Position numbers and translations under genes: made by a program. Source: Secundilactobacillus similis DSM 23365 = JCM 2765 (GTDB lineage Bacteria; Bacillota; Bacilli; Lactobacillales; Lactobacillaceae). From it: 45,627 bases of DNA. The DNA is taken from NCBI RefSeq assembly GCF_001311075.1, contig NZ_BBAD01000019.1, forward strand, positions 1 through 45,627, read 5' to 3'. Shown piece by piece: positions 1-45,627 of the stretch. The notes under the pieces are model-generated. The model was not told the DNA's origin. It did no database searches and worked only from the letters and a program-made list of their open reading frames with translations. Numbering within the stretch: position 1 is the first letter of the stretch; each line of letters opens with the position of its first letter.

Positions 1-168
1 GATTCGAAACCCAGAATCTACGCCTTTAGGGGCTTACACTCTTGGGGCCTAAGCGCGTTTTGAACCACTCTGTAATATTACAGTTTCCGTTTACCACTAG
101 TAACGCCGGGGTCCATGCTTTACTATATAGAGTGGGGTTTTAACCATTTTGAAGGGAGCACAACGCAC
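1..168. other. Unassigned left edge, upstream of jag
   Basis: No reading frame here resembles the end of YidC/OxaA, which is the usual neighbour before jag. The stretch around 26-60 (ggggctta, ggcctaag) faintly resembles the arms of the hairpin repeats found elsewhere in the window, so the edge may cut through a decayed copy. The only clear signal is the Shine-Dalgarno-like GAAGGGAG at 151-158 ahead of jag. Confidence 0.3.
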
Positions 169-927
169 ATGACTGTATTTAAAAGCGGCACCATTGATTC
201 TGCAATCGAAGCCGCACTGCAAGAACTAAATCTAGACCGATCACAGGTTGACGTCACGGTTCTGACGACGCCTAGACGAGGGTTCTTGGGAATTGGTGCT
301 CGAGCGGCGGAAATTGACGTAACGCCAATTCCGCAAACACAGCCAACCGCAACGCCGGTATCGGAAACGCAACCCGTCGAAACGGTAGCGGATGCTGAAA
401 CGACAGCGACCGCGGTCGCAACACCCGTTGCAACCGTAGAAGCGCAAGAATCAGCACCCGCTGATCGTCAGGCGGCTTATCAACAGGTTGCCGGTGAGCT
501 AGGCGACTATTTAGATGCCATTGTTGAGCAACTTGGCATCGACGCACAAAGTGATGTGACGGTTAGTCACCGCAACGTAACGGTCAACTTTGTGACTGAG
601 CAAGAAGGGTTATTGATCGGCAAACACGGCCGTACCATTAACGCATTGCAAAATCTTGCACAAGTGTTTTTGAACCACCAACGTTTCTCAAAGCTAGTGG
701 TGACGTTAGACGTTGCCAACTATCGGGAACGTCGGTTGGAAACGTTGACCCGCCTAGCAGAGAACATGGCTCGCGAGGTCGTTGCCACTGGAAAACCGGT
801 TTACCTGGATCCAATGCCATCATTTGAGCGCAAACAGATCCACAGCGTGCTGGCAGATAATGACCACGTGGTGACCTATTCTGCCGGTGCTGAACCCAAG
901 CGAGCCGTCGTGATCACACCACGGTAA
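169..927 (+). CDS. jag: RNA-binding protein Jag/KhpB
   Basis: A 252-residue RNA-binding protein of the Jag/KhpB family, which in Firmicutes acts with KhpA in post-transcriptional control of cell division and envelope growth. Seen: an N-terminal Jag_N domain (residues 1-52, with the RRGFLGIGAR loop), an Ala/Thr/Val-rich linker (about 53-100), a KH domain with the GKHG loop at 151-154, and a C-terminal R3H domain with R201-x3-H205. I chose ATG 169 because it follows GAAGGGAG at 151-158 and starts directly with Jag_N; an in-frame ATG at 115 would add 18 residues foreign to the family. Its place upstream of mnmE is the usual Firmicutes order near oriC. Confidence 0.93.
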   Translation: MTVFKSGTIDSAIEAALQELNLDRSQVDVTVLTTPRRGFLGIGARAAEIDVTPIPQTQPTATPVSETQPVETVADAETTATAVATPVATVEAQESAPADRQAAYQQVAGELGDYLDAIVEQLGIDAQSDVTVSHRNVTVNFVTEQEGLLIGKHGRTINALQNLAQVFLNHQRFSKLVVTLDVANYRERRLETLTRLAENMAREVVATGKPVYLDPMPSFERKQIHSVLADNDHVVTYSAGAEPKRAVVITPR

Positions 928-1022
928 CCGGGTAATTAACGTTGATTAAATCGAAATTGGCGGCAGGCCTACCACACCGCATTTGCCGTGAATTTTGGCT
1001 AGGATAGTTCGGGTTTAGGCGG
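928..1022. other. jag-mnmE intergenic, left part
   Basis: Short spacer after the jag stop. I see no clear terminator or gene here; the next recognisable signal is the promoter at 1023. Confidence 0.4.
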
Positions 1023-1051
1023 TTGACAAACGTCTGAATTCATTCTAGTAT
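1023..1051 (+). promoter_or_regulatory. Strong sigma-A type promoter
   Basis: TTGACA at 1023-1028, a 17-bp spacer and TAGTAT at 1046-1051. A transcript would begin near 1058 and run into the hairpin and T-tract ending at 1138. Confidence 0.65.
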
Positions 1052-1057
1052 ATTAAC

Positions 1058-1138
1058 TAATCATTCTTATCTTAAATAGATAAAGTAGTCAAAGTGCTTT
1101 ATCCATGCTGTTAGGGGCATGGAGTGGGCACTTTTTTT
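1058..1138 (+). ncRNA. Candidate ~80-nt terminated RNA or mnmE leader
   Basis: After the promoter at 1023-1051 come a small hairpin (ttatc/gataa around 1067-1084) and a nested hairpin: AAAGTGC (1091-1097) pairs with GCACTTT, and CCATGC pairs with GCATGG inside it, followed by a T-tract. The hairpin has intrinsic terminator form, so either a short RNA is made or readthrough into mnmE is attenuated. No peptide with a ribosome binding site is visible. I do not recognise the family. Confidence 0.45.
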
Positions 1139-1463
1139 GTGCGTGAAAAGCTGAGCAATCAGTTTGAAAAAGGTCCGCTGTTGATGAAAGCTGTCGCAAT
1201 GGCATTGCTGAAAGTAAGTTGAGTTCAGTGATGGTCGGCGGGCAGGTCAGTGGCTCTGACGGTTTAGGAGAATGACCAGTTTAGTCGTTGTTTGGGTGCT
1301 GGCGTGTGCGTTGGTGAGCCAAATGGTGGGTAAATCTGGGCGGGACGTGTTATTGTTGTTAGCCGTAATGCGTTTTTAGAAGAGTATGTAAAAGTTAGTG
1401 TTGGTGGTTGAGGGACTTGTTTCCTCGCTGTGCTGACTTGATTAGTTAGAAGTTGTTATGTTA
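1139..1463. other. Non-coding stretch before mnmE repeats
   Basis: No supported ORF, promoter or conserved RNA was found. Every frame is interrupted by stops. Confidence 0.4.
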
Positions 1464-1515
1464 TATAGCCGAAACGTGTTCCGCAAGGCAGAGACTTGCT
1501 CCGCGCTCTGGCTGT
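1464..1515. repeat. Truncated hairpin repeat R1
   Basis: It contains gccgaaacgtgttccgc and ctccgcgctctggc, the two outer ends of the hairpin family, with the middle missing. The preceding tgttatgtta-atagccg also precedes R2, so R1 looks like an internally deleted duplicate of R2. Confidence 0.6.
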
Positions 1516-1559
1516 ATTAATAACGAGTTAATGTTAGTTTAGTCGTGTTATGTTAGATA

Positions 1560-1689
1560 GCCGAAACGTGCTCCGAGAAGCAGAGACCTGCACGTAAGCT
1601 ACCTTCACCACAAATCCCAAAACCCGGGATTTCTGGCAAAGGTAGCTTACGCTCCGGTCTCTAACCGCTTCTCTCCGCACTCTGGCTAC
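1560..1689. repeat. Long hairpin repeat R2, abutting the mnmE ribosome binding site
   Basis: Full-length member of the hairpin family. The outer helix GAGAAGC pairs with GCTTCTC, and the inner helix GTAAGCTACCTT pairs with AAGGTAGCTTAC. The apex is cccaaaacccggg, and the taacc bulge and ctgca/gctcc internal loop are conserved. It ends in CTAC directly before AAGGAGG (1690-1696), the mnmE Shine-Dalgarno, so the structure could affect mnmE translation or mRNA stability. Confidence 0.85.
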
Positions 1690-1703
1690 AAGGAGGTTTT
1701 TTC

Positions 1704-3094
1704 ATGTCCACAACTAGTGAATTTGATACGATTGCGGCCGTTGCTACGCCACCTGGTGAGGGTGGAATCTCGATTATTCGGATCAGTGGTGAACGGACGT
1801 TTGAAATTGTTGCCCCATTATTTAAAGGGAAGTCGTTGGCGGATGTTGCCAGTCATACGATCAATTATGGTCACATTATTGACCCTGAAACCGGCTCTGA
1901 AGTCGATGAAGTTATGGCATCCGTGATGCGGGCGCCTAAGACTTACACGCGCGAAGACGTTGTTGAAATCAACTGTCACGGTGGTTGATGGCCACTAACC
2001 AAATCTTACAGCTCATTTTAAGCCAAGGGGCGCGGTTAGCCGAACCTGGTGAATTTACCAAACGGGCCTTTTTGAATGGTCGAATTGACTTATCCCAAGC
2101 AGAGGCCGTTATGGACCTTATTCGGGCGAAAACCGACCGCTCGATGAAAGTTGCCTTAAACCAGCTAGACGGGAACCTGTCGCGCTTAATTAAGCATTTA
2201 CGGCAAGATATCTTGGAAGTACTAGCACAAGTTGAGGTCAACATCGATTATCCTGAATACGACGATGTGGAAACGATGACCACAAAGTTGTTGCTGGAAA
2301 AGGCGCAGGAGGTTCAAGCGTCAATTACCCAACTGTTGAAGACTGCTAAACAAGGCAAAGTCCTTCGTGACGGCCTGGCAACGGCCATTGTTGGTCGGCC
2401 CAACGTTGGTAAATCCAGTCTGCTGAACGAATTACTCCACGAAGATAAGGCCATCGTGACCGACGTTGCCGGGACGACTCGAGATGTGATCGAAGAATAC
2501 GTCAACGTTGGTGGGGTGCCACTGAAACTGGTTGATACTGCCGGTATCCATAAAACGGATGATACGGTTGAAAAAATCGGGGTGGAACGCTCAAAAAAGG
2601 CGATTGCGGCTGCTGATCTGGTGGTGCTAGTCTTGAACGCTAGCGAACCGTTAACGTCGGAAGATCGCCAATTGTTGACGGATATGGCCGATGAAAAGCG
2701 GATCATCATCCTCAACAAGACGGATTTGCCACTTCAACTCGATTTAGGCGAATTACAACAGTTGGCGGGTGACACGAAGATTATCCAAACATCGATCCTG
2801 CAAAATAAGGGGGTTGATCAGCTGGAAGCCGAAATCAGCCACCTGTTCTTCGATGTTGGTATCGAAACCGGTCGCGGTAACGTGATGGTGACCAATGCCC
2901 GGCACATTGGCTTATTAAACCAAGCCAGCCAAGCCTTGGACGATGTCATGAACGGGATTGCAGCTGGCATGCCAGTTGACCTCGTTCAAATCGACATGAC
3001 CCGTTGCTGGAACCTATTGGGTGAAATTACCGGCGACAGCTACCAAGATGAACTACTAGACCAACTCTTCAGTCAATTCTGTGTTGGTAAATAA
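1704..3094 (+). CDS. mnmE: tRNA uridine-5-carboxymethylaminomethyl GTPase MnmE (frameshifted here)
   Basis: With MnmG this protein installs the cmnm5 group on the wobble uridine of certain tRNAs. The start ATG follows AAGGAGG at 1690-1696. Seen: the N-terminal folate-binding domain ([21 protein letters not shown]), the helical domain, a G domain with GRPNVGKSS (P-loop), DTAG and NKTD, and the C-terminal catalytic FCVGK ending. The frame breaks near 1986, after INCHGG: adding one T (ggt-ttg-atg) restores a continuous protein of 463 residues, the normal family length. I read the break as a one-base sequencing deletion. The gene is followed 54 bp later by mnmG. Confidence 0.95.
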
Positions 3095-3148
3095 CTTTAA
3101 ACTGAGTACCCGCGTATCATCGGATGCGCATGATTAGGAGGAACTGAT

Positions 3149-5063
3149 ATGCCTGAGATTCAACCTTACCAGGGTAAGGACTTTGACGTGATCGTCGTTG
3201 GTGCTGGCCACGCCGGTACTGAGGCCGCGTTAGCCGCTGCCCGGATGGGGAACAAGACCCTGTTAATGACAATTAATTTAGATATGGTGGCCTTTATGCC
3301 ATGTAACCCATCAGTTGGGGCCCCGCAAAGGGCATTGTCGTGCGTGAAATTGACGCCTTGGGTGGCGAAATGGGTCGCAACATCGATAAAACCTACGTTC
3401 AGATGCGGATGTTGAACACTGGGAAGGGTCCAGCCGTCCGTGCCTTACGGGCACAGGCTGATAAGCACGCTTACCACGCTGAAATGAAGCACACCTTGGA
3501 AAAGGAACCTAACGTGACGTTACGTCAAGGCATCGTTGACGACTTAATCGTTGAAGACGGGGTCTGCAAGGGCGTTATCACAAATACCGGGGCCCGGTAT
3601 TCTGCCAAGGCCGTCGTCATCGCTGCTGGGACCGCTGCGCGTGGGAAAATCATCATTGGTGAACTCATGTATTCTTCAGGACCAAATAACTCACAACCAG
3701 CGATGAAGCTGACGAAGAATTTGGAAAAGTACGGTTTGGAACTCAAGCGGTTCAAGACCGGGACGCCGCCACGGTGGATGGCAACACGATTCACTATGCC
3801 GAAACTGAAGAGCAACCTGGTGACGTTGAACCAAACCACTTTAGTTACACGACGCCTGACGAGAACTATTTGGCACTTAAAAACCAACTCTCTTGCTGGT
3901 TAACGTACACGAACGAAACGACGCATAAGATTATCCGCGACAACCTAGACCGGGCACCAATGTTTACTGGTGTGATCGAAGGGGTCGGTCCACGTTACTG
4001 CCCATCGATCGAAGATAAGATCGTTCGGTTTGCTGATAAGAGCCGGCACCAATTATTCTTGGAACCTGAAGGCCGGAACACGGATGAATGGTACGTTCAA
4101 GGGTTGTCAACGTCGATGCCAGAAGAAGTGCAACAAAAGATCTTGCACTCCATTAAGGGCCTTGAAGACGCTGAAATGATGCGGCCAGGTTACGCCATCG
4201 AATATGATGTTGTGTCACCTTATCAATTACGACCAACTTTGGAAACCAAGCTTGTGAAGAACCTGTACACCGCTGGCCAAACCAACGGGACGTCTGGTTA
4301 CGAAGAAGCTGCGGGCCAAGGCATCATGGCCGGTATCAACGCCGGTTTGCGGGCCTTGAACAAGGAACCATTCGTTATGAAGCGGTCTGAAGGCTACATC
4401 GGTGTCATGATCGATGATTTGGTCACTAAGGGCACCAACGAACCTTACCGTTTATTAACGAGCCGGGCCGAATATCGCTTGATCTTACGGCACGATAACG
4501 CTGACTTGCGGTTAATGCCAAAGGGTCACGAATTGGGCTTGATTTCAGACGAACGTTACAACGATTTCTTGGCCAAGCGCCAAGCCGTAACGGATGAAAT
4601 CGACCGGTTAAATACGGTTCGCGTTAAGCCATCTGACGAGGTTAACGCCTACGTGATGTCTCACAACGAAAAGCCATTGAAGGATGGCGTGTTGGCAGCG
4701 GACTTCCTCCGTCGCCCACAAGTCACCTACGCGGACTTACTGCGGTTCATTCCAGCGCCAGATGCACCATTGGACCGCCGGGTGATCGAAGAAATCGAAA
4801 TTCGGATCAAGTACGCAGGTTACATCAAGAAGGCTGAGGAAAACGTGGCGAAGATGAAGAAGATGGAAGCCAAGAAGATCCCAGATATGATCGACTACGA
4901 CGCCATCGACGGTCTCGCAACGGAAGCCCACCAAAAATTAAACAAGATCCGCCCAGAAACAATTGCCCAAGCAACCCGAATCAGCGGGGTCAACCCAGCT
5001 GATATTGCGATTTTGAGTGTTTATATTGAGCAGGGGAAGATTGCAAAGGTTAAGAGCGTGTAA
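3149..5063 (+). CDS. mnmG: tRNA uridine-5-carboxymethylaminomethyl modification enzyme MnmG (two frameshifts here)
   Basis: FAD-dependent partner of MnmE in wobble-uridine modification (GidA). ATG follows aggagg at 3137-3142. Seen: an N-terminal dinucleotide-binding motif [12 protein letters not shown], the MPCNPSVG and [15 protein letters not shown] signatures, [19 protein letters not shown], and the C-terminal helical domain ending in [13 protein letters not shown]. The frame breaks twice, at about 3320 (GGGG where five G are needed to give SVGGPAKGIV) and about 3775 (CGG-TGG where CGG-GTG gives PPRVDGN). With one G restored at each site the protein has 638 residues, normal for the family. 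Both sites are G homopolymers, which favours sequencing error over gene decay. Confidence 0.95.
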
Positions 5064-5177
5064 CAAGGCGGTTAGAGACCGAAGCATAAGCCCCTCTCGC
5101 CATAAACCCCGGTTTTGGGTTTGTGCGAGAGGGGCTTATGTGCAGGTCTCTGCCTTGTGGAACGCGTTTCGGCGCGG
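5064..5177. repeat. Long hairpin repeat R3
   Basis: It begins directly after the mnmG stop. The outer helix is CAAGGC/GCCTTG and the inner helix is CATAAGCCCCTCTCG pairing with CGAGAGGGGCTTATG. The apex is ccccggttttggg, and the ggtta bulge is conserved. The hairpin is followed by ggaacgcgtttcggcgc, the outer tail of the family. Confidence 0.85.
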
Positions 5178-5567
5178 TGACCCCAAAACACCACTACTAC
5201 CAAACTTCACAATAGAACTGATAAGCGGAAAGGCGACTCCAAGTGGCACCGAAAATAAAGTAGCCGGAAAGCACGTCGCCAGTAAGCAATTGACGAGTAA
5301 CGAGCTACCGGTTTTGGGTAGCTTCACTTGGCCCCTCCTTATATGCAACCTTCTGCCCTGGTTCACGCATTTCGGCGCGGTGGATTCAAAACACCAATGT
5401 TACCAAACTTCACAATAGAACTGATAAGCGGAAAGGCGACTCCAAGTGGCGCCGAAAATAAAATGGCCGGAAAGCACGTCGCCAGTAGCAGCTGGTGAGT
5501 AACGAGTTACCGGTTGTGAGAGGGCTTACGTACAACTCTCTGCCTTAGGACACGTTTACCAATTCTC
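5162..5567. repeat. 203-bp tandem duplication of repeat material
   Basis: acgcgtttcggcgcggtg at 5162 recurs as acgcatttcggcgcggtg at 5365, and the following ~125 bp are nearly identical (caaaacacca at 5184 and 5387), giving a period of 203 bp. Each unit holds a TTCGGCGC...GCGCCGAA-type outer stem of about 95 bp followed by the right half of a hairpin repeat (gggtagcttc...gccctg; gagagggcttacg...gccttag). There is no left arm, so these are half-hairpins. No gene is supported here. Confidence 0.75.
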
Positions 5568-5606
5568 TAACGTCATCGCAAAAAATAAAATCTACTAACA
5601 GCAAAC

Positions 5607-5657
5607 AAAAAAGCGCCCACAAACGACCAACTCTCGGTCATTTGCGGGCGCCTTTTT
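5607..5657. terminator. Bidirectional intrinsic terminator
   Basis: GCGCCC(a)CAAA...TTTGCGGGCGC hairpin with an A-tract on the left and a T-tract on the right. It lies just downstream of the minus-strand oxidoreductase gene and could also stop plus-strand transcription from mnmG. Confidence 0.85.
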
Positions 5658-5681
5658 CAGCGTTAAATCACAAACAAATCA

Positions 5682-6872
5682 TTACTGTAACTTCTTCTCA
5701 AACCCTTCCATCGGCGCCAACTCATCCTGATAGCTATTCTTCTTGCCATCAGTCGTAAACTGCATAACCGTCTTAAACGAGGTACTCAAGTAAGTTTGCA
5801 TCACAGGTGGAATCGAAAGCTCAGTCATGTCAGTTGGGCTAAGCTGGGTGCGAATACTGCCTTCATCGCCAGCTTGTACCTTTTGGACCCACTGTGGTTC
5901 GCGAAGGAGTTCACGACCAATGGCGACTAAATCAGCGCCATCAGCCAGAACGGCATCGGCATCGCTAGGGAGTTCCACTGAACCGATGCCAATCAGCGGT
6001 ACGATACCGTTTGTGTGGGCTGCGAACTGTGAAATCAAGGTTGCAGTGTTGGTCTTATCATTCAATGAGGTCCGCTTGTAGCTTCCCATCGACAAGTGAA
6101 TGTAGTCAACCTCAGTCTTAATTTGATCAACTAGGTAGAGGGAGTCCTCTAAGCGGATGCCGGGTGTTTCGATTTCTTCGGGAGAAAGGCGGTAACCCAA
6201 CGCAAATGGGGCAGTGGCGTATTTGGCAATCGCGGCTTTCACGCTACTGATAACGGCGAGTGGGAACTTCAACCGCTTGTCACGAGAGCCACCCCAATCA
6301 TCGGTCCGCTGGTTTGAGTTAGCGGAGTAGAACTGCTGAATCAAGTAGGTGTTAGCCCCGTGAAGTTCCACCCCGTCAAATCCAGCTTGGATGGCGCGGC
6401 GAGTTGCTTCACCGAAATCAATGATGAGCTGTTCGATCTCAGCAACGGTCATTGCGCGTGGGGTTTCAGAATCAGGGGGATAAACAGCGGCAATTGCGCT
6501 GGCACTAACGGGTTGTTCGCCACGAAGAATCTGGTGGTTTGTTTTCCGACCCGCGTGGAAAATCTGAAGAATTGCTTTGGTCCCATTTTGGTGAATCGTT
6601 TTAGCGAGGTTAGTCAATCCGGGCAGCATATCATCGCTCGCAACGGAAAGTTCGCCTTCAAAGCCCTTACCGGAAGCATCGACGTTGGCGACACCCGTGA
6701 TCACCATCCCGGGACCAGCGGCGCGAGCAGCGTAGTAGTTAAGCTCATCCGTGGTGATCATCCCGTTATAAAAACTGGTCATGGTCGTCATGGGTGACAT
6801 CACGATTCTATTTTTGAGCGTGAGGCCGTTATTGAATTGAAATGACGATAGGAATTGGTGATTCGTAGACAT
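5682..6872 (-). CDS. NADH-dependent flavin oxidoreductase, Old Yellow Enzyme family
   Basis: A 396-residue FMN-dependent TIM-barrel ene-reductase of the OYE/YqjM type, expected to reduce activated C=C bonds or quinone-like electrophiles with NAD(P)H. Seen: the N-terminal LKNRIVMSPMTT strand, ILQIFHAGRKT, the substrate-binding GVELHGANTYLIQQF motif, SNQRTDDWGGS, and the phosphate-binding end LVAIGRELLREPQW. Its ATG is preceded by GAAGGAG. It is monocistronic with its own terminator, and its promoter overlaps palindromes that look like a repressor operator. The physiological substrate cannot be read from the sequence. Confidence 0.92.
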   Translation of the reverse strand: MSTNHQFLSSFQFNNGLTLKNRIVMSPMTTMTSFYNGMITTDELNYYAARAAGPGMVITGVANVDASGKGFEGELSVASDDMLPGLTNLAKTIHQNGTKAILQIFHAGRKTNHQILRGEQPVSASAIAAVYPPDSETPRAMTVAEIEQLIIDFGEATRRAIQAGFDGVELHGANTYLIQQFYSANSNQRTDDWGGSRDKRLKFPLAVISSVKAAIAKYATAPFALGYRLSPEEIETPGIRLEDSLYLVDQIKTEVDYIHLSMGSYKRTSLNDKTNTATLISQFAAHTNGIVPLIGIGSVELPSDADAVLADGADLVAIGRELLREPQWVQKVQAGDEGSIRTQLSPTDMTELSIPPVMQTYLSTSFKTVMQFTTDGKKNSYQDELAPMEGFEKKLQ

Positions 6873-6915
6873 ACTGAAGACTCCTTCTTGGTTTTGAATT
6901 TTGAATACAAGAGTC

Positions 6916-6943
6916 AGTATAGTTGTTGGGGTGGTTAAAACAA
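6916..6943 (-). promoter_or_regulatory. Promoter of the OYE oxidoreductase gene
   Basis: On the minus strand, TTGTTT (6943-6938), a 16-bp spacer and TATACT (6921-6916) lie about 45 bp upstream of the start codon. The -35 box overlaps the palindrome at 6942-6953. Confidence 0.6.
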
Positions 6944-6978
6944 GTACGTACTTAAAAGTGGGATAGATACTTTTAAGT
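6942..6978. promoter_or_regulatory. Operator-like palindromes upstream of the OYE gene
   Basis: A perfect 12-bp palindrome, AAGTACGTACTT (6942-6953), overlaps the left arm of a second inverted repeat, ACTTAAAAGT (6950-6959) with ACTTTTAAGT (6969-6978), which has a 9-bp gap. The position over the -35 box suggests repression. The AAGTAC/GTACTT half-sites resemble sites of redox-sensing HxlR/MarR-type repressors; that assignment is inference. Confidence 0.6.
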
Positions 6979-6992
6979 GCCTATGTTGCTTA

Positions 6993-7316
6993 CGTTTGTG
7001 TCCAGCGTAAGTGTGCGGAGCGAGGCGGTTAGAAGGTGGAGTGTAAGCATGACCCAGCGAAGCTACCGGGTTTGGGTAGGTTGGCTGGGTCATGCTTACA
7101 TGCAACCTTCTGCCTCGCGCAGCACCATTCGGCGTGGTGGCCAGAAAGTGCGTGGTTGACAAGTTCCTGCAATGTCAGGAGCCCTAGAAATAACAGTTTA
7201 AGTGGCGCCGAATTTTGTAGTCTGAGAGCGCCGGTTTTCATGCGGCTTTGACGAGCGTAGCGATGACGAACAGCCGACACCCAAATTGCGCCCAATGCTT
7301 ACGCTGAACACAAACG
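6993..7316. mobile_element. 324-bp non-coding element C with 19-bp inverted termini
   Basis: It is bounded by cgtttgtgtccagcgtaag (6993-7011) and its near-perfect inverted copy (7298-7316). These are the same termini as the two 812-bp elements, but the core differs: hairpin repeat R5 (7012-7124) followed by an ATTCGGCG...CGCCGAAT stem domain and about 70 bp more. No convincing ORF is present. Flanks do not show a clear target duplication. A decayed relative in reverse orientation lies at 12078-12390. Confidence 0.7.
7012..7124. repeat. Long hairpin repeat R5 inside element C
   Basis: The outer helix GCGAGGC pairs with GCCTCGC, and the inner helix GTAAGCATGACCCAGC pairs with GCTGGGTCATGCTTAC. 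The ggtta bulge, the gtgga/tgcaa internal loop and the accgggtttgggt apex are present. Confidence 0.85.
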
Positions 7317-7392
7317 ACAACAAAAAAACAGACACAACAGCCCACATTAAAGGACTGTCATGCCTGTATATTTCACATAACTAGATATCGAG

Positions 7393-7895
7393 TCAATCTA
7401 AATTCAAATGACTAAAGATCGCCTTTTGCTCATCACGATCCACTTTTCGTTCCGCCAAGCGGTCTTGATAACCCGCGCAGATGAACTTCTCTTCATCCGT
7501 TTCCGGTACAATCTCAGGTAATTCGGGATCGGCTGGTTTGGCTGCTGTAACGAAGGTCACGAAGCAGGTGAAGCCGACGAAGCGTTCACCAGTGAGGAGG
7601 TGTTCGCCAATGCCTTTCACGAAGACCTCTAGGGAACGGTGACTAGTCCCTGTGACGTAAGATTCAAACACCATCGCGTCCTGCAGCTCAAATGGGGCAA
7701 TAAAGTTCAAGTGATCCATCGAGACCGTGGCGGTGACTTGGTGGGCCGCACGAGAAGCGGCGATGATGATGTGTTATCAACCATGGATAGGGTTTGGCCA
7801 CCAAAAACAGTATTGTGTTCATTCAAATCGGAACTGAAGACCCGGTGATTAGTAATGGACAGGGTTTCGTGACAGGTAAGTTGACGTTTACTCAT
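7393..7895 (-). CDS. Acyl-CoA thioesterase, hotdog fold (frameshifted here)
   Basis: Hotdog-fold thioesterase of the YciA/BFIT type that hydrolyses acyl-CoA esters; the physiological acyl chain is unknown. ATG at 7895 follows GGAGG. Seen: the family motif SDLNEHNTVFGGQTLSMVDNTSS at the start, then MDHLNFIAPFELQDAMVFESYVTGTSHRSLEVFVKG. The frame breaks near 7750, between NTSS and the ASRAAHQVTATVSMDHLNF part; one extra base joins both halves into 167 residues, the usual length. I read this as a single-base sequencing deletion. The gene is monocistronic and divergent from the next gene. Confidence 0.88.
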
Positions 7896-8092
7896 AGTTA
7901 GGACCTCCAACGTTAATGATTCTAGTGTACCATAAGTTTGTGAAAAATGGTGGCGGTTACATATACCGTAAGACGTTGTTTTAGACGGATGCATTTAACA
8001 TGAATCACAACTGAATTTAACGAGGTTTTCAATTGCCTTTTGCAACCGAAACTTTCATAATGGGGGCATCTAAAGCCGAGGAGGAGATTAAC

Positions 8093-8449
8093 ATGGCACG
8101 ATATCTTGAATTTTCAGATGACGCAATTGCGCGGATCAAACCGCATTTGACGCCAAATACCCGGGTGTTACTGAGCTATGATGATGGGGTGGGGCCTTAT
8201 TCACATCATGGCTTGGTTGCGCTGCAAGTTTCATTTCAATTAGTGCTTATTACGGATACAATGTCGTTTAAGGACTATGACGAGCAACTAGAGACCAATT
8301 GGGTACCCGTCTACGTAAAAGGCTACTCAGACGAATTTTTGGGCGATCAGATGACGTTGACGTTACAGCCGAAGTATCAGACACTAGTTTTGGCGGATGA
8401 TAGTGAAAAAATCGATGAAAACGTGGAGATCGTGGATGAGCGCAAGTGA
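8093..8449 (+). CDS. Iron-sulfur cluster biosynthesis-domain (HesB-like) protein
   Basis: A 118-residue protein resembling the small HesB/IscA-like proteins annotated in lactobacilli as iron-sulfur cluster biosynthesis family. Seen: a start MARYLEFSDDAIARIK typical of the fold and a central LLSYDDGVGPYS segment. The conserved cysteines of true A-type Fe-S carriers are absent, so carrier function is doubtful. I chose ATG 8093 because gaggagga (8079-8086) lies at proper distance; an upstream in-frame ATG at 8033 has no such site. It stands alone between divergent and convergent neighbours. Confidence 0.7.
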   Translation: MARYLEFSDDAIARIKPHLTPNTRVLLSYDDGVGPYSHHGLVALQVSFQLVLITDTMSFKDYDEQLETNWVPVYVKGYSDEFLGDQMTLTLQPKYQTLVLADDSEKIDENVEIVDERK

Positions 8450-8656
8450 CTTAAAGTAAGTGACCTAGTTAACGGAAATGGCTAACGAAATCCTACTTTA
8501 GCGGGCTTTATACTCTTAAAACAGAGGTTGACCCAATCATTGGTATAACGACTTCACCAATTTGTGAAAAAATTTTGTCGTTCTCCTGTATTAGGGGTTC
8601 AAAAGTCGCGCTAGTCTGGTATCATCAAGGTAATTAATCTTGAGGAGGGCACCACT

Positions 8657-8854
8657 ATGGGGAAATGGACGGATAATAAACCAACGTATACGGCAGGAAG
8701 GAGCCATGATCACGAGTTTGATTATGGTGAGTTTTACATGGCCTACGTGGCTGCCAAGCAGCAACGGCTTGACCGGCAGCGGTCCCAGGTCCAGAAGGTG
8801 TCCGAAAACATCAAGAAGGACCAGCAAAAGCAGGCCAAAACAGACGAAATGTAA
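8657..8854 (+). CDS. Small charged protein, unknown function
   Basis: A 65-residue, highly polar protein with a Lys/Gln-rich C-terminal helix that could form a coiled coil (from about residue 35, AKQQRLDRQRSQVQKVSENI). It starts with ATG after GAGGAGGG (8642-8649). It ends 16 bp before the next start codon, so it is probably cotranscribed with the esterase. No signal peptide or membrane segment is present. I do not recognise a family. Confidence 0.65.
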   Translation: MGKWTDNKPTYTAGRSHDHEFDYGEFYMAYVAAKQQRLDRQRSQVQKVSENIKKDQQKQAKTDEM

Positions 8855-8870
8855 GCAGGAGGCTTTTTAA

Positions 8871-9755
8871 GTGCGATTTATTGACCGAACAGTAGCGACA
8901 ATTCCAGCAAATACCGCGGGGATCAAGCGGCAGTACCACGACATCGCGTATGCGAGTGGTGCGCGACATACGCTTGATATTTACCTGCCTAATGAGGGGA
9001 GTGGTCCCTTTCCAGTCATCATCGATGTTTACGGTGGCGGGCTGTATTTTGGTCAAAAGAGTTCGCATAAATTAGAGCCGGCACTGCAGTTGTTGGCGCA
9101 GGGCTATGCCGTTGTGAGTCCGGATTACTCGTTGAGTACGCAGGGCCGGTTTCCAGTTCAAATCAGTGAACTGAAAGCGGCGATTCGCTTCGTCCGGGGC
9201 AATGCGGAACGGTACCACTTGGCGCCCGGAAAAATCGCGTTGATGGGTGAATCTTCTGGTGCCCACTTAGCGGTGCTGACCGCGGCTAGTGAAGCGACCG
9301 GGGCGCTGGATAACGGGATGGGCGACTATCCTGATATCTCTAGTAAGGTGTCCTGCGTGATTGCATCGTATGGGCCTTATCAATTCGACCAGTTTGCGGC
9401 GCAGTTTCAACTGTTGGGGATGACGCCTCAATTTGCGGAAACTGGTCAAGCTGATTCTTTTGAGGGCGTTATGTTTGGCAATCATGAACTGACACAGATT
9501 CCGGCGCTGGTGCATCAGGCGGATCCGGCACAGTATTTGACCCGCGAAACGCCACCGTTGTTGCTTTATGCGGGGACGGCGGATGCGGTGGTACCTTACG
9601 TGCAGTCGTTTAACTTGGCAGCTCAGGCGATGACGGTCATGGGCGAATCGCGTGTGGCACTCCACATCGTTGAAGGTGCCCATCATGGACCAGCTGATTT
9701 TATGACGCCGGAAATCGTTAATCAGCGGGCGCACTGGTTGGCGAAGTGGTGTTAA
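8871..9755 (+). CDS. Alpha/beta hydrolase, esterase/lipase type
   Basis: A 294-residue serine hydrolase of the BD-FAE/acetyl-esterase type, probably cytoplasmic (no signal peptide). GTG start after aggagg (8857-8862). Seen: an oxyanion-hole segment DVYGGGLYFG in place of the classical HGGG, the nucleophile elbow GESSGAH (Ser about residue 127), the acid region AGTADAVVPY and the catalytic His in VEGAHHGPADF. The natural substrate is not predictable; acetylated sugars or short-chain esters are typical for the family. It follows the 65-aa gene by 16 bp and ends before a good terminator. Confidence 0.9.
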   Translation: MRFIDRTVATIPANTAGIKRQYHDIAYASGARHTLDIYLPNEGSGPFPVIIDVYGGGLYFGQKSSHKLEPALQLLAQGYAVVSPDYSLSTQGRFPVQISELKAAIRFVRGNAERYHLAPGKIALMGESSGAHLAVLTAASEATGALDNGMGDYPDISSKVSCVIASYGPYQFDQFAAQFQLLGMTPQFAETGQADSFEGVMFGNHELTQIPALVHQADPAQYLTRETPPLLLYAGTADAVVPYVQSFNLAAQAMTVMGESRVALHIVEGAHHGPADFMTPEIVNQRAHWLAKWC

Positions 9756-9785
9756 GGTGAAATTTAATAAATTTTAAGCAGAAAC

Positions 9786-9827
9786 AAAAAGCTGAGGATA
9801 GTGGCAACTATCACTCAGCTTTTTAAG
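9786..9827 (+). terminator. Intrinsic terminator after the esterase
   Basis: AAAGCTGAG(g)ATAGT ggcaact ATC(a)CTCAGCTTTTT hairpin followed by T residues. Confidence 0.85.
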
Positions 9828-9939
9828 TTGATGTGCCCTAGCACTTGCTTGAAATACCGTAACTAGAGTAGTATTGGTGTGTTCTACTAAAACGACTGAA
9901 AAGCACCTCGGTTCACACTGAGGGAAGGGGAATTTTCAA

Positions 9940-10521
9940 ATGAAATTTTTAAAAGAAATTGGCCTGCCCGTCATCATTGGGTTGTTGTTGGCAGTGCTAT
10001 TAAAGAGTTTTGTGTTATCACCAGTTCGGGTGGATGGGCCTTCAATGGAACCCAACCTCACGAATAATGAGCGGGTGTGGATGTTTAAACAGGCGAGTGT
10101 GAAGCACTTAAGCGTCATTGTCTTTGATGCCCATGGCGAGGATCCAGAAGCTAGTGCGGGGACGGATTACGTCAAGCGGGTCATTGGCTTGCCTGGTGAT
10201 ACCGTGGCCTTCAAGAACAACAAACTCTACGTGAACGGCAAACAGATCAACCAGAGCTTCATTAGCGCGGCAGAAGGTACGACCGGGACCGGTTCCGGAA
10301 ACTGGACGTTGCAGAGTCTGGCTAAACAGTACGGTTGGGGCAACAACGTTAAAGTGGTGCCAAAGGGCGAGTATTTCGTCTTGGGTGACCACCGAAGCGT
10401 CTCCAATGATAGCCGTTACTGGGGCTTTGTGGATAAGGATAAAATCGCTGGGGTTGTGAAAGTACCGTTCTGGACGGGAGATAAGCAACAGCGACAAAAT
10501 ATTAATTCGTTGGGTTACTAA
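9940..10521 (+). CDS. lepB: Signal peptidase I
   Basis: A 193-residue type I signal peptidase that cleaves signal peptides of secreted proteins at the outer face of the membrane. Seen: one N-terminal transmembrane anchor (about residues 7-25, GLPVIIGLLLAVLLKSFVL), the Ser-containing box VDGPSMEPNL with nucleophile S35, the catalytic Lys in DYVKRVIGLPGD (K79), and the box E motif GDHRSVSNDSR. ATG follows agggaagggg. It is a single gene flanked by terminators. Length and motifs are normal for a Gram-positive SipA/SipS type. Confidence 0.95.
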   Translation: MKFLKEIGLPVIIGLLLAVLLKSFVLSPVRVDGPSMEPNLTNNERVWMFKQASVKHLSVIVFDAHGEDPEASAGTDYVKRVIGLPGDTVAFKNNKLYVNGKQINQSFISAAEGTTGTGSGNWTLQSLAKQYGWGNNVKVVPKGEYFVLGDHRSVSNDSRYWGFVDKDKIAGVVKVPFWTGDKQQRQNINSLGY

Positions 10522-10556
10522 TGCGTGATTAGTTGCGGTTGGTGGCTCGGAGATAA

Positions 10557-10605
10557 AAGAACAGCGTCATGAATTCTGGTTGGAATTCGTGGCGCTGTTT
10601 TTGTT
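10557..10605 (+). terminator. Intrinsic terminator after lepB
   Basis: AACAGCG(t)C(a)TGAATTC and GAATTCGTGGCGCTGTT arms followed by TTTTG. Confidence 0.85.
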
Positions 10606-10679
10606 TGAATTGTGTTTTTTGGAAGTTTGACGTGGAAGCGATGTGCAGTAGGGTGACGTTGGTGCTTTTAGGCAACCGT

Positions 10680-10809
10680 GTCGAAACGTGCTCCGAAAAG
10701 CAAAGACCTGCACCTAAGGGCCTTCCACCACAACCCCCAAAACCGGGGCTTCTGGCGAAAGGCCCTTAGGCTCCGGTCTTTAACCGCTTTTCTCCGCACA
10801 CTCTGCTAC
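10680..10809. repeat. Long hairpin repeat R6, at the pepC stop codon
   Basis: The outer helix GAAAAGC pairs with GCTTTTC, and the inner helix CCTAAGGGCCTT pairs with AAGGCCCTTAGG. The apex is cccccaaaaccgggg. The terminal GTAG (minus strand) contains the TAG stop of the PepC-like gene at 10808-10806. Confidence 0.85.
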
Positions 10810-12146
10810 ATCAACGGATCCCACGGTGCCAATTCAACTGGCTCTGTTTCTAATAATGCTTGCTGTTCGGCCGTCAGGTACTTCTTGTGAACGACCACTT
10901 CGTAAACGAATTGGTCCATCCAGTCATCGGTCATGACGAAGTAGCCTTTTTCGCCGTTCTTTTCACCCCAAGAGTTTTCGACCTTCCAACGGTTAGGTTG
11001 GCCGTCAACTAGGTTAACGCCGGTCAGCGTCATTGCGTGGGTCACTTCGGCTTCATGGTAGGCAAAACGGTGAGCTTTATCCATTGTGAGGTCGATGCCA
11101 AATAGTTCCGCGCGTCGGAAGAGGTTGGCGTCAAGGAAGCCTTGTTCACGACTCATTTGCTGAAGCACGTCGTTCCCAAACCAAATCGTTTCGCCGTCTT
11201 GAAGTTGTTGGATGGCAGTTTGCTTGAGCACGTCCATGTCAACGTTCAAGAATTGGATCTGCTTGCCACCAACGATGTTTTCCTGACTCGCTAGCCGGTA
11301 CAGTTTGTTTAATGGCTTATCGGGTGAGTTAGTGACGACGACATAGTCATCGAGATCGACGCCAAAATACTTATCGTAGAAGCCTTGAGGGGTCAAACCA
11401 GCGTCGCGATGTAGTTGCTTATCATCGTCACGATATTCGAGGTCAAAAGTTGCCGGTGGTTCGCCAAAGGAGTAGGCTGCCATGCGGTAAACTTCGCCGA
11501 CCATGGTGTGGCGCTGTTGATCTAACTCGGCTGCTGAAGCACCATTGGCTGCCGCATCACGTAAGGTAACAGCATCACGGCGCATCTTCAACGCCAGGGT
11601 TGAGGCAAATGCTTTGGTGTGCTCTGAGTTGTAGGTTTCAGGCATCACGTAATCAGGCACCACACCGTATTTTTGAACTAACGCCGCGGCCATAGCCCAT
11701 TGACCACCGTCGCCGCCAGCCATTTTGAGGTAGAAGGCGACTTCCCGGTCGTTCGGGCCCTTATCAGCGGTGTCGATGATGTGCTGGTAGAACATGTTGG
11801 CGCGCTCAACCTTATCCCAGAAAAACAGGTAGTTTTGGGAGAGTTCAAAGTCCTTAACCTTGTTGGTAGTCGCAAATTGATGACGCAACGTGTTCAGAAG
11901 TGAAAATTCCCAACAGCGGCCACTTTGCTTCTGGTTAGTCACACCGCCAGTTGGCAATTCAACGGAAAATACCCGGTGCAACCGCGATTGTGCTGCTGGA
12001 TCAGTTGCGGCAGCATCAACACCATTGGTCATCACAGCGCGCTTGATGACGTCGCTGGCAGGTTGGCTTGCAACTATCTGGGTTCCGGTGTAAGTGTTAA
12101 GTGCGTGATTTGAGTGTTGGCTGTTTGTCGCCGCTTCGCTTGCCAA
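10806..12146 (-). CDS. pepC: C1 cysteine peptidase (PepC / bleomycin hydrolase family), both ends altered by repeats
   Basis: Cytoplasmic papain-like peptidase of the PepC/PepE/PepG family, used by lactobacilli to trim peptides taken up from protein-rich media. Seen: catalytic Cys in QKQSGRCWEF (C78 of the listed ORF), His in EAEVTHAMTLTG and Asn in WKVENSWGEK. The first ~20 codons (from a TTG at 12146 without a good ribosome binding site) lie in repeat material, so the true start is uncertain; family similarity begins at about ASQPASDVIKRAV. The C-terminus ends APWDPLM, where PepC proteins usually continue (WDPMGALA), because repeat R6 supplies the stop. In PepC/Gal6 the C-terminal tail limits the active site to aminopeptidase action, so this form may act as an endo- or oligopeptidase, or be decaying. 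Confidence 0.85.
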   Translation of the reverse strand: MASEAATNSQHSNHALNTYTGTQIVASQPASDVIKRAVMTNGVDAAATDPAAQSRLHRVFSVELPTGGVTNQKQSGRCWEFSLLNTLRHQFATTNKVKDFELSQNYLFFWDKVERANMFYQHIIDTADKGPNDREVAFYLKMAGGDGGQWAMAAALVQKYGVVPDYVMPETYNSEHTKAFASTLALKMRRDAVTLRDAAANGASAAELDQQRHTMVGEVYRMAAYSFGEPPATFDLEYRDDDKQLHRDAGLTPQGFYDKYFGVDLDDYVVVTNSPDKPLNKLYRLASQENIVGGKQIQFLNVDMDVLKQTAIQQLQDGETIWFGNDVLQQMSREQGFLDANLFRRAELFGIDLTMDKAHRFAYHEAEVTHAMTLTGVNLVDGQPNRWKVENSWGEKNGEKGYFVMTDDWMDQFVYEVVVHKKYLTAEQQALLETEPVELAPWDPLM

Positions 12147-12390
12147 AGCCGCTGTTAAAAGCGCTCGTTCAAGTTACGAAATTCGGCGCCACTGGGACTG
12201 TTATTTCCAGGGTTCCTGGAGTAGTTAGAACTTGTCAACCACGCGCTTTATGGCCACCACGCCGAATGGTGCTGCGCGAGGCAGAAGGTTGCATGTAAGC
12301 AAGGCTCAGCCAACCTACCAAAACCCGGTAGCTTCGCTGAGCCTTGCTTACACTCCACCTTCTAACCGCCTCGCTCCGCACACTGCCTAC
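12078..12390. repeat. Decayed element D (reverse relative of element C), including hairpin R7
   Basis: Aligns in reverse orientation with element C (6993-7316) over nearly its whole length: gtaagtgttaagtgcg, ggctgtttgtc, caaagccgc, attcggcgccact, ccacgccgaatggtgctgcg. The terminal inverted repeats are decayed (gttccggtgtaag against gttcagcgtaag). The left side overlaps the apparent 5' end of the PepC-like gene, and the right side ends at the hom stop codon. Confidence 0.75.
12267..12390. repeat. Long hairpin repeat R7
   Basis: The outer helix GCGAGGC pairs with GCCTCGC, and the inner helix GTAAGCAAGGCTCAGC pairs with GCTGAGCCTTGCTTAC. The apex is accaaaacccggt. The GTAG end supplies the hom stop codon TAG at 12389-12387. 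Confidence 0.85.
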
Positions 12391-13666
12391 TTCAAAACCT
12401 TATAAGCCGACAACAAAGTAATCGTATCGATGGCTTCAAGCTGTTCTTTTAAGTCGTGTAACTGAGCCTTCGACATATCATGCGTGATGATGACCACGCG
12501 AGCGGATTGGTCGTCGTTCTTGGTTTGAACGATTTGGCTAAAGCTGGCACCGATTTGGGTCATGACTTGGGTCAGTTTCAGCATTTGACCAGGGATGTCT
12601 AGCATCTTGAGAGACAGGTAGTAAGGTAGATGACGTCGTTGGCATCCACGTTGCCGGATTCGCTTTGGTAGTTGTTAAAGGCGTTCCCGGTTGTCTCCAG
12701 CACGATGTTTTTCGTGACCGACACGATATCGCTCAGGACACTATTGGCAGTTGGTAAACCGCCGGCACCAGGTCCGTAAAAGAGGGTCTCGCCGACCGCT
12801 TGACCGGTCACCATAACGGCGTTGTTTTCGTTGTTGATGGTTGCGAGCGGATGATCGGTTGGTACCAAGACGGGGCCGACTTCAGCGAAAACGCCACCGT
12901 TGATGCGCCGGGAGATCCCCAGTAATTTAATGGTGTAGCCAAAGGCATCGGCTTGCTCAACATCCTTAAGCGAAATGGTTTGGATCCCTTCAACCGACAT
13001 GTCATCCAGTTTGAGGTGGGTCCCGTAAGAGAATTGGCTCAAGATGACCATCTTGTAGGCGGCATCGATACCGGCCACATCGTTTGTTGGATCTGATTCA
13101 GCGAAGCCGAGTTCTTGGGCCTTTTTGAGGGCCTGATCGTAGCTCCAGTTCTTCCGTTGCATTTGGGTCAAGATGTAGTTAGTGGTGCCGTTAACGATCC
13201 CTTTAACTTCTAGGATTTGGTCAGCGGCGAAGCTGTTCACGATGGTGCGCAGGATTGGAATCCCACCGGCTACGCTGGCTTCGTACATCAGGTCACAGTG
13301 GTTCTCACGGGCGATGTTGGCGAGTTCTTCACCAGCAGAGGCGATGAGGTCCTTGTTGGCGGTGACCACGTGTTTTTTAGCGTTAAGCAGTTGGGTGATG
13401 ATCTCCTTAGCGGGATGAACGCCACCCATCACTTCGACCACGATTTTGATTTCTGGGTCGTTGATGATGGCATCTAGGTCGCTGGTAAGGGTCACGCCCT
13501 CAGGAACGGCGGCTTGGTGCTTTTCTGTGTCGCGAACGACGATGGTTTTGACGCTGAGTCGTTGGCCAGTAATATTTTGAACTTTATCCTGGTTTTCGGT
13601 CAGCATCTGCAGCACGCTGCCCCCGACCGTCCCAAGACCAATTAAACCGATTTTGATTGTATTCAC
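12387..13666 (-). CDS. hom: Homoserine dehydrogenase (frameshifted here)
   Basis: NAD(P)-dependent reduction of aspartate semialdehyde to homoserine, the branch to threonine and methionine. GTG start at 13666. Seen: Rossmann motif IGLIGLGTVGGSV, the catalytic/substrate region VKGIVNGTTNYILTQM, AQELGFAESDPTNDVAGIDAAYK, and GPGAGGLPTANSVLSD. The C-terminal ACT domain (KMLDIPGQMLKLTQVM...), a typical site of threonine feedback, is in another frame after about 12625; one missing base in the acctta stretch explains it. Restored length is 426 residues, normal for Hom. No thrB or thrC follows; the gene ends in hairpin repeat R7. Confidence 0.93.
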
Positions 13667-13803
13667 GATAATCGCTCCAGTTATTTGGATTACGCCAGAT
13701 GAGATTGGCGCGAGTTTAACTCAAAGTATATCAGAAGAAATTAGAAGATTGTGAAAAAAACCGGGAAATTCTCATAAATGTGAAATAAAACGGGTATTAG
13801 GTA

Positions 13804-13853
13804 CAAAAAAAGACCACGGTTATCGGGGTTAGTCGATCGTTGTGGTCTTTTCA
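13804..13853. terminator. Intrinsic terminator after the D,D-carboxypeptidase gene
   Basis: AAAAGACCAC...GTGGTCTTTT hairpin with runs of A and T on either side. It is placed to end the minus-strand dacA-like transcript. Confidence 0.8.
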
Positions 13854-13856
13854 AGT

Positions 13857-15125
13857 TTAAAACAAGTGGGTAAAGAAGTCCTTGATACTATTAAAGAACT
13901 GGTTGATCCCGGAAACGTTGTGGGTGTTGCTTGATTTTTTAGGTTTAGTCACCGTCTTGGTTGCCGTTTGGCCAAGGTCGGTCGCTGCCGGTAAGCCGGT
14001 ATGGTTAAAGCTCGTTTGGGTCACGAGACTGCCTTTTTTAACGGGGAGGGTCGTGGTGGTGAGCTTGTTGGTGATGCTGATTTTGGCTGGATCCTGGTTC
14101 TTCAGGTACCAGACGCCGGTTTTCGTTTCGGTTGGCGTTGTTTTAACGGTTTGGTGCTTGACCCGATACGTCTGCTTCTTTTCCGTCATGGTCTTGTAGT
14201 TTAACACCTTATCCAGATGTGTAATGATGCCGTTCATCGCGGAGAAGGTGGTGTCACTCCCTAGAATCGTTGCGACCAGTTGACGGCCGTGGCGCCAGTA
14301 GGTGATGGTCAAACAGAGGTGGGCCTTTTCAGTGTAGCCGGTTTTCAGGCCGTCTAAGTGATTGCTCTTGCGGTAAAAGGCACCGGTTTTGAGCATTGAA
14401 TTGGCGTTGATCAGGGTTTGGTTGCCAATATCGTAAGTGGCCTTACTGCTCCACTTGGTGATTTGTGGAAAGGCATCAACCAAGTGCTGCGCAACGACCG
14501 TAATGGCCTTGGCACTGACGAGGTTCTGCTGGTTAGCAGTCGTCCCCTTGATCTGATAGCCGTAGTGGTGCAAATCGGAATTGTCGAGGCCGGAACTACT
14601 GATGAAGTTGGCGTCGAGGTGCCAGGCCTTGGCTTGCTGGTTCATTTTGGCGATGAATTTAGCATTATCGCCACCCGTCACCGCTTCGCCAAGGGCGATG
14701 GCGGCCGAATTAGACGACGCAATCAGCGCGGCTTGGTAGAGTTGTTTGACCGTGTACTGCTTGCTGCGGTTGATTTTAAACGTGCCCAGCGCGTAGTTTT
14801 TGCTCATCTTGATGAGTTGCTTATTTACGCTGACCTTATCAGACCACTTGAGTTGGTGTTGTTTGATGGCTTGGGTGGTTAAATACAGGGTCATCATCTT
14901 AGACAGGCTGGCGATCGGTAATTCCTTATCGCCACGGTCATCATAAAGCGTCTGGCCACTCTTGGCATCCATCACATAAGCAGCTTTGACCTTTTTGTAA
15001 GACGACATTTTAGTATCTTTTTTAGTTTTCGCATAGCTCGTTAGGGTTGGGGTAAAGACGAGTGCCGCACAGCTGATCGCAATCAGCAAGGTACGCAGTC
15101 GTCGCTTAATTTTCGACTGAATAAT
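13857..15125 (-). CDS. dacA: D-alanyl-D-alanine carboxypeptidase (low-molecular-weight PBP)
   Basis: Secreted or membrane-associated penicillin-binding protein that removes the terminal D-Ala from peptidoglycan stem peptides. Seen: ELPIASLSKMM with the catalytic SxxK, SSNSA (SxN motif), and DGLKTGYT (KTG motif), then a C-terminal beta-rich domain and a Lys/Thr-rich tail ending in a short amphipathic helix (INQFFNSIKDFFTHLF). The first standard codon is TTG at 15089, but that omits the basic n-region of the signal peptide. In frame upstream, KIKRRLRT directly precedes the hydrophobic core, and an ATT at 15125 sits 9 bp after GGAGGT, so I propose initiation at ATT (or a base error there). Predicted cleavage is after TSYA. 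Confidence 0.85.
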   Translation of the reverse strand: MIQSKIKRRLRTLLIAISCAALVFTPTLTSYAKTKKDTKMSSYKKVKAAYVMDAKSGQTLYDDRGDKELPIASLSKMMTLYLTTQAIKQHQLKWSDKVSVNKQLIKMSKNYALGTFKINRSKQYTVKQLYQAALIASSNSAAIALGEAVTGGDNAKFIAKMNQQAKAWHLDANFISSSGLDNSDLHHYGYQIKGTTANQQNLVSAKAITVVAQHLVDAFPQITKWSSKATYDIGNQTLINANSMLKTGAFYRKSNHLDGLKTGYTEKAHLCLTITYWRHGRQLVATILGSDTTFSAMNGIITHLDKVLNYKTMTEKKQTYRVKHQTVKTTPTETKTGVWYLKNQDPAKISITNKLTTTTLPVKKGSLVTQTSFNHTGLPAATDLGQTATKTVTKPKKSSNTHNVSGINQFFNSIKDFFTHLF

Positions 15126-15615
15126 AGGTCGGGACCTCCGTTACAAAGATAGCATCCAGTATAGCAAAGATTTGGTAACAAATTAGCGACAAAATGGTAA
15201 AGAAACTGGAAAAGTTTGGCAAGCGCGCTTAACAAAATCATAATTTATTAGTTATTAATTAGATAACAATAAAAAAAGACAGCCGCAATAATTGCGACTG
15301 CTGATGGAAAAATCACTTCATTTGTCAGTTTCCTGACGCGTAAAGGGAACATAGATTGGTTATTAGGTTATTTGGTATGCCACTATAATAACGCAAAGTG
15401 ACGGGGATTGCACCCATAATTTATCAAAAAGGTTTGCTTTTTTATCACTTGATTAGTCAGGCGTTTAAAATCAATAAGGTTTTCATCTAAGCTTACATAA
15501 GTATTTTAAATTCATTTATAAAATATTTTTTTCACAAGTTTTTAAATCAACTGATAACATCAAGGCTGGAGCGGAAATGATATAATTAACTTAACTAAAA
15601 ATGGCGGTGATCAAC
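15126..15615. other. AT-rich intergenic region between dacA and an acetyltransferase
   Basis: No ORF is supported. It contains a minus-strand terminator-like hairpin (15271-15304) and a strongly AT-rich stretch (15420-15560). TATAAT at about 15581-15586, ahead of the acetyltransferase, is a plausible -10 box with a weak -35. Confidence 0.5.
15271..15304 (-). terminator. Orphan terminator-like hairpin, minus strand
   Basis: Read on the minus strand, CAGTCGCAATTATTGCGGCTG is followed by TCTTTTTTT. No gene is seen upstream of it on that strand within 300 bp, so it may end a short transcript or attenuate readthrough. Confidence 0.6.
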
Positions 15616-16041
15616 ATGAAAATTCGACCAATGATAGCGCAGGACAAACCGGCGCTTGCAGAAATCTATCGGCGCGACCGGGAACGCGATTTTCCGTGGG
15701 TTGCCCATCCACAATTAAGCGATTTTGAACGAGATTCAGCCAATGAGTCGGTGTTCGTTGCAGAAATCGACGGTGAAATTGTGGGATTCGTGTCCCTGTA
15801 CCGGGTGATGAACTTTATCCACCTGTTATTTGTGTCGCCGGATTATCGGCATCAGGGCGTGGGCCACGCCCTTCTAGAAGCGATGCGACAAGAAGCGACG
15901 GGCATGTTGACGTTAAAGTGCGTGATTAAAAACGAGGCGGCCCTTCAGTTTTACGCCCAAGAAGGGTTTTCGATTCGGCGTGAAGATTGGTTAGCGTTTC
16001 CGGCGAACTATACGTTACAGGATAATCATTATACCGAGTAG
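15616..16041 (+). CDS. GNAT family N-acetyltransferase
   Basis: A 141-residue acetyl-CoA-dependent N-acetyltransferase of unknown substrate. Seen: VFVAEIDGEIVGFVSLYR, the beta4/beta5 core MNFIHLLFVSPDYRHQGVGHALLEAM with the acetyl-CoA pyrophosphate loop RHQGVG, and the C-terminal NEAALQFYAQEGFSI motif. I prefer ATG 15616 (MKIRPMIAQDK) because GGTGAT precedes it; an ATG at 15601 would add five residues. The gene is monocistronic and ends before a long hairpin terminator. Confidence 0.88.
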   Translation: MKIRPMIAQDKPALAEIYRRDRERDFPWVAHPQLSDFERDSANESVFVAEIDGEIVGFVSLYRVMNFIHLLFVSPDYRHQGVGHALLEAMRQEATGMLTLKCVIKNEAALQFYAQEGFSIRREDWLAFPANYTLQDNHYTE

Positions 16042-16265
16042 GGGTATACAAAGGCCGATTTGAAGGATCTTTTGAGAATTTAGGACTTCAAAGTTACCAA
16101 GAGGGTGTTCACAATCTTGAAATTTAAGTGTCAAATCAGGGCGACAAAAAAGGATGCTTAACGAGGTGTCTTGACACAAAAATGGATGAACATCACTTGA
16201 ACAAATTAGCGAAACAACGTTCTGATCGATTAGTCGAAAGGGTAATTTGAAAGTTAACCCAAAAT
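16042..16265. other. Intergenic stretch without recognised gene
   Basis: No ORF or structure that I can support, apart from the terminator that follows. Confidence 0.4.
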
Positions 16266-16313
16266 AATGCCACCATCGCTGTTCTGAAATGAACTAGCGA
16301 TAGTGGCATTTTT
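16262..16313. terminator. Bidirectional intrinsic terminator
   Basis: AATGCCAC(c)ATCGCT(g)TTC tgaaat GAAC(t)AGCGAT(a)GTGGCATT followed by TTT. It separates convergent genes. Confidence 0.85.
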
Positions 16314-16333
16314 ACGACTCATTATTAAGTTAA

Positions 16334-16654
16334 CTAATGTGCCAACCGGCGTGGAAAATTGGGTGCCTCAGGTTGGTGCCCTTTATGGTGCTTTGGTTGA
16401 CCGTGGTGGTGATGCTTACAGTGGCCTTCTGCTTGTAGTTGAAGGGCTAACTGCTTCGTCTTTTCACGTTCGATTTGGAGTTTCTTCTTATAGATACTGG
16501 CCTTCATGTGGCCATGGATCAATAATGCTAGTGGGATTACCTGGATGGCGATACCGGCGGGGATTAACCAAGGGTTGTCCTTGATAAATGCCTCACGCTG
16601 GTCAACAAATTTATTGAGTTGATCAAAGTCAACGGTTAACGTCTTTTTTGCCAT
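16334..16654 (-). CDS. Small membrane protein with His-rich C-terminus
   Basis: A 106-residue protein with one transmembrane segment (about residues 28-46, PWLIPAGIAIQVIPLALLIHG), then a charged helix (KKKLQIEREKTKQLALQLQAE) and a C-terminal tail rich in His (GHCKHHHHGQPKHHKGH). ATG follows AAGGAG. The tail could bind metal ions such as Zn, Ni or Cu; this is inference from composition only. No family is recognised. The gene stands alone between convergent terminator and the recombinase-like gene. Confidence 0.7.
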   Translation of the reverse strand: MAKKTLTVDFDQLNKFVDQREAFIKDNPWLIPAGIAIQVIPLALLIHGHMKASIYKKKLQIEREKTKQLALQLQAEGHCKHHHHGQPKHHKGHQPEAPNFPRRLAH

Positions 16655-16725
16655 AACGCCTCACACTCCTTTTGACCCTATGATACCTTAAAGTGGCAAC
16701 CAATGCAGTGATTTTGGTGAAAAAA

Positions 16726-17558
16726 CTACGCTGTCATTTCGCGAGCGAGTTGGCGGTAGTAACCAAGGGATTGGGGGTCTAATCGGAGCGTTTCTGCGAT
16801 GGTGCTATCCGATTGGGTTGAATGGGTCAACAGGTAGTTCACGATGGCACTCTGGTAGAGCCGGGTTGGTGTTAGCGGGAAGCCAAGTACCTTTGCATCG
16901 GGTTTGAGGTACTTGTGGAGTCCGGGCGAGGTGAGGTGCGGATCACCGCCAAAGCGCTGCTTCAAAAAGAGGTCCTGGCTGTGTTGACGTTGCTGAATGG
17001 TTGAATGAATTGCTGATATCGTTGCCAAAAGTCGGCTTCTGCGCCGGTAAGGGTGGTTGCGTCAAATTGGTCGTAAAAGCCAGGCGTTAAGAATTCTTTG
17101 GCCGGATAAAAGTGACTCAACAAAAGTAAACTCAACCGTGTATAAACGGCCAACGTTTCGTTAGCTAAAATATCGGGTAGTAGGTAAATCCATTTAGTTG
17201 ATGGCGTTTGTAATTGATCGTGTGATTTACCCTTTAACGTCACGGTGGGGTACTGCGGGATCAAATCGTGTGTGAAGAGGTATTTGAAATAAATGTTAAT
17301 GTGGGATAACACTTTGTTGTAGGTCCCGTTCGTAACTTGTCGTTCGTTGACTAGCATCGCGAGGTATTGCTCAACGTCGCGGTCTAATAGTGTTGCGACC
17401 CGGTGATCACGTTGATAACCGGTGTTGAAGTCGCTGAGGTAGCGGAACAGGTCGGTGAGGACCGAACTGTACTCGTCAATGGTGGCCTGTGCCAGTTCTT
17501 GAATGGTGAGGTACTGCTCGAAACTGTCCTGATAGGGATATTGGTTGGTGTGAGCCAT
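16726..17558 (-). CDS. Tyrosine-recombinase-like (XerD-like) protein (frameshifted here)
   Basis: Resembles the phage-integrase/Xer family: an N-terminal SAM-like DNA-binding core (SFEQYLTIQELAQATIDEYSSVLTDLFRYLSD...; NGTYNKVLSHINIYFKYL) and a degenerate C-terminal part (GFPLTPTRLYQSAIVNYLL...SLGYYRQLAREM). The catalytic HxxR is not intact (RLYQ at that position), so the protein may be a DNA-binding relative without strand exchange, as in the XerD-like proteins of lactic acid bacteria. The frame breaks near 17005; one missing base joins IQPF to QQRQHSQDLF and gives 277 residues. A perfect palindrome (17575-17593) lies just upstream, over the ribosome-binding region. Confidence 0.7.
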
Positions 17559-17574
17559 AGGTAATCACTTCCTT

Positions 17575-17593
17575 ATAAGTTACTTTAACTTAT
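17575..17593. promoter_or_regulatory. Perfect 8-bp-arm palindrome upstream of the recombinase-like gene
   Basis: ATAAGTTA-ctt-TAACTTAT lies 17 bp before the start codon. It could be an operator or a binding site of the encoded protein; no experiment-based assignment is possible from sequence. Confidence 0.5.
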
Positions 17594-17671
17594 TAGTGGT
17601 GCGAATGCTAGTGAGAAGCGCGTGATGCTGAAAGAAGCGTCAAAATTCAAATTTCGACTAGGGTAATAAAA

Positions 17672-17710
17672 TAGCGTCGCAGATTCCAATGGTAGGAATC
17701 TGCGACGCTA
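17672..17710. terminator. Intrinsic terminator after the lipoprotein gene
   Basis: A perfect 16-bp stem starting TAGCGTCGCAGATTCC with a 7-nt loop; the minus-strand product ends in ATTTTATT. Confidence 0.8.
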
Positions 17711-17740
17711 CTTTACTGATAATATGAAGCCTAATCGAAA

Positions 17741-18289
17741 TTAATTGGTTTCCACAAACACCGCATTCGTCTTATCTGAATCGACGTTCCGCACAGCCTT
17801 ATAACCGCTCATGTGGAGCTTGGTCTTGGTGTTGGTCCCCTTGGTAGTGGCCTTAACCGTTACCGTTTGAGTCATTGGGATGCCAGATAACTTACCAGAC
17901 AGCTTGATGACGGTCTGGTTGTTGCTGTTCTTGGTGAAGGTGTAGTTGACCGTCCCTTCTTTGTTCAATGCGCCAGCCTTTTTAGCGGCACTAAGTGACT
18001 TGTAGAATTTATCAACGTTGTACATCGTGGCCTTGCCAGTGGCTTTGTCAAAGGCAACGGCTTCAACGCCAGAGTTACTGTTGTGGTTGATTTTACCAGC
18101 TAGGTACCAGAACCCATCGCCCTTCAGCACCGTTGATTTAACGTCAGCGTGCTGCGTGGTCTTAGGTTCATTCTTAAAACTAGCTTGTTCGTTCTGTTTT
18201 GATTTGCTTTGGTTTCCGCAACCGGCCAAAACGATGGCCAGAACCGCGACAAGACTAACTAGGAAGGTCGTTGTCCGGGTTTTCTTCAT
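17741..18289 (-). CDS. Putative lipoprotein
   Basis: A 182-residue secreted lipoprotein: basic n-region (MKKTRTTT), hydrophobic core and lipobox LAGC with Cys about residue 24, so it should be anchored to the outer face of the membrane by diacylglyceryl modification. The mature part is Lys/Thr/Asn-rich and contains GDGFWYLAGKINHNSNSGVEAVAFDK. No enzyme motif is visible and no named family is recognised. ATG follows GAGGTGATT. It has its own terminator. Confidence 0.75.
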   Translation of the reverse strand: MKKTRTTTFLVSLVAVLAIVLAGCGNQSKSKQNEQASFKNEPKTTQHADVKSTVLKGDGFWYLAGKINHNSNSGVEAVAFDKATGKATMYNVDKFYKSLSAAKKAGALNKEGTVNYTFTKNSNNQTVIKLSGKLSGIPMTQTVTVKATTKGTNTKTKLHMSGYKAVRNVDSDKTNAVFVETN

Positions 18290-18426
18290 AAATAATCACC
18301 TCATTGATTTTGTGGCAAGTATAGCATAACTACGTAACAAGACGTTAATCGTTGTGTTAAGAAACGATTAAGAGTGTGGTTGAATAACTCAAACTTGGTA
18401 GGGGAGGTGGCGTCTGCCAGTTGCTG

Positions 18427-19266
18427 TTAGGAATTGCTGACGGTTGACTGACCAGTTTGGTAATCGATCGTCGCACCCGGTTGGACGTTGAAAATGTAGA
18501 TATTGAAGCGAATTTGTTGACTACCGATGGATTCAGCCTGCATGTGAACGCCACGGGCGAGTAGTTCGGTATTTCGAAATACCGGTGTGACCTGATAGCG
18601 GACGTAATCGCTCGGGTGCGACTTCAGGTAACTCGCAACGTCGGATTCGTAGTTTTCCATGCCCGGTGCGTTGAGTGATCGGGTGCCGGTCATCAGGTTC
18701 TTCGGGTTGTTATTTTGCCCGGTGAGCTGGTAACCAATCAAATGACTTCTATTATAGAGCCAGTCAGTTTTACCCTGATAGGTGATGCGCTTGTTGTGCC
18801 AGCCGGTTGGTGAGACGTAGAGCGGTTCGCGTTCAGCGGATGGCATGAGCGACTTGGCAAGGAGAGCGTCTGCACCGGTGACCCGGTTGAGTGAGTCAAG
18901 GTTGTGGTATTCTTGCCAGGCGCCTTTGCTGGTGCTCAGTTGTGCTTGTGTAAAGGTTGGCTGATCACCATTCACTTTGACGATTTGCTGATTTTTGTAG
19001 GTGAGGTTGGCCAGTTGACTAGTGCTACTGGCGGTAGTTTTACCGGTAGTCGTACTATTTGAATTCTTAGTGTCTGAACCGCCAGTAACCGACTGGATCA
19101 CGGACTGGGCTTTTTCCCGCCAGGCGGGTTGGCTGCTACTTGTTGCAGCTGTGTTTGATGATTGATTGCCGTTATCGCCAGTCGTCGAGACGACCCCGAC
19201 AATAATGGCGACAAAGACAACCAGATACGTGAAGACGGAACCTTTCCGTCGACGCCTTCTTGGCAT
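18427..19266 (-). CDS. endA: DNA/RNA non-specific endonuclease, EndA-like
   Basis: A 279-residue membrane-anchored nuclease related to streptococcal DNA-entry nuclease EndA, which degrades one strand during DNA uptake or releases nucleotides from external DNA. Seen: a basic N-terminus (MPRRRRRKGS), one transmembrane anchor (about residues 11-27), a Ser/Thr-rich linker (28-85), and a catalytic core with DWLYNRSHLIGYQLTG (His of the DRGH-type site, here NRSH) and NLMTGTRSLNAPGM (metal-binding Asn). ATG follows AGGAGG. Element A lies 77 bp upstream, so its promoter must sit in that short gap or within the element. Confidence 0.88.
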   Translation of the reverse strand: MPRRRRRKGSVFTYLVVFVAIIVGVVSTTGDNGNQSSNTAATSSSQPAWREKAQSVIQSVTGGSDTKNSNSTTTGKTTASSTSQLANLTYKNQQIVKVNGDQPTFTQAQLSTSKGAWQEYHNLDSLNRVTGADALLAKSLMPSAEREPLYVSPTGWHNKRITYQGKTDWLYNRSHLIGYQLTGQNNNPKNLMTGTRSLNAPGMENYESDVASYLKSHPSDYVRYQVTPVFRNTELLARGVHMQAESIGSQQIRFNIYIFNVQPGATIDYQTGQSTVSNS

Positions 19267-19343
19267 GGTGAATTCCTCCTGTTTATGATGATGTATTTAG
19301 TTTAACAGGAAACGTATGTTCGTGCGAGTGAATTTTTAATTGT

Positions 19344-20155
19344 CGCTTGTGTCCAGCGTAAGCATTCTTGTGTTTAGTTTGTGAAGTGAGATTTGTGTGA
19401 ACTGACGATTCCGGTAAGCGACTAGGTTCCTGCTGTGGGGCCGGTCTGAGCCGAAGAGCGGTCTCAGACCTCAAATGTAAGCCTCGCCAAGCCCCGTGCG
19501 AGTCTTACATTTGTCCCCGATAATTGGCGGTTGTTGGAAGACCATCAACAACCACCAATTATCGCGACACAGCATACACCTAGTCGCTTACCTGCATCTC
19601 ACGTTGCGCAATTCGGCACTATCGCAGAATATCTCAAAACGCGTTGAACGGCAACGTTAGCTTATCAAATCAGCACAAACGTGACGGTCAACTGATGAAG
19701 CTCAGCATCACGCAACCGTTGATTCATTGCGGTTACTAAACATTGACCATAATTGCTTCTGCAGTTGTCGAGTTATCGTCTAATGTTGCCGGTAGACAGT
19801 TTCGTCAACTTCAACATGTGACAGTCAACGGTTCTGGTTGCCAACAGCGCACCATGTAGCGGGAGGTGGAGGCGCGCGAGGCTCAGCAGTGTCGGTATGA
19901 CTTAAGCAGTCGTAGTCCGCGGGGTTCGGGCTGCGAGTGCTTTAGTCATACGCGGGTCCGGAGAGATCCGGCACGGAAGTGGTCTTCTTCCGTTCCTAGC
20001 TCGTAGGCCCGCGACCCAGCGAAGCTTGGAAGCCTATCTGGCCACTGCGTTCCAGCCTCGCATAGCGCTGGAACCTCCCGCGGCATTCTCCCACTATTAG
20101 AAAACCAGAATCACTGAACTTCACAAACTAAACATACTTACGCTGGACACAAACG
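19344..20155. mobile_element. 812-bp non-coding structured element, copy A
   Basis: Bounded by inverted repeats cgcttgtgtccagcgtaag (19344-19362) and cttacgctggacacaaacg (20137-20155). Copy B at 32036-32850 has the same core in reverse orientation. No ORF is shared by the copies. The left domain is a branched structure closed by CGGTAAGCGACTAGG (19412) with CCTAGTCGCTTACC (19579); it holds hairpins at 19441-19470, 19473-19512 and 19519-19564. The right domain is closed by GCGGGAGGT with ACCTCCCGC and holds GTATGACTTAAGCA/TGCTTTAGTCATAC and ACGGAAG/CTTCCGT hairpins. No transposase is encoded. Confidence 0.75.
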
Positions 20156-20250
20156 TAAGAAAAATATGTTCAACACATCAAAAACCAGTACAATAGAAAC
20201 GGCAGTAAGATTCATAATAGTAATAACGTAACTCAGAAAGGAATAGACAG

Positions 20251-21123
20251 ATGCGATTAGGGAGTATTGAAGCCGGCGGGACGAAGTTTGTTTGTGCCGT
20301 TGGTGATGAACAGTTTCACGTGTTAGACCGGACGCAGTTTCCAACGACAACGCCGGCGGAGACGTTAGCGAAAACGGTGGCGTATTTTAAACAATTTGAG
20401 GACGAACTAGATGCGTTAAGCATTGCGTCGTTTGGTCCGATTGAGATTCGATCACAAGCACCACAGTATGGCTACATAACAAATACGCCGAAGCCCAATT
20501 GGCCCTATACGGACTTCTTGGGAACGTTGAAGGCGGCACTAAACATACCGATTTATTGGACAACGGATGTGAATGGGTCGGCATATGGTGAATACGTGGC
20601 GTTACCAGAGGCGCAGCGGCCACGATCACTGGTGTATTTTACGATTGGTACCGGCGTTGGGGCTGGTGAACTCGTGAACGGCGACTTTTTGGGTGAATTA
20701 GGGCACCCAGAAGTGGGGCACGTTCGTTTGAAGCGGCACCCGGATGACTTAGATTTTGCGGGCATCTGTCCCTACCACGGCGATTGCTTGGAAGGCTTAG
20801 TTGCGGGGCCGACGTTTGAAGCTCGGTTGGGGAAGCCCGGTGTTGAAGTGCCACTCAGTGATCACGTTTGGGATATCATGGCCTACTATATCGCGCAGGC
20901 GGCGGTTCAAGAAACGCTGATGTTGCGACCCAATAAAATTGTCTTTGGTGGCGGCGTCATCAGTGAACCATTCATGGAAAAGATTCGGGAACAGTTTGCG
21001 CAATTAATGAATGGCTATGCCGAAGTGGGGGCGTTGACCGACTACCTCACGATGCCGGTCGTTCCTGAAAATGGCTCAGCAACGGTTGGTAATTTTGCAC
21101 TCGCAAAACGACTTTTAGGGTAG
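20251..21123 (+). CDS. scrK: ROK-family fructokinase
   Basis: A 290-residue sugar kinase that phosphorylates fructose (possibly also mannose) with ATP in the cytoplasm. Seen: N-terminal ATP phosphate loop GSIEAGGTKFVCAVG, the sugar-binding region TTDVNGSAYGEY, FTIGTGVGAGELVNG, and the ROK zinc site ELGHPEVGHVRLKRHPDD with CPYHGDCLEG (His and three-Cys type region), then KIVFGGGVIS. ATG follows AGAAAGGA. It is alone, without sucrose transport or hydrolase genes nearby, so its pathway role is to feed free fructose into glycolysis or the phosphoketolase pathway. Confidence 0.9.
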   Translation: MRLGSIEAGGTKFVCAVGDEQFHVLDRTQFPTTTPAETLAKTVAYFKQFEDELDALSIASFGPIEIRSQAPQYGYITNTPKPNWPYTDFLGTLKAALNIPIYWTTDVNGSAYGEYVALPEAQRPRSLVYFTIGTGVGAGELVNGDFLGELGHPEVGHVRLKRHPDDLDFAGICPYHGDCLEGLVAGPTFEARLGKPGVEVPLSDHVWDIMAYYIAQAAVQETLMLRPNKIVFGGGVISEPFMEKIREQFAQLMNGYAEVGALTDYLTMPVVPENGSATVGNFALAKRLLG

Positions 21124-21204
21124 TTTTAGTCGGTTACTATCAGTAATTACGCGGTTATTGAAAAAATGTTTGAAAAAGAAGAATTTTTTTCGACTATCGG
21201 GTTG

Positions 21205-21220
21205 TGTTTCACGTGAAACA
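21205..21220. other. parS site (ParB/Spo0J binding), perfect
   Basis: TGTTTCACGTGAAACA, an exact match to the Firmicutes parS consensus. It lies between the fructokinase and the secreted-protein gene. ParB nucleates here for origin segregation and SMC loading. It agrees with the origin-proximal gene order of this window. Confidence 0.9.
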
Positions 21221-21262
21221 AGTTCTATGATGAGAGGGAAGTTATAATTGAATAGGGGAGTG

Positions 21263-22384
21263 ATGAAACTGAGACGATTAAGATGGTTAATGGTCAGTTT
21301 CATGAGTGTTTTAGTTGGTTTAGCACTTGTTCGGCCGTTAGGGGCGGCTGCCAAGTGGGTCGTTGTGCACCAAGCGTCATCCGGGCTGGTCGTGCACCGG
21401 TCAAGTATGCGCCGGGTTAACAACAGCCGGGTACACTACGTTAAAGTACCCAAGTCATATGCGCACGTTAAGAAGACGAGCGCCACGCATGAAATTAAGG
21501 CAACCAAGGGTAAGGCGGTCACGTTTAAGACCAAATACCTGTTGCCATACCCTGGTAAAAATGGTCAACGCTGGGGGAATCCTCAGTCGATCGCCATTTC
21601 CAAGAGTAATTATATGTATATCGTGTATTGTCCAACCAACGTTAAGAACCGTGGTCGAATCGTCCGGTTTGATATGGCGTTGTTAGCGAAGCTTGGCGTG
21701 GACAAGTCACCGAAGGTATTGCAGTCGGCTTACGTGAAGCACCATGGTCGGTATTCAGCAAGTCAAAAGCGGATCCAAAAGGCCATTAAGGTTGGCCCAA
21801 CGTTTACGACGGGTCACGGGCAGTCATTAGCTTACAACTACAAGACAAAAGCCTTATACATGTGGCGTGATACGGAAAAGAGCGCCCGAGTCCCAACGAG
21901 TATGTGGGGCGTTATTCAGCACATTGATTCTAAATCTTTGCGGCCAGACCGAGCAGTTCGGTTCCGGTTAGCCTCTGGCGGGATGCGGGTACCAGGTGGC
22001 CACACCTTGGCATTTGATAAATCCGGTAACGCCTACTTCTGGAGTAATCCGGGAATCGGCGGCTACGTCTATAAAGGAAAGATTAGCGCGCATCACGTCA
22101 AATTCCGGCTAACGAGTCAGATTTTAAGACATATTCCGGGCACCCGGATTCAAAGTATGGGCTATAATCCAGTGCGTCACCGGCTATACATGGTGTCGGA
22201 TGGCTCAATCGCAAGCTTCCCAACCAAGCGACTTAACGGCCGTGGCTCACTGACGAATGGCAGTTTCGAATGGTCAGGCTTGTCACCAAAGCGTGAGTTA
22301 GAAGGCTTGGCCTACGATAGTGCGGGTCATGGCTACTTGCTGACGAATCATAATCCGGAAGTGTTGGTGGCGAATAAATATTAG
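21263..22384 (+). CDS. Secreted protein with repeated beta-propeller-like segments, unknown function
   Basis: A 373-residue exported protein. Seen: a basic n-region (MKLRRLRW), a hydrophobic core and a signal-peptidase site near PLGAAA-KW, then a Lys/Arg/His-rich mature part. Repeated SLAYNYKTKALYMW, TLAFDKSGNAYFW, SMGYNPVRHRLYM and GLAYDSAGHGYLL segments look like blades of a beta-propeller. ATG 21263 follows GGGGAG. Similar extracellular proteins occur in lactobacilli, but I cannot name a function. The TAG stop is directly followed by hairpin repeat R8. Confidence 0.75.
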   Translation: MKLRRLRWLMVSFMSVLVGLALVRPLGAAAKWVVVHQASSGLVVHRSSMRRVNNSRVHYVKVPKSYAHVKKTSATHEIKATKGKAVTFKTKYLLPYPGKNGQRWGNPQSIAISKSNYMYIVYCPTNVKNRGRIVRFDMALLAKLGVDKSPKVLQSAYVKHHGRYSASQKRIQKAIKVGPTFTTGHGQSLAYNYKTKALYMWRDTEKSARVPTSMWGVIQHIDSKSLRPDRAVRFRLASGGMRVPGGHTLAFDKSGNAYFWSNPGIGGYVYKGKISAHHVKFRLTSQILRHIPGTRIQSMGYNPVRHRLYMVSDGSIASFPTKRLNGRGSLTNGSFEWSGLSPKRELEGLAYDSAGHGYLLTNHNPEVLVANKY

Positions 22385-22516
22385 AGTGCGGAGAGAGGCG
22401 GTTAAAGAACGGCGTGTAAGGTGACTCCAGTGAAAGCGCCCGGGTTTGGCGGTTTTACTGGAGTCGCCTTACACATCGTTCTTTGCCTCTCGGAGCACAT
22501 TTAGTCTCGAGGACAG
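22382..22516. repeat. Long hairpin repeat R8
   Basis: It begins at the TAG stop of the secreted-protein gene. The outer helix GAGAGGC pairs with GCCTCTC, and the inner helix GTAAGGTGACTCCAGT pairs with ACTGGAGTCGCCTTAC with one G-U pair. The tail tttagtctcgaggaca is shared with R9. Confidence 0.85.
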
Positions 22517-22554
22517 CAACGAGGTTACGCTAGATCAACCACAAAGCAAAACCA

Positions 22555-22604
22555 CAAAAAAGGCACCACAACACTCAACTTATCGAGCGTTGCGGTGCCT
22601 TTTC
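22555..22604. terminator. Bidirectional intrinsic terminator
   Basis: AAGGCACC(a)CAACACTC aacttatc GAGCGTTGCGGTGCCTTTT, between the secreted-protein gene and the small minus-strand ORF. Confidence 0.85.
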
Positions 22605-22612
22605 AATCACAA

Positions 22613-22756
22613 TCAACGATTATTATAACGGTAAATCGCGAACAGCACGATTGCCAACAGGAACCCAATCCCTAAAACCGGGTTGTCCCGAAACAACCAG
22701 TGAAAGATGCGGAAGGTCCCTAAGCCGTGGATACCGCCGATGAGTGGGGTGAACAT
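22613..22756 (-). CDS. 47-residue membrane protein
   Basis: A short ORF starting at ATG 22756 after AAGAAGG. The product begins MFTPLIGGIHGLGTFRIFHW and ends with one transmembrane helix (PVLGIGFLLAIVLFAIYRY) and a basic NNR tail, a normal N-out/C-in topology signal. Codon use is clean, and a good terminator follows 9 bp after the stop, which supports a real gene. No function can be assigned. It is divergent from cardiolipin synthase. Confidence 0.7.
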   Translation of the reverse strand: MFTPLIGGIHGLGTFRIFHWLFRDNPVLGIGFLLAIVLFAIYRYNNR

Positions 22757-22931
22757 GTGCGTGCCTTCTTTCGGTAGTGGTCGTTAAACCAGAATGTTAT
22801 AATCAAAATAAGTTGAACTAACGGGTCGTTAGCGCATGACTGAAGTGACCGTCTATGACGGTAGTTGACGTCATTATAGATGATGTTGGCGGCTATCTCA
22901 ACTCTAGGATGTAGTGGATAGGAGGAGACGG

Positions 22932-24384
22932 ATGGTCATTACGTTAACGATGATTGGCGAGTTGATCTACTTGGTCAACGTTGTGGTTGCCATTATCATG
23001 GTATTTCGACAACGGCGCGATATTGCGGCGATTTGGGCGTGGCTGCTGGTCCTGTTATTGTTGCCGGTGGTTGGGTTTGTGCTATACGCCTTTTTGGGGC
23101 GGCAATTACCGCAGGGCAAATTATTTAAAGTTAAAAGTGATACCCAGTTAGAAATGGCGGATCTATTGGCGAAGCAGCGGCAGGCATTAGGGAATGAGCA
23201 GCTACCAGCAGATGAGGTATCCACTTCGGTTCAGGAGTTGGTTCAAATGTTTATGACGGCCAACGATGCTTTCTTGGCCCGGAAAAACCGGGTTAAACTT
23301 ATCGCGGATGGGCACGAGTTATTCCATCATATGATAGAAGATATTGAGCGTGCGAAGAGTAGCGTGCACGTGGAATTTTATACGTTTTATAACGATCAGA
23401 TTGGGCGAGAACTGCGCGACTTATTGGTTCGAAAAGCGCAATCGGGAGTTGAGGTTCGGGTGATCTATGATCCGTTTGGGTCGTTGGGCACGTACCGGTC
23501 GTTTTTTAAACCATTACGAGAAGCGGGCGGTTATGCGGAGCCGTTTCTGGCCCACGCGATGATCTGGGACTTCCGGTTAAACTTTCGGAATCACCGGAAA
23601 ATCGTGGTGGTTGATGGTAAAATCGGCTACGTCGGCGGCTATAACGTGGGTGACCAGTATCTCGGCCGAAAAGCGAAATTTGGCTACTGGCGTGACACTC
23701 ATTTGCGTTTGACGGGCTCTGGCGTTTTCGGGCTACAGGGACGATTTATTCAAGATTGGAACGCCACGGCCCATGCGGGGGCACTGCCAGCGGACCGCAT
23801 CGTTGCCAAATACTTCCCACTGACCCACGTCAAGGGCGAAACCAACCTCCAAATTGTGACGAGTGGCCCGGATTCAGAGTTGCAACAAATCAAAATGGGG
23901 TACATCAAACTGATCCAAACAGCTAAAAAACGAGTTTGGCTGCAGACCCCGTATTTAATTCCTGACGATAGCGTGATGGACGCCCTTAAAATTGCAATCA
24001 TGGCGGGCGTTGACGTGCGAATCATGATCCCTGCATGCCGGATCATCCGTTTGTCTACCGGGCGACACAGTACTATGCGCATGAGTTAGCCAAATTCGGC
24101 GCGAAATTTTCTACTATCAAAACGGCTTCATGCACGCCAAAACGATGGTGGTGGACGACCAATTTGCATCGGTGGGGTCAGCTAATCTGGATTACCGCAG
24201 TTTCAAACTGAATTTTGAAGTCAACGCCTTTTTGTACGACCAAAAATTGGCTGGTGAGCTTGCTGAATTATTTAAAAATGATGAACTAAAAAGCCAATTA
24301 GTGACGGTGGAGCTATTTGAACAACAGTCCGGCTGGTTGCGGTTCAAGCAGAGTTTTTCACGCCTATTATCGCCTGTTTTATAG
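22932..24384 (+). CDS. cls: Cardiolipin synthase (two frameshifts here)
   Basis: Membrane enzyme joining two phosphatidylglycerols into cardiolipin and glycerol. Start ATG 22932 follows AGGAGG (22920-22925). Seen: two N-terminal transmembrane helices (about residues 4-22 and 32-52), then two phospholipase-D HKD motifs: NHRKIVVVDGKIGYVGGYNVGD and MHAKTMVVDDQFASVGSANLD. The frame breaks near 24035 (IMIPA-MPDHPF, one A missing) and near 24108 (GAK-IFYYQNGF, one A missing from an A-run). With both bases restored the protein has 484 residues, the family norm. These are best read as homopolymer sequencing errors. Confidence 0.93.
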
Positions 24385-24455
24385 ATTCTAGAAACGTTGT
24401 TATACCGGCGTTTACAAAACAAGTTAAAAAAATCACAAAATCCGAAGCAAAATGC

Positions 24456-24484
24456 TTGTAATCGGTTCCAAAACAGGTTATGAT
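24456..24484 (+). promoter_or_regulatory. Promoter of a candidate non-coding RNA
   Basis: TTGTAA (24456-24461), a 17-bp spacer and TATGAT (24479-24484). Transcription would start near 24491 and no gene follows on this strand before a terminator at 24907-24948. Confidence 0.65.
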
Positions 24485-24490
24485 ATCCAT

Positions 24491-24948
24491 GGAAGGTTAG
24501 ATAAGACCAATTCAGAACCATAGTAGTATCGTTGCTGTGAAGTAACAGAAGTCCATTGGTCAAGTGTTGTATACCAATTGATGGTAGTAGGATGTTGATG
24601 TTTCTGGGTAACACTTGCAGTACTGTTGTTGGCGGATGTTCATGTTTAATGAGGCGTCGAATAACAGAAGATGGAATCGGTGTTCGATGGTAACCCTCCC
24701 GTCATATGCAGAGTCCCAAGCAAAACGATCAAACAGATTTAGCGTCATTAGAATCAAATTGGTCATAACCTTCTACAGGTACGAAAGGTCGCGTTAGTTA
24801 GTAACTGCGACCGGTTATAAGCTCCATGTTTCAAGATTCAAGTTTTATGTTTCAAGAGTCATGCGTTAAGCTTCAAGTACCAAGTACCAAGTACCAAGCT
24901 TAAAGGGTTCCCTCGGTGATAACGATTATTGCTGAGGGAATCTTTTTT
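24491..24948 (+). ncRNA. Candidate ~455-nt structured non-coding RNA
   Basis: It is delimited by a promoter and an intrinsic terminator, with no coding potential. Helices visible: GACCAAT with ATTGGTC (about 24507 and 24555), AAGTGTT with AACACTT (about 24562 and 24609), TCGAA with TTCGA (about 24657 and 24684), GGTCGC with GCGACC (24787-24812), and TTAAGCTT with AAGCTTAA (24866, 24896), whose loop holds three copies of CAAGTAC. It lacks hallmarks of tmRNA, RNase P RNA and 6S RNA that I can recognise. Confidence 0.5.
24907..24948 (+). terminator. Intrinsic terminator of the candidate ncRNA
   Basis: TTCCCTC(g)G...(tg)GAGGGAA hairpin followed by TCTTTTTT. Confidence 0.8.
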
Positions 24949-24979
24949 GCGTTGCATTTTATTACGACAAAAAAGTAAC

Positions 24980-25038
24980 GCAAAACAGCCTCGAACCGGC
25001 ACGCTCATTTGAGCTGTGCGGATTCGAAGCTGTTTTTA
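24980..25038. terminator. Terminator of the NAD(P)-binding protein gene
   Basis: AACAGC...TCGAA..CCGGCAC and GTGCGG..TTCGA..GCTGTT arms; on the minus strand the product ends in a T-run after the 25051 gene. Confidence 0.75.
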
Positions 25039-25050
25039 AGTTAAATTCAA

Positions 25051-25647
25051 TTATTGACCGATTACCGCCAATGACTGATTAACGTGTGCGGCTGAGACAA
25101 GTTCATCAACCACAACTTGCGCCAAAGCAGCTTCGGTTACGGGGCGAACAGGAACTGGTTCACCTTCGTTGATCAATTGAACCTGATTGCTACCAGCAAC
25201 GTTATCTAAAACGGGACGCAGAACGGTGTAGGGGAGTTCGGCTTCATCCACGATTTTGATGCCGTAGCGCTGTTGTTTGAGGTAGGTTTTCGGATCATCA
25301 ATTCCCGGATAAGTTAACTCGCCAGTCAGTTCATCGTCAACGCCGGCGACGGAACGCATCACCGTTCGAACACTTTGGCGTCGTTGCCGGAGCGCTTCGA
25401 ATACGGCCTCTAATTTCCAGTCGACATCAAGGCCGGTGAAGTCGGAATAGATCGTATCAACGTCAGCTAGTGCAGGCAGGTAGGTTGCGGCCTTCCGCGC
25501 ATCGCCGTTATATTGGGCGGTCAATGGTAACCCAGAAACGGGCGCCTCTGCGAAACCAACGACTTCGACATCTGCGTAGGTGGCTAATTGGGTTGCGACA
25601 AGTTGGCCGACCGGTTGATCGACCCCTAGGATTAAACAGCGTTGCAT
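25051..25647 (-). CDS. NAD(P)-binding Rossmann-fold protein (NmrA/SDR-like)
   Basis: A 198-residue single-domain protein of the atypical SDR/NmrA-like group. Seen: an N-terminal nucleotide-binding segment RCLILGVDQPVGQLVATQL (a GxxxxxG variant of the usual GxxGxxG), a downstream IKIVDEAELPYTVLRPVLDN motif that is typical of the family, and a C-terminal PVTEAALAQVVVDELV helix. The catalytic YxxxK is not evident, so it may be a redox sensor or an oxidoreductase of unknown substrate. ATG follows gaggt. It is monocistronic. Confidence 0.8.
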   Translation of the reverse strand: MQRCLILGVDQPVGQLVATQLATYADVEVVGFAEAPVSGLPLTAQYNGDARKAATYLPALADVDTIYSDFTGLDVDWKLEAVFEALRQRRQSVRTVMRSVAGVDDELTGELTYPGIDDPKTYLKQQRYGIKIVDEAELPYTVLRPVLDNVAGSNQVQLINEGEPVPVRPVTEAALAQVVVDELVSAAHVNQSLAVIGQ

Positions 25648-25754
25648 GTTGAGTACCTCTCATTTGTGTAATAGTACTTCTACTATAACACGTTAACAGG
25701 GTTGATTTTTCTAGCGGTGGTCTAAGCGCGTTAAAAAGCATTTTTTCTCAGACA

Positions 25755-25829
25755 TTATTCGTGTATTGAAATGAGAATCAATAAATGGTACGATGGTACT
25801 TGGTTTTTAAAAAGCAAAACACGAACATT
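25755..25829. promoter_or_regulatory. Promoter and PurBox-like sites of the purine permease gene
   Basis: The promoter is TTGAAA (25767-25772), a 17-bp spacer and TACGAT (25790-25795). ATTATTCGTGTATT (25755-25768) and AAAACACGAACATT (25816-25829) are inverted versions of one motif. They resemble PurR boxes (AWWWCCGAACWWT) with about two mismatches. One overlaps the -35 box. Control by PurR is an inference, supported by the permease that follows. Confidence 0.5.
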
Positions 25830-25861
25830 CACGCAATTATTGCGGTAAGGGGTATTTATTT

Positions 25862-27175
25862 ATGGGTCAAAAAATTGCGTCATATTTTCAGTTTGAGGCG
25901 TTAGGGACGTCTTATAAGAAGGAAATGTTAGCTGGGCTAACGACCTTCATTTCAATGGTGTACATCTTATTCGTTAACCCAAACGTGTTGAGCGTTTCGG
26001 GGATGGATAAGGGCGCGGTCTTCACAGCGACTGCGCTGGCTAGTGCCTTTGGTTGTTTCTTAATGGGCATCGTTGCCCGGTATCCAATTGCGATTTCCGC
26101 TAGTTTAGGGATCAACGCGTTCTTCTCCTACACGGTTGTGTTGGGGATGAAGATTCCTTGGCAAACCGCGTTAGCCGGGGTTTTCGTTGCTTCAATTTTA
26201 TTCATGATTTTAACAGCTTTCAAGATTCGTGAAATGGTAGTTGATGCGATTCCCCGGGATTTGAAGATGGCAATCAGTGCTGGGATCGGGTTATTTATCG
26301 CCTTTATCGGGTTAAGTGATGGGGGTTTGGTTAGTGCTAACAAGTCAACAATCGTGGCCTTAGGGTCGCTACACGTTGGCTCAACTTGGTTGACGATTTT
26401 AGGCTTGATCTTAACGATTATCCTGATGAGCGCTAAGGTGCCTGGGGCCATCTTTATTGGGATGGTCATCAACGTGATCGTTGGGTTAGCCACTGGTTTG
26501 ATTCAAGCGCCTGACCACTGGGTTGCGGGTGTCCCAAGCATTTCCTCAACCTTCGGCGTAGCCTTTACCCACGTCGGCAGCATCAACACGCTCCAACTCG
26601 GGGTTGTGGTGTTAACCTTCCTATTAGTTACCTTCTTCGATACTACTGGAACGTTGGTCGGCTTGACTGAACAAGCCGGGTTGGTCAAAGACAACAAGAT
26701 CCCACGTATCGGTCGAGCCTTATCCGCCGATTCAACAACGATGGTCGTTGGGTCACTTTTAGGAACGTCACCAATGGGCGCCTTCGTTGAATCATCAGCT
26801 GGGATCGCCGTTGGTGGTCATTCAGGCTTCACTGCCGTGGTTGTCGGGGTGTTGTTCTTATTGGGCTCCTTCTTCTCACCACTCTTGACGGTGATCACCA
26901 GCCAAGTGACCGCACCAGCGTTGATCATTGTCGGAACGTTAATGGCGCAATCGTTGAAGAACATCCACTGGGAAAAGTTCGAGATTGCGGCCCCAGCCTT
27001 TTTGATTTTAGTTGGGATGCCACTGACTTACAGTATTTCAGATGGGATCGCCTTAGGGTTCATTACGTACCCACTTTCAATGATCGCCGCTAAGCGCGGT
27101 AAGGAAGTTAGTCCGATCATGTACGGCTTGGCCGTTGTGTTTGTGATCTTCCTTTGGATTTTACAACAAGGCTAA
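25862..27175 (+). CDS. NCS2-family purine permease (guanine/hypoxanthine, AzgA type)
   Basis: A 437-residue polytopic membrane protein importing purine bases by proton symport. Seen: an N-terminal FEALGTSYKKEMLAGLTTFISMVYILFVNP, conserved in the AzgA/PbuG/PbuO subgroup; GIGLFIAFIGL; VTFFDTTGTLVGL; and GTSPMGAFVESSAGIAVGG, the substrate-site region. About 12-13 transmembrane segments are predicted. ATG 25862 follows a GGTAAGGGG stretch. A promoter with PurBox-like motifs precedes it, and a terminator (27184-27220) separates it from the MazG-like gene. Whether guanine or hypoxanthine is preferred cannot be told. Confidence 0.92.
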   Translation: MGQKIASYFQFEALGTSYKKEMLAGLTTFISMVYILFVNPNVLSVSGMDKGAVFTATALASAFGCFLMGIVARYPIAISASLGINAFFSYTVVLGMKIPWQTALAGVFVASILFMILTAFKIREMVVDAIPRDLKMAISAGIGLFIAFIGLSDGGLVSANKSTIVALGSLHVGSTWLTILGLILTIILMSAKVPGAIFIGMVINVIVGLATGLIQAPDHWVAGVPSISSTFGVAFTHVGSINTLQLGVVVLTFLLVTFFDTTGTLVGLTEQAGLVKDNKIPRIGRALSADSTTMVVGSLLGTSPMGAFVESSAGIAVGGHSGFTAVVVGVLFLLGSFFSPLLTVITSQVTAPALIIVGTLMAQSLKNIHWEKFEIAAPAFLILVGMPLTYSISDGIALGFITYPLSMIAAKRGKEVSPIMYGLAVVFVIFLWILQQG

Positions 27176-27183
27176 TTTAACCT

Positions 27184-27220
27184 AACAGGGATTCGGGGTT
27201 ACTTCCGGTCCCTGTTTTTA
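27184..27220 (+). terminator. Intrinsic terminator after the permease gene
   Basis: AACAGGGA...TCCCTGTTTTT hairpin. Confidence 0.75.
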
Positions 27221-27253
27221 GTACCATAGTAACCAACGAAAGGAAGTTAGTAC

Positions 27254-27577
27254 ATGACAATTCAAGACCACCAAGCCTGGTTAAAAGACTTTTACGAGCA
27301 ACGTAACTGGTACCGGTTCAACCCGATGATCCGCCTGAATTTTCTCACCGAAGAAGTGGGGGAGCTGTCACAGGTCGTTCGGACGATTGAATTAGGGCGC
27401 GACCATCCTGGTGAACACCATGCAACCCCGGCTGAGCTACATGACCATTTAAAGGAAGAGTTAGCAGATGTGTTCGACCAGACGTTGATTTTATGTAGCA
27501 AATACGATTTGGATCCCGCCGATGTGATGAAGTATGGCGAAGAGAAGTTAAAGCACCGGTTCAACGTGGGCGATTAA
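27254..27577 (+). CDS. MazG-like nucleotide pyrophosphohydrolase
   Basis: A 107-residue all-alpha NTP pyrophosphohydrolase of the MazG-like group, which hydrolyses (d)NTPs to monophosphates and helps clear damaged nucleotides. Seen: the metal-binding FLTEEVGELSQVV (EExxE) and KEELADVFDQTL (ExxD) motifs in the expected order, ending in a Lys-rich helix KYGEEKLKHRF. ATG follows GAAAGGAAG. It lies 78 bp after the permease behind a terminator, so coupling is partial at most. A long hairpin terminator follows. Confidence 0.88.
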   Translation: MTIQDHQAWLKDFYEQRNWYRFNPMIRLNFLTEEVGELSQVVRTIELGRDHPGEHHATPAELHDHLKEELADVFDQTLILCSKYDLDPADVMKYGEEKLKHRFNVGD

Positions 27578-27594
27578 TAATATAGTAGAAACGC

Positions 27595-27658
27595 AAAACC
27601 CAACAAACGAGATGCGACCTATTTTTCTATAGGTCGTATCTCGTTTGTTGGGTTTTGA
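27595..27658. terminator. Long bidirectional terminator hairpin
   Basis: AAACCCAACAAACGAGAT...ATCTCGTTTGTTGGGTTT with an inner CGACCTAT/ATAGGTCG stem: about 27 bp of nearly perfect pairing. It may end both the MazG-like gene and the brnQ transcript from the other side. Confidence 0.85.
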
Positions 27659-27687
27659 TCCTTTTTAATTGCTTGATGAGGTTCAAA

Positions 27688-27903
27688 TATGTGTGAAGGA
27701 TAAGTATCGGGCAAGCTGCCCGGCATTGTGGTGCACTATGTGTGGTGAGCTATGTGTCGAAGCCTAGCTTCGGATGAAACGTTATGTGTTTAATGGTGAT
27801 GCAATATGTGTCCGAGATAGTTCCGGAATAGGTGACGCAATATGTGTTGAAGCTAATGCTGCTATGTGTCGGGAAGTTCCCGAATAAGTGGTGCAATATG
27901 TGT
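27688..27903. repeat. Array of eight TATGTGT motifs with small palindromes
   Basis: TATGTGT starts at 27688, 27737, 27751, 27783, 27805, 27841, 27863 and 27897, mostly preceded by gcaa or gct. Between copies lie short palindromes that differ from one another: cgggca-ag-ctgcccg (about 27708), cgaagc-cta-gcttcg, tccgagatagttccgga, cgggaagttcccg. The unit spacing is irregular (14-49 bp). It lies directly downstream of brnQ. ATATGTG also occurs near the brnQ promoter (29615-29650). Confidence 0.6.
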
Positions 27904-27915
27904 GGCTTTAATTAA

Positions 27916-29289
27916 TTATTTCTTTTGTAAACTAGGCGTTGCGGTTTGTAAGTTGAACATCTTGGTTAATGCCCAACTGCCTAAGATGCCGATCAACATG
28001 AATGGGAAGAAGTCCAAACCAACGTTGAACAGTGGAATGTAGCTGCTAGCCCATGCGTCTAAGGCTTTGAAGAGACCCATGTTAGCGAAGAATGGTGGTA
28101 AGGTGTGAATCCCGTCGAAGATGGCTGGGATAAACGTTAAGATAATCGTTGTCTTGTAGATGAATGGGTTCTTACCGAAGAATGGGGTTAAGAGACCCAA
28201 GAAGATCAGTGACATTGCGAATGGGTAGATGAAGCTTAACAGTGGCGTTGAGTACAAGATGATTTGGTTCAAACCGAAGTTCGCAACGATGAAGGCACCA
28301 ATTGAACTGAGGGATAAGAAGAAGTGGTAGCCCAACTTTGGGAACCGGTGACCCCAGTCTTCTGAAAGGGCGGCCATCATGCCGATACATGACGTGATGC
28401 AGGCTAAGAAGGTAACGGCACCCAAGATGGCAGTTCCGGCAAGGCCGGTGTAGTGGGTCATGATTTGGGTAAACGCCGTCCCACCTTCACTGGTTAACTT
28501 CAAGTAACTTAAGCTAGAAGCACCTAAGGCAATCAAGAAGATGTAGATCAAGGCTTCAAGGCCCATGCTGATGGCGCCAACTTTAGCAACGGCTTTAGAA
28601 CGTTGTTTCGTATCGTTCATCCCGAAGAATTTCAAAGCGGCGATGATCGTAACCCCGAATCCTAAACCAGCTAAGGCGTCCATTGTGTTGTAGCCTTGAA
28701 GGAACCCGTTGATCAAGTTGCTACCAGCACCTGATGTGGTTGGTAAAATTGAGATGTGACGTAAATCGCCTTTGATGACGAAAGCCATGAAGAAGATAAA
28801 TGCCAATAGGGCTAACAAGATTGGGTTGAGTAACTTACCAACGTAATCGGTAATTTTGCTTTGGTTCCATGAGAGTAGGAATGAAATGCCGAAGAATAAC
28901 GCTGAGAAGAGCAACAGTCCAATTTGATCCCAGGCCTTTGGCAAGAAAGGTTGAACCCCGATGGCGAACGTGGTGGTAGCGGTCCGTGGTGAGGCAACCA
29001 AGATGCCTAAGGTCAAGTGAATCATGATCAAGAAGAAGAGGGCGAAGTGCCGGCCAGCTGGTAAGGCTAAGTCGTAAGCACTGCTGCTACGAGTCAAACT
29101 AATGGCTAAAATCGATAATAGCGGTAAAACGATGGCGGTTAACAGGAAGCCGATGGTTGCTGGGCCCCAGTTACTCGCACTGAGTTGGCCTAAGTGAATG
29201 GGGAAGATCAAGTTCCCGGCACCGAAGAATAATCCAAATAGTAATGAACCTAAGATAATATATTGACGCTTCGTTAAACTTGTTTTCAT
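27916..29289 (-). CDS. brnQ: Branched-chain amino acid permease BrnQ
   Basis: A 457-residue cation-coupled importer of Leu, Ile and Val (LIVCS family) in the cytoplasmic membrane, about 12 transmembrane helices. Seen: the hallmark N-terminus LFGLFFGAGNLIFPIHLGQ, then VASPRTATTTFAIGVQPF, LQGYNTMDALAGLGFGVTII and LACITSCIGMMAALSE. Start ATG follows AGGAGGTT. The gene is preceded by a T-box leader and has the TATGTGT array on its 3' side. Regulation by uncharged branched-chain tRNA is thus expected. Confidence 0.95.
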   Translation of the reverse strand: MKTSLTKRQYIILGSLLFGLFFGAGNLIFPIHLGQLSASNWGPATIGFLLTAIVLPLLSILAISLTRSSSAYDLALPAGRHFALFFLIMIHLTLGILVASPRTATTTFAIGVQPFLPKAWDQIGLLLFSALFFGISFLLSWNQSKITDYVGKLLNPILLALLAFIFFMAFVIKGDLRHISILPTTSGAGSNLINGFLQGYNTMDALAGLGFGVTIIAALKFFGMNDTKQRSKAVAKVGAISMGLEALIYIFLIALGASSLSYLKLTSEGGTAFTQIMTHYTGLAGTAILGAVTFLACITSCIGMMAALSEDWGHRFPKLGYHFFLSLSSIGAFIVANFGLNQIILYSTPLLSFIYPFAMSLIFLGLLTPFFGKNPFIYKTTIILTFIPAIFDGIHTLPPFFANMGLFKALDAWASSYIPLFNVGLDFFPFMLIGILGSWALTKMFNLQTATPSLQKK

Positions 29290-29321
29290 ATTGAAAACCT
29301 CCTATGTGATTGGTGGCAAAT

Positions 29322-29600
29322 AAAAAACGCCCCTAGCATAATTGCTAAGGACGTGTTAATTGACGTGTTACCACCTTAATTTCCAATCACCTCACGATGA
29401 CTGGCTTAGAAAGTACGGCCTACAGATGCGCGGTCTGTCGACGATACTTCATTGCTGTAATGGGCGCACTCCCAGTGACCACTTCGTTGCCGTCGCGGTC
29501 ACGACTTGTAGATTACTTTCATCGTTAGATCCGCTACCTCGTCGCACTTACTGAGGCTCCCTGAGAACTTGACTAACGACTACTCTTCTACGCATAGTCT
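29322..29600 (-). promoter_or_regulatory. T-box riboswitch upstream of brnQ
   Basis: On the minus strand the leader contains a base stem GACTATGCGTAGA...TCTACAAGTC, the T-box motif TTAAGGTGGTAACACG (29382-29361 region), and a terminator CGTCCTTAGCA...TGCTAGGGGCG followed by TTTTTT (29357-29322). An uncharged tRNA should pair with the specifier and the T-box bulge and favour the antiterminator. The specifier area reads GAAAGTAATCTAC; GTA (Val) and ATC (Ile) are both possible and I cannot decide. Confidence 0.9.
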
Positions 29601-29653
29601 TTATCGAACTATATTGAAATATGTGATATGTGTGAAACATGTTTATGTGACTA

Positions 29654-29681
29654 ATCATAACCGCTTTAAATTAAAAGTCAA
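29654..29681 (-). promoter_or_regulatory. Promoter of the brnQ T-box transcript
   Basis: Minus strand: TTGACT (29681-29676), a 16-bp spacer and TATGAT (29659-29654), just upstream of the leader. Confidence 0.75.
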
Positions 29682-29799
29682 GGGGAAAGATTAAACTTTT
29701 TTAATTTAAATACTGTCAGCTCTCACACAGTTTTAAGGACCTTTATAGTAGAATTCGGGAGAAATTAGTTGTTAATTCCGTTAAAGTAAGCAATAATTG

Positions 29800-29828
29800 T
29801 TGCTGAAGCCAGTTACTCAAGATATGAT
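29800..29828 (+). promoter_or_regulatory. Candidate promoter of proBA
   Basis: TTGCTG (29800-29805), a 17-bp spacer and TATGAT (29823-29828), about 85 bp before the proB start. Confidence 0.5.
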
Positions 29829-29913
29829 AATTTGATTAGCTGGTTTGACTGGCACTCATTAACGGAGTACCAACAGTCGAGGACCTTAGCATAGACAAAG
29901 GATGGGACAACTT

Positions 29914-30750
29914 ATGGATAAACAGCTCAACAAACGGAAGATGAACGTCAAACGCTTGGTCGTTAAAGTGGGGACGAGCACCTTGGTTTACCCGAGCGGC
30001 GGTTTGAACTTAAACGCGATCGACCAACTGGCCTTCGTATTAAGTACGCTCTGCGGTCAGGGTAAGGAGGTTATTCTCGTTTCTTCTGGTGCGATTGGCG
30101 TTGGCTTGAATGCACTCCGGTTGGGAGAGCGACCCAAGGACATTTCAGCGCAACAGGCGCTGGCTGCGATTGGGCAAAGTAAGCTGATCACGCTGTTTAA
30201 TCAGCGGTTTAACCACTATAATCAAACGATTGGGCAACTGTTGCTGACGCACGATGTGTTCGATTTTCCGGCTAGCACGCAACATGCGCTGGATACTTTC
30301 GACCGCCTCTTGAAGATGCACATTGTACCAATCGTCAATGAAAACGACTCCGTTGCCGTGGACGAAATGGATCACCGGACCAAGTTTGGTGATAACGACC
30401 AACTGTCAGCCATTGTCGCCACCCGGACGGAAGCCGATTTATTGATCATGTTATCGGATATTGAAGGCTTTTACGATGCTAACCCGATGACCCACCCAGA
30501 TGCCAAGATCATCCCAACGATCCATACGATCGACGACGAAACGTACGCGGTCGCTGGCGGGAAGGGCAGTATGTATGGCACTGGTGGTATGATCACCAAA
30601 CTCACAGCAGCGGAACTGATGTTGGCGGACCAACGGCAGATGATTTTAGCCAGTGGGGCCGATCCAGCAATTATCTTAGACATCTTGAATGGTGACCCAA
30701 TTGGAACCTGGTTCACCCCCGAACAGAAGGGAGCGGTTAAAAATGGCTAG
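29914..30750 (+). CDS. proB: Glutamate 5-kinase
   Basis: First step of proline synthesis, ATP-dependent phosphorylation of glutamate. 278 residues from ATG 29914 (ggatggg at 29899-29905 lies upstream; ATG 29902 and 29941 are alternatives). Seen: the amino-acid-kinase motifs VKVGTSTLVYPSGGLN, ILVSSGAIGVGLNAL, PIVNENDSVAVDE and FGDNDQLSAIVA, and the C-terminal GGKGSMYGTGGMITKLTAA. The PUA domain of longer ProB proteins (such as the E. coli enzyme) is absent, as in other lactobacilli. The proA start codon lies inside the last codons of proB, indicating translational coupling. Confidence 0.93.
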   Translation: MDKQLNKRKMNVKRLVVKVGTSTLVYPSGGLNLNAIDQLAFVLSTLCGQGKEVILVSSGAIGVGLNALRLGERPKDISAQQALAAIGQSKLITLFNQRFNHYNQTIGQLLLTHDVFDFPASTQHALDTFDRLLKMHIVPIVNENDSVAVDEMDHRTKFGDNDQLSAIVATRTEADLLIMLSDIEGFYDANPMTHPDAKIIPTIHTIDDETYAVAGGKGSMYGTGGMITKLTAAELMLADQRQMILASGADPAIILDILNGDPIGTWFTPEQKGAVKNG

Positions 30751-31986
30751 TGACTTAACAACGATGGGGCAAGCTGCCCAAACAGCGGAAACCCAATTGG
30801 CCCAGTTATCAACGACGCAACGAAATGCCGGTTTAACGGCGATGGCGCAAGCGTTAGTTGACCACCAAGACGTTATCTTGGCGGCCAATCAGGCGGATTT
30901 GACATCAGCTACGGACCTGAAGGAAAGCTTCGTTGATCGGTTGACCTTAACGGCAGACCGCATCGAAGCGATGGCTGAAGGCATGCGCCAAGTCGCCCAG
31001 TTGCCAGACCCAATTGGGAGTGTCGATAAGATGTGGAAGAACGAAGCCGGCTTAATGATCGGTAAGCAACGGGTGCCACTCGGCGTTATCGGCATTATCT
31101 TTGAAGCCCGGCCAAACGTGACCGCGGATGCGGCAGCACTCTGTTTTAAGAGTGGGAACGCTGTGATGTTACGTGGTGGTAAGGAAGCCATCCAAACCAA
31201 CATTGCGGTGAGTGACGTGCTCCGCCAAGCGTTGACGGATAACGGCGTGGACGCCAATGCGATTCAACTCGTTCACGATACCTCCCACGAAACGGCGAGT
31301 GAAATGATGGCGTTGACGGGCTACTTGGACGTGTTGATTCCTCGTGGCGGCCGTGGGTTGATCCAACGGGTCGTGCAACAAGCAAAGGTACCTGTGATCG
31401 AAACCGGCGCCGGCAATTGTCACATCTACGTGGATGAATTTGCGGAACTCCAGATGGCCATCGATATCACGGTTAACGCTAAGGTGCAACGGCCATCGGT
31501 CTGCAATGCGGCTGAAAAATTGGTGATCCATAGTGCCGTTGCGGCGGATTATTTACCAGCGATTGCGGCCGCCTGCGTGATCAAGGCGTTCAATTACGGG
31601 GCGATGACCGCGCTTGTGCAATCGTACCAGACATGGTTGCGGCAACGGATGCCGACTGGGACGAAGAATATAACGACCTCATCATGGCCGTTAAAGTGGT
31701 CGATTCTGAAGCAGAAGCCATCGCCCATATCAACGCCCACAACACGAAGCACTCTGAGGCCATCATTACCGATAACTATCAAAACGGCCAACGGTTCTTA
31801 CAGCAAATCGACGCAGCCTGTGTTTACATCAACGCGTCAACCCGCTTTACCGACGGCTTCGAATTCGGTTTCGGTGCTGAAATCGGGATTAGCACGCAGA
31901 AATTGCATGCTCGCGGACCAATGGGGCTTAATGAACTGACATCGACTAAGTATATTATTTATGGCGATGGGCAAGTGAGAAAGTAA
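30743..31986 (+). CDS. proA: Gamma-glutamyl phosphate reductase (frameshifted here)
   Basis: Second proline-synthesis enzyme, reducing glutamyl-5-phosphate to the semialdehyde. The ATG at 30743 overlaps the proB stop by 8 bp. Seen: [30 protein letters not shown], the catalytic-cysteine region [17 protein letters not shown], and [34 protein letters not shown]. The frame breaks near 31573: one missing T gives [23 protein letters not shown] and a 414-residue product, normal for ProA. No proC lies in the window. A weak terminator follows, then element B. Confidence 0.94.
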
Positions 31987-31998
31987 TAATGTTAACTG

Positions 31999-32031
31999 AC
32001 ACCTGAACGTGAGTTGTTTGGGTGTTTTTTG
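31999..32031 (+). terminator. Weak intrinsic terminator after proA
   Basis: ACACC...GGGTGT arms followed by TTTTTT. It lies right before element B. Confidence 0.5.
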
Positions 32032-32035
32032 TTGT

Positions 32036-32850
32036 CGTTTGTGTCCAGCGTAAGCATATTTAGTTTGTGAAATGATTCTGGGTTTCTATAGTGGGAAGAT
32101 GCCGCGGGAGGCTCCGGCGCTATGCGAGGCTGGAACGCAGTGGCGGGCCTACGAGCTAGGAATGGGCAAAAACCGCCCATGCCGGATCTCTCCGGACCCG
32201 CGTATGACTAAGGCACTCGCACCTCGAACCCCACGAGGCGCGACTGCCCAAGTCATACCGACACTGCTGAGCCTCGCGCGCCTCCGCCTCCCGCTACATA
32301 GTGTGCTGTTGGCAACTAGAATCTCTGACTGTCACATTCTGAAACTGACGAAACCGTGTAATAAGCAACGCTAGATGGTAACTCAGCAACCACAGAAAAA
32401 ATTGTAATTAACGTTCAGTAACCGCAAGAAACGATTGTAGTCAATGTTCAGTAACCACAATGAGTCAATGGTTGCGTGATTCTGAACTTCATCAGTTTAA
32501 CGTTGCGCTTATGCTGATTTGACGAAGTAGCGTTGCTGTTCAACGCGTTTTGAGATGTTCTGCGATAGTGTCGAATTGCGCAATATGAGATTCCGGTCAG
32601 CGACTAGGTGGAAGCTGTGTCGCGATAATTGGTGGTTGTTGACGAACTTCCAACAACCGCCAATTATCGGGGACAACTTGAAGACTCGCGCGGTTTTTGG
32701 CGAGGCTTCAAGTTGAGGACTGAGACCGCCCTTTGGCTCAGGCCGGCCCCACAGCTGGAACCTAGTCGCTGACCGAAATCGCCAGTTCACGCAAATCACA
32801 TTTTACAAACTCACATCAATGATGCTTAATGCTTACGCTGGACACAAACG
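32036..32850. mobile_element. 815-bp non-coding structured element, copy B (reverse core orientation)
   Basis: Bounded by cgtttgtgtccagcgtaag (32036-32054) and cttacgctggacacaaacg (32832-32850). The core is the reverse complement of element A: gcctcgcgcgcctccgcctc and agtcataccgacactgctg occur in A on the other strand. The branched domain is closed by CGGTCAGCGACTAGG (32594) with CCTAGTCGCTGACCG (32761), and its stem AACTTGAAG/CTTCAAGTT replaces the A-copy AAATGTAAG/CTTACATTT. No ORF is conserved. No transposase is present. Confidence 0.75.
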
Positions 32851-32952
32851 TAAGTTAATCCAAAACGTCAATATTTTAGTTAAATCTACCCAACACCACT
32901 CGTTTCAAGGGTTGAAATTTGGTACACTAGACCGAAAAGGAGTGATGGCGCC

Positions 32953-33297
32953 GTGACAATTAAGACGAATCCGGAACAGCTATCGGTGCTGAAGACCCAG
33001 ATGGATGAAGCGAACCGCAATTCGCACTTTGTGATTTTTGAATCGACAGAGTTAGCGAGCGGGGATGCTTTGCGGTTGATCACTGATTATGAAAGCTTTA
33101 AAGAAATTCAAAACGTTCATCAAGACCAAGCTAGCATGCATATTCTCCAAGACATTGTGCCAATTACGGATAATTTAGCTAAGTGGGCAATCGCCGAAAA
33201 TCAGGCGGCTCAAGAAAGCGACAATCCAGAAGTTTTAGCCGATTTGGAACACTACACGAACGAGGTGTTGCGGGAGAATCGGATTGAAGAAAATTAG
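32953..33297 (+). CDS. Small acidic protein, unknown function
   Basis: A 114-residue soluble, acidic and polar protein starting at GTG 32953 after AAGGAG (32938-32943). No signal peptide or membrane segment is present. The sequence has helical segments (for example SVLKTQMDEANRNSHFVIFE and the C-terminal EDL-rich helix) but no recognised domain. It stands alone between element B and the hairpin repeat R9, which begins at its TAG stop. Confidence 0.6.
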   Translation: MTIKTNPEQLSVLKTQMDEANRNSHFVIFESTELASGDALRLITDYESFKEIQNVHQDQASMHILQDIVPITDNLAKWAIAENQAAQESDNPEVLADLEHYTNEVLRENRIEEN

Positions 33298-33430
33298 AGA
33301 GTGCAGAATAGGGCGGTTAGAGAGTGGAGCCTAAGTTACTTCCGCCAGAAACCCCGATTTTTGGGGTTTGTGGTGGAAGTAGCTTAGGTGCAACTCTCTG
33401 CCCTATGGCGCACGTTTAGTCTCGAGGACA
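33296..33430. repeat. Long hairpin repeat R9
   Basis: It starts at the TAG stop of the small gene. The outer helix ATAGGGC pairs with GCCCTAT, and the inner helix CCTAAGTTACTTCCGCC pairs with GGTGGAAGTAGCTTAGG with G-U pairs. The tail tttagtctcgaggaca is as in R8. Confidence 0.85.
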
Positions 33431-33587
33431 TGAGTACGGTTAAGTAATATCAGCCACAAAGAAATCCACAATCTATAAGACTCTTTTGCCACAATTTCCC
33501 GTTTTTGAGGGTTGTGGTGGAAGTAACTTAGGTGCAGCTTTCTGCCCTGTGGAACACGTTTCGGCTACCAACCAACTTGGTTCAAAA
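33431..33587. repeat. Partial hairpin repeat R10
   Basis: The right half and apex of a further copy (ttttgccacaatttcccg...gtggtggaagtaacttagg, then gcagctttctgccctg) with no left arm, at about 33487-33565. The rest holds no recognised gene. Confidence 0.6.
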
Positions 33588-33634
33588 AACGCCCCTCACG
33601 AATGCTTGAAATAGCATTCGTGAGGGGCGTTTAA
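33588..33634. terminator. Terminator of the MFS gene
   Basis: CGCCCCTCACGAATGCT and AGCATTCGTGAGGGGCG arms, a 17-bp perfect stem. On the minus strand it ends in a T-run. Confidence 0.85.
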
Positions 33635-33658
33635 CTTGTAGTTAGTCACGATTTTTAC

Positions 33659-34828
33659 CTACTGCGTTGCCAACTGCCGATGATAAATCACGTAAACCAG
33701 AATCACCAACGGCACCGTCAGCATCAACGCCGGGTAAAACAGACTGTGCGGCAGAAAATCAAACAAGCCACCACCGATCACCGGACCCAAGACCATACCT
33801 GAATCCATGCCGATGTAGAACGTGGCGTTGGCCAGTCCCTGTTCCTCCAAGGGCGCAATCAGCAAACTTGTTGCCTGACAAACGGAGTACATGACGCCGT
33901 AACCACCGGCCAATCCGGCGGCTGCTATCAGCATCATCCAGTTATTGAACAGGTAAGTCATCCCAATCATCCCAACCAAGTTGGCGATCAGTCCCGCCAG
34001 TAAAAAGTACCGGTAGGGGAGGCGGTCAAAGTAGTCCTTCAACCCTAACCGTAGAACCAGCAAGATCACCGCGTAGATGAGGAAAAAGCTCCCGACCATG
34101 ACGTGAAAATGCCGACTGGCGACGTACTCAACGAGGTAAGATTGCGTGGCAAAGTAGGGAATCGCCAACAGCATAATCATGATCGCCACGGGGACAACTT
34201 GGCGCTGAATCAGGTGGTGTGGTTTCGTTGCTTTGTCTGGTTGAGGGAGTGGTTCACCGTGGTCGCTGATAAATTGAATCATGATCAGCAAAAGACCGGA
34301 CAGGACAACGGCGCACATGAAGGCGACGCGATAGCCAAAATGCTGATACATAAAAATCCCAAGGGCGGGCGCGACGGCCATGCCCAACGCATTCATCATG
34401 CCGTAGTAGCCCATTCCGGCGCCAATGCGATCACGAGGAAGTAAGCCAGCCAACCAGGTGGCCATACAGATTGAACAGAGCGCAAAGCCCAGTCCGTTAA
34501 TGATTCGGACGATGATCAGCATCCAACCACTGATGGCAATGACGTAGCCGATTGCGGCAACTAACAGTAAGATGCCGCCAATCAGCGCTAGGCGGTATTT
34601 GGACACCCGGTCCGTCACTTGACCGGCAAATGGGCGAAAGACGAGGCTGGTGAGGTTCATCATGGCGGCAATCAGGCCGGCAACGACGGCGGATTCGCCT
34701 AAGCTAGTTGTGAAGCCGACGATGAGCGGATTGACCAACATCGAATTAGACATATAGCAAAAGCTGCCCAATAAAATTAAAGTGGTATCTCGGTTGAAAA
34801 TGCGGTTCGTTTTTGCCAAAGGGGACAA
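33659..34828 (-). CDS. Major facilitator superfamily transporter
   Basis: A 389-residue 12-helix secondary transporter of the drug:H+ antiporter type (DHA). Seen: the loop 2-3 motif RPFAGQVTDRVSKYR, variant of the MFS motif A (G-x-L-x-D-x-x-GR), and the family sequence GYYGMMNALGMAVAPALGIFMY in helix 5 (motif C-like). TTG start at 34828 after GAAAGAAG. The substrate is unknown: drug, metabolite or organic-acid efflux are all possible. It is monocistronic. Confidence 0.85.
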   Translation of the reverse strand: MSPLAKTNRIFNRDTTLILLGSFCYMSNSMLVNPLIVGFTTSLGESAVVAGLIAAMMNLTSLVFRPFAGQVTDRVSKYRLALIGGILLLVAAIGYVIAISGWMLIIVRIINGLGFALCSICMATWLAGLLPRDRIGAGMGYYGMMNALGMAVAPALGIFMYQHFGYRVAFMCAVVLSGLLLIMIQFISDHGEPLPQPDKATKPHHLIQRQVVPVAIMIMLLAIPYFATQSYLVEYVASRHFHVMVGSFFLIYAVILLVLRLGLKDYFDRLPYRYFLLAGLIANLVGMIGMTYLFNNWMMLIAAAGLAGGYGVMYSVCQATSLLIAPLEEQGLANATFYIGMDSGMVLGPVIGGGLFDFLPHSLFYPALMLTVPLVILVYVIYHRQLATQ

Positions 34829-34995
34829 CTTCTTTCAGAAAGTAATGATTATTAGTATACCACTAACTGAAAATGGTTAAGGAAGAGTCGGGTAACGGCA
34901 ACGAGTAAGCCATCATAACAGGTTGTTACTGAAAATAGTCTAAAATCATCTAATTAAGCGTGACGTTAGCAGTAATGATAAGTACTTAACGGCGA

Positions 34996-35011
34996 TGTTT
35001 CATGTGAAACA
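34996..35011. other. Second parS-like site
   Basis: TGTTTCATGTGAAACA, one base from the consensus TGTTTCACGTGAAACA. It lies in the intergenic gap before addB and 13.8 kb from the perfect site. Confidence 0.75.
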
Positions 35012-35091
35012 ATCGCCCAAAACGACAGTCGAACACACGTTCACTGTGGTAAAATAAGACTAATTTAACGAGAAGGAAAGGTGCGGACAAC

Positions 35092-38000
35092 ATGACCCTG
35101 CAGTTTGTAATTGGCAAAGCAGCGTGGACCATCAGGCAACGCTCTTGGCGGCGTTATCGAAGGCGAATCTCGATCACCCTGATGATCAGTTTTACTACCT
35201 CGTCCCGAATCACATTAAGTTTGAATCAGAAGTTCAGGTACTTGATCGGTTAGCAACTTTAGCTGGCAGTCATGAAACGGCTTATGCGCAATCAGCCGTT
35301 CAAGTGCTGTCACTGACCCGGTTGGCCTGGTTTTTCATGAAGGATGAACCCGCCTATCAGTTACCACGAATCTCCGAAGCGGGCTTGAACATGTTGGTGT
35401 ATCAGGCAATTTTAGATCATCAAAACGAACTGCGGTTGTTCAGCGGTGAAGCGGATCGACCGGGCTTTATCAGTTTGCTGACCCGTCAATTATTGGAGTT
35501 GAAGACGGGGCAAGTCAGTGTGACTGATTTGACCCAGGTTGCCGAAAAGCTAACGGGGAGTAGTGCAGATCTGGATGCCAAACTCCACGATTTGGTGCTA
35601 ATCTACGATAGTTTTGAAACGGCGATGATGAACAAATACGTGGCGAATACGGATCTATTGAACCAATTAAGCGGGTATTTGGAAAACGTGGATCTGTCAC
35701 ACGCGCACTTTTACTTTGACGGGTTTTCGCAAAATCAATTCTCGGCGCAGGAAATGAAGCTGCTGACGACGTTGATGCAGCGGGCGGCGGAAGTCAAGAT
35801 CGCGCTGATTTTAGATCACGGCACACCAACGATGGACGACGTTTCGACCCAGAGTCTGTTTTACCAGCCGCTCGCACTTACACGCGGGTTTACCAAACGG
35901 CTCGAGCGCTACAAGTGCCGGTACTGACTGACGTGGTCGCGACTCAGCCTCGAGTGTCCGCAGATTTACAGCGAGTAGAATCGTTCTGGCAGGTGTTAGC
36001 GGGTGGTGAACAAGCCCAGCCAGCAGCACCGTTAGCTGACCCGAAGTCGGTGACGATTATTCAAGCCGATAACCGGTACGCCGAAGTGGCGCGGGTGGCG
36101 GCGATGATTCGTCAACTAGTGACCCAAGAGGGGTACCGTTACCGGGACTTCTTGATTTTGACGCGGCATTTGGACAGCTATGAAAACATCTTGGCGCCGA
36201 TTATGAACGCGCAGGAGATTCCCTACTTTAGTGACGTGCAACAATCGATGGTGGACCACCCGTTAGTTGAGCTGATCACGGCGTTGTTTGAAATCAAACG
36301 ACGGCACTTCCAGTACGCTGACGTGATGCGGTTACTCAAGACGGAGTTGCTGTTGCCAAAGACGTGGTCGGTTGCTGATTTTCGAGAAGCACTGTTTAAA
36401 ACCGAAAACTGGGTGTTAAAACTGGGTTGTCAAGGATCTAAGTGGACGCAAAAGGAACCGTGGCCTTACGCCCGGCTCCAAACGGATGACTTGGGCACGC
36501 AAACGGATGCGGACCAAGCGGTGAGTGCCCAAATCAACGGCATCCACGATTTCGTTCGCGAAACGTTAGTCCCGTTTTACCGGCAACTTGATCGCGTGAA
36601 AAACGGTCGGGAAGCTGCTAAAGTGCTGGTGACCTTTTTGACGAAGGCGGGGGTCGTTGACCAGTTGATTGCTTGGCGGGACGCTGCAATTGAAGCTGGT
36701 GACCTCGTGCAAGCCGGCCAACCCGAACAAACTTGGCAGACTTTTTGCGACCTATTAGATGAATACGTGACGATTTTAGGTGACCGGATCTTCTCCGAAC
36801 CGGACTTCTTAGCGCTACTTCAAGCCGGTTTTGCGGGGGCAAACTATTCCCAAATTCCGTCAACGTTGGATCAAGTGACGATCTCTGAAAGTGGGATCAT
36901 CCAGATGAATAACCGGAAAATCACGTTTATGATCGGCGCAACGGATAAGGTAATGCCGGATACGACGTTGCCAACCCATCTATTGAACGATCAAGACCGG
37001 CAGAAACTCGAATTACCGGAGGGGGCTTACCTGAACGATGGCGGTATTTTGACCCTTCAAGGCGAACCCTATCTGAACTACTTGGCGCTGATGACGGCGA
37101 GTGACCGGTTAGTCTTCACCTTCCCAATGAACGCGGGGGATGATGCGCAAAATCAGTTGAGTCCTTACGTGGACCGGTTGCGCGAGCAGTTCCAGATTCC
37201 AATCGTTGACCACACCGCAACCCCAGATGTGACAACGGATGATCTGCAGCCCTATCTGGGGGCCCGGCGAGCAACGTTACGACACCTGGTTCAGGTCAGC
37301 AATGCGAGCCGTGAACACAGTCAGCCACTGAGCCTGGCCTGGCAGTACGTTTACCAGCAACTCCGTACGGATCCGTTGACGGATAAATTGCTGGGCAGTA
37401 TCGCTTACCGTAACGAACCGGGAAAGCTGAACGAAGACATTGTGACCGGCTTATATGGCACAACAATCGATAGTTCCATTTCCAAGCTGGAAGAGTTCTA
37501 CCGAAACCAGTACGCCTATTTCTTAAAATACGGCCTCAAACTCCGCGAACGAGACGAGTTTGAACTGTCACCAGCTAACACCGGTGAGTTCTTCCACGCG
37601 GCGTTGGATATGCTGATGAAGCGGGTCAATGCCGAACACATTGACCTTGCTAACCTGGACGACCAACAACGGTTCCAGTTAGTGGATGAAGTCACGCAGG
37701 TCATTTTAAACGATCCGCATAACTTACAGTACGCGGTGCTGAACAGTAGCGCACGGATGCAGTACATCAAGAGTCAGTTGATCGCGGTCATTCAGCAAAT
37801 GGCGAACACGTTCCAGCAACAAAGTCGTTATACGCCGATGCGGGCCAAGAAGACGGAAGTGCTGTTTGGACACGTGGGAAGTGAAAGTGGCTTACCGGCC
37901 TTGGAATTCGATCTCGATGATCGACGTAAGATTCGGGTTCGCGGGAAAATCGACCGGGTGGATACCATGCAGTTGCCGAACAACGAGTACGTGGGCATCG

Positions 38001-38641
38001 TGGATTATAAATCAAGTGAACGCAAAGTTGAATTCGACCAAATCTACGAGGGCCTTGCGATGCAGATGATGACCTACCTCGACGTGGTGCAGCGCAACAT
38101 GGCACTGTTGACGGACGATGATCAAGCGCAGTTGGCGGGAGCGGTGTACCTGCATTTGCAGAATCCACGGTTCAAGCCCAATGAGTTTGAGCAGGACATG
38201 GTGGCGGCACTGTTGAAGAAGGAACGCTATACTGGCGTGTTGGTGTCGGATGAACAACTGTTGCATGAATTGGAACCAGAGTTAAAGGCGGGGGAAGAGG
38301 CTCGGGTTTATTCATTCAAATTTAATCAGGGTGGCGGTCTGAGAAAGGGGAATTCATTAGTCACCCGCGACCAGTTAGAAGACCTCTTACGCTATACCGA
38401 ATATAAGATCCAAGAAGCGGGCAAGGACATCTTTGCCGGCCAGATTCAACTGAATCCATTCAAACAATCGGATCAAAAAACCGCGTTAACGAACTCGCCA
38501 TACAAATCGATTATGCAGTTCGACCCGATGTTGCCGGAGAATAATTATCATTTGTTGACGTCAACAACGAATAAGGAAGCTGTTTTAAAACTGATTCAAG
38601 AAAAACTACAAGCGGAGGCGAACCATAATGGAGTACACTGA
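35092..38641 (+). CDS. addB: ATP-dependent nuclease subunit B, AddB/RexB type (two frameshifts here)
   Basis: Part of the AddAB (RexAB) helicase-nuclease that processes double-strand DNA ends for recombination and degrades foreign linear DNA. ATG 35092 follows AGAAGGAAAGG. Seen: an N-terminal helicase-like domain (QFVIGKA, then FYYLVPNHIKFESE) and the C-terminal nuclease domain with VGIVDYKSSERK and GLAMQMMTYLDVV. The frame breaks near 35122 (GKA-AVDHQA, one G missing) and near 35872 (YQPL-RTYTRVYQ, one base missing), giving 1183 residues when restored. Its stop overlaps addA by 14 bp, so the two are translationally coupled. Confidence 0.93.
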
Positions 38642-41600
38642 CAGTCAACAACAAGTGCTAAACACTCACGGCACGAACCTATTAGTGTCTGCCTCAGCAG
38701 GTTCTGGTAAGACGCGGGTACTGGTCGACCGGGTGATCAATATGGTGCTGGCACACGAAAGCTTAGAACACCTGTTGATCGTGACGTTTACCCGGGCGGC
38801 GGCTAAGGAAATGAAGGATCGAATCGAAACGGCGTTGCACAAGCAGATCAGCAAGGCAAATGCGGAGGAACAACGGTATCTGAGTCGCCAATTGGCGGTG
38901 TTACCAGTGGCGTCGATCAGTACGCTGGATGCCTTTTGTCAACAAATCGTTGAACGGTATTACTACTTGATCGATTTGGATCCGGTTTTCCGTATTTTAG
39001 GTGATCAAGCTGAGAGTGCGTTACTGCGGGAATCGGTTTGGCAAGACGTGCGGGAACAGCTCTATCAAGATGATACGAACGATGCTTTTAAGCGGTTAGT
39101 GATGAACTTTTCTAACGACCGGTCCGATGACGGGTTAACTGACGTGGTCGATCAGGTGTTTAACTTTATGGGGTCGAAGCCCGATCCCAAAGCGTGGTTG
39201 CAGCACCTGGCTGACCCTTACGCGGTGAAGGGGAGCTTGATGCGGACACCAATCGTTCAAGAACAACTGATGCCGTTGATTCAAGCCCAATTGCAGGAGA
39301 TTGCAACGGAATTGCAGGCAGCGGCTGATTTGGCGGAACAAGCGCAGGTTAAAAAAGCGAGTGATTACATTGCAACGTTGATGGATCAACTGGCAACGCT
39401 TGATTTGACGAGTTATGGCTGGAATGAGTTCCGGGCGAATGTGGCTGCGTTTAACTGGCCACACCTACCATCAATTGGAAAAAAGGCCGATGATTATGAA
39501 GCTTACATGGCAATTAAGCCAAGCTACGTGGCACACCGGAACAACGCCAAAAAAGCGCTAGAATCAATTCCGGAGCTCATGCCATTGCCAGAACAAGAAA
39601 CCGTTGCGGCAATGCGCGATAGTGGCGACCTCGTGCGAACGTTAGCGGAAGTGGTGGACCGGTTTGCGACGGCTTACCACCAAGAAAAGCAACGCCGGCA
39701 CGTCTGGGAATTTAGTGATATCGAGCACTTTGCGCTACAGATTTTACAAGCGGACTCACCGGCAGCGGAAGCTGTGCGTCAACAACTCTCCAAGGACTAC
39801 CACGAAATTATGGTGGACGAATATCAGGATACCAACGAACTGCAAGAAGCCATTGTGACCACTTTGGCTCACGATGATCCCGGCAACCTCTTCATGGTGG
39901 GGGACATCAAACAGTCGATCTACCGGTTCCGGTTAGCCGAACCAAAACTGTTTTTAGACAAATTCAACCGGTACCGCGCCGACGAAACTGCCGGCACCGA
40001 AATCACGTTAGCCGAAAACTTTCGCTCCATGAAGAATGTCGACGACTTTACCAACCTGATTTTCACCCAGATCATGGATCAACAGTTGGGCCAAATCAGT
40101 TATCAGGGGAGTGCTAAGTTAGCTTACGGGGACATTTACCCGGATGACCTAGACGGTGTTGCGACCGATGTGGCATCATTACTGATTTATGACACGGCCG
40201 CCCCAAGTAGTCGTGGGAAGAACGAAACCCCAAGTGGCGATGCCGGGCAGGTGACCCTAGTTGCCCAAAAGATTCAGCAACTGATTCGTGACAAAACTGA
40301 GATCTGGGATCGGAAAACTAGCAAAAAGCGTCCAATGACCTACCAAGATATCGCGATCCTCTCATCATCTAAGGGGAGTAACCTTGAGATTCAAGACCAG
40401 TTCGGTCGCGCCGATATTCCGGTGCAGATCAACGATGCGCAGAGCTACTTCAAGACGACTGAAGTTCAGATCATGATGTCGTTGTTACAAGTGATCGATA
40501 ATCCCTACCAGGATATTCCGCTGGTGGCGGTCCTGCGATCACCAATCGTTGGACTGAACGAAAATGAACTGGCGTACCTCCGAATTACGGATAAGCGGGA
40601 TGACTATTACACCGCGGTGCAGTATTTTATCGCCCATTACGCAAAATACGCGGATAATTCGTATGCCGAAGCGTTGCGGCCAAAGATCCAACGCTTCTTA
40701 GAACAGTTGACCACGTTCCAGACGGTGGCGCGGCAGCAATCGTTAGCCACGTTGATTTGGCAGATCTACCAAACGACTGGCTTCTTGGACTACGTTGGCG
40801 GGATGCCGGCTGGGGCGCAACGGCAAGCCAACCTGCATGCCCTGTATGAACGAGCAGCGGACTACGAACAAAACGGGTTTAAGGCTTATTCCAGTTCGTC
40901 CGGTTTATTCAACGGATGCAACGTAACGACCAGGACTTGGCCGAAGCGAAAACTAAGGCGACTACGGATGCTGTTCGGGTGATGACGATTCACGGCAGCA
41001 AGGGACTTGAATTCCCGGTAGTCTTCTTATTGAACGCCTCCAAACAGTTCAACATGCGGGATTTAAATGCCAAGGCGGTTCTTAACAACCAGCTAGGCAT
41101 CGGGATCGACTACTTCGACCAGCAAAACCGAGTCACAGCACCGACGTTGCCGAAAATTATTTTAAAAACGGCCACGAAGAAGGAATCGCTGGCCGAAGAA
41201 ATGCGGAAGCTCTACGTTGCGTTAACGCGGGCCGAACAGCGACTCTACATTGTCGGTGCATGCAAGGATCAGGAGAAGAAGCTGCAAGCCTGGTCCGCCG
41301 CTAATCAGGAATCAACGTTAGTGTTAAATCCGATGTTGCGGGAGAAAACCACCAACTACTTAGATTGGATCGGGTTAGCGCTCATGCGGCATCCTCAGTT
41401 TGATGCGGCTGACCATGAGGTGTTGCCAGCTTTGGCTTCAGATGAAACCAAGTTTGACATCACTTTCTATTCAGCAGACGATCTCGCTGAAATGGGACCA
41501 CAGAAGAATCCGGAAGCGGGTGCGCAGTGGTTGGCTAACCTCAAACAGCAGGTTGAAACGACGGATTACGCCACGGTCGATGTTGATCAGATCAACCAAG

Positions 41601-42325
41601 TACTGAACTTTAACTACGGCTACAAAGCTGAGACCCAGACCACGGCGTACCAGTCAGTTTCCGAAATGAAGCGCTTGTTCGAAGACCCTGATGTGGCCCA
41701 ACTCGGCCGTTATCAACCAACGTTGACGGTATCACAGGGGAACCGGTACGTGACTCGTGAATTTGCCCAACCTGCCTTTCTGCAAACGGTGACGGCGCCA
41801 ACCCCGACCGAAATTGGGACGGCGACCCACCTTGTGTTGCAGAAACTGGATCTGACGCAACCGGTAACAACGGATGCTATTGACCAGTTAATTGATACAT
41901 TGGTGACGAATCAGGTCATGACCGCCGCAGTAGGTGAGAAGATTGACCGAGAAAACATCACCCGGTTGATCGACAGCGACTTTGGTCAACAGTTAGTAGC
42001 TCATGCGCAAGCGGACCATCGCGAGACACCGTTCTCGCTGTTGTTGCCCGCCCACGATGTCTTTGAAACGGTCCAAGATGAGACCGCCAAGATTCTGATT
42101 CATGGGATCATTGACGGCTACTTCATTGATGACCAAGGTGAGGTGACGCTGTTTGATTACAAGACGGACTACGTTGCCGATGGTGACGCTGGCATTGAGA
42201 AGATCAAGGACCGGTATGCGGGTCAGTTGAACCTGTATGCGCTGGCGTTGTCGAAGATGTTGGATCGGCCAGTTGCGCACCGGTATTTGTATTTGTTGTC
42301 GGTGGGCCAGTTAGTCGAAATTTAA
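38628..42325 (+). CDS. addA: ATP-dependent helicase/nuclease subunit A, AddA/RexA type (frameshifted here)
   Basis: UvrD-like helicase plus RecB-type nuclease subunit. Seen: Walker A SASAGSGKTRVLVDRV, LLIVTFTRAAAKEMKDRI (motif Ia), DEYQDTNELQ (Walker B), FMVGDIKQSIYRFR (motif III), LAENFRS (motif IV), VMTIHGSKGLEFPVVFLL (motif V) and MRKLYVALTRAEQRLYIVG (motif VI), then the nuclease motif IIDGYFIDDQGEVTLFDYKTDYV. The frame breaks near 40882 (FK-GLFQFVRFIQRMQRN, one G missing). Restored length is 1232 residues, normal for AddA. It is coupled to addB and ends at a terminator. Confidence 0.95.
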
Positions 42326-42330
42326 GCAAT

Positions 42331-42373
42331 CAAAAATACGATGATCGCCCAAGTAGCAGTCATCGTATTTTTT
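42331..42373. terminator. Bidirectional intrinsic terminator after addA
   Basis: AATACGATGA...TCATCGTATT with AAAA before and TTTTT after. Confidence 0.8.
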
Positions 42374-42383
42374 GATGGGATCA

Positions 42384-42575
42384 TTAAAGCTGAACCAACA
42401 TGCCCAACACGCCAATCATAAAAATCGCAACAATGAGGAGCGGTAGGGTGGTTTTCAGATCTAACCGGTGGTCGTGGCGAATCTGATAAATACTGATGGC
42501 GATTAAAACAATGACGCCAACGGTAAATAAAAGGCCAAGTTTCAGTTGAACGCGAATGTCAGCAGGGGTCATCAT
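42384..42575 (-). CDS. 63-residue membrane protein
   Basis: A small protein with two predicted transmembrane segments (about residues 12-30, LKLGLLFTVGVIVLIAISIY; and 42-62, LPLLIVAIFMIGVLGMLVQL). GGAGGTAC is directly upstream; ATG 42575 and ATG 42572 are both possible. Its stop lies near the terminator of addA. No known family. The acetyltransferase gene is directly upstream on the same strand (14 bp apart), so the two probably share a transcript. Confidence 0.7.
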   Translation of the reverse strand: MMTPADIRVQLKLGLLFTVGVIVLIAISIYQIRHDHRLDLKTTLPLLIVAIFMIGVLGMLVQL

Positions 42576-42589
42576 GTACCTCCAATCGG

Positions 42590-43123
42590 TTATTTGATCA
42601 GTAACTGGTAAGCGAAACGCTTAGCGCGCGAGGCATGCATGTAGACCGTTCCCCGGTGCGTAAAGCCGTTGCTTGTGATGACGTGTTGCATACCTAGGTT
42701 GTCCGGATGCGTATCAATGCGGATGTCACGGTAGCCGAGGCTACTAGCGATGGTCAAAAGGCCGCTCATCAGGTTACGTGAGAGATGCTGACCTCGAAAT
42801 TGACTGGAAACCGCAATTCGGTGGATGGCAGCGTAACGCGCTTCAGTGCCGTTTACCCAGCTGCCGTCCTCAATTGACAAGTAGTCGACATCGATGCCTT
42901 GGTGGAGCGCAGCGGTCCCAACGACCTGATCGTCAACACTCAGGACGTAGGTGATGCCGTCATCAATATCCTGCGTTAAATCAGCAGCGGCGGGGTAGCC
43001 GTCCTGCCATTGGTCGATGCCTTGAGCCTTTAAGTAGGCTTTCGCATCGGTGATAATTGCGGTAATTGCAGGCAGGTCAGCTGGTACGGCCCGTCGAAGG
43101 TAAGTTGTTGTGATAACGATCAC
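42590..43123 (-). CDS. GNAT family N-acetyltransferase
   Basis: A 177-residue acetyl-CoA N-acetyltransferase, substrate unknown. Seen: AYLKAQGIDQWQDGYP, YVLSVDDQVVGTAALH, the core AAIHRIAVSSQFRGQHLSRNLM with acetyl-CoA loop FRGQHL, and the C-terminal GYRDIRIDTHPDNLGMQHVITSNGFTHRG. The GTG at 43123 follows GGGA too closely to be an ideal start, and the next in-frame ATG/GTG/TTG is well inside the domain, so the start is uncertain. It reads divergently from sfsA. Confidence 0.88.
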   Translation of the reverse strand: MIVITTTYLRRAVPADLPAITAIITDAKAYLKAQGIDQWQDGYPAAADLTQDIDDGITYVLSVDDQVVGTAALHQGIDVDYLSIEDGSWVNGTEARYAAIHRIAVSSQFRGQHLSRNLMSGLLTIASSLGYRDIRIDTHPDNLGMQHVITSNGFTHRGTVYMHASRAKRFAYQLLIK

Positions 43124-43196
43124 TCCCTAAGTGGTATATTAATAACAAAATCGTCTAAGTGGTAGTTTACCACGAAATGACGGGAGGAGGATATCC

Positions 43197-43918
43197 ATGG
43201 AGTACGAAGCAATCCGATTGGCAACGTTTATCGAACGTCCCAACCGCTTCATCGCTATCTGTGAGCTTGAAGGGGAGCGGGTGACGGTGCACGTTAAAAA
43301 TACCGGCCGGGGAAAAGAGCTCTTTCATCCCGCGTTCAGGTCGCACTAAATTATCAACCGAAGCCAACACGAAAAACAGCTTATGATTTGGTGGCGATTC
43401 AAAAAGCAGGTCACTGGATCAACATTGATAGTCAGGCACCGAATCAGATAGTGAAGGAAGCTCAAGCGAACGGGACACTGGTTTTGCCGGGAATTGGTCA
43501 GTTACCAGAGTTGCAGTCGGAAGTAGTGTATCATGATTCCCGATTGGATTTCTGTGGTCAAACAGCTCAGGGCGAGACCTGTTGGATCGAAGTTAAAGGG
43601 GTGACCTTAGAAAACGAGGGCATCGCGGCGTTCCCGGATGCACCAACTGTTCGCGCGGTTAAGCACGTCAATGAGTTGATTCGAGCAGTGAAGGCGGGCG
43701 ACCAAGCGGTGTTACTGTTTGTAGTTCAACTCGACTTTGTTCAAACGATGACCATTTATCGTGAACGGGCGCCGAAGTTGGCGGCAGCGATTGAAGATGC
43801 GCTTGCTGCGGGCGTTCAGGTGGTTGCGCTTGATTGCGAAGTCACACCAGCAACGTTGAAGCTGCGGCAACCAGTGACGGTTGATTTAACAGCGCCATTC
43901 CATGAAAGTGCCGAGTAA
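43197..43918 (+). CDS. sfsA: DNA/RNA nuclease SfsA-family protein (frameshifted here)
   Basis: Family known as sugar fermentation stimulation protein, a small nucleic-acid-binding fold with a nuclease-like core. ATG 43197 follows GGGAGGAGG. Seen: LATFIERPNRFIAICELEGERV, HVKNTGRGKELF, the DFCGQTAQGETCWIEVKGVTLENEG motif (acidic and Lys residues typical of the core), FPDAPTVRAVKHV and VLLFVVQL. The frame breaks near 43335, in cccg-cgttcag (one G missing restores HPGVQVALNYQPKP); restored length is 240 residues. Cellular role remains debated. It ends at a terminator. Confidence 0.88.
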
Positions 43919-43965
43919 TCAAAAATACGGTGATTGCCTAATGCTGGCAGTCACCGTATTTTGAT
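43919..43965. terminator. Bidirectional intrinsic terminator
   Basis: AAAATACGGTGA...TCACCGTATTTT hairpin between the convergent sfsA and thiolase genes. Confidence 0.8.
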
Positions 43966-43979
43966 TATTGTGAATGAGA

Positions 43980-45157
43980 CTAGTTAGGTCGGTGTAGCGA
44001 CATAGCGATGCCCATGCCACCGCCAATGCAGATACCAGCAACGCCGGTTTCTAACTGACTACGGTGCAACTCGTGAACAAGGGTCGTCACGATCCGGGCA
44101 CCAGACGCACCAACGGGATGGCCCAGCGCAATGGCGCCACCGTTAACGTTTAAACGGTCATCAGGAATCTTAAGGTCCCGGGCAACGGCAACTGATTGGG
44201 CCGCAAAGGCTTCGTTTAACTCAAAGCGGTCAATGTCGGTGATTTGCCGGTCTTGTTGGCTGAGCAGGTTAGAGATAGCGTAGTAGGCGCATAGCCCATA
44301 ATTTCAGGGGCGATTCCCACTTCTTGATAGCCATCTAAAACGGCGAGGTAGGTCAACCCAGCGTTATCCGCAGCTACTTTATCCATTAAAACTAACATGC
44401 TAGCACCGTCATTAAGACCAGCGGCGTTTCCGGCAGTGACAGTTCCGTTAGTCTGAAAGGCCGGGCGAAGGTGTCCTAAAGCGGCCATAGAAGTGTCTGG
44501 CCGAATGGGTTCGTCTTGGGTCATGGTAACGGGGGCCTTGCCGGGAAGCTCAATGGGGACTAACTCGTCGTCAAATTTACCAGCTTGAGTGGCTGCAACG
44601 GCATTTTGATGAGAACGGAGTGCAAAGGCGTCCTGATCTTCGCGAGAAACGTGAAATTGTTCAGCCACGTTCTCAGCGGTGATCCCCATCGGTTTTTGTG
44701 AAAATGCATCGCGAAGGCCATCGTGTTCAAGCCCATCGAGGACTTTCGTTTCACCATATTGACGACCACGGCGCATATCAGGTAATAGGTAGGGAACGTT
44801 TGACATACTTTCTGTCCCCCCAACGAGGACGGTGGTGGCATCGCCCAACATAATAGCGGTTTGAGCTAACCGAATGGCTTTAATACCTGAACCACAGACT
44901 TGATTAACGGTCATTGCGGTACTGGTGACGGAAAGTCCGCTATTAAGGGCGACCTGGCGCGCAACGTTTTGGCCCGACCCAGCCTGAAGAACGTTGCCGA
45001 TGATGGCTTGGTCAATAGTATCGGCAGCAATATGTGCCCGATCGATTGCTGCTTTAGCTGCAATCGTGCCAAGATCAACTGCAGAAAAAGGTGCGAGTGA
45101 GCGTCCCATTTTGCCAATAGGTGTTCGAACAGCACTTAAAACGACAACTTCATTCAT
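43980..45157 (-). CDS. Acetyl-CoA acetyltransferase, thiolase (frameshifted here)
   Basis: Biosynthetic thiolase: condenses two acetyl-CoA to acetoacetyl-CoA, in lactobacilli the entry to the mevalonate pathway of isoprenoids. Seen: the active Cys in [14 protein letters not shown] (C88), the [11 protein letters not shown] region, [24 protein letters not shown], and at the C-terminal end the [20 protein letters not shown] and [10 protein letters not shown] motifs. The frame breaks near 44287 ([15 protein letters not shown]; one T missing), which would hide the C-terminal catalytic His and Cys. Restored length is 392 residues, the family norm. ATG follows GAGG. Confidence 0.93.
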
Positions 45158-45381
45158 ATTTTTAATTCCTCTTTATTTCAGATTACCTCGCTAAGGATAC
45201 ATGATTTAAAAGGAAAAGTCTTGTTTGGCGCGGTAATCTAAGGATAATTTTAGTTTTTCTTTCATTATAGGAAGCGCGTTTAGGGTGATCAAAGAATGGC
45301 GACTGTAATTCAGTTGTTAGTAAGTCCGCGATTAGCTGATTTCGTGAGATTTCATAAAATACCAAAAAATGAAAATAATAG
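45158..45381. other. Upstream region of thiolase and the following operon
   Basis: AT-rich, no ORF. It divides the divergent thiolase promoter region from the promoters that follow. Confidence 0.5.
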
Positions 45382-45410
45382 TTGACCAAGCAATGATATC
45401 TTGGTATAGT
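45382..45410 (+). promoter_or_regulatory. Tandem promoter P1
   Basis: TTGACC, a 17-bp spacer and TATAGT (45405-45410). The spacer region holds an inverted repeat ACCAAG...CTTGGT (45385-45405), possibly an operator. Confidence 0.65.
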
Positions 45411-45472
45411 TATTTCTGTTGTCGCGAGCGGCAAGAACGATGTGGACCAATTAAGAATTTAAATATTCGTTG

Positions 45473-45501
45473 TTGACATCAGTTGCTTAAGATGATATAT
45501 T
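45473..45501 (+). promoter_or_regulatory. Tandem promoter P2
   Basis: TTGACA, a 17-bp spacer and TATATT (45496-45501), 91 bp after P1. Confidence 0.75.
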
Positions 45502-45561
45502 AGTAAAGTTGCTTCAGCCGATAACGAACTTGCTTGAAACGTTGATTTTAAAAAGTTCTGG

Positions 45562-45590
45562 TTGACAACTTGAACAAGATTTGATACAAT
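45562..45590 (+). promoter_or_regulatory. Tandem promoter P3
   Basis: TTGACA, a 17-bp spacer and TACAAT (45585-45590), 89 bp after P2. The three nearly equal-spaced strong promoters at the window edge suggest an rRNA or tRNA operon starting just beyond it; no rRNA sequence is in the window. Confidence 0.75.
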
Positions 45591-45627
45591 TTAAGAGTTG
45601 ATTCAAAAAGAATTAACTTGGTAGACC

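Follow-up and report, generated by a model that had tools for sequence, protein, structure and literature searches.

Folded repeats bounded by terminal inverted repeats in Secundilactobacillus similis, and a cloverleaf core dispersed among related genomes

Group IIC introns are structured and are inserted downstream of terminators, and the RNAs GOLLD and ROOL have been described in lactobacilli. The elements reported here lie in a window of 45,627 nucleotides (the whole stretch of DNA that was analysed), which is contig 19 of the source assembly (G000; 3.45 Mb, 176 contigs). Like the introns, they are structured and placed by terminators, but they have terminal inverted repeats (TIRs), and none of the Rfam intron families reached its gathering score. 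They share size and a branched fold with GOLLD and ROOL. They differ from these in giving no Rfam match at gathering score, in being dispersed as about 149 TIR-bounded copies, and in a wobble spectrum unlike that of an RNA made from the shown strand.

MITEs are a second point of comparison. The elements are likewise TIR-bounded, non-coding, present in many copies and shorter than 1 kb. On the other hand, no parent transposon was found for them and target-site duplication was not evident. Their interior is also under base-pair selection and is common to repeats in other genera, in which the TIR was not found.

REP, REPIN and BIME sequences are similar in being high-copy intergenic palindromes, partly in inverted pairs, with no gene of their own. 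REPs, in an extract of PMC3733652, are hairpins of 20–40 bp tied to RAYT, whereas the core found here spans 140 positions and three hairpins, and a search for Y1 transposases found none in three of the genomes rich in cores. REPs are also palindromes that carry a GTAG or CGTC tag. The repeats resemble REPINs in part of their layout and MITEs in their ends; they depart from REPINs in size and in the link to RAYT.

IS1272 of the IS1182 family, as an extract of PMC4923244 describes it, inserts at terminator hairpins and does not duplicate its target, which gives a precedent; the present elements likewise lie beside terminator-like hairpins, and no target-site duplication was evident by eye in their flanks. 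A derivative of IS1182 type was rejected as a candidate: PF13751 (DDE_Tnp_1_6) gave 0 matches at E ≤ 0.01 in the source genome, and no long ORF was present in A or its relative A'.

Elements A, B and C in the source genome

The features of the window are collected in Table 1. An earlier note, made from the sequence of the window, had placed element A correctly in coordinates and in sequence. It had also assigned 19-bp TIRs to A and to an inverted second copy, B. Both the TIRs and the copy were borne out, the ends of B (32036–32054 and 32832–32850) being identical at 19/19 bases. The three compensatory helices that it quoted between A and B were all present in both sequences. Its branched fold was also supported by single-strand folding energy, with z scores of −17.0 for A and −19.4 for B against 20 dinucleotide shuffles each.

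Table 1. Coordinates of the repeat elements and their parts in the window
Feature	Position	Strand	Basis or remark
Element A, 812 bp, TIR-bounded	19344..20155	+	
Left TIR of A, CGCTTGTGTCCAGCGTAAG	19344..19362	+	
Right TIR of A	20137..20155	-	18/19 bases identical to left TIR
Domain D1 of A, closing stem GGTAAGCGACTAGG/CCTAGTCGCTTACC and three-hairpin cloverleaf	19413..19592	+	
Domain D2 of A, second branched domain, closing stem GCGGGAGGT/ACCTCCCGC	19859..20081	+	
Element B, inverted copy of A	32036..32850	-	78% identity; R1 core at 32610-32760
Terminator-like hairpin and T-run immediately upstream of B	31999..32030	+	by eye
Element C, 324 bp, TIRs as in A, different structured interior	6993..7316	+	
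TIR-less relative of the C interior	12103..12384	-	84% in inverted orientation

Element A has two branched domains. D1 contains the cloverleaf core, which the covariance model R1 (described in the next section) matched at 19427–19577 with 145.6 bits. A has this one core only; the antisense match over the same place scored a mere 16 bits. In D2, a stretch of 37 nt (about 20006–20042) was found again at 95% in two places in a related genome, G004 (loci L044 and L045). D2 may be part of a further family, since these 37 nt recur within another hairpin repeat of G004.

The claim that the copies share no protein also held, as no reading frame was kept across them. The D1 set comprised 51 distinct copies out of 53 domain-spanning BLAST hits. 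In its six frames, the longest open stretch of the worst copy was just 17–30 codons per frame, although certain copies were nonetheless open across almost all 75 codons. The longest ATG ORF was 32–129 aa in the 26 complete A and A' elements of more than 700 bp. A promoter scan of 19250–20300 gave no site inside A and a single promoter-like site outside it (19260–19289), where 1.2 were expected.

The number of copies was estimated from the TIRs. A 20-mer of the TIR, with up to 3 mismatches, gave 289 sites in the source genome (reversed-pattern control, 0). The five bases immediately outside the TIR, RYTKW, were likewise conserved (108 ends), and a 24-mer that included conserved outer bases gave 297 sites (control, 0). 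This number of sites corresponded to about 149 elements.

Fifty-four complete elements were collected, 22 of type A, 5 of A' and 27 of C by best BLAST score, with lengths of 313–335 bp and 705–911 bp. Two of them (L062 and L065) were counted as A' by this score, though they could be aligned along their length to an A-type element. Another 40 TIR sites were partnerless in the loci read, many of them at contig ends; by eye they looked like terminal parts or fragments of A, A' or C. The 54 complete TIR pairs, which come from the part of the TIR sites that was read, included no autonomous copy, and the longest pair spanned 911 bp. Inspection of the flanks by eye gave no evident direct repeat that would mark a target-site duplication.

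A and C had hardly anything in common beyond their ends. This suggested that one mobilising activity may act on several interiors.

A second set of hairpin repeats was also noticed in the window, at 1454–1683, 5053–5487, 10666–10790, 22383–22549 and 33298–33574. Its members are about 61–91% alike, occur in both orientations, and had no A-type TIR within 3 mismatches in any of them. Several genes in the ORF list appear to be split over two or three frames, in the manner of frameshifts (1704–3094, 3149–5063, 16726–17558 and 30689–31986), and would be either pseudogenes or the result of indel errors in the assembly.

The complete elements were mostly found next to terminator-like hairpins. Among the 53 with flanks, 45 had a terminator-like hairpin with a T-run adjoining at least one side (left 27, right 33, both 15, neither 8), against a background of 9% per side in random 60-mers from the same loci. 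TTTT was present at −25 to −6 in 76 of the 108 element ends, and T peaked at −6 to −11 and was near-invariant at −3 (106/108). When ORFs were called crudely, the 54 elements were divided into 18 between convergent genes, 8 between divergent and 27 between tandem genes, with one at an edge. In 24 of 53 cases, the overlap between an ORF from this crude call and an end of the element exceeded 20 bases. Element A itself lies between divergent genes.

G004 was the nearest genome as judged by the neighbouring nuclease (75% identity). In G004, the homologues of this nuclease and of the fructokinase-like gene (both names read from sequence) lie about 110 bp apart on the same strand, with no core between them. 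Compared with G004, the nuclease-like gene next to A has been inverted, and A lies at the breakpoint (window 18427–20251 against locus L258).

The earlier note had proposed a comparison of empty sites. A was absent between the same two genes in G004, but the inversion of the nuclease left no clean empty site. The arrangement would fit an acquisition of A by the source lineage along with an inversion.

In another genome, G011, the spacer after the nuclease homologue (L269, 2275–2765) contains a short stretch resembling the start of the core, GGGCCGGTCCGAG. R1 gave no match in this spacer at E ≤ 1, and the stretch is perhaps a core remnant.

The cloverleaf core in other genomes

When 40 relatives were searched by BLAST with A, three genomes of the genus were weakly matched, chiefly over 90 nt of D1 in G004. 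The loci of the relatives contained stand-alone cloverleafs, with closing stems that were very different in sequence yet paired. In G003 (L032), the closing stem of D1 was seen by eye without the cloverleaf interior.

A covariance model, R1, was built from 22 sequences of three genus genomes, with 140 positions and 29 pairs; in 15 of these pairs, one or more sequences had both bases changed. Counts of R1 matches per genome are lower bounds: at least 87 in the source genome, at least 72 in G004 and at least 151 in G293. Cores were present in 10 of the 15 genus genomes and, under stricter filters, in 49 of 301 genomes of the family, distributed over 10 of 40 genera; the source genome is included in each count. 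The other 5 genus genomes and 252 family genomes gave no R1 core.

The arrangement of the cores was analysed in G293 with 150 matches. All 16 pairs of neighbours less than 700 bases apart were in the order plus then minus. These close inverted pairs take in just 32 of the 150 cores, and the more distant neighbours were mixed (31 −+, 28 −−, 18 +− and 15 ++).

Terminators also adjoined some of the cores outside the source genome. Upstream of 89 such cores, 32 terminators pointed toward the core and 7 away from it, the background being 9%. Downstream, 16 pointed toward the core and 18 away.

Within the source genome, 20 core sites lacked a listed TIR, and 9 of these had no upstream TIR within 6 mismatches. 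A T-run still preceded 7 of the 9 by eye. This set over-represents degraded copies, because its members were picked for the absence of their TIR from the lists.

The TIR itself was not shared in this way. The 24-mer gave only 0–2 look-alikes in each of 396 other genomes of the family. One recurrent variant among them was rejected as a related TIR: 11 of the 12 look-alikes fetched matched it, and all 11 were inside long ORFs, which we take to resemble type I restriction specificity subunits. An exact match to an 18-mer of the TIR was found among genome contigs in one stretch, from a Dehalococcoidia MAG. It had no second good copy within 8 kb and was taken as chance.

Among viral contigs, a 16-mer of the TIR occurred in 11 stretches; R1 gave no match on the one designated L054. 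No plasmid or phage record was matched by blastn of A and one or two relatives. Six stretches in IMG/VR had the loop motif of the core, with an inverted core pair in one only. This pair, in contig L291 (878–1354), scored 63.4 and 37.0 bits.

The earlier note had left a known RNA family as a possibility, and here the search was negative: 0 of 4227 Rfam families, GOLLD and ROOL among those compared, reached the gathering score in the window. At E ≤ 5, only 8 matches were obtained from ten loci; each fell short of the gathering score, and A, B and the cores were not covered by any of them. The family was also not recognised in the open-licence literature on repeats, REPs, MITEs, terminator-targeting elements and structured RNA.

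Covariation and the wobble test

Covariation was tested by a rebuilt form of the R-scape logic (a tree, with parsimony changes dealt to random sites), not by R-scape itself, on MAFFT alignments made without structure. The cross-genus core set consisted of 64 sequences from six genera, obtained from 71 matches by dropping duplicates and those of 100 nt or less. In this set, 15 of 20 pairs covaried, and one pair outside the structure was above threshold. D1 of the source genome (51 copies) gave 6 of 46 covarying pairs and C (25 copies) gave 8 of 54, with none outside the structure in either. Covariation under this tree-aware null supported the fold. Loops and bulged bases between the arms were conserved within the genus, and the loop motif GAGCCRAAGRGCGGTCTC was exact in loci of two further genera.

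A selected RNA strand tolerates G-U pairs but not the mirror A-C mismatches. Events of both kinds were counted on the tree at pairs predicted on both strands, with RNase P from 30 family genomes as the one RNA control. RNase P gave 40 G-T to 5 A-C events. On the shown strand, the core gave 11:28 (p 0.009) and D1 10:24 (p 0.024), and the whole A family gave 37:39. The C family gave 13:8, a lean opposite to that of the core and not significant. The corresponding cell counts at both-strand pairs were 8:42 for the core, 10:27 for D1, 42:41 for A, 15:8 for C and 48:7 for RNase P.

These numbers supersede those from a one-strand fold, which were 157 G-T to 45 A-C in D1 and 50 to 64 in the cross-genus set. 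The G-T excess of D1 was traced to two columns of fixed G-T pairs that the shown-strand fold includes. At unpaired columns, the ratio of C>T to G>A was 72:40 in D1 and 110:106 in the core. The bias in D1 would drive toward G-T, opposite to the observed A-C excess.

G-T was no commoner than A-C in the A family, which suggested that the strand folded in the earlier note is without RNA-like selection. Its suggestion of a large GOLLD-like RNA, if read from the shown strand, was not supported by the counts for the core and the A family against those for RNase P, nor by the position of the promoter-like site outside A. The remainder of its interpretation, a TIR-bounded repeat with a real branched fold and covariation, was retained. 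A DNA structure that serves mobility, the alternative that it offered, is a better fit than an RNA from the shown strand; mobility itself we infer.

The A-C excess in the core could come from an RNA made from the other strand. Overall, we take the wobble and fold evidence to mean that folded DNA is selected; the chief competing reading is an RNA from the opposite strand. In that competing reading, the cloverleaf would be a small RNA or a 3'-end element carried on mobile DNA. On the opposite strand, wobble pairs exceeded the mirror mismatches (28:11 in the core, 24:10 in D1), as this explanation would have it, and strong covariation and conserved loops are also in line with it. By eye, the foot on that strand is often GTAG-like at its start, and the first hairpin has a UUCG-like loop. 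The ratio, however, was about 2.5:1 compared with 8:1 for RNase P, and was lost over the whole A family. Further, no Rfam family was matched at gathering score, the sole promoter-like site at A lies outside the element, and inverted pairing would yield two opposed RNAs per unit. We considered an opposite-strand RNA fairly unlikely.

Alternatively, template switching or gene conversion could correct one arm of a long quasi-palindrome by the other and so keep the helices perfect without selection, in which case the elements would be ordinary decaying MITEs. Whole-pair changes in the core were 132 from one Watson-Crick pair to another and 39 to G-T or A-C, as such arm correction would produce. 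But RNase P, a selected RNA, gave a similar ratio (175 against 45), and the conservation of loops and bulges in the genus and of GAGCCRAAGRGCGGTCTC beyond it also argued against arm correction, which appeared improbable to us.

Possible mobilisation and meaning of the repeats

No transposase that would mobilise A, B and C was found, and no insertion event was seen. REP-type elements moved by a RAYT (Y1 HUH) transposase would fit the intergenic position, the inverted order of some hairpin pairs and the GTAG-like foot seen by eye on one strand, but this was judged very improbable, since Y1_Tnp (PF01797) was not found in the core-rich G004, G293 and G199 (at least 72, 151 and 10 cores) and the single Y1 gene of G000 had no TIR or R1 match within its 3.4-kb locus. 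PF01797 was present in 9 of the 15 genomes searched, namely the source genome and 8 others, some of them core-rich.

We return to selection on folded DNA. A, B and C would be non-autonomous MITE-like elements, with their folded DNA selected and moved or maintained in trans by a protein; we give this reading an even chance. They have TIRs of at least 19 bp and no gene, lie beside terminator-like hairpins, and have been amplified to about 149 copies in the source genome. Their interiors are more than filler: the D1 core is a member of the dispersed family of cloverleaf repeats (10 of 40 sampled genera). The TIR was not found in the other genomes of that family, where some cores form inverted pairs a few hundred bases apart. 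The selected form would be folded DNA, whether a single-stranded hairpin or a cruciform, and would be recognised by a protein acting in trans, as with REP/REPIN hairpins or attC sites. In the source genome, a TIR-using transposase would have spread the modules later.

The earlier note had argued that conserved helices would be unnecessary in a MITE. This is right for ordinary MITEs. The helices in A are understandable, since its core is one member of a far wider family of folded repeats.

A broader reading is put forward tentatively, as somewhat doubtful. The cores may represent a class of mobile structured DNA that is widespread and has no name, consisting of cloverleafs, some in inverted pairs, selected for base pairing across genera. 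They would serve as folded substrates for a recombinase or a genome-organising protein aimed at terminators, and would have been taken over by a TIR transposon in the source species. The repeat may thus be a structured mobile repeat of a new sort.

The core family, with at least 151 matches in one genome, a distribution over 10 of 40 genera and no Rfam entry, constitutes a sizeable gap in annotation. It also makes a general question testable, that is, whether RNA or DNA is the molecule on which base-pairing selection operates in bacterial repeats, and the wobble test set this repeat apart from RNase P. Should the substrate be folded DNA, an enzyme that reads it and has so far gone unrecognised would be expected.
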